Assembly: GCF_900187375.1 (NCBI RefSeq)
Contig: NZ_FYEW01000001.1
Span: forward strand, 744,001 to 808,000
DNA from: Hymenobacter gelipurpurascens
Lineage (GTDB): Bacteria; Bacteroidota; Bacteroidia; Cytophagales; Hymenobacteraceae
DNA length: 64,000 nt
Direction of reading: 5' to 3'
Shown here: positions 1-64,000 of the stretch, one piece after another
Numbering within the stretch: the stretch's first letter is position 1
Layout: each line of letters starts with the position of its first letter
The notes under the pieces: model-generated
What the model saw: the letters and a program-made list of their open reading frames with translations, nothing else
Databases searched by the model: none
Told to the model about the DNA's origin: nothing
Translations under genes and position numbers: made by a program

Positions 1-2933
1 AGGTTGGACTGAGAGAAGGAGTAGGCCGATGCCTTGATGCGCACTTGCCACGTATGCACGCCCACGCCGTTCACCGCCGTGGCGGTGGCCCGTACGGCAC
101 TAGCGGTAAGTACACCATCTGGGTTGTCGCAGGTGCCTTCGGCCCGCACAACGCCATCAATTAGCACTTCAAAGGCAGCGCCGCCGCCAGCAGTAGGCGT
201 CTTGATGCGTACCCCTTGGCCGTAAAACTGCCCCCCATTGGTGCTGCTGTAGGCAGCGTCAATGCATGTACCATTGCCAGGACTGGAGTATTTGATGGCC
301 CCGGCGCTCCCTTGCCCGGTAGGGTATGTCAGCCAGCCGCCATCCGGGGCATTGGTAACCGTGTAGACTACGCGGGAATCAGAATCCTCGATCGATAAGG
401 GAGCAACAATACCCGTGAAGCCGGCTGGTACGCCTGTTTCCGCGGGTGGTGTGACCGACCCTGCCCCTACTTTCAGCCGCGCAAAGTCAAAGCTGACCGG
501 CTTGCTTTCCGCCACCATCTCAATGCGGTAGGAGGCCATGGGCAAATCACCCGAATCCAGGAAGAAATCTGAGGTGAGGCTGGTAGTCGTATTATACGCC
601 GTGGTCGAATCCGCTTGGCTACGCGTTTGGTTGTACACAATACCCCCGTCTGAGGTGCGGCTTATGCGTAAGCGCCAAATACCCGTATTGGCCCCGCGTA
701 ACGCCCCGATTTGCACCCGGCTACACGTCTCCGTTAGCTGCCAGATAACGCCAGCCGTGTTGGTAAAGGCGCCGGCTTTGCTGCCTGCGTAGCCATCGTA
801 GTAGGTTGTCCCAACCCCTTGGTCTCCAGCGGCACCGGTACCAGCGGGGAATTCCCACTCACCGAGGTTTTCCGACTCCACAATGCGGTAGTTCTCCTGA
901 ACGGCTACCGTAGAGTAATTCAGGTTTACAGAGCTGTCCCGCTGGCCTTCTACTATGACGTGTAAGCCATTGCGCGCCGCATCAATGGCGCCCCAGCAGA
1001 TAGGTGCATCCCGTTCCCGACCCGCTTGGGTAGGGTGTACATTGTCTTGGTAGTACGTGGTGTTGCTCGTGTCTTCGAGGGTGTCAAAGGCAAAGTCGCT
1101 CTGACGGTCTGCCAGACATTCTGCCCCTAATGCCGTGCGGAAATTCAAGCGTATCCAGGCATTCATACGCTGGACCAGTTCCTGCTGACGTTGGCGCACG
1201 CTTTCAGGATAGGTTTGGCCAACAATAATCCCTACAGAAAGAGCGGTGCACGCTATAGTCTTCACGCGAGGCCCGCGCGCCCGAATGGCCTGGTGCAACG
1301 CGATGAGTTTATTCTGAATGTTAGTAAGAATTGTAGCCGTGGGCGTGGTCGTATCGGTGGCGTACTGGCCACAATCGTTCACCAGCACTTCTACTAGCCA
1401 GAAGGTATCTACCGTGCTATCATAAGCAAAGGGCGCGGCAGCCAGGGCGTCAATCTGCTGCTGAATGGTGTGCCCGTTCTGCGAATAGTTGGCAATCATG
1501 CCTTTGTACTCCGGCAAGCCCGCGTAGTGCTGCTGAATCAACGTAGGCGTGCCTGGCGTGCCGTAGTTGTTGGTCATGATGCTGTCCCCGCTAACACCTG
1601 TCTTGAAGGCGTTTCCAGTTACCGTGGCCGCATTCACGGTTATTTGCACGGTAGAGGTGCCCGTACCGCCCTTGTTATCGGTAACGGTGAGCTTGAATTG
1701 ATAGGTGCCCTGAACCAGCGCACCCGCCACAATCTGCGCCTGGGTAGAAGGCAAACCCGTAGCCTGGTTGGGCCCTATAGTCTGTTCCCACAGATAGCCA
1801 GTGATGGTGCCATCGGCATCCGTGCCTGCTCCATTAAGCACAACCGAGTTGGTAGGCAACGTGATAGAGGTAGCACTCCCTGCATTTGCCACAGGCAGCA
1901 CGTTGGCCGCGGGGGCGGTGACCGTGAAGTACAGGGTAGCCGTGCCCGCGTTAGTAGTAGCGGTGATGTTGCCCGAGGTTGCCCCGGCGGGCACAGGTAC
2001 CACGATCTGCGTAGCTGTGATGCTTACGGGTGCTGCGGCCGTGCCATTGAAGGCGACGATGGCCCCGGTTAGGTTGGTACCTGTTAGGATTACCTGAGCA
2101 CCGACCAGGCCACTGGCAGGCTGCGCCTGGGTAAGCGTAGGACCTGGCACTACCACTACAACTGGGCCAGTGAAGGCCACGAGGTTGGCCACACTCATGC
2201 CAGCTGGACGGTTGCCAGAGGCCACCACCCTGCTCCGCACAGAACCAGCGGGATGCGGGCCACTCATACCAGGGAAGTACACCTTACCATCCTGCACGTA
2301 GGCATCTGCATGCACGCTATAGCCTGCTTCTTCAGCCGACTTTTCCAATTCATAATCGGAGGGCGAAGGGAAGCCAACGACCAGATCATGGTAGAAGATG
2401 TTGGCTACATCATCGGTGCGCGGGTTACGTGGGGCTACTGGCTGCGAAACGGTCTGACCGGAAATCCGAACTTTGCCTCCGACAACGGCGATGTCAATAC
2501 CTGTTCCTTGTTCCAGCAAGCCTTTCAGCGAGGTGGCGGTCAGGCCTGCATTGGTCCAGAGTGAATCAGTATCATCTGCCAGCGAGTACACGCAGGCTGA
2601 TACCGTTCCATCTGCTTCCAGTCGGGCCGCAAAGGGGCTGATTTGATCTGTGTCAATGGCTTGCACGGCTATTGGCGGCCGGCCCGCGGTGCGGCCAGAC
2701 ACCAAATAGGTAACGCCGATCTGCAGCTTATCTTCCTGCTGCAGCGCCACCATTTCAGCGCGGGTTTTCCGCACGTAAAGAGCCGTAGAAGTAGCGGCTG
2801 CAGCGGTGGGCAGCTGGGAGGCGTCGATCCTAAATTGATTTTGTAGCGAAGCGCTACCCATCATAAAGATGGCATCCTTCGGAAGGGGCGTTCCGAGAGG
2901 CCAGGCGTCGAGTTGTTCTAAGAATTCCGCCAT
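1..2933 (-). CDS. Prophage tail fibre/tail-tip protein with SGNH hydrolase domain (3' end off window)
   Basis: Reads from an ATG at 2933 to the window edge without a stop, so at least 977 residues are present and the C-terminus is missing. Visible in order: an N-terminal structural region; an IPT/TIG-like beta domain around residues 265-340 (GTNLTGAIVAFNG); a PKD-like domain around 343-440 (PVANAG, LTVTDNKGG); and an SGNH/GDSL hydrolase domain with block I GVSGDSIMTNNYG near residue 448 and the catalytic Asp-x-x-His in DNVHPTQAG near 629. The part beyond about 650 looks like beta-rich carbohydrate-binding modules that I cannot name. SGNH enzymes remove acyl groups from glycans, so the inferred role is processing host capsule or LPS during adsorption. 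It starts 3 bases after the upstream tail gene, with no clear ribosome binding site. Confidence 0.8.
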   Translation of the reverse strand, partial: MAEFLEQLDAWPLGTPLPKDAIFMMGSASLQNQFRIDASQLPTAAAATSTALYVRKTRAEMVALQQEDKLQIGVTYLVSGRTAGRPPIAVQAIDTDQISPFAARLEADGTVSACVYSLADDTDSLWTNAGLTATSLKGLLEQGTGIDIAVVGGKVRISGQTVSQPVAPRNPRTDDVANIFYHDLVVGFPSPSDYELEKSAEEAGYSVHADAYVQDGKVYFPGMSGPHPAGSVRSRVVASGNRPAGMSVANLVAFTGPVVVVVPGPTLTQAQPASGLVGAQVILTGTNLTGAIVAFNGTAAAPVSITATQIVVPVPAGATSGNITATTNAGTATLYFTVTAPAANVLPVANAGSATSITLPTNSVVLNGAGTDADGTITGYLWEQTIGPNQATGLPSTQAQIVAGALVQGTYQFKLTVTDNKGGTGTSTVQITVNAATVTGNAFKTGVSGDSIMTNNYGTPGTPTLIQQHYAGLPEYKGMIANYSQNGHTIQQQIDALAAAPFAYDSTVDTFWLVEVLVNDCGQYATDTTTPTATILTNIQNKLIALHQAIRARGPRVKTIACTALSVGIIVGQTYPESVRQRQQELVQRMNAWIRLNFRTALGAECLADRQSDFAFDTLEDTSNTTYYQDNVHPTQAGRERDAPICWGAIDAARNGLHVIVEGQRDSSVNLNYSTVAVQENYRIVESENLGEWEFPAGTGAAGDQGVGTTYYDGYAGSKAGAFTNTAGVIWQLTETCSRVQIGALRGANTGIWRLRISRTSDGGIVYNQTRSQADSTTAYNTTTSLTSDFFLDSGDLPMASYRIEMVAESKPVSFDFARLKVGAGSVTPPAETGVPAGFTGIVAPLSIEDSDSRVVYTVTNAPDGGWLTYPTGQGSAGAIKYSSPGNGTCIDAAYSSTNGGQFYGQGVRIKTPTAGGGAAFEVLIDGVVRAEGTCDNPDGVLTASAVRATATAVNGVGVHTWQVRIKASAYSFSQSN

Positions 2934-2936
2934 TGC

Positions 2937-4745
2937 CTAGTGTAGTTTGAGGAAGTCGCCGGTGGGGTGCAGTACCAGCAGGTTATCAGAAGAAGGAGGC
3001 AGCACGCTGCCGGCATCGTCGCCATTACCCGCGCCCAGCCATTGCAGAGGTTCCAGAGTAGCGGTGCCGCCCGATAGTGGGTAGCGCTGCACCTGGCTCC
3101 ATTCGTAGTCACCGGGGCACAGCATCGGCTGGCCGTTCACACGCAGGCCATCCAGTCGCAAGACCAGATAGAGCTTCTCGTGCAGCCAGTCCGGCAGGGC
3201 AATGGTTTCCAGCAGAATACCGCGCTGGGCTGTGCTGCTAAGCAGGGTAGGCGTTCCAGAGCTGCTGCGGTGCACAGAAGAGGTGCCGCTGGGCTTGCGC
3301 TTGTAAAAGGTGCCTTCTACCCGCAAGCGCGAGATATTGCCGGTGGTGAATACCATCCCGTAAGCATTATCCCTATTGCTGTATTCCAGCAAGACCGTAT
3401 TGGGATGATACTCCGCGAGCAGTACGAGCTCAGACAGCAGCACCGCATCGGGCTGGGTTGCATCGGTGCCGCGCAACTCCACCTCATATTCGCCGGCTGC
3501 TAACGTCGCCCAGTTAAGGGCCACTTCCCATACGTTGAAGGGGACGACGCTCAGTTCCCAGCGCACCTGCACATTGGCGCCGGCGCCGGTCCAGGGGCGA
3601 GAAAGTAGTAGGTAGGTGCTGCCATCACTGGCCAGTCCAGTTTGCCGCACGACGTAGGTGCCGGAAGCCCCACCCTGTAATTGTACCCGAACGGCGCGCC
3701 GCAAGGTTTCTGGCATGGGGCCCGCTGTGATCGTGAGCCGGGTAACGCCACTGGCATCTTCGGACAGAGTCACAGCCACCGGATCCGCTGTGCCAGTATA
3801 GCGCTGCTTTAGGGTGAAGGGCAGCGTAGCCACCACCGCGCCGGTAGCTGGCCGGCGCACACGAGCGGTAACGCCAGAGTAGTCGGTAAGCACCTGCAGA
3901 GTGTGCGTATCGCTGCGCTGCACCTTCTGTCGATACGTCGGCCGCACGGTTTGATCTGGCCTGGACTCGTGGCAGAACAGGGTATTATCAGGCGTCTGAT
4001 AGACAGAAATGCCATCAACAGGCGCTTCTGCCACGAATCGCAACGGATTGAGCAGGGGAGCCCGGAAGGAGGGGATTCTTATGGGAGCCGTGTACTGGCA
4101 GCTGCCATCTTCAAAGCTGGCTCCCGCGTTGTAGTTCAGGGCGGCTTTATCCGTGCAGCCGCCCTGCAGGGTAGCGCTGATGGTAAAGTCCTGGCTAATC
4201 TGCTGCTGAGGCGTCGAACTATCTTTAATCAGGGCCGTGTACGACCCTGGAGGGATGCCCGTGATTTCCACCCAGCCGTTGGCGTCGACGGCCACAGGCT
4301 GAGGGGTAATGGCATTGGTGAGGAACACCGTGGCGGGCCGTGTCCCACCTGTAATCTCTATCTGCACACGGCCAGTTGCCTGGCCTGGAGCAGGAGCGAA
4401 GGGCGTGAGCCGCTTGAGCACCATCGCGCCAAAGCCGCACTCGGTGCTGTTCAGCGTGTCTTCGGAATAGAAGCCGCCCTGGCCATCATGGATGTAGGCC
4501 CGGCGCGTGGTACCTATACACTCGTGGTAGATCTCGCCCTCTACACTCTCATCCGGCGGGCGCTCCTGGCCTAAGTCAACGGTGTAAAATCCGTTCGAGA
4601 AAGAATCCCGGTACAGTACGTTCCGCTTGACCGTATCGAAATCCCAGGTTTCGATGGAGTAGTACACCGTATACACCCGGTCATCTGCCGGATCGAACTC
4701 AGTATGATGCTGAGTATAAACTTTCTTGAAGGGGATATAGGCCAT
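2937..4745 (-). CDS. Prophage baseplate/tail protein with TSP3-type cysteine motif
   Basis: 602 aa, in the tail operon with 2-3 base gaps on each side. Two sequence features stand out. At about residues 126-190 there is a SprB-like or carboxypeptidase-regulatory-like beta module (TGRVQIEITGGTRPATV, then GWVEITGIPPGSYTALIKD). At 196-216 there is a cysteine and acidic motif, GCTDKAALNYNAGASF then DGSC, resembling the calcium-binding TSP3-like motif common in secreted proteins of Bacteroidota. The remainder is beta-rich and unnamed. Position between the baseplate-like protein and the SGNH fibre suggests a tail-tip or fibre-attachment role. The borrowing of host-type surface motifs is an inference from sequence resemblance. 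Confidence 0.65.
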   Translation of the reverse strand: MAYIPFKKVYTQHHTEFDPADDRVYTVYYSIETWDFDTVKRNVLYRDSFSNGFYTVDLGQERPPDESVEGEIYHECIGTTRRAYIHDGQGGFYSEDTLNSTECGFGAMVLKRLTPFAPAPGQATGRVQIEITGGTRPATVFLTNAITPQPVAVDANGWVEITGIPPGSYTALIKDSSTPQQQISQDFTISATLQGGCTDKAALNYNAGASFEDGSCQYTAPIRIPSFRAPLLNPLRFVAEAPVDGISVYQTPDNTLFCHESRPDQTVRPTYRQKVQRSDTHTLQVLTDYSGVTARVRRPATGAVVATLPFTLKQRYTGTADPVAVTLSEDASGVTRLTITAGPMPETLRRAVRVQLQGGASGTYVVRQTGLASDGSTYLLLSRPWTGAGANVQVRWELSVVPFNVWEVALNWATLAAGEYEVELRGTDATQPDAVLLSELVLLAEYHPNTVLLEYSNRDNAYGMVFTTGNISRLRVEGTFYKRKPSGTSSVHRSSSGTPTLLSSTAQRGILLETIALPDWLHEKLYLVLRLDGLRVNGQPMLCPGDYEWSQVQRYPLSGGTATLEPLQWLGAGNGDDAGSVLPPSSDNLLVLHPTGDFLKLH

Positions 4746-4747
4746 GG

Positions 4748-6949
4748 CTACCGAGCGGAATTAGTGTGGCAGCGCAGCAGGGTGAAATCGGCCTGTTGCC
4801 GGCTGAGCGTGTGCTTGAAATCGAGAATCCACCCTTCAGCCCGTTCGCCGCGCTCGGTGGTAAAGCGAACCCGACCAGTAGGCCTGGCCAGCACACGCAC
4901 AGCATCACGCCAGGTGCAGGGGGCAGTAAAACTGTAAGCCTGATTGAGCCACAGGGGAGCACCCAGATCAGCCACTGGGATATCAGCGTTTTCCACCACG
5001 GCCGTCGCCTCACCAAACAGGCGGGAAGCGAAGGCGTTGTTACCCTCACCGAAGCGGAACCGCACCGACTTGCTGCGCTGGGGCTGCAGGCCCGCTGCTA
5101 GCACGGGCGCATGGCGCCGTAGCACGCGAGCCGGGGAAAGGCGGGCATTGTAGACGGTATCGGGGGAGAATACCCCGGTTAGCTCCGTAAAGAGCTGATT
5201 GCGTTCGGTCACGAAGCCGCGCTCCGCATCCCGCAGCACGCAGATCAGAAACAGGTCGTTATCGGCGCCAGTGTCAGTGGTCGAGGTAGCATCGTAGCGG
5301 TTGCGCCGCACCGACTCGATATAAAAGCCCGACGTGATGTATTCGCCCACGGCGGAATAGGTACCCTGAATAAGGGATAGGGGCAAGCTCCATTCCCGGC
5401 GGGTATTGAACTCATCCAAGCCGTTCACCTGCTGGGCCTGCCACTTGCGGTAGCCGGTTTCCACTTGGTTGTAATAGCGGTCGGTGAGCTCACGCTCCAC
5501 CAGGTTGCTAACCAGTGTACCCTCTTTATCGGGCAGCGCGTCGCTAATGGACTGGGCAAGCTCTAACACCACTTCATCCGAATAGAAGTAGCTGGCCTGC
5601 TCCACTCGTACCACCTCCTGGCCAGTAGGCAGCCGCTCAATACCAGTGCCCAGCCACCACGCGTCGCTAAGCGAGCCAAACAGGCCCTGCCACGTAGCAA
5701 ACAGGCTCTTTTCCGCCAGGGGGAAGCCCCGGGCCTGAAAGCCGCCGGTGACATATGTGAGACTGCCCTCGCCATCAACTGCGTAGGCCGGGCTGGTATC
5801 GGTGCGGCCAAAGAAGTCAGACCGGAATGCTACCGCGCTATCGGTAGTGGCCTGGGCCAGACGGTCCAGCGCCTCATAGGCCAGTAGGCCCGGGCACATC
5901 GTGGCGTCGGTCTGGGTTTCGGCCTCCATCTTGAAGTAGGAGCCGGGCAGCATATCTACCAAAACCGTGAACTGATAGGGGCCGATAGCGGGCCCACTGA
6001 TATCATAGACGTGCAGGCGACCGTAGAAATAGACTTTATCGCCTATCTCCAGCGTGCGGGTCACCTTGTAGGGAGCGGTCAGGTTGTAGCGGAATTCACC
6101 GGCAATACCCGACTCGCGAAAGCTGGCCAGCTTGACCGGCTGCTCGTTGTTGATGCGGAAATAGACCTCGCCATCGGCCTTATCGAAGTCGCCCCGGCCG
6201 TTGGCGCGCTGAATACGCAGGCGGCTGAGCAGGTTGATATCAAAGCTGAAGCGGCCACGCTCGACCGTGGTGTAGATGGCCACTTCGGGTGAGGTGTTGC
6301 CCGTAGGCACTGTCACCCCACCACCGCCCACTTCCTGTACCCCGAAGTCATCAATGGCGGGCGAGCCGAAGCCGAAATACAGCACCTTAAACCGGCTTTC
6401 GCCATCGGTGACATAGTCTGGCAGCGGGGGCAAGGGCGAGGCAGGCGTTACGGCTTCGTAGCGCTTGCGAATAGCTTTGCTGTGCAGCTCTACCGACACC
6501 GGCTCCAGAGCAGCCAGCGACGTGCCACTGATGGAATCACGGCCCAACAGATCTACCGTGGTATCGGCGCGATTGAGAAACTTCTGGGTAAAGCCCGTTT
6601 TCTCGGCTTGGCAGCGGAATTCGGTTGCCGTTTCACTGCGGCCGGTAAAGTCCAGACGCCCCTGGTAGTAAACATGCCAGAGAAAGTCATTCGGATCGAA
6701 AATCTCAATCAGCAGTTCTACCTCTGCTTCAATACCCGCCAACTGGTAGGCCTGGGATAGGTACTTCTTCGCCTCCTTGATGAACGCGAGCTCTACCGTG
6801 TACTCGGTAGTCAGGCCGTGCAGCTTGCCATCGCGGTGCAGCTGAGCACCTACATCTTCCCAGCCCCGTGGGTCATGCTGCGACACCAGCGAGCCGAAAC
6901 GGCTGCTGAGCAGGGTGAAGCGCAGAAGTGGCTGATTTTGTTCTAGCAC
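4748..6949 (-). CDS. Prophage tail/baseplate protein
   Basis: 733 aa. The start is GTG at 6949 (protein begins MLEQNQPLLRF), only two codons after an in-frame stop, so no longer form exists. No catalytic motif is visible. It is mixed alpha/beta without signal peptide or membrane segment. Its place after the tape measure and before the fibre genes is the usual place of distal-tail or baseplate-hub proteins of siphoviruses. One of the four repeated promoter-like elements lies directly upstream (6958-6989), so it probably opens its own baseplate/fibre operon. The specific function is not recognised. Confidence 0.65.
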   Translation of the reverse strand: MLEQNQPLLRFTLLSSRFGSLVSQHDPRGWEDVGAQLHRDGKLHGLTTEYTVELAFIKEAKKYLSQAYQLAGIEAEVELLIEIFDPNDFLWHVYYQGRLDFTGRSETATEFRCQAEKTGFTQKFLNRADTTVDLLGRDSISGTSLAALEPVSVELHSKAIRKRYEAVTPASPLPPLPDYVTDGESRFKVLYFGFGSPAIDDFGVQEVGGGGVTVPTGNTSPEVAIYTTVERGRFSFDINLLSRLRIQRANGRGDFDKADGEVYFRINNEQPVKLASFRESGIAGEFRYNLTAPYKVTRTLEIGDKVYFYGRLHVYDISGPAIGPYQFTVLVDMLPGSYFKMEAETQTDATMCPGLLAYEALDRLAQATTDSAVAFRSDFFGRTDTSPAYAVDGEGSLTYVTGGFQARGFPLAEKSLFATWQGLFGSLSDAWWLGTGIERLPTGQEVVRVEQASYFYSDEVVLELAQSISDALPDKEGTLVSNLVERELTDRYYNQVETGYRKWQAQQVNGLDEFNTRREWSLPLSLIQGTYSAVGEYITSGFYIESVRRNRYDATSTTDTGADNDLFLICVLRDAERGFVTERNQLFTELTGVFSPDTVYNARLSPARVLRRHAPVLAAGLQPQRSKSVRFRFGEGNNAFASRLFGEATAVVENADIPVADLGAPLWLNQAYSFTAPCTWRDAVRVLARPTGRVRFTTERGERAEGWILDFKHTLSRQQADFTLLRCHTNSAR

Positions 6950-6957
6950 CGGCTAAT

Positions 6958-6989
6958 TATTGTTGTACAAAATACACAACAATAATCCG
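6958..6989 (-). promoter_or_regulatory. Repeated promoter/operator element, copy A
   Basis: On the minus strand: CGGATTATTGTTGTG, TATTTTG, TACAACAATA. The arms TATTGTTGT and ACAACAATA form an inverted repeat around a -7-like core. It is nearly identical to copy B at 23685 and similar to copies C (13405) and D (27373). It lies 9 bases upstream of the GTG start of the 733-aa baseplate gene. Confidence 0.6.
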
Positions 6990-6995
6990 AAAAAC

Positions 6996-7364
6996 CTACA
7001 GCCCTTCGGGGTGTTCACGCTGCTTCTTGCGCTCCAGCCAAGCCAGCCGGGCCTGGAATTGAAACACAGGCAGGTTGCCCGCATCGGGGGTGCCGGTTTC
7101 AGCCAGCAAGGCGCACAGGTTCTCGAAGTTGCGGTGCATGCTGGTGAGCACGTTGTCGGGGTCGCCGTCGTGGAATACGTCGGGCCGGGCTGCTTCCAGC
7201 AACCACCTGTCTACCTCTTCTACGATCTTCAGGTAAGACGCCTCGCCACTGAGCAGGTAGTCACATAGTGCCAAGCCCCGCTTACGCTGCTGACTCGCGA
7301 TGGAGATGGCTTCGCCCTCGCCGTTTTCACGCTCCGGAAACAGGTCCTTTAGCTCAGACGGTAG
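6996..7364 (-). CDS. Downstream half of a predicted -1 frameshift tail gene
   Basis: An open frame in the -1 phase relative to the 141-aa gene upstream, continuous from the A9 run at 7365-7373 to the stop at 6996 (122 codons). It has no ATG; the first in-frame alternative start is a weak TTG at 7274, leaving 92 aa. Predicted residues include LPSELKDLFPEREN just after the slip site and ALCDYLLSGEASYLK later. It is mostly helical. The best reading is that it is made only as a C-terminal extension of the 141-aa protein (137 + 122 = 259 aa). Independent translation from TTG or a sequence error in the A run are the alternatives. Confidence 0.6.
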   Translation of the reverse strand, partial: LPSELKDLFPERENGEGEAISIASQQRKRGLALCDYLLSGEASYLKIVEEVDRWLLEAARPDVFHDGDPDNVLTSMHRNFENLCALLAETGTPDAGNLPVFQFQARLAWLERKKQREHPEGL

Positions 7365-7774
7365 TTTTTTTTTACGTCTTCGACTTCCGTCGTTACCATT
7401 TCCATCGTCAGGCCATACTCACTGACTTGTTCCAGCAGGGCCTGCAAAGCGGCTTCTGAGTAGTCCGTAACCGGCTGGCCATCTACTTCGGCAATCAGGC
7501 AGCCAAAGGCCAGCTGCTGGGGCGAGAACTGCTCCAGCGCGAAGTGAAACGCGTAGTGCAGGTTGGCCAGCTCCGTGCCGGCTTCCTGGAGCATGCCGGC
7601 GGCAATCAGCTGGCCAGTGCGACTGAAGCGCTGGTTGATATCGTCCGGAGTAGAGCCAATCCCGCCTTGCTGCACGATATAGGTGTTGAAGGCCAGGTGG
7701 CGCCGCGCCGGCAGCTCGTGCACGGTCTGGTACAGCTTAATTGAATGCAGAGGATTGAGCGAGAGTTGACGCAT
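7349..7774 (-). CDS. Prophage tail protein, upstream half of frameshift pair (assembly-chaperone-like arrangement)
   Basis: 141 aa, ATG at 7774, ending DVKKNYRLS with the stop five codons after a nine-adenine run. Largely helical, soluble, no known motif. The arrangement (short gene, slippery A run near its end, a second frame in -1 phase) is that of lambda G/GT tail assembly chaperones. Those normally precede the tape measure gene, whereas this pair follows it, separated by an AT-rich cargo pair. The assignment is therefore by architecture only. It lies downstream of a strong terminator (7810-7843) and so needs its own promoter, perhaps in 7775-7809. Confidence 0.6.
   Translation of the reverse strand: MRQLSLNPLHSIKLYQTVHELPARRHLAFNTYIVQQGGIGSTPDDINQRFSRTGQLIAAGMLQEAGTELANLHYAFHFALEQFSPQQLAFGCLIAEVDGQPVTDYSEAALQALLEQVSEYGLTMEMVTTEVEDVKKNYRLS
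7364..7375 (-). other. Candidate programmed -1 frameshift site (A9 run)
   Basis: Minus-strand codons read GTA AAA AAA AAC TAC. They contain an A-AAA-AAC heptamer, a canonical -1 slippery sequence, within A9. A backward slip of one base joins the 141-aa frame to the frame ending at 6996 without any intervening stop. RNA polymerase slippage on A9 would give the same fusion. Confidence 0.6.
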
Positions 7775-7809
7775 ATATTGATGTGTATTTTAACCAACTA
7801 TATAAAGAT

Positions 7810-7843
7810 AAAAAAGCCCTGCTATTACTAGTAGGGCTTTTTT
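7810..7843 (-). terminator. Intrinsic terminator after the membrane-protein cargo pair
   Basis: Hairpin with arms AAAAAAGCCCTGCTA and TAGTAGGGCTTTTTT, lying 2 bases after the stop of the 185-aa gene. The A and T tracts make it usable in both directions. It is almost identical to the hairpin at 14284-14318. Confidence 0.85.
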
Positions 7844-7845
7844 CA

Positions 7846-8403
7846 TTAACAGTGATTTGGAATCCAATACTGCTTTTCAGCAGTACGTAGCCTTCCCCAT
7901 CTATCTTGTAGCTCGGTTGCCCAAAGGACAGCTTTGTAAGCGCCTACCTTGACTGCGAGTTTAGCAATGCCGACTACCACCTTTATCATTACACGAGAAG
8001 ATAGAAAAGGCGTATAAGCCTTGAAGGCAATGACCGTGCAGTTTAGAAGTTCTCCATAAAGCCTTGCAACTTCAGGATTATCAACACGGCGAGCGTTACG
8101 AGTAGGCTTGATTACGCTGTGATCGATTTGACGCATTGTCCTGAGGATAGATCCAAGATTGAATGAGTGCTTTACAGCATCAAATTCAAGTGTCACCTGG
8201 TTCGTTCTCTCAATCAACCACCGAACAACGGCATAGTCACGCTTGGTCAAAGCTTCCTGATGTGATTCATGGATAAACTGAATCATATCTGATCGTACCT
8301 CGCAGAAACGGAACATTACTTTGTCATCTCTTCTCATTTTGAAGAGATAAAAAGCAAACCAGATCTGGAATGTTATTACCGGAATAAAGAGCAGATAGAT
8401 CAT
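7846..8403 (-). CDS. Prophage cargo membrane protein (185 aa)
   Basis: Begins with a hydrophobic segment at residues 1-20 (MIYLLFIPVITFQIWFAFYL) followed by a basic stretch KMRRDD, so it is probably N-terminally anchored with a cytoplasmic helical domain. A second weakly hydrophobic patch is near residue 145 (VMIKVVVGIAKLAV). Clearly more AT-rich than the tail genes around it. Its start overlaps the stop of the 96-aa gene by 4 bases (ATGA), so the two are translationally coupled and probably act together. Function unknown: a lysogenic-conversion or superinfection-exclusion factor is possible. It does not look like a spanin or holin I recognise. Confidence 0.6.
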   Translation of the reverse strand: MIYLLFIPVITFQIWFAFYLFKMRRDDKVMFRFCEVRSDMIQFIHESHQEALTKRDYAVVRWLIERTNQVTLEFDAVKHSFNLGSILRTMRQIDHSVIKPTRNARRVDNPEVARLYGELLNCTVIAFKAYTPFLSSRVMIKVVVGIAKLAVKVGAYKAVLWATELQDRWGRLRTAEKQYWIPNHC

Positions 8404-8690
8404 TTTCTAGCGTTTCTTCGGGATGGTTGATGTGAAGGTGGGGTAACATCAAATTTTTTATCGAGCTGAGTCAAGTAAATGTCTCGGTATCGATCATTGT
8501 CTTCCCGTAACCTCTTGATCTCACTATTTTTTGATCTTATCAAAGTCACCATTAGGTAACTTATCAAACCAACCATAGCGAAAAAGAGGGAAATTGTTAA
8601 GGCTTTTGCCCAACCAAGCGCATTAAAAAGTTTGAGAAAACTGTCTGTGAACTCACTGAAAGTAGAAGCTTCTTGTAGTAGTAAACTCAT
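8400..8690 (-). CDS. Prophage cargo single-pass membrane protein (96 aa)
   Basis: One clear membrane segment at about residues 28-52 (ALTISLFFAMVGLISYLMVT), then a charged, probably coiled-coil tail (SKNSEIKRLREDNDRYRD) and a basic C-terminus. First gene of a two-gene AT-rich unit after the tape measure gene, with a -7-like TACTTTAC 8 bases before the ATG and a 16-base palindrome upstream. A holin-like topology cannot be excluded, but the position inside an insertion-like island and its own terminator suggest cargo. Function unknown. Confidence 0.55.
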   Translation of the reverse strand: MSLLLQEASTFSEFTDSFLKLFNALGWAKALTISLFFAMVGLISYLMVTLIRSKNSEIKRLREDNDRYRDIYLTQLDKKFDVTPPSHQPSRRNARK

Positions 8691-8906
8691 GGGTAAAGTA
8701 AAGCGCCCAAGAGACTAATACATAGATTAATTCGGGCTAAATAACGCCTGAAGTTAATCGCTTATTTCACTTCAATACTAATTCACAGACTTAAAGTTTA
8801 AACTTTAGTGAAAATGATATGATTATTTGACGCTGCGAACATATATATAAGGTACGTACGCGCGTGCATGAGACCTTTCTTAGGCATTGGAGCGCACCTT
8901 CAAGCA
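8691..8906 (-). promoter_or_regulatory. AT-rich control region with a 16-bp perfect palindrome
   Basis: 216 bases between the tape measure stop and the membrane-protein pair, strongly AT-rich. They hold the perfect palindrome TAAAGTTTAAACTTTA at 8792-8807, an operator candidate, and TACTTTAC about 8 bases before the ATG at 8690. No ORF is credible here. Confidence 0.45.
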
Positions 8907-11900
8907 TTAGTCGTTGCGCTTGTGGCGCTTATTGGTGTGCTGAATAATGTTGCTACCACGGCGCTCAAACCGCTGCATACCATCTTCGGTCATGCGATAC
9001 TCCGGCCGCTCGTACCAGGCTTTGATCAGCCGGTCGTTTTCTCGGCGGTTCGCTTCTGCTAAGGCATGCACGGACCGGTTATCGACAACCGGCGCCGACA
9101 GCCGCTCGATAGCGGTAGAGGAGCGCGTAAGTTCCTGCTGGTAAGGTTGGGTAAGCAGACGGTTGTTGATAAAGCGGTTTTCCCGCACGATGTCGCGGGT
9201 TTCGCTCGCGGTATGCACCGTGGCACCCTGGGGCAGGTAGGTAACAGTAGGGCCGGCGAACATCTGCGCGCCACCACTGGGCGTGCTCACAAGCTCCGCG
9301 CCCCGCTCACCTACCATGGCCCATTCCGCCGGACCACCATCACGCCCTTTGAAGTACTGGGGTATTGGCCGGGCTACGATAGCTGCGGCCTGGGCCAGGC
9401 CCTGGGCAATAACAATAGCCGACAGGATGCCCGCACTGATACCGAAGTCAGCATAGCGCGTGCCACCACCGGTGCTGAGCACAGAAGTAACTGCCATAGC
9501 CGTGTTCAGCGCCACGTTGAAGAGGGCCGCAGTTTTATCCGCTTTGGCCTGCTTCTGCTTGATGGCCAGTTCGCGCTTGCGGAACGTTTCCTCAATCTGG
9601 GCTTTTAGCTCTTCATTCTCGCCGGCTACCTTCAGCTCTGCATCCTTCTTGAGCTGCACATCCTGCAGCTCGCGGTTGCGGCGCTGGGCCCCGATTTCGA
9701 AGAATGAATCCGATAGCTGCTGCAGGTTTTGCAGGCCTTCAATGATGAGCTCGCCCTCGTGCTGGCGTAGCTCGTCTTTCTTCTGCTGCAGCTCGCGGGC
9801 CCGCTGCAGCGCAGCCTGATCCGCTTCGATCTGCCGCGCCCCGTCCTTTTGCAGGTTGATGACCTGCTGTAGGGAGTAGTCATTATCGAGCCGACGGAGT
9901 TCCTTATAGTAGTCGCGCTTGCTGATGAGGCCGGCGGCCAACTGGTTCTCTAAGGCCAGCTGGTCCTGCACGTACTGCTTAGCCAGATCAGAATTAGCGA
10001 GGTCCGAGTTGAAGGGGCGGGTGCTGGTCAGCGCCTGCTTCCGCTTCGCTTCGGTATCGGCTTCAATCTTGGCAATCTCTTCGGCGTTGCCCTTAGCCGC
10101 CCGTATGCGGGCATCGTACTCAATTTCGATAATCTCTAGACGACGCGCTGAGGCATCCAGCGCCGCCTGTTGGCGGGTCTGGTAGTCGTTCTGCTCGTTC
10201 TGAGCGATCAGGTCGAGCGTGTCGATTTCCTGCTGCAGAATCAGCTTATCTACCTCGCCTAGCTGATCGAGAATGCTGTTGCGCAGCGCGAGCTCGTCCT
10301 TGGTGAGGTCGCGCTCAATGCCCAGCATCTGCTCGGCAAACGCTTCACGCAACCGGATGCGGGTTTTCTCCAGCGCCTGCTGCCCGTTGATCTGGTCTTT
10401 ATAGCTCTGGGCCGCTTCCCGGATCAGTTCGTCGCGCTCCAGCTTAGCCAGACTACGACGCACGTCGGCAGCCTTACGAGTCGCATCCAGGCGCACTTCT
10501 TCCGAGTTAGCCGGGTTTTCAGCTTGCCGGTTGAGGTCGGCTAAACGAGCCTCCAGCCGCTGCTTTTGCAGCTCATATTCAGCCTTAGCGACATCGGCAA
10601 TGCTCTTTTTCTTCTCCTTGTCCTTTTCAATGGTGGTATCCTCGCCATCGATCACCTCCTGCACCACCTTGGTGCCAGCTTTGCGCACCGAGTTGAGCGC
10701 GGCCTGGGCATTAGCTACGTCCTGTTGCTGCTTTTTCAGCAAGGCCCCGTTGTCTTTCAGGCGAATTTCAGCGTCCAGCATGGCCTGAGCCGCATCCAGC
10801 TCTTTCTTACTGAACATCTGGGTGCCCTGGCTATCGACCTGCTTAATACCGATTTTGCCGAACTCATCGCGCAACGCCTGCCGGTCCCGAACTGCTTGCT
10901 CCAGTTCCTTCCGACGCTCCGCACTCATGCCGGACAGGTCCAGCTTGGCGGTGGCGCCTGATACCTGCTCTGTGAGCTTAGCCTGCAGCTTCTGGGTAGC
11001 TTCCACAGCGGATTCCGCGTTTTTCAGCCCCCGCACCAACACTCGCTCATTTTGGGTAGCCAGCGCCTGTCGCGCCGCAATAGCATCCCGGGTAGCCCCG
11101 GTATTGAGCTTAAACTTGCCAGTTTCCTTATCCAGCGATACTACCGAAGCGCCTAGCGTTTTCTGCAGCTTCAGCGCCGCGTCGGCCATCTCTTGTTCCT
11201 GGCCAGCACTACGGTTGGTAGCACCCGCTAGCTCCTCATAGCGGTTCAGCAGCTTTTCGGCGGCTTCTGCCTGATTGAGTAGGGCTTTGGTGCTGGCCGC
11301 TGTAGCACCGAACTGCTCCACACTCACCGGCTTTACCAGCTTGGCTTTGGTGGCCAGGTACGTGAACCCATCGGCGGCCTTGCCCAATAGGCCTACCAAG
11401 CCGGAGATGTCGCGCCGGGTATCATCTAAAAATGACTTGAGGCCCTTACCCACGGCGCCATCCGTGACGAAGTCTACGATGCTCTTCTTCGTCTTTTCCC
11501 AGGACCCGGCCAGGTTGTCATTCACCAACGCGGCTTCTTCGGCCAGTGAGGTGCCGTTCTGCAGCTGCTCGTTGGCCGTTTTCTGGCGCTCCGCAAACAG
11601 TTCGGTGTTTTTGGCCAGTGTGGTGATGGCATTTTTGGCCTCCCCACTGGACAGCTTCAGCGTGCCGAGTAAGCGGTTGAACTTGGTCGTGTTGGTGCCG
11701 CCCGCGTTCAGGCCGCGCAGGAACAGCTGAATAGCGCCCTGGAAGTCGGTGTTGACGAGTCGGCGGAACTCGGTCAGGGTCAGGTTGGAGTTGGCAAGCT
11801 TGGCAATGGCAAAGCTTTCCTGCGTCTTCGTCGAGAGCGTGTTGAACAAGCGGTTCAGGGCGGTGCCGCTGGTTTCGGCATTGGAGCCGGTTTCCTGCAG

Positions 11901-13394
11901 CACGGCGGCGTAGGCCAGTACGTCTTTCAGGCCCAGGCGCGCGTTGGCAGCCGTAGCACCTACGCGTAGGGCTACGTCAGTCAGGAAAGGGGCGGTGGCC
12001 GCACCTTCGGCCCCAATTTCGTTGATAGCCGAGCCGATGTCAAGCAGGTTCTGATTCTGATCCGGGCCCAGCGTTTTGCGGAACACCATCTCGATCTTGC
12101 CGAGCTCCGTCGCGATTTGCTCCGCGCCGCCGCTGAAGTCATCACCCAGAGCCTGCACGGCGACATCGATGGCCTTGGTGTAGCCCTCAATCTCATCCTT
12201 ACTCTTGCCCAGCTGACCGCCGACTTTGGCAATATCGAGCAGGCCCGACAACGAGGTGCGGGTATCGAGCTTCTTTAGGTTGGTGGCAAGATTGTCGAAC
12301 TCCTCTGCGGTTTGCCCCGTGGTTTTGCGCACGGCAACCGCCTGATCCGAGTACTGGACGTTCTTCTCGAACAGTTGCTGCAACCCCGTAGCCAGGCCCT
12401 GCAATCCGTAGTAGGCGCCGGCAAAGGACTGCACCAGACCGCCCATGCCTTTCTGGATGTTGGCGGTGAAGCCGCTGGCCTGGCCTGATTGCACGCCGTA
12501 CTGACGTAGCTGGCCATTGACCTTGCCCAGTTCAGCCTGCGTCTGCTCCAGTTCAGCTTGGAGCTTATTCTGCTGATCAGCAGTAAGCCCGGTGGCGCGC
12601 TGCTGTTGCTGCAGCGCTACGGTATCCGCTTGAAGTGCCGTTTTCTGCCGCTCCAATGCCGACACGGCTTCCAGAATGCCCTTGGCATAGGAGCCGACCT
12701 CGCGGAAGTTCTGGTTGAGCTCGCGGTCAAAATCTTTGAGCTTCTGGGTATTGTCGTAGAACTGGAGCTTGAGTTTCTGGGCCGCTGCGTTGGTGGCATC
12801 GAAGCCCCCGGGCATAGCCCGAATCTGATCACCCAGCGCTTTCGTGTCGAGCGCGAGCCGGTTGTAGGATCCGGAGACAGCAGTCAGTTCCGAATTGGTG
12901 CCCCGTATCGCTTTGCTGAGCTGATCCGTAGCCGCTTTCGTTTCCACGATGCGGGCCGCGTACACCTTCATCCGGGCGATGTCGCCGGCGGCATAGGCCT
13001 CTTTCAGGCCCTGCTGCTGACGCTTCAGCGAAGCAGTCAGCTCGTCAGTCGCTTTCTTGGCGGCCCCACGCACCGTGTTCTGGCCATCCAAGGCCTTCTT
13101 GTAGTTGTCCTGCTCTCTTGCCAGTGCCGCTACCTGAGCAGACAGGGCCTGCAGAGCACCGCGCTCTTTCTCACTGCTGACATTGGTCTGAGCAATGCCG
13201 TTACGAGTGGCCTGCAATGAGGCCTGCACGGTAGCCAGGCCCGTAGCGATGCGCTGGGCATCTGCATCCAGCGACTTGGCGAGGTTCTTATAGTTGCGGT
13301 TGAGGCCCTGAACGGACGTGGTGAACTCTTTGAGTTCCTGAGCCCCAGGGCCCAAGGATTGAAAGAGCTGCTCGTAGGAAATAGGTCCGGCCAT
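8907..13394 (-). CDS. Tail tape measure protein
   Basis: 1495 aa, the longest gene in the window. The N-terminal third is coiled coil rich in Gln, Ala and Lys. The TP901-type core follows (GMGGLVQSFAGAYYGLQ, then YAAVLQETGSNAETSGTALN). Long heptad helices run through the middle, hydrophobic stretches lie near residue 1300 (IVIAQGLAQAAAIV), and the C-terminal region carries the GERGAELV motif typical of tape measure proteins. It sets tail length and is threaded inside the tail tube. With about 0.15 nm per residue, the rule for known rulers, a tail of roughly 220 nm is inferred. Copy C of the repeated promoter element is 11 bases upstream of the ATG. Confidence 0.93.
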   Translation of the reverse strand: MAGPISYEQLFQSLGPGAQELKEFTTSVQGLNRNYKNLAKSLDADAQRIATGLATVQASLQATRNGIAQTNVSSEKERGALQALSAQVAALAREQDNYKKALDGQNTVRGAAKKATDELTASLKRQQQGLKEAYAAGDIARMKVYAARIVETKAATDQLSKAIRGTNSELTAVSGSYNRLALDTKALGDQIRAMPGGFDATNAAAQKLKLQFYDNTQKLKDFDRELNQNFREVGSYAKGILEAVSALERQKTALQADTVALQQQQRATGLTADQQNKLQAELEQTQAELGKVNGQLRQYGVQSGQASGFTANIQKGMGGLVQSFAGAYYGLQGLATGLQQLFEKNVQYSDQAVAVRKTTGQTAEEFDNLATNLKKLDTRTSLSGLLDIAKVGGQLGKSKDEIEGYTKAIDVAVQALGDDFSGGAEQIATELGKIEMVFRKTLGPDQNQNLLDIGSAINEIGAEGAATAPFLTDVALRVGATAANARLGLKDVLAYAAVLQETGSNAETSGTALNRLFNTLSTKTQESFAIAKLANSNLTLTEFRRLVNTDFQGAIQLFLRGLNAGGTNTTKFNRLLGTLKLSSGEAKNAITTLAKNTELFAERQKTANEQLQNGTSLAEEAALVNDNLAGSWEKTKKSIVDFVTDGAVGKGLKSFLDDTRRDISGLVGLLGKAADGFTYLATKAKLVKPVSVEQFGATAASTKALLNQAEAAEKLLNRYEELAGATNRSAGQEQEMADAALKLQKTLGASVVSLDKETGKFKLNTGATRDAIAARQALATQNERVLVRGLKNAESAVEATQKLQAKLTEQVSGATAKLDLSGMSAERRKELEQAVRDRQALRDEFGKIGIKQVDSQGTQMFSKKELDAAQAMLDAEIRLKDNGALLKKQQQDVANAQAALNSVRKAGTKVVQEVIDGEDTTIEKDKEKKKSIADVAKAEYELQKQRLEARLADLNRQAENPANSEEVRLDATRKAADVRRSLAKLERDELIREAAQSYKDQINGQQALEKTRIRLREAFAEQMLGIERDLTKDELALRNSILDQLGEVDKLILQQEIDTLDLIAQNEQNDYQTRQQAALDASARRLEIIEIEYDARIRAAKGNAEEIAKIEADTEAKRKQALTSTRPFNSDLANSDLAKQYVQDQLALENQLAAGLISKRDYYKELRRLDNDYSLQQVINLQKDGARQIEADQAALQRARELQQKKDELRQHEGELIIEGLQNLQQLSDSFFEIGAQRRNRELQDVQLKKDAELKVAGENEELKAQIEETFRKRELAIKQKQAKADKTAALFNVALNTAMAVTSVLSTGGGTRYADFGISAGILSAIVIAQGLAQAAAIVARPIPQYFKGRDGGPAEWAMVGERGAELVSTPSGGAQMFAGPTVTYLPQGATVHTASETRDIVRENRFINNRLLTQPYQQELTRSSTAIERLSAPVVDNRSVHALAEANRRENDRLIKAWYERPEYRMTEDGMQRFERRGSNIIQHTNKRHKRND

Positions 13395-13404
13395 GTCGCG
13401 TTGA

Positions 13405-13436
13405 TATTATTGGGTAAAGTACACAACAATAGAGCG
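13405..13436 (-). promoter_or_regulatory. Repeated promoter/operator element, copy C
   Basis: Minus strand reads TATTGTTGTG, TACTTTAC, CCAATAATA, immediately upstream of the tape measure ATG. The left arm and core match the other copies. The right arm has diverged. Confidence 0.55.
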
Positions 13437-13464
13437 GATTAGCAACAGTGGCCTAGGCCACTAA

Positions 13465-13821
13465 CTAGGTTGGCTCAACTATACCCAGGACCTTAAACAG
13501 GCGGTATTGATCGGGGTCCCAGGTCAGCAGCACGTCCAGCGTTTCTTCTCCCTGTTCGAAATAAAGCGTGATGCGGCCGGCGCGCACACCTTCTTCCCGG
13601 AGGCGGCCCAGCACGACAATGGGGCCCATGGTCAGCACATACAGTCCAGCCGTTACCTTTGGGTAGTCCGGAGCGTACACGCGCTCTGTGGCGACGGTGG
13701 CACCACTGGGCACGAGTGGGGCCATTAGCTCCGTGGCAATGGTAAAATAGTCAAGGTCTGGCTGCAACAGCCGTAAAGTGGATGGGTTACCCGCTGATCT
13801 ATCTATACAAAAGGCAGTCAT
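13465..13821 (-). CDS. Prophage tail-region hypothetical protein (118 aa)
   Basis: Starts at ATG 13821 and ends 71 bases before the tape measure ATG. No membrane segment and no recognised motif. The C-terminal half is beta-rich (ETLDVLLTWDPDQYRLFKVL). Position directly before the tape measure would fit a tail-assembly or tail-tube accessory protein, but nothing in the sequence proves it. Its start is 20-50 bases from the divergent control region of the plus-strand XRE gene, so the two could share regulation. Confidence 0.55.
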   Translation of the reverse strand: MTAFCIDRSAGNPSTLRLLQPDLDYFTIATELMAPLVPSGATVATERVYAPDYPKVTAGLYVLTMGPIVVLGRLREEGVRAGRITLYFEQGEETLDVLLTWDPDQYRLFKVLGIVEPT

Positions 13822-13841
13822 TTATCCGGATTTTACTATTT

Positions 13842-13871
13842 CAATTCTGTTTGTACATTTACAATTCTGTT
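13842..13871 (+). promoter_or_regulatory. Direct-repeat operator and promoter of the 119-aa XRE gene
   Basis: CAATTCTGTT occurs at 13842-13851 and again at 13862-13871, exactly 20 bases apart (two helical turns). A -7-like TACATTTA (13854-13861) lies between them. This suits autoregulation by the XRE protein encoded 47 bases downstream. Confidence 0.5.
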
Positions 13872-13917
13872 GCAAACATAACACCAATCTATATCCTTAC
13901 ACCACCCCAAAAAGAGA

Positions 13918-14277
13918 ATGAAAACTATCAATTCGAGAATTGCGCATCTGATTGCTATAGAGGGGCTAAACAATAATTCATTCGCCAAAAGAATAGGCGT
14001 TTCGTCCACTACTATCAGCTACTTGGTAGGGGAGAGGCAGAGCCGGCCGGGCTTCGATGTGATCGAGAAGATTGCGGTAGCATTTCCTGACATCAACATG
14101 GACTGGCTGATCCGGGGAACGGGCCCGGAACGGAAGCAGGCCGGCAAAGCACCTGACACCTTCTGGAGCCTGATGCAGAACGAACGTAGCCGCTATGGCA
14201 CGCTAATGGGGCTGCATGGCAGCTTATCGGGCGACTTTGATGTGGTGCTGGGCGAGTTGAAGACAGCATCGAACTAA
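13918..14277 (+). CDS. XRE-family transcriptional regulator inside the late region
   Basis: 119 aa. Residues 1-60 form a helix-turn-helix of the type common in phage repressors of Bacteroidota (NSFAKRIGVSSTTISYLVGE, then the conserved continuation FPDINMDWLIRGTGPE). The C-terminal 55 residues are short and helical with no S24 peptidase domain, so it is not a RecA-cleavable repressor. Read on the opposite strand to all surrounding late genes, with its own promoter-like repeats and a terminator 6 bases after the stop. This is the design of an independently expressed lysogenic cargo gene. Its targets are unknown: itself, the neighbouring secreted-protein gene or host genes are possible. Confidence 0.8.
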   Translation: MKTINSRIAHLIAIEGLNNNSFAKRIGVSSTTISYLVGERQSRPGFDVIEKIAVAFPDINMDWLIRGTGPERKQAGKAPDTFWSLMQNERSRYGTLMGLHGSLSGDFDVVLGELKTASN

Positions 14278-14283
14278 CTGCAA

Positions 14284-14318
14284 CAAAAAGCCCTGCTATC
14301 ACTAGCAGGGCTTTTTTG
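14284..14318 (+). terminator. Intrinsic terminator of the XRE gene
   Basis: Perfect hairpin with arms CAAAAAGCCCTGCTA and TAGCAGGGCTTTTTTG, 6 bases after the stop at 14277. Symmetric A/T tracts also allow termination of minus-strand transcripts. Near-identical to 7810-7843. Confidence 0.88.
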
Positions 14319-14453
14319 TGTCTCTGTACTTTACCCCAAGGTAGCGCTAGGGCAGCGGATAGTTGGGCAGCTTTGCACTATAAGGAACAGGTTTATAAAT
14401 CCTGGCTATTCTTTTACAAGGCACCCTAGAACCGCTCTTAAATAATCCAAAAA
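14319..14453. other. Short non-coding gap
   Basis: 135 bases between a terminator and the stop of a minus-strand gene. A TACTTTAC occurs at about 14326. I see no gene or strong structure. Confidence 0.4.
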
Positions 14454-15278
14454 TTAGCGCAAGGTTAACTTATACGTTTCGGTTCGGACTACTTCACCAT
14501 GTTCAGTAAGATTTTGTAGAGAAGCGTAATAACTAATAGTCACTGGGGTTTGATAGCCTATTTTTCTAACAGCTTCTTCGATAGCGCTGTATGATATAAA
14601 TAGTCTGAACTTAGAAAAAGCAGCGCCATTACTCGATGGCTTGAAACTATCTGCCGTTGTGAGATTATCAAATTCGTCATCAAATTTATCTTTTGCGCCT
14701 AACTGAGTTGAGTTTACATAAAAGTAAATTATTAATCTGCAAGACGCGTCTTTTGAGTTGTAGATCTTGAAGTCACTTTGGAACATAACCCCGGTCATAC
14801 CTTTCCATCGAGCATTTTCCGTTTTGTCTAGCGTTAGTATACTTCCACCACGTGAACTATTAGGGGCGTCTATTATTGTGCCTGACTTGACCGAATTTGA
14901 ATTCAATGGGGTGCTATCGTTCGGGTCGTTCTCCTCAGTTGTTGGGCCTCTTGGTACAGGGGGGGATACTGGGTTGGAAACAGACCCTATTATGGTTCCA
15001 TCAGGACCAATTTGTGAAGGAAGGAGGCCTGTAAGCTTTGTCCCATTTCCGCAAACATTAATTATACTTTCGCATGTGGTACCTTGGGATACACCGTTAA
15101 TATATTTATCACTACATGTAGACTTGTATACCCCTGTTTTGCCTGTTTTAGGATCGGTACAAAGCACATATTTGTATCTTACATTTCGCTCTTCTACTTG
15201 AGCAAACGCTTCAATACCATAAGTTGATATTGACAAGAGAAAAGCAACAATTGAATTACCAATATATTTAGTAGCCAT
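14454..15278 (-). CDS. Secreted prophage cargo protein (274 aa)
   Basis: The start chosen is ATG 15278, because it gives a good signal peptide: MATKYIGNSIVAFLLSISTY followed by a likely AFA cleavage site near residue 27. A longer in-frame version from 15368 would bury it. The mature protein has a Cys-rich start (VLCTDPKTGKTG, STCSDK, TTCESIINVCGNG: four cysteines, so perhaps two disulfides), a Pro/Asn-rich linker around residues 95-130, and a beta-rich C-terminal domain. Strongly AT-rich compared with the tail genes, indicating recent acquisition. It resembles no structural protein. A surface or periplasmic lysogenic-conversion factor is the inference; function is unknown. Confidence 0.6.
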   Translation of the reverse strand: MATKYIGNSIVAFLLSISTYGIEAFAQVEERNVRYKYVLCTDPKTGKTGVYKSTCSDKYINGVSQGTTCESIINVCGNGTKLTGLLPSQIGPDGTIIGSVSNPVSPPVPRGPTTEENDPNDSTPLNSNSVKSGTIIDAPNSSRGGSILTLDKTENARWKGMTGVMFQSDFKIYNSKDASCRLIIYFYVNSTQLGAKDKFDDEFDNLTTADSFKPSSNGAAFSKFRLFISYSAIEEAVRKIGYQTPVTISYYASLQNLTEHGEVVRTETYKLTLR

Positions 15279-15439
15279 CTTATTGTTAATCAAGTTAAAC
15301 TGATTCTGCCAGCATATGACTTTTGGGCAGACGGCTTTACAGAGGTCGTCTTTATGCATACAAGTCATGATATATATTAAAATACTAATTTTTTTTAATA
15401 TATACCTACATTAACGCTGCCTTTTAATTATTATCCCTC

Positions 15440-15709
15440 TCACCCCATTACCTGAGCCTGCACTGCTCGACACAGGGCCGCCGATGGAAACGCACCTGCT
15501 ACCCACCACCAAGGCAGGCCTAGCAGCACAATAGCCGCAATACACAAAAACAGCCCTATCCAAAACCCCAAACACAGGTCGCATCGCCGAAACCAAGTAG
15601 GCCCGTGCACCTCCCAGGCCTGCAGCCAGCCCCATTTGGCAAAGCAGAACATCAGGGTAGCCGCCGACAGGGCCACCAGTATCACGAGGGCCAGTAGCTC
15701 CGTTAGCAT
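15440..15709 (-). CDS. Small prophage membrane protein with CxxC-FW motif
   Basis: 89 aa from ATG 15709, which overlaps the preceding stop by 7 bases. Three hydrophobic segments (about 3-22, 44-60 and 62-80) and a motif RCDLCLGFWIG between the first and second. The cysteine pair next to GFW resembles small DUF1360-type membrane proteins. Position in the head-tail region is unusual for a membrane protein: a role in lysis or exclusion, or misplaced cargo, is possible. An alternative start 54 bases upstream lies inside the previous gene. Confidence 0.55.
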   Translation of the reverse strand: MLTELLALVILVALSAATLMFCFAKWGWLQAWEVHGPTWFRRCDLCLGFWIGLFLCIAAIVLLGLPWWWVAGAFPSAALCRAVQAQVMG

Positions 15710-16275
15710 AGCACGTTCAGCATCGAGATTTCCAGTTGCACCCGAAAGCAGCCGAAGGGCCACCGCAGCGCCTGCTGTGCCTTCACGCTTTCCAGCGAAA
15801 AGCCCCGGTACACCTCTTCTGTCGCAGTGTACACGCGTAGCACTGGGACGGCGGCCTGGTCCAACACGCGCAACACGTCGCGCTGAAGCTCAGGGCCGAA
15901 GTCGTAATTTTTCGAGGGGTCTACTTTGGGCAGGTGGTAGTGCACGATCAGGTCCACGCCCTGCGTCAGCTGCAGCGTACCCATGTCGAGCGAGGCTGCA
16001 TCCGGATTGACGGCCGGGCCGGTAGGATAGAAGAAGCTGTGGGCGGTGATGTTATCGTTGGGCAGCACGTCGCGGTACTCCGCTTTGCCGTCGTACACCG
16101 CTGGATAGTAGATCGTTTTGTTGTTTTCGGTGCGGCCAGCGCGCACAGCGCGGCCGTAGGCCACCTGTAGCCAGGGTAGCGTGGCCATCTGCTGCTGAAG
16201 GCGCTGCAGCTCTTTGTCCAGGCCTACTGGGCTGGGAATGGCAGGCGCCTGGGGATTGAGGTAGGAGACGGACAT
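15703..16275 (-). CDS. Prophage tail completion/terminator-like protein
   Basis: 190 aa, with 1-base overlap with the gene before it. Contains a repetitive pattern of short strands and a conserved-looking DLIVHYHLPKVDPSKNYDFG segment. No enzyme motif. It belongs to a run of four small tightly packed genes after the connector gene, the usual place for head closure, tail terminator and tail completion proteins. Assignment is by position and size. Confidence 0.5.
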   Translation of the reverse strand: MSVSYLNPQAPAIPSPVGLDKELQRLQQQMATLPWLQVAYGRAVRAGRTENNKTIYYPAVYDGKAEYRDVLPNDNITAHSFFYPTGPAVNPDAASLDMGTLQLTQGVDLIVHYHLPKVDPSKNYDFGPELQRDVLRVLDQAAVPVLRVYTATEEVYRGFSLESVKAQQALRWPFGCFRVQLEISMLNVLC

Positions 16276-16589
16276 CAGTTGGCGAGTAAGCGGATGTATT
16301 GGCCACCGAAGCGCTTTTTATAGCGCAGGTAGGCCTTGAGTACTTGGTTGAAGTCTGCTCTGATGTGCAGGCTCCTGCCACACCAAAACACGCTGCATAC
16401 CGGATATTGCTCTTCTGGATATTGGGCCGGTTCCACTGCCGATGTAACGCCCGACGCTTGTTCCCATTCCCAGGCACCTATGCAGGATTCTACCTGGTTG
16501 GTGTCCTCATTCAGCCAGATTTGCTGTGCCATAAAGACAGTGCCGCCGTTGGCTTCAGAAAAGTGTGGTTGTTGATCCGTATCCGTCAT
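16275..16589 (-). CDS. Prophage hypothetical protein (104 aa)
   Basis: Overlaps its neighbours by 1 and 4 bases (start ATG 16589), so it belongs to the head-tail joining gene block. Acidic first half, aromatic centre (CIGAWEWEQ) and basic C-terminal end (YLRYKKRFGGQYIR). No recognised domain. Probably a virion assembly component, by context only. Confidence 0.5.
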   Translation of the reverse strand: MTDTDQQPHFSEANGGTVFMAQQIWLNEDTNQVESCIGAWEWEQASGVTSAVEPAQYPEEQYPVCSVFWCGRSLHIRADFNQVLKAYLRYKKRFGGQYIRLLAN

Positions 16590-17023
16590 ACCCCTAAGAT
16601 ACTACGCGTTTTTTCGAGCAATTCCGGCTTTACATAGTCCTGCCGAAACTCCTCTAAGGTGTCTTCAGTGAGGCCTAGAATCTCCTCGCCGTACTTCTCT
16701 TGTAGCTCGTCAGACTTCGGATCAGTGGCCACCATTTCGAACTGCTTGCCGCCTAGATTGGCCACGATTGAGGTGTAGAAGTCGCCTTTATCTCGCAGCG
16801 TTACCCGGTCGGTGGGCTGGCCTTTGATTTCCTTGAGCGTGCGAGTCAGGTCAGCATATTCCGGGGTGATATCCTTGCCGGTGCTGTCCTTGCCCTGGCT
16901 GAGCTGCTCCGTGTTGGCATCTTCCAGAAAGGCCGTATTGTCCCGAACCACCTGCTCAGTGGCCAGCTCCAGCGCCTGGGGCAGCCGCTGTAGGCCACGG
17001 GCCAACTCGTCTAGGCGGTCCAC
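16586..17023 (-). CDS. Prophage head-tail joining/tail-completion-like protein
   Basis: 145 aa. It begins with a helix rich in Leu and Arg (MDRLDELARGLQRLPQALEL), then a segment DKGDFYTSIVANLGGKQFEM that resembles the core of phage HK97 gp10/minor tail-completion proteins (helix then strand pair). Starts 3 bases after the connector-like gene. Function inferred from position and weak resemblance. Confidence 0.5.
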   Translation of the reverse strand: MDRLDELARGLQRLPQALELATEQVVRDNTAFLEDANTEQLSQGKDSTGKDITPEYADLTRTLKEIKGQPTDRVTLRDKGDFYTSIVANLGGKQFEMVATDPKSDELQEKYGEEILGLTEDTLEEFRQDYVKPELLEKTRSILGV

Positions 17024-17025
17024 AG

Positions 17026-18159
17026 CTAGATGGTTTTAAACTTGACAGCACCCGGCTTCGGGGCGCAGGGCAGGCACGTCTTGGAGATGCCCGACAAATC
17101 GACCTGTAGCGCACTCTTGGCGGTTTCCAGCTGGGTGAGTAAGCCTGGTTGCCCATTGCTACGGTTGTTGAGCTCCAACAGCGCGAGGGCATCCGTTTTG
17201 TAGGCGCTGCTGTTGTCGCGCGTCGAGTAGGCCAGTACCTGAAGCAGGTCTACAGCCAGCTGCAGCCGCAACGCTACCTCAAATGCTGGCAGTTGCCTAG
17301 TTAATGCGTTAGTAAGGTCACAGGAGGCTTCTAGCTGCAGATTCAGGCCCCAGTTGGTATCGGAGTAGTAGGAGAACAGAGTCGAGTAGAGCGGCTCGTC
17401 AGGGGCGGCCAGGTAGGCAAACGGCAGCACCTGCACGTAGGGGCTCCACTGATCGTACTGCATGTAGGCATTGCCACAGCACTGGCCAGGGCGCTGCTGT
17501 AGGTTCTGATCGAGCCGAATCGCTTGGCCCTGCATATCATCCTCGTAGTAGCCGATGTACCAGGTGCCACCTTTCTTGCTGCTGAGCACGAGGGGAGTGG
17601 CGAGGTTGCTCCATTCGAAATACACCCGGTCGAGACGGGGCAGCGGCAGCTCCTGCACGGGGGCTGTCAGATCGGAGCTGTGGAACACATACAGCTTGAA
17701 TCCGGGCTCCGGCTGCGTGAACTGAGTCCCTACGGCCGTCACCCGCACCGACACATCGGGCTGATCCGCTCGCATGCGCACTGCGAGGCCTACAAAGCGG
17801 CCCTGTCGAATGATCTTGTCGCGGTACTGGCCACTGTAGTTAGTGAGTGGCTGATCCTGTAGGAGCCTTTTGCCAGTGCCGGTGAGCTGCTTCTGGGTTT
17901 GCCAGTCCGTCAGCACCTTCGTGGCGGCCGTCACCCGGGCAGTGTCCAGCCACTGGAGAAAGCCCGTCTCTTCCAGCTGTGGGGCGGCCAGTCGCAGGTT
18001 AGCCAGTGTAAGCAGCGGATGCACGTCCTGCACGGCGACAGTGCCTTCAGGCGCCAATAAGGTATCGGGGAGTTCGGGCTCGTCGGTGGCGCCGGCATAG
18101 CTGGTACGGTAGCCGACGGTAGCCGCGAGCAGGGCGGCGAGGATGAGTGGTTGGAACAT
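17026..18159 (-). CDS. Prophage virion protein downstream of the capsid gene (377 aa)
   Basis: First gene after the major capsid terminator hairpin. Hydrophobic N-terminus (MFQPLILAALLAATVGY) could be read as a signal peptide but is more likely a buried helix. The middle is beta-rich. Two cysteine pairs are visible: QCCGNAYMQYDQW near residue 230 and the C-terminal CLPCAPKPG. The position would suit an adaptor/connector or tail-tube protein, yet at 377 aa it is larger than usual adaptors. I do not recognise the family. Confidence 0.5.
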   Translation of the reverse strand: MFQPLILAALLAATVGYRTSYAGATDEPELPDTLLAPEGTVAVQDVHPLLTLANLRLAAPQLEETGFLQWLDTARVTAATKVLTDWQTQKQLTGTGKRLLQDQPLTNYSGQYRDKIIRQGRFVGLAVRMRADQPDVSVRVTAVGTQFTQPEPGFKLYVFHSSDLTAPVQELPLPRLDRVYFEWSNLATPLVLSSKKGGTWYIGYYEDDMQGQAIRLDQNLQQRPGQCCGNAYMQYDQWSPYVQVLPFAYLAAPDEPLYSTLFSYYSDTNWGLNLQLEASCDLTNALTRQLPAFEVALRLQLAVDLLQVLAYSTRDNSSAYKTDALALLELNNRSNGQPGLLTQLETAKSALQVDLSGISKTCLPCAPKPGAVKFKTI

Positions 18160-18180
18160 GGCGGGAAATAGTCAGATATG

Positions 18181-18214
18181 AAAAATGCCCGTCCCGAAGC
18201 CGGGCCGGGCATTT
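18181..18214 (-). terminator. Terminator-like hairpin after the major capsid gene
   Basis: Minus strand: AAAATGCCCG, a GC-rich loop, CGGGCATTTTT. About 30 bases after the capsid stop. Probably a partial terminator that raises capsid mRNA relative to downstream genes. Confidence 0.75.
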
Positions 18215-18243
18215 TCTTATAAAAGGGCACTCTTGGCTAGAAC

Positions 18244-19320
18244 CTAGGCCGCGAGCTTCTGCTCTACCTTGATGATGGGGAAGAAGCGACCAGCCTCATC
18301 AGAGGTATACACCTTTACTAGGCAATAGTCAGCACTCCACTCCATAGACTCCACTGAAGTGCGGGTCAGGCCCTGCAGCTGCACGGCAGCTGAGGTAGCT
18401 GACTCATCAGAACAGTCCTGACGGTAGTACAGGCCCATGGTGCCCAGGCCGGGCACGTCCTGCTTAGTCCATTCGCGCACTGGGTTTTCAGCACCACCAT
18501 GCGCAACACCACGGTCGCAGTCTGGGTCGATACGCGACACGATGCCGACGGCACCGTTGCCTACCAGGTACTGCACAGCGCGGTTGCCAGCGCCAGCAAT
18601 CACGCGGTTAGACGAGAAGAACGAGCCTACACCGTCCAGCACGTAGCTCAGGTCGCCTTCGTCGGTTGTGCCTTGGCCCTGAATCTTACGCACATCGGCC
18701 ATCGACATGGGGTTGGCCAGCACGTCAGGCGTACCGGTCAGGTCCATCGTTTCCAGAATCGACTGGATGAAGTTGTAGTAGTCCAGACGCTCCGCATCCG
18801 ATACCTGCAGGGCATCGTTGGCTTCAGGGAAGTAAGCCAGGATAGGAGCGGGGAAATACTGGTTTTTGCTCAGCTCCAGGTGGTCTACACATTTCTGGTC
18901 CAGCAGGGTCATAGCGGCCAAGCGGCGCGCTTCGAACATGCGGTAGATGTAGTCCTGCTCACCCAGCTCATTGTTAATGAACTGCGAACGGATGATAGGG
19001 AAGCCGAACGACAACGTGAAGAATTCGAACGTTACGAGCTTCGAATTCAAGCCACCTACCTGCACGGCGCAAGTGCGCGTGTTGCCGATGGTGGGGTTGA
19101 TGTAGTCGATGACAGGAGCCTGCACGACACGGCCGAAGCTGTTTTCCAGCGCGGTTTTAAGCTCTCCCGTAATTGCACCTGTGGGCGAAGCAGTCTGCTT
19201 GCGGTAGAGGGAGAGGGCACCGAAGTTGGAGCCGCGTAGTTCCAGCGAGTCCAGGCCGCCGGGACCACGGCGGTAGCGGGTGCGGACGTTCTGCTTAAGG
19301 GTTTGGGCGAATGAGGCCAT
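18244..19320 (-). CDS. Major capsid protein
   Basis: 358 aa, directly after a scaffold-like gene and portal, as in HK97-type head modules. It shows the mixed alpha/beta pattern of major capsid proteins, with a segment LGEQDYIYRMFEARRLAAMT like the long spine helix and a late domain LVKVYTSDEAGRFFPIIKVE. Five or more cysteines are present, including CAVQ and CDRG. It forms the icosahedral shell. The own terminator downstream and a leader of 125 bases upstream suggest high, separately tuned expression. The family is not identified by a signature motif, so the call rests on size, order and pattern. Confidence 0.7.
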   Translation of the reverse strand: MASFAQTLKQNVRTRYRRGPGGLDSLELRGSNFGALSLYRKQTASPTGAITGELKTALENSFGRVVQAPVIDYINPTIGNTRTCAVQVGGLNSKLVTFEFFTLSFGFPIIRSQFINNELGEQDYIYRMFEARRLAAMTLLDQKCVDHLELSKNQYFPAPILAYFPEANDALQVSDAERLDYYNFIQSILETMDLTGTPDVLANPMSMADVRKIQGQGTTDEGDLSYVLDGVGSFFSSNRVIAGAGNRAVQYLVGNGAVGIVSRIDPDCDRGVAHGGAENPVREWTKQDVPGLGTMGLYYRQDCSDESATSAAVQLQGLTRTSVESMEWSADYCLVKVYTSDEAGRFFPIIKVEQKLAA

Positions 19321-19410
19321 TTTCTTGAGAGTGAAATAAATGAGGTGAAACAGATCCTGCCTCGGTCGTCCCGTAACCTTGCAGAGGGTAAGCGTAAGCG
19401 TAAAACGGAG

Positions 19411-19434
19411 CCGGCAAGCGTCCCTTGCCGCCGG
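19411..19434 (-). other. GC-rich hairpin in the capsid leader
   Basis: CCGGCAAG, CGTC, CCTTGCC form a stable stem between the scaffold stop and the capsid start. There is no long T tract, so attenuation or mRNA protection is more likely than full termination. Confidence 0.4.
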
Positions 19435-19445
19435 GTCCGGTAGTT

Positions 19446-20363
19446 CTATCGCATCGGAAGTTTGTCGCCTGCCAGGCTATCCCAGGCGGCATCGTACTCC
19501 TTGGTGTCCTGGCCTAGGCCAAGCTCCATGAGGTAGTCCATCAGTTGGCTCTGCGACTTTACAGTGGCAGGCAAAGAGGTCGGAACTGCCTTGCGGCCGG
19601 TGCCACCTGCACCACCTGCACCACCATTGCCACCCTGGCCACCAGCACCACCACCAGCACCCGGCTGGCCATTATCGACTACATCCTTCAGCAGATCGGC
19701 CAATAGGTCCGAAGCCGTAGCGGGCTGGTTGTCCTTGTTCAGGGCCACCTTGCCATCCCGGAGGTAGACGACGGACTCAGTGCCATCAGCATTCTTCTGG
19801 GCGGCTGCCATGCCGACAATCGCACTGGTAGCGTTATCAACAGCCAGCTTGCGTAGCGACTCGGGAAGGGCAGCATTCAGCTTTACTTCGCGCAACCCAT
19901 CCCGGATATCGAGCATAACATCCTTCTGGAACAGCTTGGTGTCGCGGTCCTTGATGTCGTTCTGATAGGTTTCCTCCTTTTTCTGAAGGGCCTCCAGTTG
20001 CGCTTTCAGCGTTTCGTTGCCGTTGCCATCCTTGATCTGCTTCTCTAATTCCGCAATCTTGGTTTGCAGCGGCGTGGTTGCCTCTGTGACGCTGGTTTTC
20101 AGACCACCAATGACGCGCTTGGCGAATTCGTAGGTCTTCTCCGTTGGATTCTTGGCAATGCCAGAGGTATCGAAGATGTCCTTATCCAAGCCATCGTAGA
20201 TCTCTTTGGTTTTGGTGCCGATGAAGGTGTTTTCCTCCTCTGCGGTGCGCGCTACGTAGCCTTGGCTTTTAACGGCACCTACGAGGTGATCCTTTAGAGC
20301 AGGGTTGGCTGCCACGGCAGCGGTCAGCTCTTCAGGGGTAAACGTATTGTCTGTGATGGCCAT
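19446..20363 (-). CDS. Capsid scaffolding protein
   Basis: 305 aa, acidic and coiled coil in the middle (KIAELEKQIKDGNGNETLKA, then LQKKEETYQNDIKDRD), no cysteine, upstream of the major capsid gene: the hallmarks of an internal scaffold. Near residues 235-257 there is a flexible glycine-rich linker encoded by repetitive GGT/GCA codons. It is followed by a small C-terminal helical domain (SQLMDYLMELGLGQD) that may bind the capsid protein. No protease triad is visible. Starts at ATG 20363. Confidence 0.7.
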   Translation of the reverse strand: MAITDNTFTPEELTAAVAANPALKDHLVGAVKSQGYVARTAEEENTFIGTKTKEIYDGLDKDIFDTSGIAKNPTEKTYEFAKRVIGGLKTSVTEATTPLQTKIAELEKQIKDGNGNETLKAQLEALQKKEETYQNDIKDRDTKLFQKDVMLDIRDGLREVKLNAALPESLRKLAVDNATSAIVGMAAAQKNADGTESVVYLRDGKVALNKDNQPATASDLLADLLKDVVDNGQPGAGGGAGGQGGNGGAGGAGGTGRKAVPTSLPATVKSQSQLMDYLMELGLGQDTKEYDAAWDSLAGDKLPMR

Positions 20364-20485
20364 ACTGAGTCCCGTTCAGTCGGTAGTTATGGGTGGGAAA
20401 TGATTATGCGGTATTCGGTGCGGATGGGAGAGGAGAAGTGAGCCGGCCCCGTTTGATCCCACCCGCTGGGACCGGCTCAGGTCGC

Positions 20486-21040
20486 TTATGCAGCGTCCGT
20501 TTCCTCTTCTTCCTGCTCCTCGCCAGCGGTGCTATCCTTGGCCTTGATCAGGTCGATCAACTCGTTATAGCCAACAGCTGGAGCTACCTCGTTATAAAGC
20601 TGCTGATAGCGCATTTGCGCATCCTGAAGAGTAGGCAGGCTAGCCAGGGGCTGAGCAGGTTGCTTAGGCTCACCTGGCTCAGCAGGTTGAGCAGCTGCTT
20701 TGGCTACAGCCTTGGGGCGTGGGTCGTGCAGAATCGTCTGCTTGTCAAACTCGGCGAACGAGTTGTTTTCTACCATGCGCTCAAACTGGGCCGGAACCAA
20801 CTTTACAACTTTCGATTCCTCTACATACTTCTTGCGCACCGGATCATTTACCTCTTTGGTGAGCTTGAGGTGGATGCGGTCAGCTTCATGGGCAGGAAAC
20901 TCATAAGAGTCGTCGGCATTGCCTTTGGCCTGCTCAATATCCTCGCCGCTAAGCTGCTGGCTCTGGAGCGTTTTGAGGTCTAGTTTCGCCTTTGCCGCTG
21001 GTTTCGATGCGGTTGGCGATTTTGGGGCTTTCGTTGACAT
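20486..21040 (-). CDS. Prophage head protein overlapping the portal gene
   Basis: 184 aa from ATG 21040 (MSTKAPKSPTASKPAAK). The first 92 bases overlap the 3' end of the portal gene in another frame, so both tails are low-complexity. The middle contains HEADRIHLKLTKEVNDPVRK. The C-terminus is Pro/Ala-rich then very acidic (EEQEEEETDAA). Between portal and scaffold, so a head-morphogenesis or minor capsid role is likely. No enzyme motif. Longer forms from 21112 would enlarge the overlap and look less natural. Confidence 0.55.
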   Translation of the reverse strand: MSTKAPKSPTASKPAAKAKLDLKTLQSQQLSGEDIEQAKGNADDSYEFPAHEADRIHLKLTKEVNDPVRKKYVEESKVVKLVPAQFERMVENNSFAEFDKQTILHDPRPKAVAKAAAQPAEPGEPKQPAQPLASLPTLQDAQMRYQQLYNEVAPAVGYNELIDLIKAKDSTAGEEQEEEETDAA

Positions 21041-22793
21041 AAGACAGAAGAAATGAAGTGATGGATTCGAGCTTGATGTGGTAAGGCTGCAGCGAAGCGA
21101 AGCGGCGCACATCCATCTGCTCGGACTCGAAGCGGGTGAGGTAGCGGCCGAAATCGACTTTCAGCCGCATTAGGCCTAGGTCGAATAAGTCCTTGGCCAT
21201 GGTGTTGCTGTCGGAAGTAGCCAGGGCAATCATGGTCAGGATCTGCTCGACCGAGTATTCCGGATAGGGCTCCAGATCGGACAGGATCCGCATGCGGTCC
21301 AGCTGCGCCGGGTTGTTGCGCCACTGCGTCTGGTAGCGGAAGTCGCGGGCCTGGCTCAGCTCATACACGGGCCGGCCGGCTTTGCGGGCTTCGGCTTCTT
21401 CGGTGGCGAGCTGCTCCGGGGTTTTGAGGTAGAACCGCTCACCCATCGACACGAATGTGCCGCGGTACAGCGGGCCGTAGCGCAGCTTGCCCTTGGTGGT
21501 GAGGGTCCAGGCGCGGGCGCGCTCGATAGGCTTCTTGAACTCCACCAGGACATCCTGCTTGATCTCAAAGCCACCCTGCACCTGCTTGGTGTTCTTGGCT
21601 TGCTCGTTGCTGGGCTCGCCACCACCACCCAGAACCGAGCGAAGCAGCGCTTCCCGGCGGCGCTCCTGCATCAGCTGGACATGCTCCAGCACAGGAACCG
21701 ACGGCGTCACCATGCCAACAGGGTCGCGGGTATCGGGCATCTCCTTGGAGGGAGCCGGTACTTCCACGTAGGAACCGGGTCCGATCAGCTCACGAGCTGC
21801 GCAGGAGGGGCATACCTTCTCGGAGTAGAGCGGGCGCTGCTCCCCATTGCTGAGCGTTTCGTAGCCTTTGATAAATGACACAAAGCCACCCTGGCATACT
21901 TCACCTTCCCCGCCCTTGTAGCCACATTCCTGCTCGAAACCCCACATGATAGGGAAGGTGCCATGCAGGCGGTAGTACTCGATAGCGGCATCCCAGAACA
22001 CGTAGCGGTCCAGAGAGCCCAGCACCGACGACAGCGGGGCACGACGGGCAAGGTTGGTTACCCCATCCATCGCATCATCCCAGAGCACACGCGCTGGGCA
22101 GTAACCTAGGATGTGCGGGTTGCGCAGCACTTCCGTCCACTCTTGCTCGCCACGGGGCTTCTCGAAGATGCAGTAGGCCGCATCATCGTAGCAGGCCATG
22201 CGCTCGATCACGAGGTCTGAGCCTTCCTGACGGCGCTCTGGCAGCACGAACAGCACATACTCACAGGTCCCATCCGAACGGAGCGCTACGTCATACAACT
22301 GCTCCAACTCCAACAAAAAGACGTAGGGCTCCGGACGGGAAGTGCGCTGCTCAGCGGCCATATCGACCACTAACAGCGAGTGAGGGCGGGCCTGAATAGC
22401 CTGAAACGCATCACCAGACCAGAACTCCGACTCGCGCATTTGGGTGCGGTAGGTTTCGAAGTCCGTCTCCAGTTCAGGCGTGGCCAGTTCGCACTGCACC
22501 AAGCCATCCTGCGCCTCAAACACGCGGCGTAGGCCCGTGCTGATATCTTCTACCACGTCGGTAGAAGGCAGGGGAGCCGGTACGCACTGCTGCCAGCGGG
22601 TGAACTTATCCTTGGGCAATAGGCCCTGCGCATACTCCCGAATGTAGCGCCACCCTTCCGGCCGGCGGTCCGGGTCCATGTGCGCTATGGCGTGCAGCTG
22701 GAGGCGCTGCTCGTGCCGTAGACATGCCTCAATGGCCCCCGCGTTGGCGGGGGCCTGGAGAAGCTGACGAACCTGATCGGGAGAGAGAATCAT
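20949..22793 (-). CDS. Portal protein
   Basis: 614 aa, ATG 22793. Large mixed protein located between terminase and scaffold genes, as portals are. Contains a GYCPARVLWDDAMDG segment, cysteine pairs that could bind zinc (QECGYKGGEGEVCQGG and KVCPSCAAREL, around residues 280-335) and a long C-terminal helical region. Portals form the dodecameric DNA entry ring and contact the large terminase. The putative zinc-ribbon insertion is unusual for portals. No family signature is certain, so the call rests on size and order. Confidence 0.65.
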   Translation of the reverse strand: MILSPDQVRQLLQAPANAGAIEACLRHEQRLQLHAIAHMDPDRRPEGWRYIREYAQGLLPKDKFTRWQQCVPAPLPSTDVVEDISTGLRRVFEAQDGLVQCELATPELETDFETYRTQMRESEFWSGDAFQAIQARPHSLLVVDMAAEQRTSRPEPYVFLLELEQLYDVALRSDGTCEYVLFVLPERRQEGSDLVIERMACYDDAAYCIFEKPRGEQEWTEVLRNPHILGYCPARVLWDDAMDGVTNLARRAPLSSVLGSLDRYVFWDAAIEYYRLHGTFPIMWGFEQECGYKGGEGEVCQGGFVSFIKGYETLSNGEQRPLYSEKVCPSCAARELIGPGSYVEVPAPSKEMPDTRDPVGMVTPSVPVLEHVQLMQERRREALLRSVLGGGGEPSNEQAKNTKQVQGGFEIKQDVLVEFKKPIERARAWTLTTKGKLRYGPLYRGTFVSMGERFYLKTPEQLATEEAEARKAGRPVYELSQARDFRYQTQWRNNPAQLDRMRILSDLEPYPEYSVEQILTMIALATSDSNTMAKDLFDLGLMRLKVDFGRYLTRFESEQMDVRRFASLQPYHIKLESITSFLLSYVNESPKIANRIETSGKGETRPQNAPEPAA

Positions 22794-22799
22794 TCGGGC

Positions 22800-22994
22800 C
22801 TATTCGGCGGGAGTGGTGGATTCGGCAGGCAGGTCTTTCGTCCAGCCCTTGGTGATGCCTTTCGCTTCCTGAAATGCCAGGATAGCTTTCGCATGTTCAG
22901 GCGTGAAGTCCTTGTTAGTACCAAGGCCCTGCGAGTGGAGGGTAATCTTAATATCCTCCATCGTGATGGGGGTAACAGCAGATTGTTTGGCCAT
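22800..22994 (-). CDS. Small prophage head-region protein (64 aa)
   Basis: ATG 22994, 6 bases before the portal start. Contains DFTPEHAKAILAFQEAKGITKGW, an SAP/head-connector-like helix pair, and an acidic tail. Unknown function. The competing 72-aa frame over the same bases has an atypical composition and was discarded. Confidence 0.5.
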   Translation of the reverse strand: MAKQSAVTPITMEDIKITLHSQGLGTNKDFTPEHAKAILAFQEAKGITKGWTKDLPAESTTPAE

Positions 22995-23037
22995 GGAAGT
23001 AGGGGCAACTAAATCAGGTGAGAGAAAAAAAGGAGGG

Positions 23038-23655
23038 CTAGACGTCGAGCGCGCTCAGCGCTTTGAAGCTGGGCTCCGTCATCACGATGTCTTCTTCCCA
23101 CCCATCTTCCAAGGTGTAGCCGAAGGGGCTGATGTTCTTGGACTTCAGGCCTTCCGAGCCGGGCGAGCCGATGTAGAAGTTGCTGAAGGGAATGGCGCGG
23201 CCGCCTGATTTATGGATCAGCGTACCGAAACGGTTGATCCAGATGATGCCAACGCGGGCCGTGCCGAGTTCAGCCGCAGATTCAGCTACTAGCTTCTTAA
23301 TAGAAGCTTGGATATCGGAGGGCAGGCCAGTAAACTGACCTTTGGGCTTCACTGGGCCTTCGCCGGTGTAGAAGCCGGCGCCGCCGATGCTGGCGTTGGT
23401 GCCTTCTTCCGCAAACTGGGCCTCCGAGGAAGGCACGGTGTGGTTGGTGAAAAAGGGCGTCAGGATCAGCTTGGTGCTGTCTGGGGCTGCCATCAGCGCT
23501 ACCCACTCATCAATGGTTTTGATGGTGGTATCGTCGGTGAAGGTGGGGGCGTCGTTCAGACGCACAATAGCCGCCCGGACGATCTGTTCAAAGTTTACCC
23601 CGCAAATCAGCTTGGCAATAGCAGATAAGGAGGCTGGAAGTGTGCAGTTGGCCAT
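23038..23655 (-). CDS. Prophage structural protein with its own promoter element (205 aa)
   Basis: ATG 23655. It begins MANCTLPASLSAIAKLICGV. The rest alternates short strands and loops with Thr/Gly-rich segments (EGTNASIGGAGFYTGEGPVK) and ends WEEDIVMTEPSFKALSALDV. No catalytic motif. Placed between the terminase genes and the portal, and preceded by copy B of the repeated promoter element, so it heads the head-gene operon. Size and composition would suit a tail-tube, decoration or minor capsid protein; I cannot decide among them. Confidence 0.5.
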   Translation of the reverse strand: MANCTLPASLSAIAKLICGVNFEQIVRAAIVRLNDAPTFTDDTTIKTIDEWVALMAAPDSTKLILTPFFTNHTVPSSEAQFAEEGTNASIGGAGFYTGEGPVKPKGQFTGLPSDIQASIKKLVAESAAELGTARVGIIWINRFGTLIHKSGGRAIPFSNFYIGSPGSEGLKSKNISPFGYTLEDGWEEDIVMTEPSFKALSALDV

Positions 23656-23684
23656 GACGGGCTAGGGTTGAAGTACGTACCAAA

Positions 23685-23716
23685 TATTGTTGTACAAAAT
23701 ACACAACAATAATCCG
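23685..23716 (-). promoter_or_regulatory. Repeated promoter/operator element, copy B
   Basis: The same 30-base core as copy A, with arms TATTGTTGT and ACAACAATA around GTATTTTGT, 30 bases upstream of the ATG at 23655. Confidence 0.6.
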
Positions 23717-23741
23717 TATTTACAACACCTCATGTCTGCAT

Positions 23742-23773
23742 AAAAAAAGCCCTGCTTCTGCGTCGTATCTTCG
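23742..23773 (+). promoter_or_regulatory. Half terminator arm and promoter of the plus-strand 104-aa gene
   Basis: AAAAAAAGCCCTGCT at 23743 copies one arm of the 7810 and 14284 terminators but has no partner arm. Directly after it, TATCTTCG (23766-23773) matches the TAnnTTTG -7 box with one change, 21 bases before the ATG at 23794. Confidence 0.5.
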
Positions 23774-23793
23774 CGGCCCCAACCTGCGATAGT

Positions 23794-24108
23794 ATGAGTT
23801 CCAAGAAGCTGAGCACCTCCGAAGACCTGAATAGCTACGGCGCCAACAAAGCCTACATCCGTATCTTCAAGTATGCCCCACTCAACCAGTACGACCACCT
23901 GATCTGCGTGCATGGTGACCGGGGGCAGGGAACGACGGGAGAGGTAGCCCACCTCAAGATTAGCGAAGCCACCTACAACGCCATTGCTGAGCTATACCCA
24001 ATTGCTGAGCGCGAATCCAACCTGTTCCGGAGCGAGTTCTTCGAAGTAGCGCAGGTGCTAGCCCTGGTGCACGCAGAAGCACTGGCTCCTGCGGAGGAAG
24101 AAGCATAA
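23794..24108 (+). CDS. Plus-strand prophage cargo protein (104 aa)
   Basis: Opposite strand to the late operon, with its own -7-like box and a bidirectional terminator overlapping its stop. Begins MSSKKLSTSEDLNSYGANKA. No membrane segment. Ends in an acidic Ala/Glu tail (EALAPAEEEA). No recognised domain. Like the XRE gene at 13918, it is an independently expressed unit inside the late region and probably active in the lysogen. Confidence 0.6.
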   Translation: MSSKKLSTSEDLNSYGANKAYIRIFKYAPLNQYDHLICVHGDRGQGTTGEVAHLKISEATYNAIAELYPIAERESNLFRSEFFEVAQVLALVHAEALAPAEEEA

Positions 24109-24149
24109 CAAAAAAGCCCACCCCGTAAGACGAGGTGGGCTTTTTTGTT
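24107..24149. terminator. Bidirectional intrinsic terminator
   Basis: Arms AACAAAAAAGCCCACC and GGTGGGCTTTTTTGTT around a short loop, lying between converging genes (stops at 24108 and 24160). Confidence 0.9.
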
Positions 24150-24159
24150 ATCTGCGAGA

Positions 24160-24480
24160 CTATGGGATAATTGGAGAGCCGCTGTCTGGAATCCAGTTCA
24201 GACCATCTACATAGCCATGCCAGAACTCCGCCTGGCCATCTTCTCCTACACTTAAGTAGTATTCCCAGTTGGCATAGGCCTCGTTATAAGCCCGATCCAT
24301 TTCTATTTCATTCTGGCCAGTGCGCTGGGCGAAAGCTTTGCCATCTCTAAAGCCTAAAGTATAGCCAATAGGAAGAGCCACTTTGACTGTGTTAATTTTG
24401 CTAACTGGCGCAGCCTCAAGGGCTGAGCTCACGCCAAACAGCATAACTGCTAGGGCAAAAGAATACGTGATTCGTTTCAT
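24160..24480 (-). CDS. Small secreted prophage cargo protein (106 aa)
   Basis: ATG 24480 gives a good signal peptide, MKRITYSFALAVMLFGVSSA with likely cleavage after LEAA near residue 24. Longer in-frame starts would mask it. The mature part has a glycine/alanine-type motif IGYTLGFRDGKAFAQRTGQ and an aromatic centre ANWEYYLSVGEDGQAEFWHG, all consistent with a small helical periplasmic or secreted protein. Between large terminase and head genes, bounded by a terminator. Unknown function; lysogenic conversion is an inference. Confidence 0.6.
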   Translation of the reverse strand: MKRITYSFALAVMLFGVSSALEAAPVSKINTVKVALPIGYTLGFRDGKAFAQRTGQNEIEMDRAYNEAYANWEYYLSVGEDGQAEFWHGYVDGLNWIPDSGSPIIP

Positions 24481-24570
24481 AAAAGGAAGGTGGATAGATG
24501 AATGATAGGCAAGTCTACCTATTTCCATATACCAGCGAAAGGACAATTGTCCCGCTTTTGTGACATCCGC

Positions 24571-26091
24571 CTAATTCACCCGCCGCATAAAGCCTTTGCG
24601 GGCGACTGGCTGCAGCTCGAACCACTCCCGCATCATGAAGGTGTCGCCGAAGTCAGGCGAGCGACCTAGGATGATCTTCTGCTCTTCCTTGGTGTTGATC
24701 TGCTTCTTGCCCTCTTTGTCCGCTTTGGCCCGCTTGATGGCTTTCAGGTCCTGCTTGATGACGTCGCGCACATCCACTACCTGGCTGCCCACTTTCATCT
24801 TCGTGGTGCGCTGGCCATCAATCAGGCAGCTATCGGAGGTGACCTCGATACGCACCTCGCCGCGGTTGGTGCGGGCCGCGCTGCGGTAGTAGCACTGGGT
24901 TTTTAGGTTCTTGTACGATTCCTTGGTGCCCGTCTCCGGATCCGGCAGGGCAGGAGCACCGCCGCTGAAGCCACTGTAGCCACCCAGCGCTACGGCATGG
25001 CCGCCGACGCCGTCCTGATCGACCAGTACATCCGACTGGGCCACGTTGTAGCGCCTACGCAGGGGCTCTACTGCCTCTACGATGTCGCGTGCGCCGGTCT
25101 TGCTGATGACCGTGATGGCAACAACGGTCCAGCCCTGCCACGCTTTGATCACGCACTTATCCTGGCCAAATCCGGCGGCGTCACAGGTGATACAGCGCCG
25201 GGGCTGGGCTTCAACTACCGGGTAGTTGGTGAACAGATCATTGAGGCGAGTCGGCTCATATAGCGCCAGGCCATCTACCTTGATTTTCCAGTTGCCTTCC
25301 AGCAGCTGGGCTTTCGTCTCCTCATCCTGGGCCATCAGGCCGGCGAGGTATTCGGGGTTTACCGCGAGCAGCTTCTTGTTCTCATAGATGCTGCCCGGAA
25401 TGAAGGTGAGGCTCTTGGGGCTGGTCTGGGCCAATTCCCCAGCGAACAGGTGCGGGGCCTGCTCTACCACTTCTTCGGGCGTATCGCCCCAGATCATGTT
25501 CTCGCCGTCCCGAGTGAAGTAGCGCAGCTTACCGGCCCGCTCCGGAATGGGGAAGCCATCAGCCCCGATCCACCACGCAATAAGCTCCGCTACCCAGCTA
25601 TCCGGATCCGGGTTGCAGCTGCAGCGCACGTAGGGCCGCACGCCGCACATGCTGCGGTTACGGGTGAGCATGTACCAGAACTGCTTCTTGGTGAAGTGGG
25701 TGAGCTCGTCGAAGATGATCAGCGGTATCTGGGTGCCCTGCCAGTCAAACATATTCTTCTCGTGTTGCATGTGGGCAAACGAGACGCGGGCGCCACTGGG
25801 AAACTTCCATTCCAGGTCGCCCTGCCTGGCACCTACCATCGGGTACAGGTCCTTGCTGGTATCCCACAGGCCGCCTTCGTTCGTGACCATGGCGTAGGTG
25901 CGACGGAAGATAACCGCGCCGAAGTCCTTATTGAACCGGTGGCGCGAAGCTTCGATCAGCAGGGCATATGTCTTGCCGCCGCCGGCGCCACCACCGATAA
26001 TGGCGATGTCAGCAGCCGTCGATAGGGCCGCCATCTGGAAGCCTGGCTGCGGTGTAATGATCTTTGTTTCAGCTGCTGATGCAACACTCAT
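24571..26091 (-). CDS. terL: Terminase large subunit
   Basis: 506 aa. ATPase half: Walker A GGGAGGGKT near residue 34-42 and Walker B LIIFDE near 125, with the arginine-rich FRRTY between. Nuclease half (RNase H fold): CDAAGFGQDK near 300, DQDGVGGHA near 355 and the C-terminal SPDFGDTFMMR near 485 supply the three metal-binding acidic residues. Cuts concatemeric phage DNA and pumps it through the portal. All key residues are present, so the enzyme looks intact. ATG 26091. Confidence 0.95.
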   Translation of the reverse strand: MSVASAAETKIITPQPGFQMAALSTAADIAIIGGGAGGGKTYALLIEASRHRFNKDFGAVIFRRTYAMVTNEGGLWDTSKDLYPMVGARQGDLEWKFPSGARVSFAHMQHEKNMFDWQGTQIPLIIFDELTHFTKKQFWYMLTRNRSMCGVRPYVRCSCNPDPDSWVAELIAWWIGADGFPIPERAGKLRYFTRDGENMIWGDTPEEVVEQAPHLFAGELAQTSPKSLTFIPGSIYENKKLLAVNPEYLAGLMAQDEETKAQLLEGNWKIKVDGLALYEPTRLNDLFTNYPVVEAQPRRCITCDAAGFGQDKCVIKAWQGWTVVAITVISKTGARDIVEAVEPLRRRYNVAQSDVLVDQDGVGGHAVALGGYSGFSGGAPALPDPETGTKESYKNLKTQCYYRSAARTNRGEVRIEVTSDSCLIDGQRTTKMKVGSQVVDVRDVIKQDLKAIKRAKADKEGKKQINTKEEQKIILGRSPDFGDTFMMREWFELQPVARKGFMRRVN

Positions 26092-26216
26092 TTGGGTTCC
26101 GGGGTACTATAGACTGATACTAACTCGTTTGATACGCTATGGATACTATCCCACAGAACCCCGATTTGCCAGTTGAAGACTCTACAAACGATCTGTGGAT
26201 GGATGATTTAAGCGCC
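26092..26216. other. Gap between terminase-region genes
   Basis: 125 bases with no minus-strand gene. They contain the 5' part of a possible 48-aa plus-strand ORF (26139-26285). Confidence 0.35.
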
Positions 26217-26285
26217 TTATCCGGGGCGTTCAATCCAGCTATGCTCACCCATGAGTTCTCTCTGCACTTGGGCCTTGGGGAGTAG
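26139..26285 (+). CDS. Possible small plus-strand ORF (48 aa)
   Basis: ATG 26139 to TAG 26285. The product begins MDTIPQNPDLPVEDSTNDLW and is acidic with protein-like composition. Its second half is antisense to the 121-aa gene. No convincing promoter. Could be a real small gene or chance. Confidence 0.25.
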   Translation: MDTIPQNPDLPVEDSTNDLWMDDLSALSGAFNPAMLTHEFSLHLGLGE

Positions 26286-26582
26286 CTTCCTTCTCCAGCC
26301 ATTCCAGCCAGGGGAGAGCATTTCCCGGACGTGGCGAGAACACCAGGGGCCTAGGCCTTCACCACCATTGCGACGGTCCCCGTAGGCGGGGAATAGCCAC
26401 TGATCGTACTGCTCGAAGAAGCGTTTGTGCACGAGGGCTTCTCGCTCGTTCAGCCAGTCTGATGCCTCCTGAGCATCCTGTGCCACCTGGCACTTCGCCT
26501 CGGCATAGCATGCGGCTATTTCATCCTGCACTGCCCAGTGAGCTGCAGTGGCCAGGTCGTCTATGAGGCTAGTCGCGTCCAT
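26217..26582 (-). CDS. Prophage hypothetical protein between terminase subunits (121 aa)
   Basis: ATG 26582, overlapping the small terminase stop by 14 bases. N-terminal helices rich in Ala, Asp and Cys (HWAVQDEIAACYAEAKCQVA), C-terminal part rich in Trp and Arg (SPGWNGWRRKLLPK). No motif. Tight coupling with terS suggests a packaging accessory role. Confidence 0.5.
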   Translation of the reverse strand: MDATSLIDDLATAAHWAVQDEIAACYAEAKCQVAQDAQEASDWLNEREALVHKRFFEQYDQWLFPAYGDRRNGGEGLGPWCSRHVREMLSPGWNGWRRKLLPKAQVQRELMGEHSWIERPG

Positions 26583-27336
26583 TGTCGGGCATCATGATGT
26601 TGGAACCGGGCATATCGTTGCCGTTGGTGGTATGGTCCACCTTGACGGGTGCGTAAGCTCCGAGCAGCTTCAGAATCTTATCAGTCGCATCCTTGGCATC
26701 ATGCAGCTCCACTGCCCAGCCGCTGCGCGTAGGCTTATAGCTCTTGATAGCACCCAGCTGGTGTAGCTCCTTGGCCTTCTGCAGATCGACGTGGGCAACT
26801 TTGCGCATGACCGTCTTGCCGTGGGATAGCTCCTTGGCATCTGGGTCTTTCTGCATGATGATCTCATACCGCAACAGCCGGCGACGAAGTCCCACCAACT
26901 TGCTGCGGTGCATCTTCATCTCTTTCTTGCTGTAGCCGGCCCGACGGGCGTACTCGTCTTCAAATTCAATCTCCTGCTCTACCTCTTCATAGAGTTCAGA
27001 GATAGGACGCATGATGCGAGGCGTATGCGGCTCCTCCTCGAAGCGAAGTAGGTCGCTCATGCTTACCCGGGCCCAGCCTGCCATGCGAGCTGCAGCCTCT
27101 TCGGGACTCATATGCAGCTTGGCTGCTTCTTCCAGTACCGCTGCCTTTATTCGCTCATCAGCCAGCATGTTAGTGGCTTGCTGCTTGGCGGTAGCTTCGC
27201 TGTAGCCTGCCATACGCGCTGCTGGAGCACCTTTCCAAAGCAACGCATAGAATTGCGCGAACCGGCGCTGATTGTGGCTCAGTGGCTTATCAGAGTGCGC
27301 GGCAGTAGTGGATTCGTCTGGCTGTCCCGTGGCCAT
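26569..27336 (-). CDS. terS: Terminase small subunit-like protein
   Basis: 255 aa from ATG 27336 (MATGQPDESTTAAHSDKPLS). A longer form from 27420 would run through the promoter element and is rejected. Residues 18-70 match the terminase_2 family pattern: NQRRFAQFYALLWKGAPAAR, then AGYSEATAKQQATNMLADE, a helix-turn-helix that recognises the packaging site. A long charged helical region and a C-terminal TerL-contact region follow. Copy D of the promoter element is 37 bases upstream, and a large inverted repeat that may be the packaging site lies beyond it. Confidence 0.8.
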   Translation of the reverse strand: MATGQPDESTTAAHSDKPLSHNQRRFAQFYALLWKGAPAARMAGYSEATAKQQATNMLADERIKAAVLEEAAKLHMSPEEAAARMAGWARVSMSDLLRFEEEPHTPRIMRPISELYEEVEQEIEFEDEYARRAGYSKKEMKMHRSKLVGLRRRLLRYEIIMQKDPDAKELSHGKTVMRKVAHVDLQKAKELHQLGAIKSYKPTRSGWAVELHDAKDATDKILKLLGAYAPVKVDHTTNGNDMPGSNIMMPDNGRD

Positions 27337-27372
27337 GTCGAAAATAAAATCTGGTAAAGAAAGGTAAACCGG

Positions 27373-27404
27373 TATTGTTGTGTAAAGTACACACAAATAT
27401 TCCG
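27373..27404 (-). promoter_or_regulatory. Repeated promoter/operator element, copy D
   Basis: Minus strand CGGAATATTTGTGTG, TACTTTAC, ACAACAATA. Same layout as copies A-C, upstream of terS. Probably the first late promoter. Confidence 0.55.
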
Positions 27405-27448
27405 GAATTAGTGCCTCCATCTGCTGGAGTAGAACTAATTCCGGAATA
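27398..27448. repeat. Large inverted repeat upstream of terS (candidate packaging or control site)
   Basis: Perfect 15-base arms, TATTCCGGAATTAGT and ACTAATTCCGGAATA, enclosing an inner CTCCA...TGGAG stem. Its left arm abuts promoter copy D. No T tract follows, so it is not a standard terminator. The site just upstream of terS is where cos or pac commonly lies. Confidence 0.6.
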
Positions 27449-27457
27449 GATGGGGTG

Positions 27458-27898
27458 CTAGGCGGCCTGGTCTAGCTCGTAGGGCATCTTATCGCCCTTG
27501 GCCTCATTGCAGGGCAAACAGAGCAGCTGCAGATTGCCTAGGTGGTTGCCGCCGCCTCGACCACGGGGAACGATGTGGTCTATCGTGAGGTACAGGCGGC
27601 TGTTGCACTGTTGGCAGTGGTTGCCATCCCGGGCGATGAGTTGCTGCCGGATGGTTTTCCGCTGACTTGGGGTGAGCTTGGGCGTCTCTGCATGGAACAG
27701 GGGCCGTGGTGGGCAGGTGGCGTACTTCTCTTTCTGCCGTTTACGCCGGCGGGCTTTCTTGCCCTTGCTGGGCGGCTTATCCGGCGGGTAGTAGTCTGCT
27801 TGGATGCGGGCCGGCGTCTTGCCATAGGAGCCTGCTTTGAAGTACTGGACCTCTCCGGTTTCGGGGTCTCGGTTTTTACCGACGCGTCGCAGCTTCAT
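27458..27898 (-). CDS. HNH endonuclease
   Basis: 146 aa with a basic N-terminus (KKARRRKRQKEK) and a C-terminal HNH domain at about residues 80-140: DGNHCQQCNSRLYLTIDHIV then NHLGNLQLLCLPCNEAKGD. The two CxxC pairs bind structural zinc and DH...N...H residues form the beta-beta-alpha-metal active site. HNH proteins beside terminase genes are needed for cos cleavage in several siphoviruses, which is the inferred role here. Confidence 0.85.
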   Translation of the reverse strand: MKLRRVGKNRDPETGEVQYFKAGSYGKTPARIQADYYPPDKPPSKGKKARRRKRQKEKYATCPPRPLFHAETPKLTPSQRKTIRQQLIARDGNHCQQCNSRLYLTIDHIVPRGRGGGNHLGNLQLLCLPCNEAKGDKMPYELDQAA

Positions 27899-27901
27899 GG
27901 C

Positions 27902-28390
27902 TTAAGCGCTGGCTGGAAACTGATCAACCACCTCATCAGGCACTTGCCAGAGGCTTAGGGAACCACGGCAAGGGATAGGCGGCATGATGGTGACAACATC
28001 GGACAGCTTCCAGGCGAATCGACCTTCGCAGTAATCACCGGCGGCTATTTCCATCTGTGATAGGTCACCTTTCGCCACTACTACTTCCCCGGCTTTGGTT
28101 GTAAGGCCTACGATAGAATCCTTGCCGATTATGTTGAAGCAGTCATCAACGTTGCAGGTTCCCAGTATAGCACCACGAGGGAGAGAATCGAAGGTCAAGC
28201 CATGCTTGGCTAGCGCTTCACGGATGTAGCTATTATTCTCACACACATGGCGGGCCCAATAGGGCTTACCAACGCTGGCATGGATAGCCAAGTGGCCACG
28301 GTGCTTGGTAGACCACGATCGGGTTTCGAACTGCTTGTAGCCCAGCTGAATCAATGTCGCGTAGGGCTGAATTAAGGATAGTGCTTTCAT
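27902..28390 (-). CDS. ASCH-domain protein
   Basis: 162 aa. Starts with the ASCH signature MKALSLIQPYATLIQLGYKQ then FETRSWSTKHRGHLAIHAS, with the GxKxxETRSW and RG-x-L-x-IHAS elements in place. ASCH folds resemble PUA and bind or cleave RNA or modified nucleosides. Overlaps the VRR-NUC stop by 4 bases (ATGA). In phages the role is unknown; mRNA or modified base processing is possible. Confidence 0.8.
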   Translation of the reverse strand: MKALSLIQPYATLIQLGYKQFETRSWSTKHRGHLAIHASVGKPYWARHVCENNSYIREALAKHGLTFDSLPRGAILGTCNVDDCFNIIGKDSIVGLTTKAGEVVVAKGDLSQMEIAAGDYCEGRFAWKLSDVVTIMPPIPCRGSLSLWQVPDEVVDQFPASA

Positions 28391-28854
28391 TTTACTGTCG
28401 TGCTTTTAGTAATAGACTGCTTCCATTCATTGAACTCCCGTCTGACCTGCTCCAGGCTGCGGCCCTCGCAAGCAAAGCCACCAGCGGCCCGGACTTGCTC
28501 CAGAAACTCGCGCTGCTTTGGCTTGAGGGTATCGGTGCCATATTTCACTTCGACCGCGACGAAGTGCCCCGTAGGGCGATAGAAACCTAGCGTGTCGGAT
28601 AGGCCTACCTTGCTGCTGCCTTTGCGAAAGGCCCCGATTTGCGGGTCGTAGAGAGCCGCATTGTTGTGACGCCAGATATAGCAGCCCTCGTAGGTGAGCA
28701 GGTCGCGGATGGCCGTGGTGAGGTCGTTGGTGGCCTGTGTGTTGCGGGTTCGCTTGGGCTTGGGGGCATCCGGATCCGGTGGGGCTCTGGAAGTTGGCTT
28801 GGTGCTGCCAATGATGCGGGCCATCAAGTGCGGAGGTAGGACAGTTTTAGCCAT
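28387..28854 (-). CDS. VRR-NUC domain nuclease
   Basis: 155 aa. The core at residues 45-130 shows VRR-NUC features: GCYIWRHNNAALYD, SSKVGLSDTLGFYRPTGHFV, AVEVKYGTDTLKPKQREFLE. D, E-x-K and Q form the PD-(D/E)xK-type catalytic set. Such stand-alone phage proteins act as Holliday-junction or branched-DNA nucleases, which would serve replication/packaging. Starts at ATG 28854, sharing one base with the previous stop. Confidence 0.85.
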   Translation of the reverse strand: MAKTVLPPHLMARIIGSTKPTSRAPPDPDAPKPKRTRNTQATNDLTTAIRDLLTYEGCYIWRHNNAALYDPQIGAFRKGSSKVGLSDTLGFYRPTGHFVAVEVKYGTDTLKPKQREFLEQVRAAGGFACEGRSLEQVRREFNEWKQSITKSTTVK

Positions 28855-29240
28855 CAGGAAGAGAAGCCGTAATCCGCTGCCGCCTGGTTGTGTCCGTTGG
28901 CATCGGGCTGGCCATAGGGCACTGTGGGCTCTTGAACTTCCCAGCCATGGGTGATAGGGTGGAGCTTGTAGAGTGCGTATTGAATCAGGGACGCCACTTC
29001 AACCACCTTTTCACTTTCTATACCCTGTAGCTTTTCCAGGCTTGCCTGCAACAGCAACTCTACCTCCGTAATGCCTTCTGGAGTAATTCCGGCCGGCGGC
29101 ATCGGCTGCACATCACAGATGGGCGTCACCAGCTGCCAGCGGTGGCCTAGGAGCTCCAGAAATTTCAGGGCTAAGGCATCGGAGCTAAAGCGCTTGTCTG
29201 TGATGCGGCCTTCGCTGTGTTGATATTGGTAGGATTTCAT
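28854..29240 (-). CDS. Early prophage hypothetical protein (128 aa)
   Basis: ATG 29240, one base past the end of the previous gene (stop at 29242). Begins MKSYQYQHSEGRITDKRFSS. Mostly helical, no membrane segment, no known motif. Part of the compact replication operon. Confidence 0.5.
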   Translation of the reverse strand: MKSYQYQHSEGRITDKRFSSDALALKFLELLGHRWQLVTPICDVQPMPPAGITPEGITEVELLLQASLEKLQGIESEKVVEVASLIQYALYKLHPITHGWEVQEPTVPYGQPDANGHNQAAADYGFSS

Positions 29241-29241
29241 T

Positions 29242-29682
29242 TTACTCGCTTTTCTTAGGGACAGGACGCAGCATATTCGCTGCTTCCTCAATCATCAAAT
29301 ACCATTCATCCGATCGGCTACTCTCCAGAGTTAAAGCGCGGTCTAGAATAGCCAAAGCATCCTGGGTGCTAGCCTCAGTATAAGGTTGCAGCACATCATC
29401 CAGACGTGAACCGATGCGACAACCGTTGATTGCGTTCTGCTCATCATGTGGGTTCACGCCAGCGTCATCAAGTCGCTGATGAACATATGCCTTGAATTTG
29501 CGCAGGTTGCGCACCTCATCCACTAATTCTGGGATAGCATATGAAGCCAATGTTGTCAACTGCTCATCAGCTATTTGCTTATCGGATGGGCTACCATGGC
29601 TACTGGAAACCTGCCAATCCTCGCATTCTTCCAAGAATCGCGAGAGCTGTTTTTCGTCTAACACGTTACTGAACCTGCTCAT
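29242..29682 (-). CDS. Early prophage hypothetical protein (146 aa)
   Basis: ATG 29682 (MSRFSNVLDEKQLSRFLEE), overlapping the preceding small gene by 17 bases. Acidic helical protein, no recognised domain. Confidence 0.5.
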   Translation of the reverse strand: MSRFSNVLDEKQLSRFLEECEDWQVSSSHGSPSDKQIADEQLTTLASYAIPELVDEVRNLRKFKAYVHQRLDDAGVNPHDEQNAINGCRIGSRLDDVLQPYTEASTQDALAILDRALTLESSRSDEWYLMIEEAANMLRPVPKKSE

Positions 29683-29878
29683 AAGGGAGATAATTAAGTT
29701 TTGATGGGATTTGAATGGTGGTGGTGTCACCGATGGGGCGTCTATCCAGTTCCCGCTTAGCCGCTTCCTGCTCCAGTAGCTCTACCCGGGCGGCATAGAG
29801 CCGATACTCGCGACGGTAGCGGGATAGCTGCCGATCTGTGAGTAAAGGCAGCCGGCGGCTCAGCTGGTCGAGACTCAT
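29666..29878 (-). CDS. Early prophage small basic protein (70 aa)
   Basis: ATG 29878, 4 bases after the loader stop. Arg-rich helix LTDRQLSRYRREYRLYAARV suggests a nucleic-acid or protein-binding coiled coil. Unknown function. Confidence 0.5.
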   Translation of the reverse strand: MSLDQLSRRLPLLTDRQLSRYRREYRLYAARVELLEQEAAKRELDRRPIGDTTTIQIPSKLNYLPYEQVQ

Positions 29879-29882
29879 GGCC

Positions 29883-31004
29883 TTAGCCCCTGCGACTCTC
29901 GCCGTCGAAAGGGATGATGTTACAGAGCTCATACAGCCGATCAGCTACTCGGTCGCCATACAGATCACGCAGAGAGGGCATATCAGTAGGCATGCCCTCA
30001 TAGCGCTCCAGGGGGTTATTGGTGCTTAGGTGAGTACCCCACTGAGGCAACTGGCCTCGCTCATACCGGGAGTACCGGCCCAGCAGAACCTGCGCAAGTG
30101 GAGCCTCTTCATTGCCCCAGCTTTTCACCACCCCAGGTTCGGCTGCCACATCATCAATGCACAGGCTTTGGCCACCCATGCCGCAAAACGTGCGCTGCAG
30201 CTGCTCTGCCTGGTCACCTGCTTTGTAAGCGGCGGCGATGCGTTCTGCCATCACCATGCCGTAGGGGCGATGTGGGTTCTGCTGGTAGCAGGCCATCATA
30301 TAGCTTTTCCCAACGCCAGGAGGACCAGCAATCAGTAGCCCTTTCTTGATGGTGAACGTGTCATCCTGAAACCATTCCTCCCCTAATTGTCGAACCAGAC
30401 CTTCGTGGCCAGCAAAATAGGCAGCACAGAAGGCAAACAACTGCTGTTGACGTTCCAGAGGCAGGGAGAACTTGCGGGGGGGCATGCGCGCAGCGCCTAG
30501 GCGAATACCTTGTTGCACTGCCCACGCCTGCAACTCATCAGGAGTAAAGCGAGGGGTGCTAGCCTTGCCATGCGCTTGTTGGTACTGCACCTGCGCATCG
30601 TGGTAGCGAGAGGCTAAGTTGCCCCAGGCCCGCCGCTGCGCAGCAGCCAGTGCTTCCGTAGCCTCTTCCGCTGTAAGCTCTGTCAGTTCAACTTTCAGTG
30701 GCAGGTACGGAGGTGGCGTAGCCGACGGACGAGGGACAGATTCCCAAGTGTCTCGTTCCTCTACATACAACAGGTCGCAGTTTAGGTGTGCCCAGAGTCG
30801 ATGTTCGCGATAGAGCTTACCGTACTTGACCTTTTTAGCGCGATGCAGGGCCTCTTGCACTTGGCTTGAGGTGAGTTCTACCTCATCAGGTGTTTCAGGT
30901 GGCTGCTCAGGCGACCTTCTGGCGACCATAGGCGGCAGCGGGGAGGTTGGCGACCCGTCCTGCTGCTGCGGGACGGCCTGTGCCAGGAGTGCGTTGAATT
31001 CCAT
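29883..31004 (-). CDS. DnaC-like helicase loader ATPase
   Basis: 373 aa from ATG 31004 (MEFNALLAQAVPQQQ). Earlier starts at 31025 or 31037 would extend the overlap with the upstream gene. C-terminal AAA+ domain: Walker A GPPGVGKSYMM near residue 237, Walker B LCIDDVAAEPG near 293, and a sensor-like segment GTHLSTNNPLERY. N-terminal 150 residues are Pro/Gln-rich and helical. DnaC/DnaI proteins load the replicative helicase. No phage DnaB is seen, so the host helicase is the probable partner. The first 98 bases overlap the DUF1376-like gene in another frame. Confidence 0.8.
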   Translation of the reverse strand: MEFNALLAQAVPQQQDGSPTSPLPPMVARRSPEQPPETPDEVELTSSQVQEALHRAKKVKYGKLYREHRLWAHLNCDLLYVEERDTWESVPRPSATPPPYLPLKVELTELTAEEATEALAAAQRRAWGNLASRYHDAQVQYQQAHGKASTPRFTPDELQAWAVQQGIRLGAARMPPRKFSLPLERQQQLFAFCAAYFAGHEGLVRQLGEEWFQDDTFTIKKGLLIAGPPGVGKSYMMACYQQNPHRPYGMVMAERIAAAYKAGDQAEQLQRTFCGMGGQSLCIDDVAAEPGVVKSWGNEEAPLAQVLLGRYSRYERGQLPQWGTHLSTNNPLERYEGMPTDMPSLRDLYGDRVADRLYELCNIIPFDGESRRG

Positions 31005-31944
31005 TTGATTGGGTTTTGAGGGCATCTGCCAAGGCAACTACCCAGTCTTTTTCATTCCAGCCGCCATCTGCGAAGGCTTTGCTTTCGTCGCCGATAAAGC
31101 CTTTCCAGCTGTGTACCCGCTCCTGGGTGTGGGCCTTGTAGCCTCGGTAGGCTTGGAACTGAGCCTGTAGCAGCGGGCCCTGGCCGGCTTCGAACTGCAC
31201 CCGGCAGAAGCGGGTAAGCCGCATGCGGCCGTCGGCCTGTGCAATGGAGAGCTTGAAGTATTCGGCCATCTGGTCACTGAGCAGTCGGACCTGGCCTGCC
31301 CACTCCGGATCGGGCCGAAATTCTGGCTTGAGCTCGCCGGCCGGCGCCGCGGCCCCAGTGTGCGAAGCCGACGCGAGCGAGCCTTCAACAGGTAACTCTT
31401 CTGTCAGGCGAGGTCCTTCAATTTTTGAGCTTTCAACTTCCAACACACCCACCACGGGGGTAGGGGGTGTTTCTTTTATAGAAGTTGAAATAGAAGATGA
31501 AAAGTGAAGAGCTTTTTCTGGGTTATGGGTTGGCTTTTCATTTGAAAGCCGTGGGTTTTCTACAGAAAGCGGTGGGTTTATTTGGCTTTCGTTTGGGTTC
31601 TTGCGAGGGCGCCCACCCTTGGAGCCGTTAGCGGATTGCTTCTGACGATTAACCCACTGCTTTTCGGCTTCGGCAACCAAGCGAGGGTTGTAGCGAGTAA
31701 GGCCATCGGGGGCCTGGGGAAACTTGCTCAGGATCATTTCCCGACTCTGTTGCCACTCCTCCACACTGAGGCGAGCGAGCCGGCGCATCTTGTCCTCACT
31801 ATTAGGTAGATGGCCGGGTTGCTCACCTTGCCAGGCATTGAATAGCAGCAAACAGTAGGCTCCCACCTCGCGGGCGTCCATCATCTGCACGTCGGGCGAG
31901 CTGAGGAAGTCACCAGTATAGAGTTGGAATGCGGGGGATTTCAT
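30907..31944 (-). CDS. DUF1376-like replication initiation protein
   Basis: 345 aa. N-terminus has the winged-helix DUF1376-type pattern: MKSPAFQLYTGDFLSSPDVQ then MDAREVGAYCLLLFNAW. A variable low-complexity Ser/Thr/Pro region follows around residues 110-190, and the C-terminal domain is like phage replisome organisers. Located just before a DnaC-like loader, the usual initiator-loader pair that would melt the phage origin; an origin may lie in this gene or nearby. Start shares a base with the stop of the PP-loop gene. Confidence 0.7.
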   Translation of the reverse strand: MKSPAFQLYTGDFLSSPDVQMMDAREVGAYCLLLFNAWQGEQPGHLPNSEDKMRRLARLSVEEWQQSREMILSKFPQAPDGLTRYNPRLVAEAEKQWVNRQKQSANGSKGGRPRKNPNESQINPPLSVENPRLSNEKPTHNPEKALHFSSSISTSIKETPPTPVVGVLEVESSKIEGPRLTEELPVEGSLASASHTGAAAPAGELKPEFRPDPEWAGQVRLLSDQMAEYFKLSIAQADGRMRLTRFCRVQFEAGQGPLLQAQFQAYRGYKAHTQERVHSWKGFIGDESKAFADGGWNEKDWVVALADALKTQSNGIQRTPGTGRPAAAGRVANLPAAAYGRQKVA

Positions 31945-33017
31945 TAGGCTGCGGATTTATGCTGGCCAAGGACTGCGTCTCGAAGACGAGCAGCTTCCCC
32001 TGTCACAGGCAGCTCAGTTAGGCTCCAGCCATTCTTGAAAGTGGCACCACCAACTATTTCCAGTTGAATGAGGTGAGCATATAGCTCAGGGTTATGTTGG
32101 GCGCCATTGAGCAAATCGTTCTTGCTGCCCAGCACACAGAAAGCACAGCTCAGACGCTCGTTACCGAAGACGTAGGCCGGGTGGCAGGGCCATCCCTGCA
32201 ACGCCTCTTCGTGCTGGCCTGCGGCATACAACAGCCGGCGGCGGGTAAGCTCCGCTGAGCTGGTACCGCAGGCCTGCCAGATTTCTTCTGTATTCCAGTG
32301 CAGAAGCGGACGCCAGTTCAAGGCAACACGCTGGCCCGGGTTACGAGCTGCCAGCGCCTCTTCTGGTGTCATCGCCGAGAGGTTGCGCGTAGCCTTCTGG
32401 CTACTGGCAGTGATGCCTGTGCGAATTTCTACCACTGGCTTCTTAGCGCGGGCGTGGCTCTCATCAGCCCGAACCCCTTCCGCCGAAATCACTACCTCAG
32501 CCGAGCGGAGCGCTGTATCAATCGGGCCACGCTTTAGATCAGAGGTGCAATAGCGACTGGCAGAAGAGGGCCAGAAAGGAGCTGGGTTGCGCAGGGCCGT
32601 ATCAATCGGGCCGGCCTTCAGGTGGCTAGTGCAGTAGCGGCTTGCCGACGAAGGCCAGAAGGGAGCACCACTTTCGCGGGTGGCTTCCAAGCGCTCTTCG
32701 AAGCGGGCTACTAAATCACCTTTGGGCCGGCGCACAACCAGTAGTGGCATGCCCGCATCTTCCGCCATGCGTTCCACCAAGGCGGCAGTCTGTGGCCACT
32801 CGGCACGGCCTAGGTCGGCATGCACCACGTAGCACCGTCCGGTATAGCCTTGGGCCCGGAACCAGGGAGCCAGCAGCGCTACCAATGCCTGCGAGTCCTT
32901 ACCAGCCGAGAGACTTAGTGCCAGATCGGCGCCACCTCGTAGGGCAGCGTCAATCACAGTAGGCACCGCCAAGGTGGCAGCTGGGCGTGCGAATAATGGG
33001 ATTTGTTTAGGATCCAT
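31944..33017 (-). CDS. PAPS-reductase-like PP-loop protein with duplicated motif
   Basis: 357 aa. The PP-loop LSLSAGKDSQA at 34-44 binds ATP and activates a substrate by adenylation. The family signature RYCTSxLKxxPID occurs twice, at residues 118-145 and 146-173 (Cys129 and Cys157), a tandem duplication. The C-terminal cysteine pair LSCAFCVLGSKND near 290 could bind metal or an Fe-S cluster. It belongs to phage PAPS-reductase/DndC-like proteins, whose substrates are mostly unknown. True sulfate reduction seems unlikely in this place; nucleotide or DNA modification is the inference. It is coupled by a 1-base overlap to the helicase-methyltransferase upstream. Confidence 0.8.
   Translation of the reverse strand: MDPKQIPLFARPAATLAVPTVIDAALRGGADLALSLSAGKDSQALVALLAPWFRAQGYTGRCYVVHADLGRAEWPQTAALVERMAEDAGMPLLVVRRPKGDLVARFEERLEATRESGAPFWPSSASRYCTSHLKAGPIDTALRNPAPFWPSSASRYCTSDLKRGPIDTALRSAEVVISAEGVRADESHARAKKPVVEIRTGITASSQKATRNLSAMTPEEALAARNPGQRVALNWRPLLHWNTEEIWQACGTSSAELTRRRLLYAAGQHEEALQGWPCHPAYVFGNERLSCAFCVLGSKNDLLNGAQHNPELYAHLIQLEIVGGATFKNGWSLTELPVTGEAARLRDAVLGQHKSAA
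32499..32666 (-). repeat. 84-bp in-frame tandem duplication inside the PP-loop gene
   Basis: Two 28-codon units (32583-32666 and 32499-32582) encode nearly the same peptide (PFWPSSASRYCTS both times), while many third bases differ. The duplication is therefore old and kept at protein level. Confidence 0.8.
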
Positions 33018-35548
33018 TATGCAGCCTCCTTTCTAGGCGTTTCCGCATCCAACAGATCAAACAGACTGGGCACAGAGGCCTTGTACTCCGCTTCCCGGCA
33101 GTACACCTGGCCAGCCTGCCAGTACTCTTTCTTGAGCTCGATACCGTAGCCGCGGCGGCCTAGCGTAACGGCCCGGAACGGTACTGTCATCAGCCCGCCG
33201 AACGGATCTAGTACAACCTCATCCTCATTGCTCCAGCGGCGAATCACACGGTCTACAATGTCAAAGGGCAGGGGGCAAATGTGGTTCTGAGCGTTGCGCT
33301 TGAACTGCTCACCATTGAGCGTGCGCATGTACACCACATCGGTGGCTACCATCTCGCTGTAGCTCTGGGGAGGCAGCATCATAAAGGAAGAGGGCAAGCG
33401 GCCGGCGCTATCCAGCTCTTCACTGAGCCGAACATGCTCCTCATAATCATAGACGTGGGAGAGGTTCCGCTTCTTGAACCACTTGCCAATAGTGTCCAGG
33501 CTCTTATTGCGGATGTCGCCAGGGCTCAGCAATCGGTCGCCACTGCTACGCCACAACGCGTGGGCATCCAGCTGCCAGCGGCCCCTGGTGTACTCTTCCT
33601 TGTTCTTTACTACCGGCTCATCCGCATAGGCATTGGAGAGGTCGGAGGGGAGCTTGCGGAACAGCAGCACATATTCGGGCATGCCATAGCTCATCTTTGT
33701 GCCATCCTTGCACTGCTCACTCCAGCCTAGGCGGTAGGTCTGGTTATTCTCGCGCACTACATCGGTCAGGATGGTATTGCGACCCATAAAGACGAACCCG
33801 CCCTTTTCAAAAGCATCCGAAGTCTGATCCGAAAACCGCTCGACTGTCATAAAGCCATTGCCTGTAACCGATCCGTACCGAATCCGGTCCTTGACGTGTA
33901 TAGCAGCGATACGACCAGGCTTGAGCACCCGTAGCAGCTCTGGCACTAGGAACTCGAACTGCTCAAAGAAGCGATCGTTGCTCTCGTTATGCCCGAAGTC
34001 GTTGTAGGAGGCAGAGTATTCGTAATGGTTGCCGAAAGGGATGCTAGTGTGCACGAGGTCCACAGAGTTATCGGCCATCGTGCGCAGCTCAGCTACACAA
34101 TCGTTGTGCACGCAGGTGTAGCGCTTGCCCTGAGCTACCTCGCGCTCCACACCCAGTGAGCGGGTAAGGCGGGCTTTTTCCGCTTGATGCGACAGCCCGT
34201 ACGTTTTGATGATGCCACGCATGGTTTCCATCAGCTCGTTGTGGCGCTGCCACTTGGCTTCCAGTTCTTTGCGGATCGGCTCTTCAGCAGCGGTGTAGAT
34301 GATGTGCACCTGCACTGACTCTTTCTGCTGGAAGCGGTGTGTGCGGTGCACAGCTTGAATAAAGTCTTCGAAGCGGTAATCAATACCCAGAAAGACGTTG
34401 CGCGAGCAGTGCTTCTGAAAATTACAGCCAGAGCCGGCTATTTCTGGTTTGGTAGACAGGTAAGGAAACTCGCCGTGGCTGAAGCCTACAATCAGCTTTT
34501 CCCGTAGCTCGAGGTCCTGCGAACCGAATACCGACTCCACACCAGGTACCGCTTCCGCAATGGCGCGGCGCTCATCTTCCAGGTGGTGCCAGATAAGCCA
34601 GTGGTCCAACTCTTCGGCCTGGAGCAGCTGCACCATCTTTTCCACGCGAGCAGGAATGCTGCGCTTCTTCTCGCGAGCTGCCGCCTGCAGGTTGCCTTTC
34701 GTAGAAGCGAATACTTCCGACTGGCCACTACGCTTATCAACGTGCGTATCCGATTCGCCCTCCGTAATCAGGTGCCATTCTACCCGTAGTTCGGGCAGGT
34801 CATAGCCCTCATCGGAATAGCCCAGATCAGAGGGGCGGGTAAGAAACAGAGCCCACGAGCTAACCCACAACCAGAAGTCTGCCTCGTGCTGGGGGTGCAG
34901 GGTGAGGTTGCCAGCCTTCTGCGAGTCGCGCTTGAACCAACGGGTTAAGGCCTGGCCTGAGTCCATTACACCCAGAAATTCGGCGTAGTGAATCAGCTCC
35001 TTATACTTGTTAGGCGCGGGCGTTGCCGTGCACACAAACCGAAACGGTACCGACTTCAACAGCTTGGTGAATTGCTGATAGGTATCGGTACCAATGCTGC
35101 GCAGTACACTGCCCTCATCGAGTGTGACGGCCGTCAGCTTGGCTAGAAATTCCGCCGAAAAATGCCCGTCGCGAACCCGCTCATAATTGGTGATGAGAAA
35201 CGGGCTGTCACTGACCATCGCTTCCGCATCGTTGCGCACGTAGTTGATGCGCACACCCAGACGAGGGCCATCTTCTTCCGTGAACTGATGCTTCACACCC
35301 AGCGGGCATACAATCATCACGTAGCCTCCGCGCTCTTCTCGGATAGCGCGTAACAGCTCGATTTGGGTATGCGTCTTGCCTAGGCCAAAGCTCGAGCCTA
35401 TTAGGGCGCGACCTTTTTTCAGGGCCCAAACGATAGTATCTACCTGGTGCGGTAGGCTGGAGGGGTGAAGGCTGGAAGGATTTATATCAAAGCCGGCATC
35501 TTCGGCCAGCTTGATTTTGGAGCCTAGAAATTGAGTGTAAGAATCCAT
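33017..35548 (-). CDS. SF2 helicase-DNA methyltransferase fusion
   Basis: 843 aa, ATG 35548. N-terminal half is an SNF2/SF2-type helicase: Walker A variant SSFGLGKTHTQ near residue 52, motif II LDEGSVLRS near 145, motif III TATPAPN near 175, and the motif VI region IQAVHRTHRFQQ near 400. C-terminal half from about 475 is an N6-adenine or N4-cytosine methyltransferase with catalytic motif IV as TSIPF (variant of TSPPY) near 503 and the SAM-binding motif I LDPFGGLMT near 790, a beta-class order. Candidate role: self-methylation against restriction, or remodelling coupled to modification. The altered motif IV needs testing. Confidence 0.85.
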   Translation of the reverse strand: MDSYTQFLGSKIKLAEDAGFDINPSSLHPSSLPHQVDTIVWALKKGRALIGSSFGLGKTHTQIELLRAIREERGGYVMIVCPLGVKHQFTEEDGPRLGVRINYVRNDAEAMVSDSPFLITNYERVRDGHFSAEFLAKLTAVTLDEGSVLRSIGTDTYQQFTKLLKSVPFRFVCTATPAPNKYKELIHYAEFLGVMDSGQALTRWFKRDSQKAGNLTLHPQHEADFWLWVSSWALFLTRPSDLGYSDEGYDLPELRVEWHLITEGESDTHVDKRSGQSEVFASTKGNLQAAAREKKRSIPARVEKMVQLLQAEELDHWLIWHHLEDERRAIAEAVPGVESVFGSQDLELREKLIVGFSHGEFPYLSTKPEIAGSGCNFQKHCSRNVFLGIDYRFEDFIQAVHRTHRFQQKESVQVHIIYTAAEEPIRKELEAKWQRHNELMETMRGIIKTYGLSHQAEKARLTRSLGVEREVAQGKRYTCVHNDCVAELRTMADNSVDLVHTSIPFGNHYEYSASYNDFGHNESNDRFFEQFEFLVPELLRVLKPGRIAAIHVKDRIRYGSVTGNGFMTVERFSDQTSDAFEKGGFVFMGRNTILTDVVRENNQTYRLGWSEQCKDGTKMSYGMPEYVLLFRKLPSDLSNAYADEPVVKNKEEYTRGRWQLDAHALWRSSGDRLLSPGDIRNKSLDTIGKWFKKRNLSHVYDYEEHVRLSEELDSAGRLPSSFMMLPPQSYSEMVATDVVYMRTLNGEQFKRNAQNHICPLPFDIVDRVIRRWSNEDEVVLDPFGGLMTVPFRAVTLGRRGYGIELKKEYWQAGQVYCREAEYKASVPSLFDLLDAETPRKEAA

Positions 35549-35559
35549 GGGAAGGATAC

Positions 35560-35596
35560 AAAAGGGCCCGACTCGCCCCCGTGGTGAGTCGGGCCG
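35560..35596 (-). terminator. Attenuator-like hairpin between clamp and helicase-methyltransferase genes
   Basis: Minus strand GGCCCGACTC...GAGTCGGGCCC followed by TTTTG. Short T tract, so partial termination is likely, setting a step-down in expression after the clamp gene. Confidence 0.6.
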
Positions 35597-35603
35597 GTGA
35601 GTG

Positions 35604-36839
35604 TTAGAGATAGTTGTTGAGCATCACAGGCATGAGCAGGCAGAGCATGCCATCATCGGCATCAGCCGACTGCAGCACAGCCGCGCGACTAGGCAGGCTC
35701 ATGCCGATTTTCACGCTCTGGCAGGGCATCTTCTCTAGGAAGTAGCGTAGGAAGCGGGCGTTGAAGCCGATATCCAAATCCTGTCCCGTGTAAGTGCCTG
35801 GGATGGTCTCTGTGGCCTTATTCTGGAAGTCCAGATCCTCGGCAATTATTCGGCAATCCGACGCCTCTTGCAGGTCGAACTTCACCTGATAGGTGGTTTT
35901 GTTGCTGAACAGCAACAGTCGTTTCACGCTGGCTAGTAGTTCTGTGCGGTGTACTATCAGCACATTCGGGTTCACTGCTGGAATGACGTTGTGAAAGTCA
36001 GGATACTGTTCCGCAATAAGCCGCACCTGAAATTCACCTTTCTCCAGCTTAAACAGGGCCTGTGTAGCACCGACGATTACCTCGACCACCTCACGTTGGC
36101 TTACCAGCTTGAGCAGTATCTCGCAGGCCTTACGAGGTAGAATAAAGCTGTTAATAGTGCCTTTCAGCTCGTGCTGATCCTGTTTTCTCATTACCACCAA
36201 ACGGTGGCCATCAGTGGCAGCAAATTCCAGCTTATTGGATGTAACAATGACCAACACGCCGCACATAGCGGGGCGCAACTCGTCTGTGCTGGTGACAGGC
36301 AGAGTCGCACTCAATCCAGCCAGTAGAATATGGCCAGGCACAGATAGGGTAGTACCGACAAAGCCCAGGGCGACTTCAGCAGGATAGTCCCCTGCTTTCT
36401 CCCCTGCTATTTCATACCGGGCGCTACCAGTGCCACTCTGCAACAGCGTGTGCGTTAGTGCTGCGTTTATGTGCAGAGAAGGGTCTGGCTTGTCATAATC
36501 CAGCATCTTGAGCGTAAGCGGCTGATCTTCCAGATTTTTCAGTAGCTCAATCAACTGTTTGCCGGGTACGCATAGGGCGGCGGCATCGGTATCACGACGT
36601 TCCAATAGAAGCGGCCGCGAAGTAAAGCGGTGTTCCAGGTCGTATCCAGTAACCCGCAGGTAGGAGAATTTTCCGTACTGACCTGATTCAGAAGTGATGT
36701 CGAGGAGCAGGTTCTCCAGAATCGGAACAATCGGCTGATGGGAGGGAACCGCGAGTTGAGCGTATTGGGCCGCTTTCAGCAGGGCCGCATTGCTAAGTAA
36801 AAACGTGGTAAGCGCAGTGCCAACAGTGGTAGTAGACAT
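35604..36839 (-). CDS. dnaN: DNA polymerase III beta sliding clamp (phage copy)
   Basis: 411 aa with three repeated clamp domains. Diagnostic pieces: ATDGHRLVVMRKQ near residue 213 (host-type ATDGHRL), LPRKACEILLKL near 240, EQYPDFHNVIP near 285, and C-terminal LLMPVMLNNYL, matching the family MP[MV]xL ending that builds the polymerase-binding pocket. It encircles DNA and tethers the polymerase. No polymerase gene is seen nearby, so it probably recruits the host Pol III or a distant phage enzyme. Starts at ATG 36839. Confidence 0.9.
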   Translation of the reverse strand: MSTTTVGTALTTFLLSNAALLKAAQYAQLAVPSHQPIVPILENLLLDITSESGQYGKFSYLRVTGYDLEHRFTSRPLLLERRDTDAAALCVPGKQLIELLKNLEDQPLTLKMLDYDKPDPSLHINAALTHTLLQSGTGSARYEIAGEKAGDYPAEVALGFVGTTLSVPGHILLAGLSATLPVTSTDELRPAMCGVLVIVTSNKLEFAATDGHRLVVMRKQDQHELKGTINSFILPRKACEILLKLVSQREVVEVIVGATQALFKLEKGEFQVRLIAEQYPDFHNVIPAVNPNVLIVHRTELLASVKRLLLFSNKTTYQVKFDLQEASDCRIIAEDLDFQNKATETIPGTYTGQDLDIGFNARFLRYFLEKMPCQSVKIGMSLPSRAAVLQSADADDGMLCLLMPVMLNNYL

Positions 36840-36850
36840 GATAAGCGGGC

Positions 36851-37093
36851 TTAGAAGATGGGGAAATCGGAACCGAACGGGTGGCCTTCGCTGAGTTGGT
36901 AGACCGCCTCATCATGGGAGGTCGGCACCGTCATCAGCAGCGAGTCAAGAAAGAAGTTGGCCCGTTCAAGTGCTTCGGATAGGTTGCGCTCGTTCAAAGG
37001 AGTAGGGCATGCTTGCCTGCGACGTCGGGCCCTTGCCAACTTGCGCTGCAACTGCTGGTACATGGCCAGCTGCATTTTTAGCTTGTGGCTCAT
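36851..37093 (-). CDS. Early prophage small basic protein (80 aa)
   Basis: ATG 37093, overlapping the previous stop by 4 bases. Helical with an Arg cluster (KLARARRRRQACPTP). Unknown. Immediately precedes the clamp gene, with which it is co-transcribed. Confidence 0.5.
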   Translation of the reverse strand: MSHKLKMQLAMYQQLQRKLARARRRRQACPTPLNERNLSEALERANFFLDSLLMTVPTSHDEAVYQLSEGHPFGSDFPIF

Positions 37094-37464
37094 GATGCGG
37101 CTTTAAGGCGCCGACCTGTCCGGCGGTGGGAGATGCGCAGCAACTGTTCAGGTAGCTGCGCTTTATCCTGATCCAGTGTTAAGCTATTGCGCTCCTGCCA
37201 GGCCTGTACCGCACTCAAGCGAATACGATAGCCTCTTGAACTTTCGGTGCACTGCACTACAGGCAGGTTGCGCTGGTGATAGGAAGGGAGCCGCAGGTAG
37301 CCCCGCACCGTGCTTACCTCTAAGCCCAGTATATCCGCCACTTCCTCGCAGGTGAATTGCGGATCAGGCTTGGGAAGTGCCTGATAGTATTGTTGAGCTG
37401 CGAGACTGAACTGTTCCGCCATCAGGGACTTTATAGCCGACTGATTGATATCGAAGATGTCCAT
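37090..37464 (-). CDS. Early prophage HTH protein (MerR/excisionase-like)
   Basis: 124 aa. Residues 38-85 read QFTCEEVADILGLEVSTVRG followed by a variable loop and a YRIRLSAVQAWQERN wing, the layout of helix-turn-helix 17/excisionase proteins. Likely DNA-binding: transcription control or excision. No integrase is in the window to pair with. Overlaps neighbours by 1 and 4 bases. Confidence 0.65.
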   Translation of the reverse strand: MDIFDINQSAIKSLMAEQFSLAAQQYYQALPKPDPQFTCEEVADILGLEVSTVRGYLRLPSYHQRNLPVVQCTESSRGYRIRLSAVQAWQERNSLTLDQDKAQLPEQLLRISHRRTGRRLKAAS

Positions 37465-38144
37465 TAGGCCGCCGCTTTATAGTCAGTGGGACCATCGTGT
37501 TTATCAATCACCGCTTTAAGCTTCGCCAGTATTTGCTCTGCTTGCTCCGGGGTTCGACGGTTGATATTTAGCAGCTGCTTTGTCTTTTCCGGCCGGGAAA
37601 TAGCTGGGTGATTCAGCAAGGCTATAATCGACTTGCGCTGTTCTGCAGAAGCATAGCCATCCCCCAACTCCTGCTGTGCTACAGCAGCAGGTACAGGCAT
37701 TTGAGGCAAAGCAAATTGATGAGAAGCTTGTGCCTGTTCGGCTGGTTGAGGCATCTGAACTAACTCCTGCATAAGCTCTGCCAAGGCTAAGGTGATTCCA
37801 GCCAGCTTAACCAGTTCATTAATGCCATTAGACAAGTCTCTTGCCTCGGCGTATATATTGGCTCGCTCTTGTGCCTTATGCATGTCAGCAACTAACTCGA
37901 CGCTTGAAAGCGTGCGAGCGGTGCCTAGTGCGGCATATACCTTTTTGAAGAGACCATCCTTCGCCATCCGCTCAATAGAGGTTGCTGCCTCTTGCATCTG
38001 GCCTATTTCGCGGTCCATATCGGCTTGGGACATTTTGCCACTCAGTACTCTGCCTGGGTAAAAGCCATGCCTCATCTTGATCTCACGCCGAAGGCAACTA
38101 GCCTGTTCAGAAAGCGTGTAAATCGGTTTTATTTTTTCTGCCAT
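37464..38144 (-). CDS. Early prophage hypothetical helical protein (226 aa)
   Basis: ATG 38144. Almost wholly helical with a Gln/Ala/Pro-rich linker around 130-160. The C-terminal 60 residues (SIIALLNHPAISRPEKTKQL) resemble a small helical domain found in phage proteins of Bacteroidota. Might bind single-stranded DNA or another replisome part. No motif settles it. Confidence 0.5.
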   Translation of the reverse strand: MAEKIKPIYTLSEQASCLRREIKMRHGFYPGRVLSGKMSQADMDREIGQMQEAATSIERMAKDGLFKKVYAALGTARTLSSVELVADMHKAQERANIYAEARDLSNGINELVKLAGITLALAELMQELVQMPQPAEQAQASHQFALPQMPVPAAVAQQELGDGYASAEQRKSIIALLNHPAISRPEKTKQLLNINRRTPEQAEQILAKLKAVIDKHDGPTDYKAAA

Positions 38145-38225
38145 ATCTTTACAGTGGATTCGACCTGAAAGGGTTGATGGATTAGTTAGAGCCGCTCACG
38201 TTGCCGCGTGTGCGGCTCATCTGTT

Positions 38226-38327
38226 TTAGGGCCTATCGCAGAGCTTAATCAGCAGGTAGGCAGTCGGGGCAGCGATGGCGAGCAAGAGCAGGCCTAGAAT
38301 GCGCCGAATCAGAGAGAGCGGCTTCAT
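38226..38327 (-). CDS. Tiny membrane protein (33 aa)
   Basis: ATG 38327 to TAA 38226. Product starts MKPLSLIRRILGLLLLAIAA and is one membrane helix with a basic N-terminus. Overlaps the 80-aa gene stop by 4 bases (ATGA), the coupling used throughout this operon. Unknown function. Confidence 0.5.
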   Translation of the reverse strand: MKPLSLIRRILGLLLLAIAAPTAYLLIKLCDRP

Positions 38328-38566
38328 GACCAAGGCTGGTCTAAGACCTCCTGCGCTTCCCGCAACGTGGCCTCTTGGTTGACTTCGTCTCGTATTATCT
38401 CACGCATGCACTCTGTGATAGAGAAGGTATCCTCCGCAGTGACATTGTGCAGCACCAGCGCTTTAGCGCGCCAATCCTGCCCAGCAAAAAGAATAATGGA
38501 GGGCGCTGTCAGGACGTAGTAGGCAGCTAACAAGCGTCTCCAGAAACTCAAAAAGGGCTTTTTCAT
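38324..38566 (-). CDS. Early prophage membrane-associated protein (80 aa)
   Basis: ATG 38566. N-terminal basic then hydrophobic segment RRLLAAYYVLTAPSIILFAG, followed by an acidic helical tail. Single-pass or amphipathic membrane association is likely. Forms a coupled pair with the 33-aa membrane peptide. Function unknown. Confidence 0.5.
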   Translation of the reverse strand: MKKPFLSFWRRLLAAYYVLTAPSIILFAGQDWRAKALVLHNVTAEDTFSITECMREIIRDEVNQEATLREAQEVLDQPWS

Positions 38567-38623
38567 AAGTCGGTAGGCTCTACTGGTGGTGGAAAACCGG
38601 GTGACTGTTTCGGGCGACGGGGC

Positions 38624-38896
38624 TTAGGCTGCGACACTGTGCGGCTCAATCAGCATGGTGACCTGGAATGGATCGGCGGTGGGCTCTACTACACCAGGCT
38701 GGTAAGCCTGAAGAGCAGCCTGGTACGCGTCGCCTGCCTCATTGCTGGCTTTGAAGGCCGCGCTGTGCGTCTTAGCCAGCAGCGTCACGACTTCCATCGG
38801 GTGCTCCTCCAGCGCCTGCTTGAGCAGAGAATCTGCCAGCTTAAAGGCGCCCTGTGCCTCGTAAGCCGCTTGCTGCAGTTCGTGTAGCTCTTCCAT
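38624..38896 (-). CDS. Early prophage hypothetical protein (90 aa)
   Basis: ATG 38896, 4 bases after the previous gene. Ala/Gln/Glu-rich helical protein without motif (MEELHELQQAAYEAQGAFKL). Confidence 0.5.
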   Translation of the reverse strand: MEELHELQQAAYEAQGAFKLADSLLKQALEEHPMEVVTLLAKTHSAAFKASNEAGDAYQAALQAYQPGVVEPTADPFQVTMLIEPHSVAA

Positions 38897-38899
38897 GGC

Positions 38900-39292
38900 C
38901 TAGGCCGCGATAGAGAGGTGCGACACTTGCATGATAGTAGCATGCTCAGCAGGAGCAGGGAAGTAGAGCAGGGCGCCGGCGGCGTACTCATCCAGGCGGT
39001 ACTCGCGCAGCGTAGCCGGCACCTGGCCTGCGAAGAAGAACTCTTCCTCACAGCCATCTTCCAGAGCGAGTCGGAACAGCGAGCTATCAAAGCCTTTAGT
39101 GTAAAGACTTAGCTCTCCATCCAAGCCACGTGCCCACCCTATAATTGGGAGTAATTCGTACTCATCGGCTTCGTCTTTTTTGTCAGCCTTGGTACGCACG
39201 GCCAGCTGATCCTTTGGCTGGGGCTGGGAGATGCTCACCGGTCCTTTCGGCGTCTGGAGCTTGTAGAGGGGAATGGGAGTGGAAACGACCAT
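38900..39292 (-). CDS. Early prophage hypothetical protein (130 aa)
   Basis: ATG 39292 (MVVSTPIPLYKLQTPKGPVS) chosen because longer versions run into the Cro-like gene. Soluble, with acidic centre (KADKKDEADEYELLP) and beta-rich C-terminal half. No recognised domain. Confidence 0.5.
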   Translation of the reverse strand: MVVSTPIPLYKLQTPKGPVSISQPQPKDQLAVRTKADKKDEADEYELLPIIGWARGLDGELSLYTKGFDSSLFRLALEDGCEEEFFFAGQVPATLREYRLDEYAAGALLYFPAPAEHATIMQVSHLSIAA

Positions 39293-39359
39293 AGTTGTAA
39301 GGATTAGAAAAAGGGTGTTGTGGTGATGCGGTTGCCGCCGCTGTTCGTGAAATGTCAGA

Positions 39360-39587
39360 TTAAGCTGCTGTCGCGTGCTGCTGGGCATGTTGCCAGCGGG
39401 CGAAGCCATCGGGGTTCGTTTCTTCTGCGAGGGCCTCAATAGCAGGCCAGAGTCGTGAGCCGGTGTTTTCAAGAGAGATGACGCCGCTTAACTGGCTGGC
39501 GCTCTTGCAGCCAGTGCGCCGGGCCAACTCCTTGATAAAGCCAGTGGGCATCAGCTCTCGCATTGTGGGGGTGGGGTTCGGTTCCAT
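39360..39587 (-). CDS. Cro-like first gene of the early operon
   Basis: 75 aa, ATG 39587, divergent from the S24 repressor gene. Its centre, MPTGFIKELARRTGCKSASQ followed by LSGVI and LWPAIEALAEE, has the spacing of a small helix-turn-helix, though with unusual residues. Position opposite the CI-type repressor and at the head of the early operon is that of Cro. DNA binding is inferred. Confidence 0.55.
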   Translation of the reverse strand: MEPNPTPTMRELMPTGFIKELARRTGCKSASQLSGVISLENTGSRLWPAIEALAEETNPDGFARWQHAQQHATAA

Positions 39588-39704
39588 AGGCAGTTTGCGC
39601 CGCTTCGTATATTGCGGCTGTTCTTCTTCTTGTTCTTCTTCTCAAAGGTGTAAAGTAAATCTGATAATGTCAAGTCTAGTTTACTATAACCGAAGATTAT
39701 TCTG
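39588..39704. promoter_or_regulatory. Divergent lysogeny-switch control region
   Basis: 117 bases between the Cro-like and repressor genes. Minus strand carries TTGAC and TACTTTAC 13 bases apart, a candidate early promoter. AGTAAA and TTTACT form an inverted pair about 20 bases apart, and a TTCTTCTTC-type repeat lies near the Cro side. Operators for the S24 repressor are expected here. Confidence 0.6.
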
Positions 39705-40658
39705 ATGGAAATTTCTGAAACATCTGTTTCTGAGCGTCTTACGCAATTGGTTGCTCACTTCGAAAAAGGCAACAAAGCGGCATTTGCACGCACTATCGGA
39801 ATAACGCCCCAGGGTGTAGGAGACCTATTGAAGGGAGCTTCGGGGGGGCCAAGCTTCACCGTTCTGCAGAATATTCTGATGAAATATCCTGGTGTAAATC
39901 AAGAATGGTTGATTTTTGGGCGAGGACCTATGCTCAACCCGATGGATAGCGCTGATAAGGTCGAGGCAGCGACTAAAGCTTTATTGAATACCGGTGAGCG
40001 CACTAGTGCGATCTACATGATGGACGAGCCAGAAAATCACCTTCATCCAGGCCAGCTTAAAAGATTCCTGGAAGAGCGAGTGGTTGTAGTCGATCAGCAA
40101 GGCAACACTATAGCACCCATTGTCAACTATTCCGTGGCCGCCAACTACCTGAGTGGCTATCAAACCCAGGAATACTTCGAGCACCTAGACACGCTCTCTT
40201 TGCCGCCCATGCTGGTGAAGGGAGGGCGCCACATGGTATTCCCGGTTATTGGTGATTCGATGTATCCCACCTTCAATGCGAAGGACTACGTGTTATGCCG
40301 TGAAGTCCAGAAAGGCGACTGGGAATACATCAATGATTTCACGGTATGTGTGGTAGTCAGTGAAACCTATGGCCTGCAGCTGAAGCGCGTAAAAGTGCGG
40401 CCTCGCGAGGGCTTTATCCGCTGTAAATCCGATAACCGCCAACACCGCTCCTATAATATAGAGCTGAATGAGGTATTGGAGATTTGGCGTTTTGAGTGGC
40501 GCCTTACTGCCTGCGCTGATAATGTGACAGAGAATGTCTTTATGAAGGTGGATAACCTTGAAGACTCCGTGCAGGACCTACGCATCCTTGTAGAAGGCCT
40601 AATGGATAAGAAAGAGCTACAGCGGCTGCTGGATTTGAAATCCACAAAGGGCGAATAA
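39705..40658 (+). CDS. CI/LexA-like S24 repressor
   Basis: 317 aa. N-terminal helix-turn-helix at residues 18-60 (NKAAFARTIGITPQGVGDLL) with continuation VNQEWLIFGRGPML. C-terminal S24 peptidase-like domain: serine in VFPVIGDSMYPTF near 182 and the general-base lysine in LKRVKVR near 228. Keeps the prophage silent and is probably self-cleaved after RecA activation. A C-terminal coiled coil (residues 285-315) may mediate oligomerisation. It is transcribed away from the early operon and followed by the immunity gene. Confidence 0.9.
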   Translation: MEISETSVSERLTQLVAHFEKGNKAAFARTIGITPQGVGDLLKGASGGPSFTVLQNILMKYPGVNQEWLIFGRGPMLNPMDSADKVEAATKALLNTGERTSAIYMMDEPENHLHPGQLKRFLEERVVVVDQQGNTIAPIVNYSVAANYLSGYQTQEYFEHLDTLSLPPMLVKGGRHMVFPVIGDSMYPTFNAKDYVLCREVQKGDWEYINDFTVCVVVSETYGLQLKRVKVRPREGFIRCKSDNRQHRSYNIELNEVLEIWRFEWRLTACADNVTENVFMKVDNLEDSVQDLRILVEGLMDKKELQRLLDLKSTKGE

Positions 40659-40678
40659 ACCTATCTAATCTATACTAT

Positions 40679-41056
40679 ATGCTCTCGACACTACTACTGG
40701 AATATGGTGAAAATACCGGCTATGGCATAGGTGGCATCATTATGCTGGTTATTCTGGGCCTGCTATACTTTATACCAGCGCTTATAGCCAAGGGCACCCG
40801 AAAAGGGGAGTCCGTCTTCTGGTTGAACCTGCTGCTGGGCTGGACTTTCCTGGGGTGGGTAGGTGCCTTGGTGTGGGCGCTAATGAAGGACGCGCCACCA
40901 GTTGTTATCAAACAGACTGTGCAGGCGCCACCAGTGGTGCCCTCTAATTCTGTGGCTGATGAGCTCGATAAGCTGCGTAAGCTCCGCGACGCGGGCGAGC
41001 TGACCAACGAAGAATTTCTCCAACAGAAATCGCGGTTACTCCGTGGCCTAGCATGA
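40679..41056 (+). CDS. Superinfection immunity protein with SHOCT tail
   Basis: 125 aa. The N-terminal half matches the superinfection-immunity membrane family: LYFIPALIAKGTRK, then FWLNLLLGWTFLGWVGALVW, giving two membrane segments. The C-terminal 30 residues are a SHOCT-type module (DELDKLRKLRDAGELTNEEF). Such proteins block DNA entry of related phages at the inner membrane. It lies 20 bases after the repressor and so is expressed in the lysogen. Start ATG 40679 coincides with strong family similarity of residue 1 onward. Confidence 0.85.
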   Translation: MLSTLLLEYGENTGYGIGGIIMLVILGLLYFIPALIAKGTRKGESVFWLNLLLGWTFLGWVGALVWALMKDAPPVVIKQTVQAPPVVPSNSVADELDKLRKLRDAGELTNEEFLQQKSRLLRGLA

Positions 41057-41358
41057 GCTATCCAGAATTCGATATCGAGCAGATGGACCGGCGCTTCGTG
41101 CACGAGCTCGCTCGCCTGCACGAGATAGGCCAGTTCGACACGTACTCCGACCTTATGGAGCAGATGGGACTAGAGCGCGGCTTCGTGACGCGCATTGAGA
41201 AAGGCCGCTACCACGTCAACGTGCGGCTGCTCTACCAGGTGAAAGTGCTGTGCCCACAGCTCGACCTGGAGTGGGTGGTGATGGGCGCGCCGGCGACGGG
41301 CCGCGCCGAACCAACGGGCTGGCCAGAGCGACAGGTAGGGCGGCCTATTCGAGCCTGA
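41053..41358 (+). CDS. Small HTH-like protein coupled to the immunity gene
   Basis: 101 aa, ATG overlapping the immunity gene stop by 4 bases. Residues 25-75 look like an XRE helix-turn-helix (FDTYSDLMEQMGLERGFVTR then IEKGRYHVNVRLLYQVKVLC), including the WVVMG end typical of this host's phage regulators. Likely co-expressed in the lysogen. May regulate the operon or act with the immunity protein. Confidence 0.65.
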   Translation: MSYPEFDIEQMDRRFVHELARLHEIGQFDTYSDLMEQMGLERGFVTRIEKGRYHVNVRLLYQVKVLCPQLDLEWVVMGAPATGRAEPTGWPERQVGRPIRA

Positions 41359-41985
41359 TCGATACGAACTGTGCCCAGAACCATACCCCAAAGTAGCGGG
41401 GTGTGGTAATGAGTACTGATAGTCAATTGGTTAAGAAGTAATAACGGTTTCCGGGTGGGGGCGGCTTTTTTTGTGCAGTTATATCATTGCTAACAATAAA
41501 GCCTCTACAGAAATGTAGGGGCTTTATTGTATATACCTCTGAAGTAGTGTTAAGTATGAGTATCCACATCATTGACTTCCAGGGCTGGGGAATAGTGCGC
41601 ACGAAGCCGACTAATTAAGCGCTTATGTATCTATGTATAGATAGCTGTTGAGGCTTATCATCTTACTTTCTGCCTGTAGGCAGCGTATTCTTGTATTTGA
41701 CAAGTGCTACCCTCAAACTAAGGGAGTAAGTCAATGCCATAGTCTGCCGGACTGCGGGCAAATCTGTTCCTATATAGTAATGGGCTAGACAGTTTATCAA
41801 ATTAGGTTTGACTGTGTTGAGTTAGTTCCTAGGCCCTTAGCTATGTCTGAACGTCCAGTTGCCTTGATATTCGCCAAGTGTTTTTAATGTACATAACAGC
41901 AAAAATATTTCACTGTAGGTATTAACATCATTGCTATTTTACGTAAGTTTAACAAGAAAATATTGAACTTATCTCGAAAGGGCTT
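41359..41985. other. Prophage-host boundary region
   Basis: 627 bases, AT-rich, no credible gene, no tRNA seen. The switch operon ends in terminator 41493-41530. The attachment site is expected around here but cannot be located without the left end. Confidence 0.4.
41493..41530 (+). terminator. Terminator of the repressor/immunity operon
   Basis: Hairpin with arms ACAATAAAGCC-t-CTACA and TGTAG-g-GGCTTTATTGT around GAAA, about 135 bases after the last stop. Symmetric, so usable both ways. Confidence 0.8.
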
Positions 41986-43668
41986 ATGCATTCTTCTACG
42001 CAAGAGAAACCAGTTGCTGTAAACCCCCATTCTTTATTTCATATCTGCAAAATAGAAAATAACAGTTCCCAACTCTTACTGTGGAGTTTCATATGTGCAG
42101 GAATCTTCTTGCGTATTTTCCATTATGTTGACAATCGATCTTTTTGGATCGACGAAATTTATCTTAATACTAGTATTATAAAGATGAATTTTTGCGAATT
42201 GGCAACCACTCCCTTGTATTATGAGCAAAAAGCACCATTAGGATATTTATGGCTTGTACGATTGACAGTGATACTGTTCGGAAAGAGCGAGATGGCACTT
42301 CGGCTTGTTTCACTGCTGTGCGGGGTTGTTACACTGCTAATTTTTCTGCCTGTTACACGCTATTTTCTTCGATCTAAAGGCGTGGTAGTAGCTATGGCTT
42401 TAATAGCTTTAGCTCCTCCTATTATATATCACTCAGTAGAGGCTAAACAGTATAGCATGGAGTTAATGGCTTCTGTTCTATGCTTATTTCTTTACATCAG
42501 ATACAAGCAGGAGCTGACTTGGAAGTCACAATTTATATGGGGATTATGGGGAGCAAGTATTCTATGGTTTTCTCATTCTTCTATATTTATTTTAGTAGGT
42601 ATAGCCTTAGGGTGCGGTCTTACTGGTCTACTTAAAAAAGATTGGAAGCTTATAACCAAGCTCACGCTGCCATGTACTATGTGGGCTAGTAGTTTTATTA
42701 TAAACTATGCCCTTTTTACTTATAAATCATCAGCAGCGGCTTGGCTTACAGCATGGTTTGAAGTAAGATCTGGCTTTATGCCTTTATCTGCAGATACCCC
42801 TAAATGGCTTTATCGCGCACTAAGTAATCTGCTAAATTACCCATTAGGCATATTATGGAAGTTCTCTCTTCCCGAAGCCTCCATTCTGGCTTTAGTAATC
42901 AAATTATTTTTCGTATTGATTGCACTTACGTTCATTGGTCTGAGCATTGTTAAGCTTTATCGCAATAACAGCCCATGTCTAATTGTATTGCTCTCCCCAG
43001 TAGTTTTAACTTTATTAGCTTCGTGTTTGAAGATTTATCCTTTTTATGAGAGGCTAACTTTATTTTTAGCTCCTATATTTATTTTACTCCTTGTAATTGG
43101 GAGTAGTAGATTAGCCGATTTATTGCCAGTGAGTTCCCGCCGATGGTCTTATGTAGTATTCGTGCTACTATTGATATGGCCATTATGTAGTTCTACTGTT
43201 CAAGCAATTAATCCTCAACTATTCGGTGGCACCAAAAAGCAATACTACAGAGAGAGCCTACTATATTTGGATCAGCATTACCAGAAGGGAGATGTAGTAT
43301 ATATCTACTGGAATACGCTGCCGGCCTATCGGTTCTACAAGGAGGCGTATAATTTAAAATTCAAAGCAATAAAAGGAAAGGATGCACGGTATGTCTCCCA
43401 TAATGCTCGTGAATATTTTCAAAGATTAGCCGCTGATAAAGAGATTTTAGTTGGCAAAAAGCGCGTATGGTTCCTTTATGAAAGAGAATTTGTAATAAAC
43501 ATAGGCGAATATGATAATCAGCCTAATTGGTACTATGCTTTACGGCCCGAAAGTGGTAACTTATTTTATAGCTATATAGCGGATGCGGGAAAGGTAATAC
43601 ATACCTATAAAAATGCTCAGCATACTGTAAGTGTATTGGATTTATCTATGCCAAAAAATGGCTGGTGA
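41986..43668 (+). CDS. Polytopic membrane glycosyltransferase-like protein (GT-C/ArnT type)
   Basis: 560 aa with about ten hydrophobic segments. After the first segment comes a GT-C-type loop NRSFWIDEIYLN, whose acidic residue is the expected metal/catalytic site, then YYEQKAPLGYLWLVRL, resembling dolichyl-phosphate-mannose or ArnT-like transferases. The C-terminal soluble part is unnamed. It probably adds a sugar from a polyprenyl carrier to a surface glycan or protein. Markedly AT-rich compared with genes downstream, so horizontally acquired DNA is likely. No neighbouring glycan genes; promoter not obvious. Confidence 0.7.
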   Translation: MHSSTQEKPVAVNPHSLFHICKIENNSSQLLLWSFICAGIFLRIFHYVDNRSFWIDEIYLNTSIIKMNFCELATTPLYYEQKAPLGYLWLVRLTVILFGKSEMALRLVSLLCGVVTLLIFLPVTRYFLRSKGVVVAMALIALAPPIIYHSVEAKQYSMELMASVLCLFLYIRYKQELTWKSQFIWGLWGASILWFSHSSIFILVGIALGCGLTGLLKKDWKLITKLTLPCTMWASSFIINYALFTYKSSAAAWLTAWFEVRSGFMPLSADTPKWLYRALSNLLNYPLGILWKFSLPEASILALVIKLFFVLIALTFIGLSIVKLYRNNSPCLIVLLSPVVLTLLASCLKIYPFYERLTLFLAPIFILLLVIGSSRLADLLPVSSRRWSYVVFVLLLIWPLCSSTVQAINPQLFGGTKKQYYRESLLYLDQHYQKGDVVYIYWNTLPAYRFYKEAYNLKFKAIKGKDARYVSHNAREYFQRLAADKEILVGKKRVWFLYEREFVINIGEYDNQPNWYYALRPESGNLFYSYIADAGKVIHTYKNAQHTVSVLDLSMPKNGW

Positions 43669-44131
43669 GACAAATAATATATAAATTTTATTTGATATAT
43701 TATTGTTAGGATTCAAATGTCTGTACAAAGGTATAGTAAGTTCAAGGTGCAAAATATACAGCTATAAAGTTTAGGTATAGTCACAATAGGAGTATATTGC
43801 GAAACATGGTATTTGTACAATGAATTTTCATGGAGTGCTATAAATCCTATTAATGGAATTATTTTTAATATCCTTTTATTAATCTTGCATTTATATATTG
43901 ACGAGAGGTATCATACGTCTCTTTTTCTGTTATAACGGCTAACCAGTTTATATAACGCCGTTGTATTTCTGTCAGTTGAGCATTGTATGCTTTCCAAGCT
44001 ACGCACCGCAACATTCGTTAAGACTTAAGTATGACTATTAAAAAAAGGTGAATCATTTGATTTACCTTTTTTTATTGACTGAATGATATAAACTATAGCT
44101 TGACAAGTACAGGCAGTTGCAGTTCAAACTG
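43669..44131. other. AT-rich intergenic stretch with terminator hairpin
   Basis: 463 bases without a credible gene. At 44040-44073 there is a hairpin (AAAAAAAGGT...ACCTTTTTTT) usable in both directions. Nothing else is recognised. Confidence 0.55.
44040..44073. terminator. Bidirectional terminator hairpin
   Basis: Arms AAAAAAAGGTgAATCA and TGATTtACCTTTTTTT with a very short loop. Lies between the membrane transferase gene and the decayed minus-strand gene. Confidence 0.75.
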
Positions 44132-44410
44132 TCAGGCGAACTCCTGACTGGTTAGAATGTGGCCTTGCTTCTGGGCATTGTTTGCCACGCTATAGCCCCA
44201 CTGAGCGGCCGCCAAGCGTTGGTAGGCGTTCCGTGGTGGCCGCTGCTGGTAAAGCCGCAGTCGCCGATGTTGAAGAATCCTTGCAGTAACTGCTGGACCC
44301 GCCTCCATTGCATGGCAGCGCCCCGGGCATGGGAGAGTTAGTAAGCGGAGTAAGCATCGGCCATCAACTCGGTTCTGAGGGTTTCTTCTGGGCTGCTTAC
44401 GCAATGGTAT
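44132..44410 (-). pseudogene. Decayed 3' end of a metallopeptidase-like gene
   Basis: Minus strand, two frames together give a sensible C-terminal domain: LRTELMADAYSAY, a stop, SHARGAAMQWRRVQQLLQGF, FNIGDCGFTSSGHHGTP, then after a one-base deletion near 44220 QRLAAAQWGYSVANNAQKQG. The ELMAD...QRxxAAxWGY pattern is reminiscent of the C-terminal part of neutral zinc metallopeptidase-like proteins. The N-terminal part with the zinc site is absent. An in-frame TAA plus the frameshift make it a remnant. The 114-aa ORF over it reads the wrong frame for half its length. Confidence 0.55.
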
Positions 44411-44610
44411 CGGGATAGTGACTAAAGTATAAGATAATCTTGATATATCATAAAATAATTGGCCATATAAACTCATCTATACCACCACCATCCGCTACCT
44501 GTACTTCATACCCTGTTTAATTATTGACAAAAATTAATATAATAGTCTTACAATCAGTGAATAAAGCCACAGTTAAGCTGATTCTGAATTGGTATATAAT
44601 AAGTTTATAT

Positions 44611-44700
44611 AGAAAAAATGTTCTGTTGCCAGGAAACGCCAGTGCTTACTTAGGTTCTTAGCCCTAAGTGAGCACTGGCGTTTCCTGGCAACAGAACATT
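44611..44700 (-). terminator. Exceptionally long hairpin terminator (38-bp stem)
   Basis: Arms 44617-44654 and 44663-44700 are inverted copies with a single mismatch (a G-U wobble in RNA) and an 8-base loop. On the minus strand the stem is followed by TTTTTTCT, so it can terminate the lipoprotein gene that ends 33 bases upstream. The stem is far longer than a normal terminator. Confidence 0.7.
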
Positions 44701-44732
44701 GACAACGAGTGGCTAATAGAACCAGGAGTGGC

Positions 44733-45158
44733 CTAACGACTGTAATACGTGTCGGTGTTGGTATGACCACGGCCCGGAATGAACTCACCTTCTGCATGCA
44801 GGGTAAGTTCGCGGGAAGTCAGATCAACTATCGTAAGGATGGCCCGGGCTCTGTCGTAGTAAATGGTGGAGCCATCCTGTACATAATTCAGGGGAGGAGT
44901 AAGAGCAGTTCCGTCGGGGAGGAAGCGCTGCAGTGTTTCGCCGTTTATATCGAGATACGTAGCGCCCGGTGCAGCTGCTTGGGGCGTGGTCTGAATCACC
45001 TCATTATTGACATCATAGCGCGTGATAACGGCGTGCTGCCATATCCAGCGGCCCTCCAAGGAAGGCTTAGGCTGCGGATCAGTATTGGTTTTTTCTTTCT
45101 GGCAAGCAGAAGTAAATAGCACCAGGCCTAGAAACAGCAGGGGTAGATTGCGAATCAT
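44733..45158 (-). CDS. Lipocalin-like lipoprotein
   Basis: 141 aa. Signal peptide with lipobox: MIRNLPLLFLGLVLFTSACQ, Cys19 as lipidation site. The mature part starts with a polar linker and GRWIWQHAVIT, followed by beta strands with YLDINGETLQRF, like the lipocalin-like lipoproteins common in Bacteroidota. Function unknown; ligand or stress role possible. Monocistronic, ending in the giant hairpin. Confidence 0.7.
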   Translation of the reverse strand: MIRNLPLLFLGLVLFTSACQKEKTNTDPQPKPSLEGRWIWQHAVITRYDVNNEVIQTTPQAAAPGATYLDINGETLQRFLPDGTALTPPLNYVQDGSTIYYDRARAILTIVDLTSRELTLHAEGEFIPGRGHTNTDTYYSR

Positions 45159-45358
45159 GATATGATGATGTAGCTTCTAATAGAGTTACCAGCCAGGATA
45201 AGCGCCGGTAGGAGTAATATCTGGCAAAGGTACTATTTGGATAGTATAATTTATAATTATTTGCCTAGCCACCTCTATTCTGTACCGCCAACGCATAAAA
45301 GGCCTACACCAAAATAGCTCATTACCAAGCAGGGGCTGGTTCTGTGCGGGTAGCGAAT
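45159..45358. other. Intergenic spacer
   Basis: 200 bases between two minus-strand genes. I see no gene; a promoter for the lipoprotein is expected at its left end but no clear box is seen. Confidence 0.35.
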
Positions 45359-45787
45359 TTATTTGTGGGGCTGCTGGCTATTCTGCGCTTCATGGAGCCA
45401 GGCTCGGGCGTCCGTGATGTCGTCGAACATGCGCATCTGCAGGCGTCCGCCAATTCCGATGTGCATGGACTCAGCGGAAAGCGCGGCCAAGGACTTGGCG
45501 CTTACCACGTGGGCAAAATGGGTGAGGCCCTGCGCAATAGCGCGCGGTGCCCATTCGGCCACAATCCACTGCACGGCGTGGTCCCATGGCCCAATCACGT
45601 GCCGGTTATCGTTTAACAGAAATTGGCACGCGTGTTCTTTCAGGGGTTGCAGGCAGGCATCGGCACCAACCATAACGCCGGAAAGCGTCTGATGGCCTAT
45701 CCAATTATTATACACCCATTTATTGACAGCATCATACTCTGTGGTCATATAGACGTTGCCGAATCCATTGCGTAGCACTGTTTGCAT
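45359..45787 (-). CDS. STAS/SpoIIAA-like hypothetical protein
   Basis: 142 aa. Secondary-structure pattern and segments WVYNNWIGHQTLSGVMVGAD and FLLNDNRHVIGPWDHAVQWI resemble the STAS-like proteins of Hymenobacter relatives that bear an N-terminal GFGNVYMTTEYD strand pair. No transmembrane segment. Possible signalling role, unproven. Start ATG 45787. Confidence 0.5.
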   Translation of the reverse strand: MQTVLRNGFGNVYMTTEYDAVNKWVYNNWIGHQTLSGVMVGADACLQPLKEHACQFLLNDNRHVIGPWDHAVQWIVAEWAPRAIAQGLTHFAHVVSAKSLAALSAESMHIGIGGRLQMRMFDDITDARAWLHEAQNSQQPHK

Positions 45788-46197
45788 GAGAAAGGCGTTT
45801 GGAATGAACTGTAAGATCGGGGCTGCTCATGCACTACTAGGTGGTCTGGCTGCCCCTGGATGGCAAGCTCATTTTCGTGGACGATAGTAAGAGTAGCGGT
45901 ACCAGTAGCCTGCATCCGAATGACCAAATCTACTCCTTTTCCCCAGACCGGAAAGTGTCACTTGAATCTTTGATTTATCCCAATACGGTTGACACTTGCT
46001 GCCTCATCAGAAAGAGGGTTTGAGCCCTCCTGTGTATACATGGTTGCTTCGGCAAAACCAACTAACCGGCCTTTGCTCTGCAACCAAGCGCAGCTATTCA
46101 TTACAACTTATACGGGAGGCAGCAGAGTGGCCTAAGCCACTCTTATGACGGCAATTGCAGCCCGTAGAGAGACTAAAACTGTATGCAGCAGGAAGGA
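45788..46197. other. Intergenic region, no supported gene
   Basis: 410 bases with short open frames on both strands (for example around 45841-46023 and 45745-45927), none with convincing composition or conserved pattern. Possibly decayed coding sequence. Confidence 0.35.
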
Positions 46198-46560
46198 TCA
46201 GGCAAAGAAGACCAGCGCCGAGAGCAGGGTGGTAACCACTTGGTGCCAGCTGGCATACGACCAAGGGCTGTTTGCAGGCAGGCTGAAATGGGTAGCATCG
46301 CGCTTTGCTGCCGCCGCCCAGGCCAGCAGAACATGGCGGCCGGGCAGCACTTGATCTGGCTGCATAGCGGCGGGCCAAAGCTCCCTAGGCCACTCGTACA
46401 GGAAGTACTCGGCTTGGTCGGCAATGCGGGCCAGCCGAGCGGCCGCGTAGGAGTCGGAATGCGTGATGTGGCGGGCGGAGCGGTACAAATCTCGCAGCGC
46501 CTTTCTGGATGGCAGCGCCTGAACAGATTCGGTCGGAAAACAGGAAGCGGAATTTTTCAT
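46198..46560 (-). CDS. Hypothetical helical protein (120 aa)
   Basis: ATG 46560 (MKNSASCFPTESVQALPSRK). Rich in Ala, Arg and Trp with a hydrophobic C-terminal end (VVTTLLSALVFFA) that may be a tail anchor. No recognised family. Confidence 0.45.
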   Translation of the reverse strand: MKNSASCFPTESVQALPSRKALRDLYRSARHITHSDSYAAARLARIADQAEYFLYEWPRELWPAAMQPDQVLPGRHVLLAWAAAAKRDATHFSLPANSPWSYASWHQVVTTLLSALVFFA

Positions 46561-46691
46561 CAGCCCCCACCTACGAGGCACTAAAGTGAAACGGATTGAG
46601 GGATTCAGCAGAAACAGACAAGAAATACATAAAAAATTAAAAGTTGAATTTTTTCGCTAAAACGGCTGTTTTAGCGCTCTTTTCGACCAGT

Positions 46692-47189
46692 TCAGGAAAG
46701 GAGCTGCCGCGGTAGTTCGGCGTCATCGGGAAGCACCTCGGCCCCCGTGCCGTGGTCGGGCGCTAGGGATTTCCAGGTGGCCTGCTTCAGCTCATCAAGG
46801 CGGCGCAACGTATCAGCAACGGTGCTGTTGGCGCGCAGTTTCTCGAAAAGGCCCGTCTTGTGACCTACTTTAATCAGCTGCTCCAGGGCAAACGGCAGCA
46901 CCCACCCTACCACGCTGGAGGCCAGCACACCACGTAGGCCTATGCGCAGCAGCAAGCGGGCCGCCATGCGTTCCAGCAGGAGTGCTCTGACGGCAGGCAG
47001 CCCTTTGTTGGTCAGGAAATCGATGACTAGTTGCGCGTTGCCTTTCTGTACTTCTGCCCGCAGTACATCCTGAATAGAATCGAGGGCGGTCCGGACTGCA
47101 CGCTGAAACAACCGGCCGGTCTGCCAGGCGCGTAGGCCAGTAGCGCGAGCGGCGCTAAAAAGAGGCGGGAGAAAGGAGAGTTTCTTCAT
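46692..47189 (-). CDS. Hypothetical protein with hydrophobic centre (165 aa)
   Basis: ATG 47189 (MKKLSFLPPLFSAARATGLR) preferred to an upstream start because it gives a compact N-terminus. A hydrophobic stretch near residues 85-110 (LLLRIGLRGVLASSVVGWVL) suggests one or two membrane-embedded helices. Unknown function; single gene. Confidence 0.5.
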   Translation of the reverse strand: MKKLSFLPPLFSAARATGLRAWQTGRLFQRAVRTALDSIQDVLRAEVQKGNAQLVIDFLTNKGLPAVRALLLERMAARLLLRIGLRGVLASSVVGWVLPFALEQLIKVGHKTGLFEKLRANSTVADTLRRLDELKQATWKSLAPDHGTGAEVLPDDAELPRQLLS

Positions 47190-47323
47190 GAGAATAAGCA
47201 CAACACTATGTGTACGGCTGGCCATCAAAGATGGCTATTGCAGGCTGCCCCCAAACCAATGAGGTGCGTTTCGCGTCCTGAAGCAAGTCGGATGTTTTTC
47301 CGACAACCTAACGGCCTTTTTAT

Positions 47324-48307
47324 ATGCACCACATTAGCATAACCCAGCCCGGCGGCCCAGAAGTGCTGCTGGTGCAGGAGTCTCCCCGGCCCCAGCCCAA
47401 CGCCCATGAAGTACTGATTCGGGTGCATGCCGCCGGTGTAAACCGCCCCGATGTGCTGCTGCGCCAAGGCAAATACCGCGGCAGCGGCGACGTGGCAGGC
47501 CTGGTGCCGGGTCTGGAAGTAGCGGGCATTGTGGAGCAATGTGGCACTACTGTGCAGCGCTGGCAGCCCGGCGACGCCGTGTGCGCCCTGCTTACGGCGG
47601 GTGGCTATGCAGAGTACGCCGTAGTAGATGCCCGGCATTGCCTGCCGGTGCCCGAAGGCTGGACCATGACGGAGGCAGCCTCACTACCCGAAACCGCATT
47701 TACGGTGTGGCACAACGTGTTTCAGCGGGGCGCTTTGCAGCCCGGCGAAACGCTGCTGGTGCACGGGGGCAGCAGCGGCATTGGCATCACGGCTATTCAG
47801 CTGGCGCATGCGCTGGGCAGCCGGGTGGCCGCCACGGCAGGAAGCGCCGAGAAATGTGCCGCTCTTGGTCCGTTAGGAGCCGATATCGTCATCAACTATA
47901 AGGAAGCCGATTTTGAGCAGGTGCTAGCTGAAGAAGGCGTGGATGTGGTGCTGGATATGATAGGAGGCGAGTATACTCCCAAAAATCTGCGCCTGCTTCG
48001 CCCCGATGGCCGTCTGGTTTTCATCAATGCCATGCAGGGTGGCCTTGCAGAGTTCAACGCGCTGGACGTGATGACCCGGCGCCTCACCATTACGGGGAGT
48101 ACGCTGCGGCCCCGCTCCGCTGAGTTTAAAGCGGCGCTGGCCGCCGCCGTAGAGCAGCACGTGTGGCCTTTGCTGGCGGCCGGAAAATTTCGCCCCGTTA
48201 TCTATAAAACCTTTCCGCTTTCTGAAGCCGCCGCTGCGCACAAGCTCATGGAGAGCAGCGCGCACATTGGGAAGCTAGTGCTCGAGGTAGTATCAGGCAA
48301 GCAATAG
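47324..48307 (+). CDS. NAD(P)H-quinone oxidoreductase (zinc-independent MDR family)
   Basis: 327 aa, close to PIG3/QOR length. N-terminal GroES-like domain (VNRPDVLLRQGKYRG), then Rossmann domain with the nucleotide loop LLVHGGSSGIGITAIQLAHA and an arginine/serine pocket typical of NADPH users. The catalytic zinc ligands of alcohol dehydrogenases are absent, as in QOR. Reduces quinones in the cytoplasm. Alone, followed by a bidirectional terminator. Confidence 0.88.
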   Translation: MHHISITQPGGPEVLLVQESPRPQPNAHEVLIRVHAAGVNRPDVLLRQGKYRGSGDVAGLVPGLEVAGIVEQCGTTVQRWQPGDAVCALLTAGGYAEYAVVDARHCLPVPEGWTMTEAASLPETAFTVWHNVFQRGALQPGETLLVHGGSSGIGITAIQLAHALGSRVAATAGSAEKCAALGPLGADIVINYKEADFEQVLAEEGVDVVLDMIGGEYTPKNLRLLRPDGRLVFINAMQGGLAEFNALDVMTRRLTITGSTLRPRSAEFKAALAAAVEQHVWPLLAAGKFRPVIYKTFPLSEAAAAHKLMESSAHIGKLVLEVVSGKQ

Positions 48308-48384
48308 GGGCCAGCAGCCCAGAGCACGACAAATAAAATATGTAGGCCAGTGTATTGGAAATAAGCTGGCTAGGCCACGTATAG

Positions 48385-48422
48385 CACTAAAAAAGCCCGC
48401 TGTCGAGCGGGCTTTTTTAGTG
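48385..48422. terminator. Bidirectional terminator
   Basis: Perfect arms CACTAAAAAAGCCCGCT and AGCGGGCTTTTTTAGTG separated by a 4-base loop region, between converging genes. Confidence 0.92.
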
Positions 48423-48466
48423 CGTAGGGAGTAGTGAGTTTACATCGAATGTCAATGAAAACAGGC

Positions 48467-49090
48467 CTAGGCCCGCTTCCATTTGATGGTGCACCCGATG
48501 GCTTTGGTGGAGTTTACGGAGGCTGGCTTGCCAGCCATAATATCGGTCAGGGCATTTTCCAGGTACTTGGTTTTAACCTGGCTGGCATCCTCGGAGTTGT
48601 CATCAATGGCCCCGATGTAGCTCACCACGAAATCTGAGCCTTGGCGCGTGAGCACATACAGGTGGGGCGTGCGGGTGGCGCCGTAGGTTTTAGCTACCTG
48701 CTGGGTTTCATCCTGGAGATAGGGGAAGCCATACCGCTTGGCTTTGGCCCGCTTCTGCATTTCGGAGAAGGAGTCGCCGGGGGCTACGCTGGGGTCGTTG
48801 GGGTTGATGGCTACTACTGGGTAACCTTGGCTCGCATATTTCTGGTGGAGTGCCAGAATGCGGCTCTCGTAGGCCTGTGCGTAAGGACAAGTGTTGCAGG
48901 TGAACACCACAATGTAGCCCTTCACAGCTTTGTTATCGGCCAGGGAAACCATTTTCCCATCTACATTCTTGAGCTTGAAGTCCGCGACCTTATCGCCAAC
49001 CTGGTAACCCGGCGACGCCGGCCGAAGCACAATGAAGCTGCTCAGCGCCAACAGTAGGCACGCAGCCAGAAAAGGGAGGAGCTTTTTCAT
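48467..49090 (-). CDS. Thioredoxin-fold redoxin, exported
   Basis: 207 aa from ATG 49090 with signal peptide MKKLLPFLAACLLLALSSFI. The mature part is an AhpC/Redoxin fold: VGDKVADFKLKNVDGKMVSL, FTCNTCPYAQAYE with CNTC in the active-site position, and PHLYVLTRQG as cis-Pro loop. The CxxC at this place suits a periplasmic thiol reductant or a thiol peroxidase-like protein. Neighbour of another thioredoxin-like gene 135 bases away on the same strand; they may form a redox pair. Confidence 0.8.
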   Translation of the reverse strand: MKKLLPFLAACLLLALSSFIVLRPASPGYQVGDKVADFKLKNVDGKMVSLADNKAVKGYIVVFTCNTCPYAQAYESRILALHQKYASQGYPVVAINPNDPSVAPGDSFSEMQKRAKAKRYGFPYLQDETQQVAKTYGATRTPHLYVLTRQGSDFVVSYIGAIDDNSEDASQVKTKYLENALTDIMAGKPASVNSTKAIGCTIKWKRA

Positions 49091-49225
49091 AAGACAGAAG
49101 AAGTAAAGTGGAAGATTAGGAACCGTAATGCTCACATTATAAGTGAGGTGAAAGGCCTAAGGGACTCGTCAGAAGATGCTTAAGATTCCTGGCGCCGCTC
49201 GAAATGACTAGGCTACAAATGCCTG

Positions 49226-49714
49226 CTACTTTACAAAGGCCTGCACATGCTGGTTCAGCTCGGCGGCCGTGAGCTCCTGCTCGAAGGTGGCGCGTTTCTT
49301 TTTAGCGCTGTTTACTAGGATAGTAAACGGTATTGCACCGCTCCATTTAGAGTCCACTTTATCCATCCAGGAGTTGGGGTCGGGCTCGTTCAGCAGCACC
49401 ACTTCCGACTTCAAGCCGCGCTTGGCCACGAAGGGTTTCACTTTTTTGTCGAGCTGGGAGGCGTAGTCCATACTCACCAGCAGCACTTTCACCTTCTGCT
49501 TGGCGTAGGTGGTGGTCAGCTGATCGAAGTGGGGCAGTTCTTTCACGCAGGGCGCACACCAGGTGGCCCAGAAATTCACCACGTAGGTAGTGTCGTTCTG
49601 CTGGCTCAGGCGCTTCTGCAGCTCCGGCAGCTTGATTACCGTGACTTGCTGTGCTAGGCCAGGTACCGCAAACAGAAGGGCTGCTGCCAGCGCCAGGTAT
49701 TTTAGTGAGTTCAT
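49226..49714 (-). CDS. TlpA-like periplasmic thioredoxin
   Basis: 162 aa with signal peptide MNSLKYLALAAALLFAVPGL. Active site FWATWCAPCVKELPHFDQL (WCAPC) near residue 50 and cis-Pro GAIPFTILVN near 125. Periplasmic disulfide reductase, likely for cytochrome c maturation or general thiol maintenance. Starts at ATG 49714. Confidence 0.88.
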   Translation of the reverse strand: MNSLKYLALAAALLFAVPGLAQQVTVIKLPELQKRLSQQNDTTYVVNFWATWCAPCVKELPHFDQLTTTYAKQKVKVLLVSMDYASQLDKKVKPFVAKRGLKSEVVLLNEPDPNSWMDKVDSKWSGAIPFTILVNSAKKKRATFEQELTAAELNQHVQAFVK

Positions 49715-49811
49715 GTAAGGAGGGAAGATAGTTGTGCTAAAGACAGCTATAGCTGGTAAGAAGTTGCGGGAAGTGGCCTAGCAGCTCATAAGGCAGGCGT
49801 GGGAATGAGGC

Positions 49812-49910
49812 AGAGACGCAATAGTTGGAGTCTCGTTGTTGCTGAGGTTGTTTGGCTGGAACTATTCTAGGCCAGTCGTTCAACGCCAAGACTCCAACTA
49901 TTGCGTCTCT
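49812..49910. repeat. MITE-like element with 22-bp terminal inverted repeats
   Basis: AGAGACGCAATAGTTGGAGT starts the left arm (49812-49833) and its exact 22-base reverse complement is at 49889-49910, enclosing 55 bases. No ORF and no clear target duplication. It sits 58 bases before the ispG -33 box. Confidence 0.65.
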
Positions 49911-49967
49911 ACATGGTTCTGGCGTCAGCAAGATATAACACCCCTATCCGGGCTCGTGGCACATATG

Positions 49968-49994
49968 TTGAGCACAAACCTTCCGTTACCTTTG
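49968..49994 (+). promoter_or_regulatory. ispG promoter
   Basis: TTG at 49968-49970, 16-base spacer, TACCTTTG at 49987-49994, an exact TAnnTTTG -7 box of Bacteroidota, 33 bases before the ATG at 50027. Confidence 0.7.
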
Positions 49995-50026
49995 TTACTC
50001 TTCTGAAAAACGCTCCCCTTTGGGTT

Positions 50027-52093
50027 ATGAATAAAACGTATTGCCCCAGCCTCACCGAGTACAAGCGCCGCCTCAGCCGGGAAGTAAAAATTGGCGACCT
50101 ACCCATGGGTGGCCTCAACCCGATTCGGGTGCAGAGCATGACTACCGTAGATACCATGGACACGCTGGGCTCGGTGGAGCAGACGCTGCGCATGGTAGAA
50201 GCCGGCTGCGAGTACGTGCGCATCACGGCGCCCAGCGTGAAGGAGGCCCAGAACCTGCTGGAAATCAAGAAGGAGCTGCGCAAGCGCGGCTGCACCGTGC
50301 CGCTTATTGCTGATATTCACTTCACGCCCAACGCCGCCGAACTGGCCGCCCGCATAGTAGAGAAGGTGCGCGTGAACCCCGGCAACTACGCCGACAAGAA
50401 GAAGTTCGACATCATTGAGTACACCGATGCCACCTACGCCGCCGAGGTAGAGCGCATTCGGGAGCGGTTCCGGCCGCTGGTCCAGATCTGCAAGCAGTAT
50501 GGCACCGCCATGCGCATCGGCACCAACCACGGCTCCTTGTCCGACCGGATTCTAAGCCGCTACGGCGACACGCCGCTGGGCATGGTGGAGTCGGCGCTGG
50601 AGTTTTTGCGCCTATGCGAGGAAGAGAACTATTACGATGTGGTGCTGAGCATGAAGGCCAGCAACACGCAGGTGATGGTACAGGCCTACCGCCTGCTGGT
50701 GCAGAAGCTCGACGAGGAAGGCCTGCAGCCCTACCCACTGCACCTGGGCGTAACGGAAGCCGGCGAAGCCGAAGACGGCCGCATCAAGAGCGCCGTAGGC
50801 ATTGGCACGCTGCTGGAAGACGGCCTCGGCGACACCGTGCGCGTATCGCTCACCGAAGCTCCCGAAGCCGAAGCTCCCGTAGCCAAAGCCCTCATCGACC
50901 GGTACACCAACCGCGCCACCGAAGCCAAGCCAATTGCTCCGCTGGCCACTGATTTTGCGGCAGTTGTGGGTAACAACAGCGCTCTAGGCCAGTCAGAAAC
51001 GGCGGCTGTGGTTGCGGCCGATGCTGACCTTTCGCCAATTGACCCGTTCCAGTACCACCGCCGTGCTACCCGCGAGGTGTTGAACATAGGGGGCCAAAAT
51101 GTGCCCCGCGTAATGGCCGACCTCTCGCGCTTGCCCGGCCTGGAATACGCCGACCTGCGCGCCGTAGGCCACTTATACTCTGCCTTCCTCGACAAGTTCC
51201 AGATGAACGACCTCGGGGCCGACTACGTGTATTCGGGCCAGCGCCCGATTCCGTTTATGCTGCCCAATGGCCTGAAGGAAGTAGTTGACTTCTCTGCCTG
51301 GCTGGACGGCGGTCAACGCCCCGACCACTTTCCGGCCTTCACGGCGGCGGAGTTTGCTACCGTGGAGGCCCGGCACCCGGAGCTAAACTTCGTGTTCCAT
51401 AACCTGGCTTCGTTGACGGAAGAGGCCCTAGGCCACCTCCACGCTGACCCCACGGCGGTACTCATCCTCTCCACCGATAACGCCCACGCCATGCCGGAAA
51501 TCCGGCGGGCCTTCTTCCGACTCATTGAGAAGAAAATAACGAACCCGGTCATCATCAACCGGCAATACCCCGTGCTCACGCCCGAGCAAACCCAGCTCTA
51601 CGCCGCTACCGATGTAGGTGGCCTACTGCTTGATGGCCTCGGCGACGGCGTGGTGCTGAGCACCGAGCTGCTGCCCGAGCGTAGCAAAGAGGAGTGGCTC
51701 CAAACCCTGGACCAGCTCAACCAGCTCAGCTTCGGGATTCTGCAGGCGGCCCGCACGCGCATGTCCAAGACGGAGTACATCAGCTGCCCCAGCTGCGGCC
51801 GTACCCTGTTTGATCTGCAGGAAACTACCGCCATGATCCGCAAGCGCACCGACCACCTAAAGGGCGTGAAAATCGGCATCATGGGCTGCATCGTAAACGG
51901 CCCCGGCGAAATGGCCGACGCCGACTACGGCTACGTGGGCGTGGGCAAAGGCAAAATTGCCCTCTACCGCGGTCAGGAAGTCATCAAGAAAGCCGTGCCA
52001 GAAGAACGGGCTGTGGATGACTTGATTGAACTGATGCGCGAGGATGGCCGCTGGATTGAGCCTATGGTGCTGGAAGAGCCGGTGGGTGCGTAA
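50027..52093 (+). CDS. ispG: 4-hydroxy-3-methylbut-2-enyl-diphosphate synthase (large form)
   Basis: 688 aa from ATG 50027 (MNKTYCPSLTEYKRRLSREV), the start that follows the promoter; an upstream in-frame start at 49901 lies inside the repeat. TIM-barrel half (IRVQSMTTVDTMDTL, then CEYVRITAPSVKEAQNLLEI) and the C-terminal [4Fe-4S] domain with SCPSCGRTLFDL and GIMGCIVNGPGEM cysteines. The long middle insertion is standard for Bacteroidota and plants. Catalyses the penultimate MEP-pathway step to isoprenoids with ferredoxin or flavodoxin electrons. Confidence 0.97.
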   Translation: MNKTYCPSLTEYKRRLSREVKIGDLPMGGLNPIRVQSMTTVDTMDTLGSVEQTLRMVEAGCEYVRITAPSVKEAQNLLEIKKELRKRGCTVPLIADIHFTPNAAELAARIVEKVRVNPGNYADKKKFDIIEYTDATYAAEVERIRERFRPLVQICKQYGTAMRIGTNHGSLSDRILSRYGDTPLGMVESALEFLRLCEEENYYDVVLSMKASNTQVMVQAYRLLVQKLDEEGLQPYPLHLGVTEAGEAEDGRIKSAVGIGTLLEDGLGDTVRVSLTEAPEAEAPVAKALIDRYTNRATEAKPIAPLATDFAAVVGNNSALGQSETAAVVAADADLSPIDPFQYHRRATREVLNIGGQNVPRVMADLSRLPGLEYADLRAVGHLYSAFLDKFQMNDLGADYVYSGQRPIPFMLPNGLKEVVDFSAWLDGGQRPDHFPAFTAAEFATVEARHPELNFVFHNLASLTEEALGHLHADPTAVLILSTDNAHAMPEIRRAFFRLIEKKITNPVIINRQYPVLTPEQTQLYAATDVGGLLLDGLGDGVVLSTELLPERSKEEWLQTLDQLNQLSFGILQAARTRMSKTEYISCPSCGRTLFDLQETTAMIRKRTDHLKGVKIGIMGCIVNGPGEMADADYGYVGVGKGKIALYRGQEVIKKAVPEERAVDDLIELMREDGRWIEPMVLEEPVGA

Positions 52094-52171
52094 AATAGCT
52101 TAATAATTCATATTCAACGGGGTTGGACTGTACAGTTCAATCCCGTTTCTGTTACTGTGATTTTATGTCTC

Positions 52172-52471
52172 ATGCTTGATTTTTACTTGATTAAAGATAG
52201 TCAGCCAACGCAAAGCGAAATTACTGACCTAGAATACCTGGGTGGAATAAGAGAAGCGCTATTTTCTCAACTTCAGACTGAGGGCATAATTGAACCTAGG
52301 TTTGATTTTTACAGTGACTTTCGCTGGGGAAGTGAAATGGCAGCGCGAATGCTAGTGACGCTACAGAAACGACTACCATGCGCACCTCAACAAATGGAGT
52401 GTAAGTCTTTCATTGCACTACTGCATAAAGCAGTTGGGGCGAATGGTGGATTGTTAGCAGTTGGCGATTAA
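52172..52471 (+). CDS. Small hypothetical protein (99 aa)
   Basis: ATG 52172 (MLDFYLIKDSQPTQSEITDL). AT-rich against the neighbouring ispG. Aromatic and acidic, like a polymorphic-toxin immunity protein, but no toxin gene is adjacent. Stop 7 bases before the next gene. Confidence 0.5.
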   Translation: MLDFYLIKDSQPTQSEITDLEYLGGIREALFSQLQTEGIIEPRFDFYSDFRWGSEMAARMLVTLQKRLPCAPQQMECKSFIALLHKAVGANGGLLAVGD

Positions 52472-52478
52472 AAGATCA

Positions 52479-52778
52479 ATGAATGAATTTCAGGAAAGAG
52501 AAATAGTTAAAGGGTACTGGCTTTATGATGGCTTGCTTAAGGAAGGAGTTATCATAAAGGCCATTGCTTATGACTACTGGTATGAACTTGAAAAATCAGA
52601 CGGCCTAGATATGGCTGATGAACAACCCGAGTTAAATGCTATGGGTGAAATGTATATGATAGAGTGGACTGACCATATGCATAAAATCCGGGAGAGCTTT
52701 ACAGTTGGAACTCTAGATTTGGATTCGACAAAAGCGGTAGCCGAAGTCGTTGTCAATCAACGTATAGATTGGGTTTGA
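52479..52778 (+). CDS. Small acidic hypothetical protein (99 aa)
   Basis: ATG 52479 (MNEFQEREIVKGYWLYDGLL). Acidic, Trp/Tyr-rich, no membrane segment or motif. Coupled with the 99-aa gene upstream, likewise AT-rich. Possibly an orphan immunity-type pair. Function unknown. Confidence 0.5.
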   Translation: MNEFQEREIVKGYWLYDGLLKEGVIIKAIAYDYWYELEKSDGLDMADEQPELNAMGEMYMIEWTDHMHKIRESFTVGTLDLDSTKAVAEVVVNQRIDWV

Positions 52779-52822
52779 ATTTCTAAATCAAACATCCGCG
52801 CCCTTTACCTCTCTATTCTCCC

Positions 52823-52936
52823 ATAAAAATACGCGCATTAATAATCGGGCCTACCGGCATGGTGGGAGAGGGCGTGCTGCATAAGTGCCTAGGCCACCCA
52901 AAGGTGCAGGTATTTACTTGGATACAATTGAGGTAG
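52823..52936 (+). pseudogene. Truncated copy of the NAD(P)-binding gene at 55175
   Basis: Reads IKIRALIIGPTGMVGEGVLH, then KCLGHPKVQV, against MKIRAIVTGATGMVGEGVLH of the intact gene. The start ATG has become ATA and a stop follows after 37 codons, about 34 codons of similarity. The sulfatase gene lies between the two copies. Confidence 0.8.
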
Positions 52937-52939
52937 ATA

Positions 52940-54892
52940 CTACCGGCGCTCTGGGCGCGTAGAATTGGCTACTACGGACGGAGGTGCCAGCACACGTTTC
53001 AGGTAGGCGTTTTGGTATTGAATCCAAGTGGCCAGATGCTGGTGGCTTTGCTGCACGAAGGCGGGCATCTGGTCGGCGAGGTTGTGGGCTTCCTGCGGGT
53101 CTTTCTGCAGGTCAAACACCTGGGTTTGGCTGGTGTTGGCGTTGAAAATAACCTTGTGCCGGGGTGTGCGGAAGCCGAAGGTGTACTGTGAATAGGGGCT
53201 AAAAAAATACGCTCGGTTCTTCCGGGCGGGGTTGAAAAGGCTGGTGCCCTGCCACTCGGCCGGAATGGGCTTGCGCAGGATGTCCAGGATGGTGGGGGCC
53301 ACGTCAACCTGGCCGCCGACTGCTGCCAGTTTTTCGCCGTGGAAAAGCAAGGGATTAATCAGTAAGAGCGGAATGCGTACGTTTTCCTCATAGATGTTGG
53401 AGGCGTGGCCGAACTGCACATGGCGGCCGAAGGCCTCGCCATGGTCGCCTACCACCACTACTAGCGTTGATTCGGCCAGGCCGCGGCGTTTCAGCTCATC
53501 GAGCAAGTGGCCTAGCTGCTGGTCGCTGTAATGCAGGGCATTGAGGTAGTGGTTGAGGTAGCGTTCCGAAGCACCATAGTCCTTTTCTGCTCCCACCGGA
53601 AAGTAGGGGTAGTGGGTCTGGGCCGTCCAGATGGTGGCAAAAAACGGAGCTCCGGTAGTGTCGGCGGGCAGCCACTGAGTATAGGCTTTCAACAGACATG
53701 ATTCATCGGCGCTACTGAGAAATTCATCTTCCGCATCAACCTCAAGTGCTGGCCTAGGGCAAGCAATGGTTTGGAAATCGGCAATAGTATCGAACTGGCG
53801 GCTGGCCAGAAATCCGTGCATGTTCTGGAAACGCGTATCGGCCGCAAAGAAAAAGCCCGTCCGAAACTGCTGTTTCTTCAATTCAGAGCTTAGAGAGGGA
53901 ATCCGGATATTAGGGTGTTCCACGGTAATGCACTGGTAGGAAATCATAGGGTAGAGCGAGCCCAACAGGGACACCACGGCGTTGTTGGTGCTCGGGATTT
54001 GGGCATACATATCCGTAACCCGCAACGAGTTAGGTAGGTAACGGGCCAGCTCGGGCATCACGTTATAGCGGGTCTGGTAGCCCGGTACATACTCCGCGGG
54101 CACCGATTCCAGCACAAACAGCACCACATTGCGAATGCGGGTGTGAGAAGGCGCCAGGCTGTTGCGGCCCCTGGCGGCCTGCGGGGTAGGGAAGGCCTCA
54201 AACCCCACGGGCACCTGCATGGTAAACAGATCGGGAGTGGTAGCCAGGGCGGCGTATATGGAGTGGGAGAAAGCCAATACGGGGTTGGCTACATGCTTGT
54301 AGCCCAATTCGTTGCTGGCAATGTGGCGAGGCGCCATTACGAAGTACACCCCCAGAAATGCAGCCAGGCCAAACAAGGCACGGCGGGCGTACTGGCCTTG
54401 CGCATCGAAACGACGCAACAGGAACTGCAGGGTGTAACCGGCGCTCAGCAGTAGGCCACTCCAAGCCAGCAATTTAGCCCCCCAGCGCCAGGAAAGGTTG
54501 GCCAGCACCGCCGCCTTGGAGTCGCTGTTTTGCATGAAGTCGGAATAATAAAGCCAGGCATAGGTAAGGGGGCCACCCAGCAATTGGCTGGTCTCAACGT
54601 AGCTCAGGCCAAAAGCCACCACTACCAGCGCGCAGCCTACAAAGGCACCCAGCAGAAAGGACTGGGCCCGGGATCTATTGCGCAGCAAATAAGCCAGCCC
54701 CATGCTAAAAGCCCCCATACCAGCGGCCAGTAGCAAGTCATTGTAGGACGCTAATAAGATGACGTAAAATGCCCTTGGATAGCGAAACACCACATGGTAA
54801 GGAGTCTCCATTACCCGACATCGAATCAGGAACAGAACGAGCATCAGGCTGCAGGTAAAACAGCCAATTTTGCGAATAGTAGTAGTGTTCAT
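52940..54892 (-). CDS. Membrane sulfatase/LTA-synthase-like phosphoglycerol transferase
   Basis: 650 aa. Five hydrophobic segments in residues 1-190, then a sulfatase-fold domain: metal site FVLESVPAEYVPGY near 260, nucleophile segment IPSTNNAVVSLLGSLYP near 300 (Thr as expected in LtaS/EptA-type enzymes), VVVVGDHGEAFGRHVQFGH near 480 and EENVRIPLLL near 503. The active site faces the periplasm. Likely transfers phospho-groups or hydrolyses sulfate/phosphate esters on surface glycans; the substrate is unknown. Start ATG 54892. Confidence 0.85.
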   Translation of the reverse strand: MNTTTIRKIGCFTCSLMLVLFLIRCRVMETPYHVVFRYPRAFYVILLASYNDLLLAAGMGAFSMGLAYLLRNRSRAQSFLLGAFVGCALVVVAFGLSYVETSQLLGGPLTYAWLYYSDFMQNSDSKAAVLANLSWRWGAKLLAWSGLLLSAGYTLQFLLRRFDAQGQYARRALFGLAAFLGVYFVMAPRHIASNELGYKHVANPVLAFSHSIYAALATTPDLFTMQVPVGFEAFPTPQAARGRNSLAPSHTRIRNVVLFVLESVPAEYVPGYQTRYNVMPELARYLPNSLRVTDMYAQIPSTNNAVVSLLGSLYPMISYQCITVEHPNIRIPSLSSELKKQQFRTGFFFAADTRFQNMHGFLASRQFDTIADFQTIACPRPALEVDAEDEFLSSADESCLLKAYTQWLPADTTGAPFFATIWTAQTHYPYFPVGAEKDYGASERYLNHYLNALHYSDQQLGHLLDELKRRGLAESTLVVVVGDHGEAFGRHVQFGHASNIYEENVRIPLLLINPLLFHGEKLAAVGGQVDVAPTILDILRKPIPAEWQGTSLFNPARKNRAYFFSPYSQYTFGFRTPRHKVIFNANTSQTQVFDLQKDPQEAHNLADQMPAFVQQSHQHLATWIQYQNAYLKRVLAPPSVVANSTRPERR

Positions 54893-55174
54893 AGGAAGCG
54901 GGATAAGTAATCTTGCACCAGCCCGGGCCAGGTAGCATAAGGCCTGGAACCGATAACAGGCCTATCAATTCTCATTAGCCGCAAAGCAGAACACATTATT
55001 AGGCCAGCTGCCAATAGATTGTTTTTATATTGGTATAAAGCAAATAAAAATTGTCATAATAGCAATATAAATATAAGTGTTTTGTGGGTTGCAGCTGACT
55101 ATAATAAATGCTGATCTGGGAAGATTATAGCTGATTATGTAAAACATCCGTGCCACTCGTCCGTCTACTTTATC
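54893..55174. other. Intergenic region
   Basis: 282 bases between divergent genes, AT-rich in its right half. TACTTTAT at 55166-55173 abuts the next ATG, too close for a standard leader unless the mRNA is leaderless. Confidence 0.4.
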
Positions 55175-55837
55175 ATGAAAATACGCGCAATAGTAACTGG
55201 GGCCACCGGCATGGTGGGAGAGGGCGTGCTGCACGAAGCCCTGAACCACCCGGATGTAGAGCAAGTGCTGTCCATTAGTCGCAAGCCCAGCGGTATCACG
55301 CACCCCAAGCTGCGAGAGATTCTGCACGAGAACTTCCAGGACCTAACCGCTATTCAGGACCAGGTGACGGGCTACAACGCCTGTTTTTTCTGCCTGGGCG
55401 TATCGTCGGTGGGCATGAAGCAGCCGGAGTACCGCCGCCTGACCTACGACCTTACGCTGCACTTCGCCCAAACCCTGCTGCCCCGCAACCCCGGCCTCAC
55501 GTTCTGCTACGTATCCGGCGCCGGCACTGATAGCACGGGACATGGCCGCAGCATGTGGGCCCGCGTGAAGGGCCAGACGGAAAACGAGTTGCTGCAGATG
55601 GGCTTTGCACAGGCCTACATGTTCCGGCCGGGCTTCATGAAGGCTACGCCGGGCCTCAAGCACGTGCTGCCTTACTACAAGTACTTCGACTGGATGTATC
55701 CGGCACTACGACGGTTCCTGCCGCAATACGTGTCTACGCTGGCGGAGCTAGGCCTGGCCATGATACAGGTAGTGCAGAAAGGCTACTCGAAACGGGTGCT
55801 GGAAGTGCCCGATATTGTGGCGCTGGCCAAGGTGTAG
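55175..55837 (+). CDS. NAD(P)-binding Rossmann protein (epimerase/oxidoreductase-like)
   Basis: 220 aa, cytosolic. Dinucleotide-binding motif VTGATGMVGEG at residues 7-17, atypical-SDR/HTATIP2-like length. FFCLGVSSVGMKQPEYRRLT and FCYVSGAGTDSTGHG mark the substrate side, where YVSGAG replaces the usual YxxxK active site. Close to NAD(P)H-binding proteins of unclear substrate. A 5' truncated duplicate exists at 52823. Confidence 0.85.
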   Translation: MKIRAIVTGATGMVGEGVLHEALNHPDVEQVLSISRKPSGITHPKLREILHENFQDLTAIQDQVTGYNACFFCLGVSSVGMKQPEYRRLTYDLTLHFAQTLLPRNPGLTFCYVSGAGTDSTGHGRSMWARVKGQTENELLQMGFAQAYMFRPGFMKATPGLKHVLPYYKYFDWMYPALRRFLPQYVSTLAELGLAMIQVVQKGYSKRVLEVPDIVALAKV

Positions 55838-55918
55838 GGAGATTTTGGGAAACCTCATCGGTAGCTGAAACAATTAGCGGATATTTGTCGGGATTTTTCC
55901 GCTTCTACTTCCATCCGT

Positions 55919-56659
55919 TTGAGTCAGACTGCTGACCTAGTTGCGCCGGTCGCGCTGGTATTGCCCTGTTACAATCCGCCCGCTCACTGGACCACCAACA
56001 TTCTGGAGAGCCTCGGGCGTCTGCAACTCCTGTTGCCAGCAGAGGCTCTGCCCATTCATCTATACCTCATCAATGATGGCAGTGCCGGCGTGGCTCCCGA
56101 GGACGTGCAGTTTCTGCAGGAACACCTGCCGCATTTCACGTACCTGACGTACCCGCTTAACCGGGGGAAAGGCTACGCCCTCCGGACCGGAATTTCGCAG
56201 GTAACGGAGCCGCTGTGCCTGTTCACGGATATCGATTTCCCGTACGAGGAAACCAGCTTAGCCACCGTGTACAAGGCCCTGCGCTCCGGGCAGTGCGATG
56301 TAGCGGTTGGCACCCGCGACGAGGCGTACTACGAGAAGGTGCCAGCCAGCCGCGTATTCATTTCCAAGATGTTGCGCCGCAGTACGCGCTTTCTGCTGGG
56401 CCTGGCCGTATCGGATACGCAGTGTGGGCTGAAGGGCTTCAACCAGCGGGGGCGGGAGGTATTTCTGCGCGGGCAGATTGACCGCTACCTCTTCGATCTG
56501 GAATTTATCTTCCTGGCCTCGCGCTCTGCCGAAAAGCTGCGGGTGCTGCCTGTGCCGGTGCGGCTCAAGCCCAACATCATCTTCTCCCGGATGAGCCCCA
56601 AAATCCTGCTCAATGAAAGTGGGAGCTTCCTGAAAATACTGCTGGCACGCTTTGTATGA
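55919..56659 (+). CDS. GT2 family glycosyltransferase (DPG/DPM-synthase-like)
   Basis: 246 aa, start TTG 55919 because no ATG precedes the conserved N-terminal strand VALVLPCYNPPAHW. Nucleotide-sugar site LINDGSAG near 52 and FTDIDFPYEE near 104 (DxD-type metal site), plus VGTRDEAYYEKVP and SDTQCGLKGFNQ. This is the dolichyl-phosphate or polyprenyl-phosphate sugar synthase pattern. It would charge a lipid carrier for the membrane protein whose gene overlaps by 4 bases. Confidence 0.88.
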   Translation: MSQTADLVAPVALVLPCYNPPAHWTTNILESLGRLQLLLPAEALPIHLYLINDGSAGVAPEDVQFLQEHLPHFTYLTYPLNRGKGYALRTGISQVTEPLCLFTDIDFPYEETSLATVYKALRSGQCDVAVGTRDEAYYEKVPASRVFISKMLRRSTRFLLGLAVSDTQCGLKGFNQRGREVFLRGQIDRYLFDLEFIFLASRSAEKLRVLPVPVRLKPNIIFSRMSPKILLNESGSFLKILLARFV

Positions 56660-59058
56660 GCGCTATACCGGCCCTGAAAAGCAAGAGCCAGCGCTCTGGC
56701 TGGCTGACGCATCTGCTGGTACTCGCGGCCATTGTGCTGCTTGGCGCGCTGCTGTTTGGGGATATTGCGTGGCATCCTGGCGAGTACCTGTTCAGCCGCG
56801 ACGGCGACGGTATCAAAAACTACTACACAGCCGCCTGGTACGTGCAGCACGACCGGGCGTGGTGGTTTAGCGGCATGAATTATCCCTTCGGGGAGCACGT
56901 CATCTTCACCGATAACCAGCCGATACTGGCCTACGGGCTGGCTGCTTTGCGGCGGCAGGGCGTGGCGCTGAATGTGGTGGCCGTTTTCAATGGGCTGCTG
57001 CTGCTGGCTCAGTTGCTGAGTGCCCCGCCGCTGCTGGCGCTGCTGCGCCGCTGCCGCCTCCCCAACTGGTACGCGTCTATTACCACCGTACTTATCGTGC
57101 TGCTGGCCCCGCAGCTGGAGCGGCTGCTAGGCCACTATGCGCTGGCATATTCCTGCGTGATACCCATGCTGTGGTATCTGCTGGTGCGGGCCACCGAAAC
57201 CGGCACACGGTACCCTGGCCGCTGGTATGTGGCCTACGGGGCATTCATGCTGCTAACTGCCTGCCTGCATCCTTACTATTTCGCCATCAGTGCCTTGCTG
57301 CTACTGGCCTACAGCATGGTGCTGTGGTGGCAACTGCCGGCTGGCCGATTGCGCAGCCGCCGCACTTTGGTGTTCTGGGCCAGGGTGTTGGCTACGCTGG
57401 TGCTGCCCGCTATGCTTTTCCAGGGCGGGTTGCTGCTTACTGACCCCAATGCCGCCGACCGCCCCAGCCTGCCCTATGGCTTCTTTGCGTATAGCTCCTC
57501 GGTGTGGAGCGTGTTTTTCCCCGTCGAAGCGCCGGTGCAGGCGTGGTGGCAGCGTATTTTCCATACCCCCGATCCTAGCTGGGAAGGACAGGCCTACGTG
57601 GGAATAGTGGCTACCGCCCTCACGCTGGGCACACTTTGGCGCGTAGGTCGGCGGCTGCGGCGGCGCCAATGGCAGCGGTTGCGGCGGCCCGCGCTGCCGC
57701 CAGTGCTGCGCATCAGCCTCTGGGCCGGCTTCTTGGTTTTGCTGTTTTCCATGGGCTGGCCGTTCCGGTGGGGGCTGGAGGGGCTACTGAACTACCTGGG
57801 TCCGATTCGGCAGTTTCGCTCCATCGGGCGCTTCGCCTGGATTTTCTACTATTTCTATTCCGTGTATGCGGCCTACGCGCTCTACCAGGGGTTTCGGTGG
57901 CTACGTCAGCGCCCGCACTGGCATCGGTGGGCCGGGCCCGCCCTGGCGGGGTGCCTGCTGCTGTGGGCGGCGGAAGGCGTGTTCAATGCCGCACACAAAG
58001 CCTATCAGATTCAGCACCCCACCCAACATGCGGAGCGCCGCCTGCCAGCTGCCGGGTCTGCGCTGGTTCAGTATCCGCAACGACTAAAACGGGCTGGCCG
58101 CAGCTCATCAGAATTTCAGGCGATTCTGCCCGTGCCGTTTTATCTGGTCGGGAGTGAGGTGTTTACGCTTTTTGAGGGTGATGAAAGTGCGTACCAGAGC
58201 ATGCGCGCCTCCCTCGAAACCGGACTTCCGCTGGCCACTACCATGCTCTCCCGCACGCCCTTGTTTCAGGCTCAGGCCACCGGGCAGCTGGCCAGCAATC
58301 CGGCCATCGACAAAGCCATTCTGGCCCGCTACCCCGACCGTAGGCCACTGCTAATGGTTATTCAGGCCAAGGAGCCCCTGGATTCGGTGCAGCGCTCTTT
58401 GCTGGCGCGTGGCCATATTTTCTACCGCGACTCCACAGTCTGGCTGGCGGAGCTGCCGCTGGCAAAGCTGGAGGCCCGCCCGGCCCTGCTGGCCGAGTTT
58501 GAGCGGCAGCGGGCTTCCTTAGTGGCCTACGCGGGCTATTGGGCCTCGGCACCCGCCCCGGAAGTGGCCTACGAGGGCTTCAACCAACCCAAAGCACCCC
58601 CGGCTTTCCCCGATGCGGGTAACATTCCGCCGCTGCTCGGTGCTGGTGCTGGTTCGCTCCGCAAGGGGGGCTTTGCGCTGCTCAACCAGCCCATGCCCCG
58701 CGCCGGCTGGTACGAGGCCTCAGTATGGGCCTACGTGCGCACCGCCGACCTGCCCACCCTGCACGCCAGCCTACTGAGCGCCAGTGGTACCGTACTGGAC
58801 AGCACCAAGGCCGAAACCAAAGCCAGCGTGGATATTCTCGGCAACTGGGCCCGCCTTACGGTGCGTCTGCGCGTAAGGCAATCCAACCAACGCATTCGGC
58901 TGTGGTTGAGGGGGCGCCGGATTATCTTCGATGAGTTTGAGCTGCGGCCCAGCAACATCACTGTGTGGCGCCAAAACTCGCCCGCTGGCCCGCTGGTGCG
59001 CAACAATTACCCGCTTATTGCCCCGCCCATTCCAGTAGCCTTGCCCGAACCGAAGTAA
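56656..59058 (+). CDS. Large polytopic membrane protein (putative GT-C transferase)
   Basis: 800 aa with about eleven hydrophobic segments in the first 430 residues, then a soluble beta-rich region ending at 800. A periplasmic loop near residue 45 reads FSRDGDGIKNYYTAAWYVQH and YPFGEHVIFTDNQP, with the aspartates expected of GT-C enzymes. The C-terminal part looks like a carbohydrate-binding jelly roll. Coupled (ATGA overlap) to the GT2 gene, so it may use the lipid-linked sugar made there. Acceptor unknown. Confidence 0.75.
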   Translation: MSAIPALKSKSQRSGWLTHLLVLAAIVLLGALLFGDIAWHPGEYLFSRDGDGIKNYYTAAWYVQHDRAWWFSGMNYPFGEHVIFTDNQPILAYGLAALRRQGVALNVVAVFNGLLLLAQLLSAPPLLALLRRCRLPNWYASITTVLIVLLAPQLERLLGHYALAYSCVIPMLWYLLVRATETGTRYPGRWYVAYGAFMLLTACLHPYYFAISALLLLAYSMVLWWQLPAGRLRSRRTLVFWARVLATLVLPAMLFQGGLLLTDPNAADRPSLPYGFFAYSSSVWSVFFPVEAPVQAWWQRIFHTPDPSWEGQAYVGIVATALTLGTLWRVGRRLRRRQWQRLRRPALPPVLRISLWAGFLVLLFSMGWPFRWGLEGLLNYLGPIRQFRSIGRFAWIFYYFYSVYAAYALYQGFRWLRQRPHWHRWAGPALAGCLLLWAAEGVFNAAHKAYQIQHPTQHAERRLPAAGSALVQYPQRLKRAGRSSSEFQAILPVPFYLVGSEVFTLFEGDESAYQSMRASLETGLPLATTMLSRTPLFQAQATGQLASNPAIDKAILARYPDRRPLLMVIQAKEPLDSVQRSLLARGHIFYRDSTVWLAELPLAKLEARPALLAEFERQRASLVAYAGYWASAPAPEVAYEGFNQPKAPPAFPDAGNIPPLLGAGAGSLRKGGFALLNQPMPRAGWYEASVWAYVRTADLPTLHASLLSASGTVLDSTKAETKASVDILGNWARLTVRLRVRQSNQRIRLWLRGRRIIFDEFELRPSNITVWRQNSPAGPLVRNNYPLIAPPIPVALPEPK

Positions 59059-59130
59059 TCAGACAGCCCATTCTTTCAGCCAGCGACGTATACTTCCCGG
59101 AGAGATTATGCTGCCCGCACCTGCGAAGAA

Positions 59131-59451
59131 ATGGCGAAACGTTTGCTGACCCTGCCCGAGTTAGGCTTACTGATTTACATGCTCCGGGATAAGCCCGAGG
59201 TATCTCGGCTGTTGGCCTTGCTGCCGGTAGCGGAGGTGGAGGGAATTGCCGATGGTGGCATGGGTAGTCTGCGCTTTGTCAACAGCAACCCATATCGTCG
59301 CCTTGGCCAGGCGGTGGCCACGCTCCGGTATCCGGATGCCGATGGGGTGCCGGTGTTGGCCACACTTTATCTGGATACCGACGGCGTGCTGTATGAGCTG
59401 GATAGTTGGAAGACCGATGGTTCTCCATTGCAGCGCATTCCGGCCTTCTAG
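59131..59451 (+). CDS. Hypothetical DUF6984-like protein (106 aa)
   Basis: ATG 59131 (MAKRLLTLPELGLLIYMLRD). Small alpha/beta protein with central GSLRFVNSNPYRRLGQAVAT and ATLYLDTDGVLYELDSWKTD. Resembles DUF6984-type proteins of Bacteroidota. No function known. Single gene, converging on the next one with 9 bases between stops. Confidence 0.55.
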   Translation: MAKRLLTLPELGLLIYMLRDKPEVSRLLALLPVAEVEGIADGGMGSLRFVNSNPYRRLGQAVATLRYPDADGVPVLATLYLDTDGVLYELDSWKTDGSPLQRIPAF

Positions 59452-59460
59452 GCCAGTCAT

Positions 59461-59922
59461 TTACTTACACTTGTCTTTGCGGCGCGTATCAATTACGTGC
59501 GCAATTTTCCAGCCATCGGCCAGCTTTACCAGCTGAAAGGAGTTGTAGCCGCAATGGCTGAAGGTGCTGCCGAGGTAGAACTCATACGGCGTCCAGACGC
59601 TGGCCAGGTTGGCGTCAATCAGTACTTTATCAAACGTGATGCGCTCATCATACACCTCCTTGTGCGGGGTGCCAACCATCTTCACGAAAGCCGAAGGGTT
59701 TTCGGGCCGCAGCTGCGTCTGACCATTTTTGGCAGCAATGGTATGGAACACCGCGCCCGGTGCCAACGTGCTACGCACCAGTGTACTATCACCCTTGCGC
59801 ATGCCTTCAAAAAACGTGCGGATGGTAGTTTTCACCAGCTCGGTTTCAGCAGAAGCGGTCTGGGCGTGGGCACCGGAAGTCAGCAGGAGTAGGGCCGCCG
59901 ACAAAATGTAGGGAAGCTTCAT
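59461..59922 (-). CDS. Exported NTF2/SnoaL-like protein
   Basis: 153 aa with signal peptide MKLPYILSAALLLLTSGAHA (cleavage near 21). The mature part is a DUF4440/SnoaL-like cone: VKTTIRTFFEGMRKGDSTLV, then SVWTPYEFYLGSTFSHCGYN and WKIAHVIDTRRKD. Probably binds a small ligand in the periplasm. Catalysis is not predictable. Confidence 0.8.
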   Translation of the reverse strand: MKLPYILSAALLLLTSGAHAQTASAETELVKTTIRTFFEGMRKGDSTLVRSTLAPGAVFHTIAAKNGQTQLRPENPSAFVKMVGTPHKEVYDERITFDKVLIDANLASVWTPYEFYLGSTFSHCGYNSFQLVKLADGWKIAHVIDTRRKDKCK

Positions 59923-60077
59923 GACAAGGGAGGGTTATAGAGGCCCTAAAGATGCTGTTTGCCGGCGGGCGTTGCAACCCCGCAGATCTACTGGCTCGTT
60001 TGGCCGTATCACTTGGCAAGCCGCTCCCAGAGGGTAGCCTGACTGGCCTAGTTCGTAAAATTATGGCTTGGTCGCGC

Positions 60078-60104
60078 TTGCCTATCTGGGTAAAGTTACT
60101 TTTG
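60078..60104 (+). promoter_or_regulatory. Promoter of the acyl-CoA ligase gene
   Basis: TTG at 60078-60080, 16-base spacer, TACTTTTG at 60097-60104, the same layout as at ispG. Confidence 0.7.
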
Positions 60105-60153
60105 TGATGCGCCGGTATGTGTACCAGCGCTTTCCGCTCTTCTAGGCCACCCT

Positions 60154-61920
60154 ATGTCCATCCGCCGAACCTTCGACCTGATTGCCCACCGTGCTGCCAC
60201 TACCCCCCAGGCCGACTGTCTGGTTGAAAAGAAAGAGGGCACCTGGCGGCCCCTAAGCGCACAACGCGTGCTGGATCTTGCCAATCAGGTAACGCTGGGC
60301 CTGCAGGCACTCGGCATCAAGCGTGGCGATAAGGTGGCCATCATCTCCGCTAACCGCCCCGAGTGGGTAGTCGCCGATTTTGGCATTGCCCAGCTGGGAG
60401 CCGTGAGCGTGCCCATGTATCCTACCATTACGGTGGAGGATTACCGCCACATCTTTCAGGATGCAGGCGTGCGGGTGGTGCTTGTGCAGGACGAGAAGCT
60501 CCTGGGTCGCGTGCAGGAAGCCGTGACTGGCCTAGAGCAGGGCCCCGAGCATATTTTCAGCTTCGATAAGCTGACGGGTGTCCGCCATTTTGAGGAGCTG
60601 CTGACCCTAGGCCAGTCGGCAGATGCGGCAGAGCTGGTTGTCCTGAAAGCGGCCGTACAGCCCGATGATCTGCTGACGCTGATTTATACATCGGGCACCA
60701 CCGGGCGGCCTAAGGGCGTGATGCTTAGCCACCGCAATATCCTCTTTAACTGCGAAAACCTGACGAGCTATCTGCCGCTGCCTCCCGGCCAGAAAGCGCT
60801 CAGCTTCCTGCCGCTGAGCCATATTTTCGAGCGCACGGCCACGTATCTGTACCTGCTGCTGGACTTCAGCATCTGGTACGCCGAAAGCGTGGACCGCATT
60901 GCCGACAACCTGCGCGAGGTGCAGCCCCAGGTATTTACCACGGTGCCGCGCCTACTCGAAAAAATCTATGATAAGATTGTGGCGAAAGGCCAGGAGCTGA
61001 CCGGCGCCAAGAAAAAGCTGTTCTTCTGGGCCCTGGACCTAGGCCTGCGCTACGATACGCAAAAAGACCAGGGCTTATGGTACAATGCGCAGCTGGCGCT
61101 AGCCAATAAACTGGTATTCAGTAAGTGGCGTGAGGCTATGGGCGGGAAGATACACTACATTGTGAGCGGCGGCGGGGCCCTGCAGCCGCGCCTGGCCCGC
61201 GTGTTCTGGGCTGCGGGAATCCGGGTGATGGAAGGGTATGGCATGACGGAAACTTCCCCCGTGATTGCAGCCAGCCAGCCCGTGCCGGAGGGCAACCTCA
61301 TCGGGGCGGTAGGCCCCACAATTCCGGGAGTAGAAGTGAAGCTGGCCTCCGACGGTGAAATCCTGACCCGCTCGCCCTCCGTGATGCAGGGCTACTACAA
61401 CCGCCCCGACCTTACGGCCGAGGTAATTGACTCCGATGGCTGGCTCCACACCGGTGACATTGGAGAGTTTATCCAGGGGCGCTTTCTGAAAATCACGGAC
61501 CGCAAAAAGGAGATATTCAAGACCTCCAATGGCAAGTATGTGGCCCCACAGCCTCTGGAATCGAAGCTGTCGGAGTCGCCGCTGGTGGAGCAATGCATGG
61601 TAGTGGGTGAGGGCGAGAAATTTGCGGCCGCGCTGCTGGTGCCGGCCTTCACGGAGCTACGCGCCTGGGCTACCAGCCATGGCCTGCCCTCCGACCTTAC
61701 CGATACAGCACTAGCCGCCCACGCGCAGGTGCAGCAGCTCTACGACGAGCTGGTGCAGCGCACTAATGCGGCGTTTGCACAATGGGAGCAGATAAAGAAG
61801 GTAGCGTTGCTGCCGGAGCTCTGGAGCGTAGAATCGGGGGAGCTGACGCCTACCCTGAAGGTGAAGCGCAAGATCATCAGCCAAAACAACCAACAGCGCA
61901 TCGAGGCCCTGTACCGCTAG
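60154..61920 (+). CDS. Long-chain acyl-CoA synthetase
   Basis: 588 aa, ANL superfamily. P-loop LIYTSGTTGRPKGVMLSH near residue 172, A5 region MEGYGMTETSPVIA near 362, A7 LHTGDIGEF near 432 and A8/A10 motifs ITDRKKEIFKTSNGKYVAP near 448. The catalytic lysine near the C-terminus lies in TPTLKVKRKII. Activates fatty acids with ATP and CoA for lipid synthesis or beta-oxidation. Start ATG 60154 follows a clear promoter. Confidence 0.93.
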   Translation: MSIRRTFDLIAHRAATTPQADCLVEKKEGTWRPLSAQRVLDLANQVTLGLQALGIKRGDKVAIISANRPEWVVADFGIAQLGAVSVPMYPTITVEDYRHIFQDAGVRVVLVQDEKLLGRVQEAVTGLEQGPEHIFSFDKLTGVRHFEELLTLGQSADAAELVVLKAAVQPDDLLTLIYTSGTTGRPKGVMLSHRNILFNCENLTSYLPLPPGQKALSFLPLSHIFERTATYLYLLLDFSIWYAESVDRIADNLREVQPQVFTTVPRLLEKIYDKIVAKGQELTGAKKKLFFWALDLGLRYDTQKDQGLWYNAQLALANKLVFSKWREAMGGKIHYIVSGGGALQPRLARVFWAAGIRVMEGYGMTETSPVIAASQPVPEGNLIGAVGPTIPGVEVKLASDGEILTRSPSVMQGYYNRPDLTAEVIDSDGWLHTGDIGEFIQGRFLKITDRKKEIFKTSNGKYVAPQPLESKLSESPLVEQCMVVGEGEKFAAALLVPAFTELRAWATSHGLPSDLTDTALAAHAQVQQLYDELVQRTNAAFAQWEQIKKVALLPELWSVESGELTPTLKVKRKIISQNNQQRIEALYR

Positions 61921-62014
61921 AACTGCTGCCTAGGCCACCCGATAGCCGGAAACGGAAGGTGGCTAGTGCGGAATATTTCGGTTTCGGGGCAAATCTTTCT
62001 GCCACTGCGCGTGT

Positions 62015-62022
62015 TACTTTAG
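62015..62022 (+). promoter_or_regulatory. -7 box of the DUF6728 gene
   Basis: TACTTTAG, 21 bases before the ATG at 62044, matching TAnnTTTG with one change. Confidence 0.5.
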
Positions 62023-62043
62023 CATACCATAAGCCTCAACTCT

Positions 62044-62220
62044 ATGCGTACCAAAGGCCTTTTCAATTTCGGTCCGGTTTTCGGGTATTTCTTTCGTAAG
62101 AACGACCCAAATCGCACAAGCAACTTCAATTTGCGCACCATGCACTTCATCAACAAGCTCTCTATGAGCATGTTCCTGGTGGCTTTCATCGTGCTGCTGT
62201 ACCGCTGGTTTATCCGCTAG
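62044..62220 (+). CDS. DUF6728 family small membrane protein (58 aa)
   Basis: ATG 62044 to TAG 62220. Product begins MRTKGLFNFGPVFGYFFRKN, has a basic polar middle (DPNRTSNFNLRTMHFINK) and one C-terminal membrane segment (MFLVAFIVLLYRWFI). The family is conserved in Cytophagales, often near housekeeping genes, function unknown. Followed by a terminator. Confidence 0.8.
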   Translation: MRTKGLFNFGPVFGYFFRKNDPNRTSNFNLRTMHFINKLSMSMFLVAFIVLLYRWFIR

Positions 62221-62243
62221 GCTCTAGCGTTTTTCAATAGAAT

Positions 62244-62280
62244 ACCGTCATGCTCCCTTCCCGGGTATGGCGGTTTTTTT
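62244..62280 (+). terminator. Terminator of the DUF6728 gene
   Basis: ACCGTCAT and ATGGCGGT arms, one G-U pair, followed by TTTTTTT, 24 bases after the stop. Confidence 0.75.
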
Positions 62281-62303
62281 ATGTATAGCGTTACTTCGCT
62301 CTT

Positions 62304-62672
62304 ATGAACATCGAAGAATTCCGCGACTACTGCCTGCTGAAAGCCGGCGTAACTGAAGAAACGCCCTTCGGCCCCGAAACGCTGGTGTTTAAGGTTGGCG
62401 GCAAAGTATTCGCCCTCACCGACATCGATACGTTCGGCAGCATCAACCTCAAATGCGACCCGGAGCGCGCCCAGGAACTGCGCGAGCAATACGACTACGT
62501 ACTACCCGGCTACCACATGAACAAGAAGCACTGGAACACGGTGCTCATCGGGACGGGCGCATCCGTAGGCCTCTTGCGCGAGCTGATTGACCATTCCTAT
62601 GACCTCGTGCGGGCTTCGTTGCCCAGAAAGCAGCGGGAAGAGCTGGCCGAAGCCGAAAACCAGGCAGAATAA
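62304..62672 (+). CDS. MmcQ/YjbR family protein
   Basis: 122 aa with the complete CyaY-like fold: MNIEEFRDYCLLKAGVTEET, FGPETLVFKVGGKVFALTDI, INLKCDPERAQELREQY, PGYHMNKKHWNTVLI. Possibly binds DNA (MmcQ type). Role unknown. Single gene. Confidence 0.9.
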   Translation: MNIEEFRDYCLLKAGVTEETPFGPETLVFKVGGKVFALTDIDTFGSINLKCDPERAQELREQYDYVLPGYHMNKKHWNTVLIGTGASVGLLRELIDHSYDLVRASLPRKQREELAEAENQAE

Positions 62673-62698
62673 AGCTGGGATGCTGGCCTAGTGCGTTG

Positions 62699-63619
62699 TT
62701 AGTCAACGACGTATCCGGTGCGGGCGGGAGGCCAGGCAGGGGTGGGCTGGTCGGCCATTTCCAGAAGGGTGGTTTCTATCATTTGACTCATGGTGTTCAG
62801 GGCCAGGTCGTTGGGCTCGGTGCCAAAAGGCTCTTCAATTTCCCCGATAATGGCATCCAGCGCCATAAACGTGTAGCCAATAAATACTACAATCAGTGGT
62901 GTGGCCCAGCTGATGCTTTCCACCAACCCAAATGGCAACAGGAAGCAGTAGAGGTACACGGTGCGGTGTAGCAGCACGCTGTACGTGTAGGGCACGGGGG
63001 TGCTGGCCAGCCGTTCGCACCCGCCCACAATGTCGGAGAGCTGGTTGAGGTTGCGGTCGAAGGCCAGTTGGGTGTTGGTATCGAGGTGGCCGGTTTCGCG
63101 GGCTTGCTGTAGCCAGCGGCCCATTTCGCGCAGCAACAGCATGGGCCGGAAATGGGCCTGCTGAACCGTGTAGGCCAGCTCCGGCGGCAGCAGACGCTGC
63201 AGATCGGCCGCCGGATCAGTGTGGCGGAGCTGGTGGCGCAGGGTGTGGGTGAAGGCAATGAGTAGCCGCACAAACTGCGTAACCGGCGCCGAGCTAGCGG
63301 GGTAGCCGCTCATGGTGAGGGCCTGCCGCGCCAAGGAACGGGTATCGTTGAGCAAGGCGCCCCAAAGTTTGCGGCCTTCCCAGTATCTGTCGTAGCTCAC
63401 GTTGTTGTAGAAGCCAAGGAAAATGGCCAGCGCTACGCCAAATAGCGTAAATGGCGCGGCCGTAAGCGGCACTCGGTGCTGAAAAATGGTGCCGTGGAAG
63501 TACGTTACGCCCAACGATACCACAAACAAAATCAAGAGGCGCGGCAACACCTGCGGCAGCACGGAGCCCTGCCACACAAACAGCATGCGAAACCAGTTGT
63601 ATCTCGGTCGGATAATCAT
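62699..63619 (-). CDS. Bestrophin-family (RFP-TM/UPF0187) channel protein
   Basis: 306 aa from ATG 63619 (MIIRPRYNWFRMLFVWQGSV). The family pattern is clear: LFGVALAIFLGFYNNVSYDR then YWEGRKLWGALLNDTRSLAR, and the late VFIGYTFMALDAIIGEIEEP. Four membrane helices, pentameric anion or cation channel in the inner membrane. Physiological ion unknown. Confidence 0.9.
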   Translation of the reverse strand: MIIRPRYNWFRMLFVWQGSVLPQVLPRLLILFVVSLGVTYFHGTIFQHRVPLTAAPFTLFGVALAIFLGFYNNVSYDRYWEGRKLWGALLNDTRSLARQALTMSGYPASSAPVTQFVRLLIAFTHTLRHQLRHTDPAADLQRLLPPELAYTVQQAHFRPMLLLREMGRWLQQARETGHLDTNTQLAFDRNLNQLSDIVGGCERLASTPVPYTYSVLLHRTVYLYCFLLPFGLVESISWATPLIVVFIGYTFMALDAIIGEIEEPFGTEPNDLALNTMSQMIETTLLEMADQPTPAWPPARTGYVVD

Positions 63620-63732
63620 AGGCCCGCTTACGGACAACGGGCCAACTTGGCCGGTGCTTTTCTGGAGGTGCCTTGCTTCGGCAGCTCGCCCGGCATAGCC
63701 AAGCAGAACGGTTTTGAAGAAGGTAGTAGAAA

Positions 63733-63770
63733 GAAAAAGGCTCGGCAGACGAATCCGACGAGCCTTTTTT
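63733..63770 (-). terminator. Terminator of leuS
   Basis: Arms AAAAAGGCTCG and CGAGCCTTTTT, 24 bases after the leuS stop. Symmetric, so it may also stop plus-strand transcripts. Confidence 0.9.
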
Positions 63771-63793
63771 CTAAAACGACTGGCCTAGGCCAC

Positions 63794-64000
63794 TTACACG
63801 ACCACGTTCACCATGCGGCCGGGCACTACAATGATTTTCTTGGCCTCTTTGCCTTCGGCGAAGCGGGCCAGAATATCGGTAGCACGCACGGCGGCCTCGA
63901 TTTCGGCGGCGGTGGCAGTAGCCGGGAACTGCAGCTGCTCGCGCACCTTGCCGTTGATGGCTACTGGGTAGTTCACGGTGTCTTCCACCAGATATTCCTC
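63794..64000 (-). CDS. leuS: Leucyl-tRNA synthetase, C-terminal fragment (5' end off window)
   Basis: The last 68 residues of the enzyme, open to the window edge. The sequence EEYLVEDTVNYPVAINGKVR then PGRMVNVVV is the conserved C-terminal anticodon/D-loop binding domain ending (family: KVIVVPGRxVNIVV). Charges tRNA-Leu with leucine. The catalytic and editing domains lie outside the window. Confidence 0.93.
   Translation of the reverse strand, partial: EEYLVEDTVNYPVAINGKVREQLQFPATATAAEIEAAVRATDILARFAEGKEAKKIIVVPGRMVNVVV

Follow-up and report, generated by a model that had tools for sequence, protein, structure and literature searches.

The DNA analysed here, called the window, is a stretch of 64,000 nucleotides from Hymenobacter gelipurpurascens (G000:C1:744001-808000), and it holds a prophage of the Hymenobacter type that carries on the minus strand a 141-aa gene together with the continuation of that gene in the -1 frame (Table 1). 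Along the minus strand the order is tape measure gene, 96-aa gene, 185-aa gene, hairpin, 141-aa gene, -1 frame and 733-aa gene. The 141-aa gene (7774..7349 on the minus strand, stop included) ends in GTA AAA AAA AAC TAC CGT CTG AGC TAA, and its -1 frame is open from 7418 down to the TAG, with 122 codons past the AAC and 259 residues overall. A preliminary description of this DNA had pointed to the in-phase A-AAA-AAC within a run of nine adenines (A9) near the end of the 141-aa gene, to the 122 open codons and the 259 residues that they make up with domain 1, and to the place of the pair 3' of the tape measure with two genes between, all of which the codons and coordinates confirm. It was mistaken in describing the -1 frame as free of ATG, since the -1 stretch has one at its codon 76 (7139). 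This codon is too far inside to start domain 2, and the first ATG, GTG or TTG of the stretch is codon 31 at the earliest, within the conserved part. The A9 run is the longest run of A in the window on either strand, the sole other run of at least eight being an A8 (15396, minus strand). Gene, run and -1 continuation together are a genuine feature of this DNA. By fold calculation the hairpin 5' of the pair (7843..7810) reaches -17.1 kcal/mol (z -4.48; none of 200 shuffles as low); it is missing from the output of a consensus scan. Its place upstream suggests that in the window the pair is a transcription unit of its own.

Table 1. Features of the recoding locus and its surroundings, in window coordinates
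Feature	Position	Strand	Remarks
Domain 1: 0-frame ORF, 141 aa, predicted short product	7352..7774	-	stop TAA 7351..7349
A9 run: candidate slip site, GTA AAA AAA AAC in phase	7365..7373	-	
Domain 2: -1 frame, 122 codons, predicted C-terminal part of the long product	6999..7364	-	stop TAG 6998..6996
Tape measure protein, 1495 aa	8907..13394	-	PF10145 1.5e-11; TIGR01760 1.1e-23
96-aa gene, between tape measure and pair	8400..8690	-	no family above cut-off
185-aa gene, between tape measure and pair	7846..8403	-	no family
733-aa tail-region gene, 3' of the pair	4748..6949	-	phrog_15220, E 5.2e-104
Terminator-like hairpin with U run, immediately 5' of the pair	7810..7843	-	folding

The length of the -1 frame was dropped as evidence. 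Among the window's ORFs of at least 100 codons, 19 of 176 have a -1 frame that stays open for 122 codons or more from about 16 nt before the stop; as open -1 frames of this length are common in the window, the evidence must come from relatives. Domain 1 matches positions 9-135 of the phage family phrog_8914 (E 1.9e-26) and domain 2 matches positions 158-249 (E 1.3e-07). The window pair, in other words, matches half by half the opposite ends of a single 250-aa family, and three fused relatives match that family over its full length. Between the loci L001 and L002 the -1 frame differs at 34 first, 21 second and 66 third codon positions over 115 codons, and the excess at third positions is found in both halves of the pair. 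Judged from sequence comparison, this conservation, with homologues of the -1 product and a coding-type pattern of differences, lifts the pair above chance.

Relatives were collected from genomes, phage records and viral contigs. Domain 1 is present in 12 and domain 2 in 11 of 204 genomes of the taxonomic family, the window's own genome counted; the order, class and phylum samples, which overlap and include that genome, yielded matches in at least 14 of 390, at least 2 of 395 and at least 3 of 395, these being lower bounds with at most 10 candidates scored per genome. A tblastn search of phage records with E up to 1 found domain 1 in 45 and domain 2 in one (E 0.07); with profiles, domain 2 adjoins domain 1 in all six phages fetched. 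Three scans of IMG/VR gave 9, 75 and 2 loci, partly overlapping, and genome contigs gave 4 loci, the four named relatives from such contigs being Hymenobacter. The peptide patterns that selected loci in the 9- and 75-locus scans and in the genome contigs are located within domain 1 at a distance from the run. With a profile built from 31 fused members, 1,226 proteins were retrieved at E<=0.001 among 6,154 candidates. Homology over both halves extends to gp20-gp21 of Croceibacter phage P2559S, ORF23 of Bacteroides phage B124-14 and a protein of Elizabethkingia phage TCUEAP2 annotated "tail assembly chaperone"; some members of phrog_8914 bear that annotation. Five of the six phages fetched differ from the window in being fused, and the annotation rows of the six flag no joined or recoded CDS. 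One locus, L035 (G020), also carries a diverged, fused and run-less paralogue (10483-10139) upstream of an A9 pair and tape measure.

The junction between the domains was then surveyed across these loci. Domain profiles gave 141 domain-1 hits, 138 of them with domain 2, one L035 hit, L143 and L144 being dropped; L014-L025, which had been fetched with domain 2 (L015, with the lone domain 2 of G072, among them), were left out of the junction counts, and L005 and L030 are one locus. Merging identical 300-base cores left 101 distinct junctions, among which near-copies remain, for example L082-L084 and the three G366 rows. A run of at least eight A's stands at the domain boundary in 92 of the 101, and of at least nine in 90. 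Among the 92 rows with a run, 65 are fused, 23 are split by -1 and 4, doubtfully, by +1. Fused rows have A9, A10 or A11 in 20, 42 and 3 cases and -1 rows A9, A10 or A12 in 18, 4 and 1, so that 84 of the 92 runs are A9 or A10 (38 and 46, respectively, among fused and -1 rows). A distant -1 relative, L012, has A6 only, and eight rows, in two tree groups, are fused without a run and have no visible route to a short form. By way of background, 438,628 bases outside the junctions, counted in loci of at most 6 kb, contain 19 sense-strand runs of at least eight A's and none of ten or more. Codon bias does not explain the runs, because AAA makes up 0.50-0.64 of lysine codons in three groups of loci. 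Across the aligned junctions, then, the A run is conserved in the family and the reading frame is not.

The preliminary description had proposed to compare homologues for conservation of the run and of the -1 frame, of which the run is conserved and the frame is not; it had also taken homologues fused in a single frame as evidence against a programmed shift, and such homologues do exist (65 with and 8 without the run). The two-product reading survives them because the 65 retain the run, while the 8 run-less forms count against its generality. On a quick tree of the 101 rows, which came with a long-branch warning, run presence changed twice and the frame at least ten times among rows with at least six A's, a figure that falls to 6 without the +1 rows and to 4 if L101, L134, L139 and L057 are also removed; on the same tree the frame state is largely stable within clades. 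L005, from Hymenobacter 15J16-1T3B, is fused inside a group otherwise -1 or run-less, and its context, GTT A9 GTC, makes it fused by different surroundings and not by one missing A. L134, with A11, is fused and its sister L139, with A10, is -1.

A +1 split was set aside as an established state, given that the G366 copies have several homopolymer indels and that the A8 of P2559S may be one base short, which leaves only L090 as a +1 row. The three G366 copies (L050, L057, L059) are near-identical and separated by several short indels, mostly in homopolymers (A8 or A9 at the run), which look like assembly error. P2559S (L037/L149) has A8 and the +1 arrangement, versus A9 and -1 in its 96% relative L150; a single base may be wrong in its reference record.

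The codons around the run differ between the two arrangements. In -1 rows with A9, the two lysine codons and the codon after them supply eight A's and the ninth is the third base of the codon before; an A of this kind is taken from the preceding codon in 22 of the 23 -1 rows with at least nine A's. GTA encodes the valine that precedes the lysines in 20 of 21 cases in -1 rows versus 3 of 39 in fused rows (Fisher p 8e-12, indicative only and overstated, because the rows are related and near-copies remain). Over the loci concerned GTA makes up 33% of 1,718 valine codons, with single loci at 7-58% and L037 alone contributing 457 valines at 57%. In fused rows, on the other hand, the lysines alone give nine A's and the next isoleucine often supplies a tenth. 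This isoleucine is ATA in 34 of 45 rows, an immediate +1-frame stop following in 33 of the 34, and ATA is 32% of isoleucine codons overall in the fused-A10 loci, an excess overstated for the same reasons as the Fisher p. The +1 frame of fused rows closes after a mean of 4.4 codons, counted from the last AAA, versus 16.3 in synonymous shuffles; the -1-frame stop, at 7.1 versus 7.7, is no closer than in shuffles, which tells against a tuned -1 stop. Stops in both other frames occur within 5 codons in 43 of the 65 fused rows and within 15 codons in 55. Folding of 15 rows, one of them the run-less paralogue L011b, brought out no conspicuous RNA structure downstream (z -1.55 to 1.13), and Rfam gave matches below the gathering score only.

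We read the locus, with about even confidence, as a chaperone-type pair in which a short and a long protein are made from one gene by slippage on the A9 run, RNA polymerase being the likeliest enzyme to slip. The two products would have domain 1 in common, one of 141 aa stopping just past the run and one of 259 residues joining domain 1 to domain 2. RNA polymerase slipping on the run would leave a share of mRNAs with one extra A (A10); these would be translated straight through as ...V-K-K-K-L-P-S-E-L... to give the long form, and A9 mRNAs would give the short form. Fused relatives would be the mirror image, with the template frame specifying the long product and slipped mRNAs meeting nearby stops to yield the short one, in the manner of Thermus dnaX. 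Since slippage yields all frames, the genomic frame could drift under the RNA polymerase reading; fused and -1 (perhaps also +1) versions would have been swapped several times with the tract kept, and the polarity of recoding would flip in evolution. Run, frames, homology, conservation and position are direct observations, from which we infer the coexistence of both products, the polymerase as slipping enzyme and the chaperone function.

As to the enzyme itself, we favour RNA polymerase over the ribosome, in a judgement that could fall either way, since polymerase slippage fits two features better. First, the run persists in 65 fused relatives, whose long product requires no shift. Second, the length of 9-10 is mostly held by a base dispensable to the heptamer. 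The run-less fused rows and L012 with its A6 are evidence against polymerase slippage. Both mechanisms give products of equal length, and it is the junction residue, Lys or Asn, that distinguishes them. A wider proposition has in our view an evenly balanced chance of being right: RNA polymerase slipping on a tract of 9-11 A's would be how a large group of siphophages of Bacteroidota produces its tail-chaperone pair, while the genomic frame drifts.

Classical programmed -1 ribosomal frameshifting at A-AAA-AAC in the style of lambda G/GT, as the preliminary description proposed, is a serious contender that we consider distinctly less probable. The ribosome would read AAA AAC, move one base back and run on into domain 2, and in fused relatives its shift would produce the short protein, as happens at E. 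coli dnaX. Window and -1 relatives alike have the heptamer in phase, and ribosomal slippage is possible wherever -1 rows have A-AAA-AAC, A-AAA-AAG or A-AAA-AAA in phase; L011 has the dnaX-type A-AAA-AAG, which L012 keeps with only six A's. According to the available parts of two papers, tail chaperones of many phages use such frameshifting (PMC5009743), and efficiencies of 6% and 7% were measured for two chaperone-cluster genes (PMC3711429). On the other hand, the ninth A is superfluous for the heptamer, yet nearly all -1 rows borrow one and fused rows seldom do; fused rows retain their 9-11 A's, and the 15 folded rows reveal no stimulating structure. What stands of the earlier proposal is a recoded two-product gene of the tail-chaperone type, with a run conserved in relatives; the mechanism need not be ribosomal.

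The remaining explanations dispense with recoding at the level of expression, and all are improbable. If the true run were A10, the gene would simply be fused and the split an error of sequencing or assembly, a suspicion encouraged by the fused relatives and by the likely homopolymer errors in the three G366 copies and in P2559S. The same A9 in the same phase, however, recurs in Hymenobacter YC55, polaris and nivis, which were assembled separately, and in the IMG/VR contigs L062-L064, and the GTA before the run is typical of -1 and not of fused rows; we consider an error very unlikely. It is slightly less likely still that the gene is split into separate proteins, domain 2 starting on its own (at the TTG at 7274 or similar), or that the pair has decayed: the annotation of P2559S shows gp20 and gp21 as two genes, and G072 has a lone domain 2 (L026 16764-17120), but the late first start codon in the -1 stretch, the third-position excess in both halves and the retention of a run for which a split gene would have no use all argue against it. 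Phase variation by slipped-strand mispairing of the DNA at the run, suggested by lengths from 8 to 12 among relatives (L134 and L139, for example), has an equally slim chance, as frame state is mostly stable within clades, run length is concentrated at A9 and A10, and a tail gene beside the tape measure would gain little from being switched off.

Tail chaperone pairs are a standard example of ribosomal frameshifting; in lambda G/GT the slip site is G-GGA-AAG, the short product is in 30:1 excess, and no stimulating structure is known. The window pair resembles G/GT in the N-terminal part that its products are predicted to share, in a slippery run that is in phase and close to where the first frame ends, in the -1 continuation and in its tail-module setting, and its relatives lie upstream of the tape measure. 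It differs in the A9-A11 homopolymer, in the fused relatives, in having no family match to a known chaperone, and in that the window pair itself follows the tape measure, with a terminator-like hairpin before it. The lambda geometry claimed in the preliminary description holds for the in-phase heptamer and the open -1 frame; the position in the window is different, as that description had pointed out. If the long form is the main, template-encoded product of fused phages, the lambda ratio would not hold in them. That ratio has been reported as crucial in lambda (PMC5009743, in the part available). The same part of PMC5009743 describes Thermus thermophilus dnaX, in which transcriptional slippage acts on a run of nine; the likeness lies in the run of nine, in nearby stops in the other frames and in a long frame that is fused in relatives of the window pair. 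It also reports efficient slippage at nine A or T residues, with dnaX as the precedent, and an RNA:DNA hybrid of 9-10 bp for Thermus RNA polymerase, with which, by analogy, a run of 9-10 nt would fit. Gene and function are different, and the polarity in the window is reversed, the template giving the short product and the long one needing a slip. The features expected of slippage of the Thermus type are found here: a run of at least 8-9 A or T (A9 in the window, at least nine A's in 90 of 101 junctions) and near stops in fused rows, closer than in shuffles only in the +1 frame. E. coli dnaX, by comparison, relies on ribosomal slippage with stimulators; it and its relatives of reversed polarity have the same type of run, but no stimulators were seen at the window junction. 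In some bacteria the longer dnaX product seems to come from the shift, a similar change of polarity (PMC5009743, same part). In the portion of the literature covered, transcriptional slippage was nowhere reported as the source of a tail chaperone.

A tail assembly chaperone function would follow from position, from a design with two domains and two products, and from the way some relatives are annotated. Of 66 viral loci examined, 57 have a placed tape measure, and in all 57 it lies downstream of the pair on the same strand, counted anywhere within the locus and regardless of adjacency; 4 of 6 annotated phages, P2559S, B124-14 and TCUEAP2 among them, name it as the gene directly following, the other two having unnamed genes there. 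In a further set of loci, the window included, the arrangement varies. The window, L027, L029 and L030 have the pair 3' of the tape measure on the same strand; it is upstream of it in L035 (G020), divergent from it in L062, and on the opposite strand beside the 733-aa gene in L028, L031, L032 and L033; L064, L065 (core sequence identical to that of L028) and L063 (a short match) also have it on the opposite strand, and L036 was left out of these classes. The place after the tape measure looks like a local rearrangement within some Hymenobacter prophages. Two loci show rearrangements of their own: L026 (G072:C22:306000-325900) has two opposed copies of the 733-aa gene, an inverted tape measure and a lone domain 2 divergent from it, and in L034 (G050) the tape measure is inverted relative to the 733-aa gene. 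An invertible tail module is possible.

No Pfam or NCBIfam family matches the pair above cut-off. Structure models of domain 1 (pLDDT 87) and of the fused protein of L071 (pLDDT 90) matched no solved structure at E<=0.001 by Foldseek, VIA-align or sequence, an absence that is uninformative; a viral structure library returned three unnamed proteins at E<=0.001 and two "tail assembly chaperone" entries only at E 0.91 and 2.5. As fold and family match no known chaperone, we do not file the pair under the lambda family, and as it lies downstream of the tape measure in the window, we describe it as working like, and homologous to, genes so annotated and not as lambda-type G/GT. Virions of B124-14 contain ORF38, 39 and 42, and the phrog_8914 homologue is not among the proteins found in the part of the report available, which is weak evidence for the absence from virions expected of a tail chaperone (PMC3338817).

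A tract that is conserved while the frame is not separates selection of a slip site from selection of a ribosomal -1 site, and relatives that keep the A run with no need of a slip suggest that it is RNA polymerase, more than the ribosome, that slips. The runs of A8-A12 in fused and -1 settings form a natural series for testing how much the short-to-long ratio matters, and fused members of the phrog_8914-type family (1,226 proteins) may yield two proteins invisible to gene callers.

Several other genes of the window deserve mention. A small HTH protein (PF13443) is encoded at 13918-14274 on the plus strand, opposite to the row of tail genes amid which it lies and immediately 5' of the tape measure and a 118-aa gene. 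Further along, on the minus strand, are a PAPS-reductase-type protein (PF01507, 31947-33017) in which a stretch of about 27 residues is internally duplicated in tandem, as recognized by eye, an 843-aa protein (33020-35548) whose single chain unites a helicase part of SNF2 type with an N6/N4 DNA methylase part, and, in the prophage region, a homologue of the DNA polymerase III beta clamp (35607-36839) with three Pfam domains.
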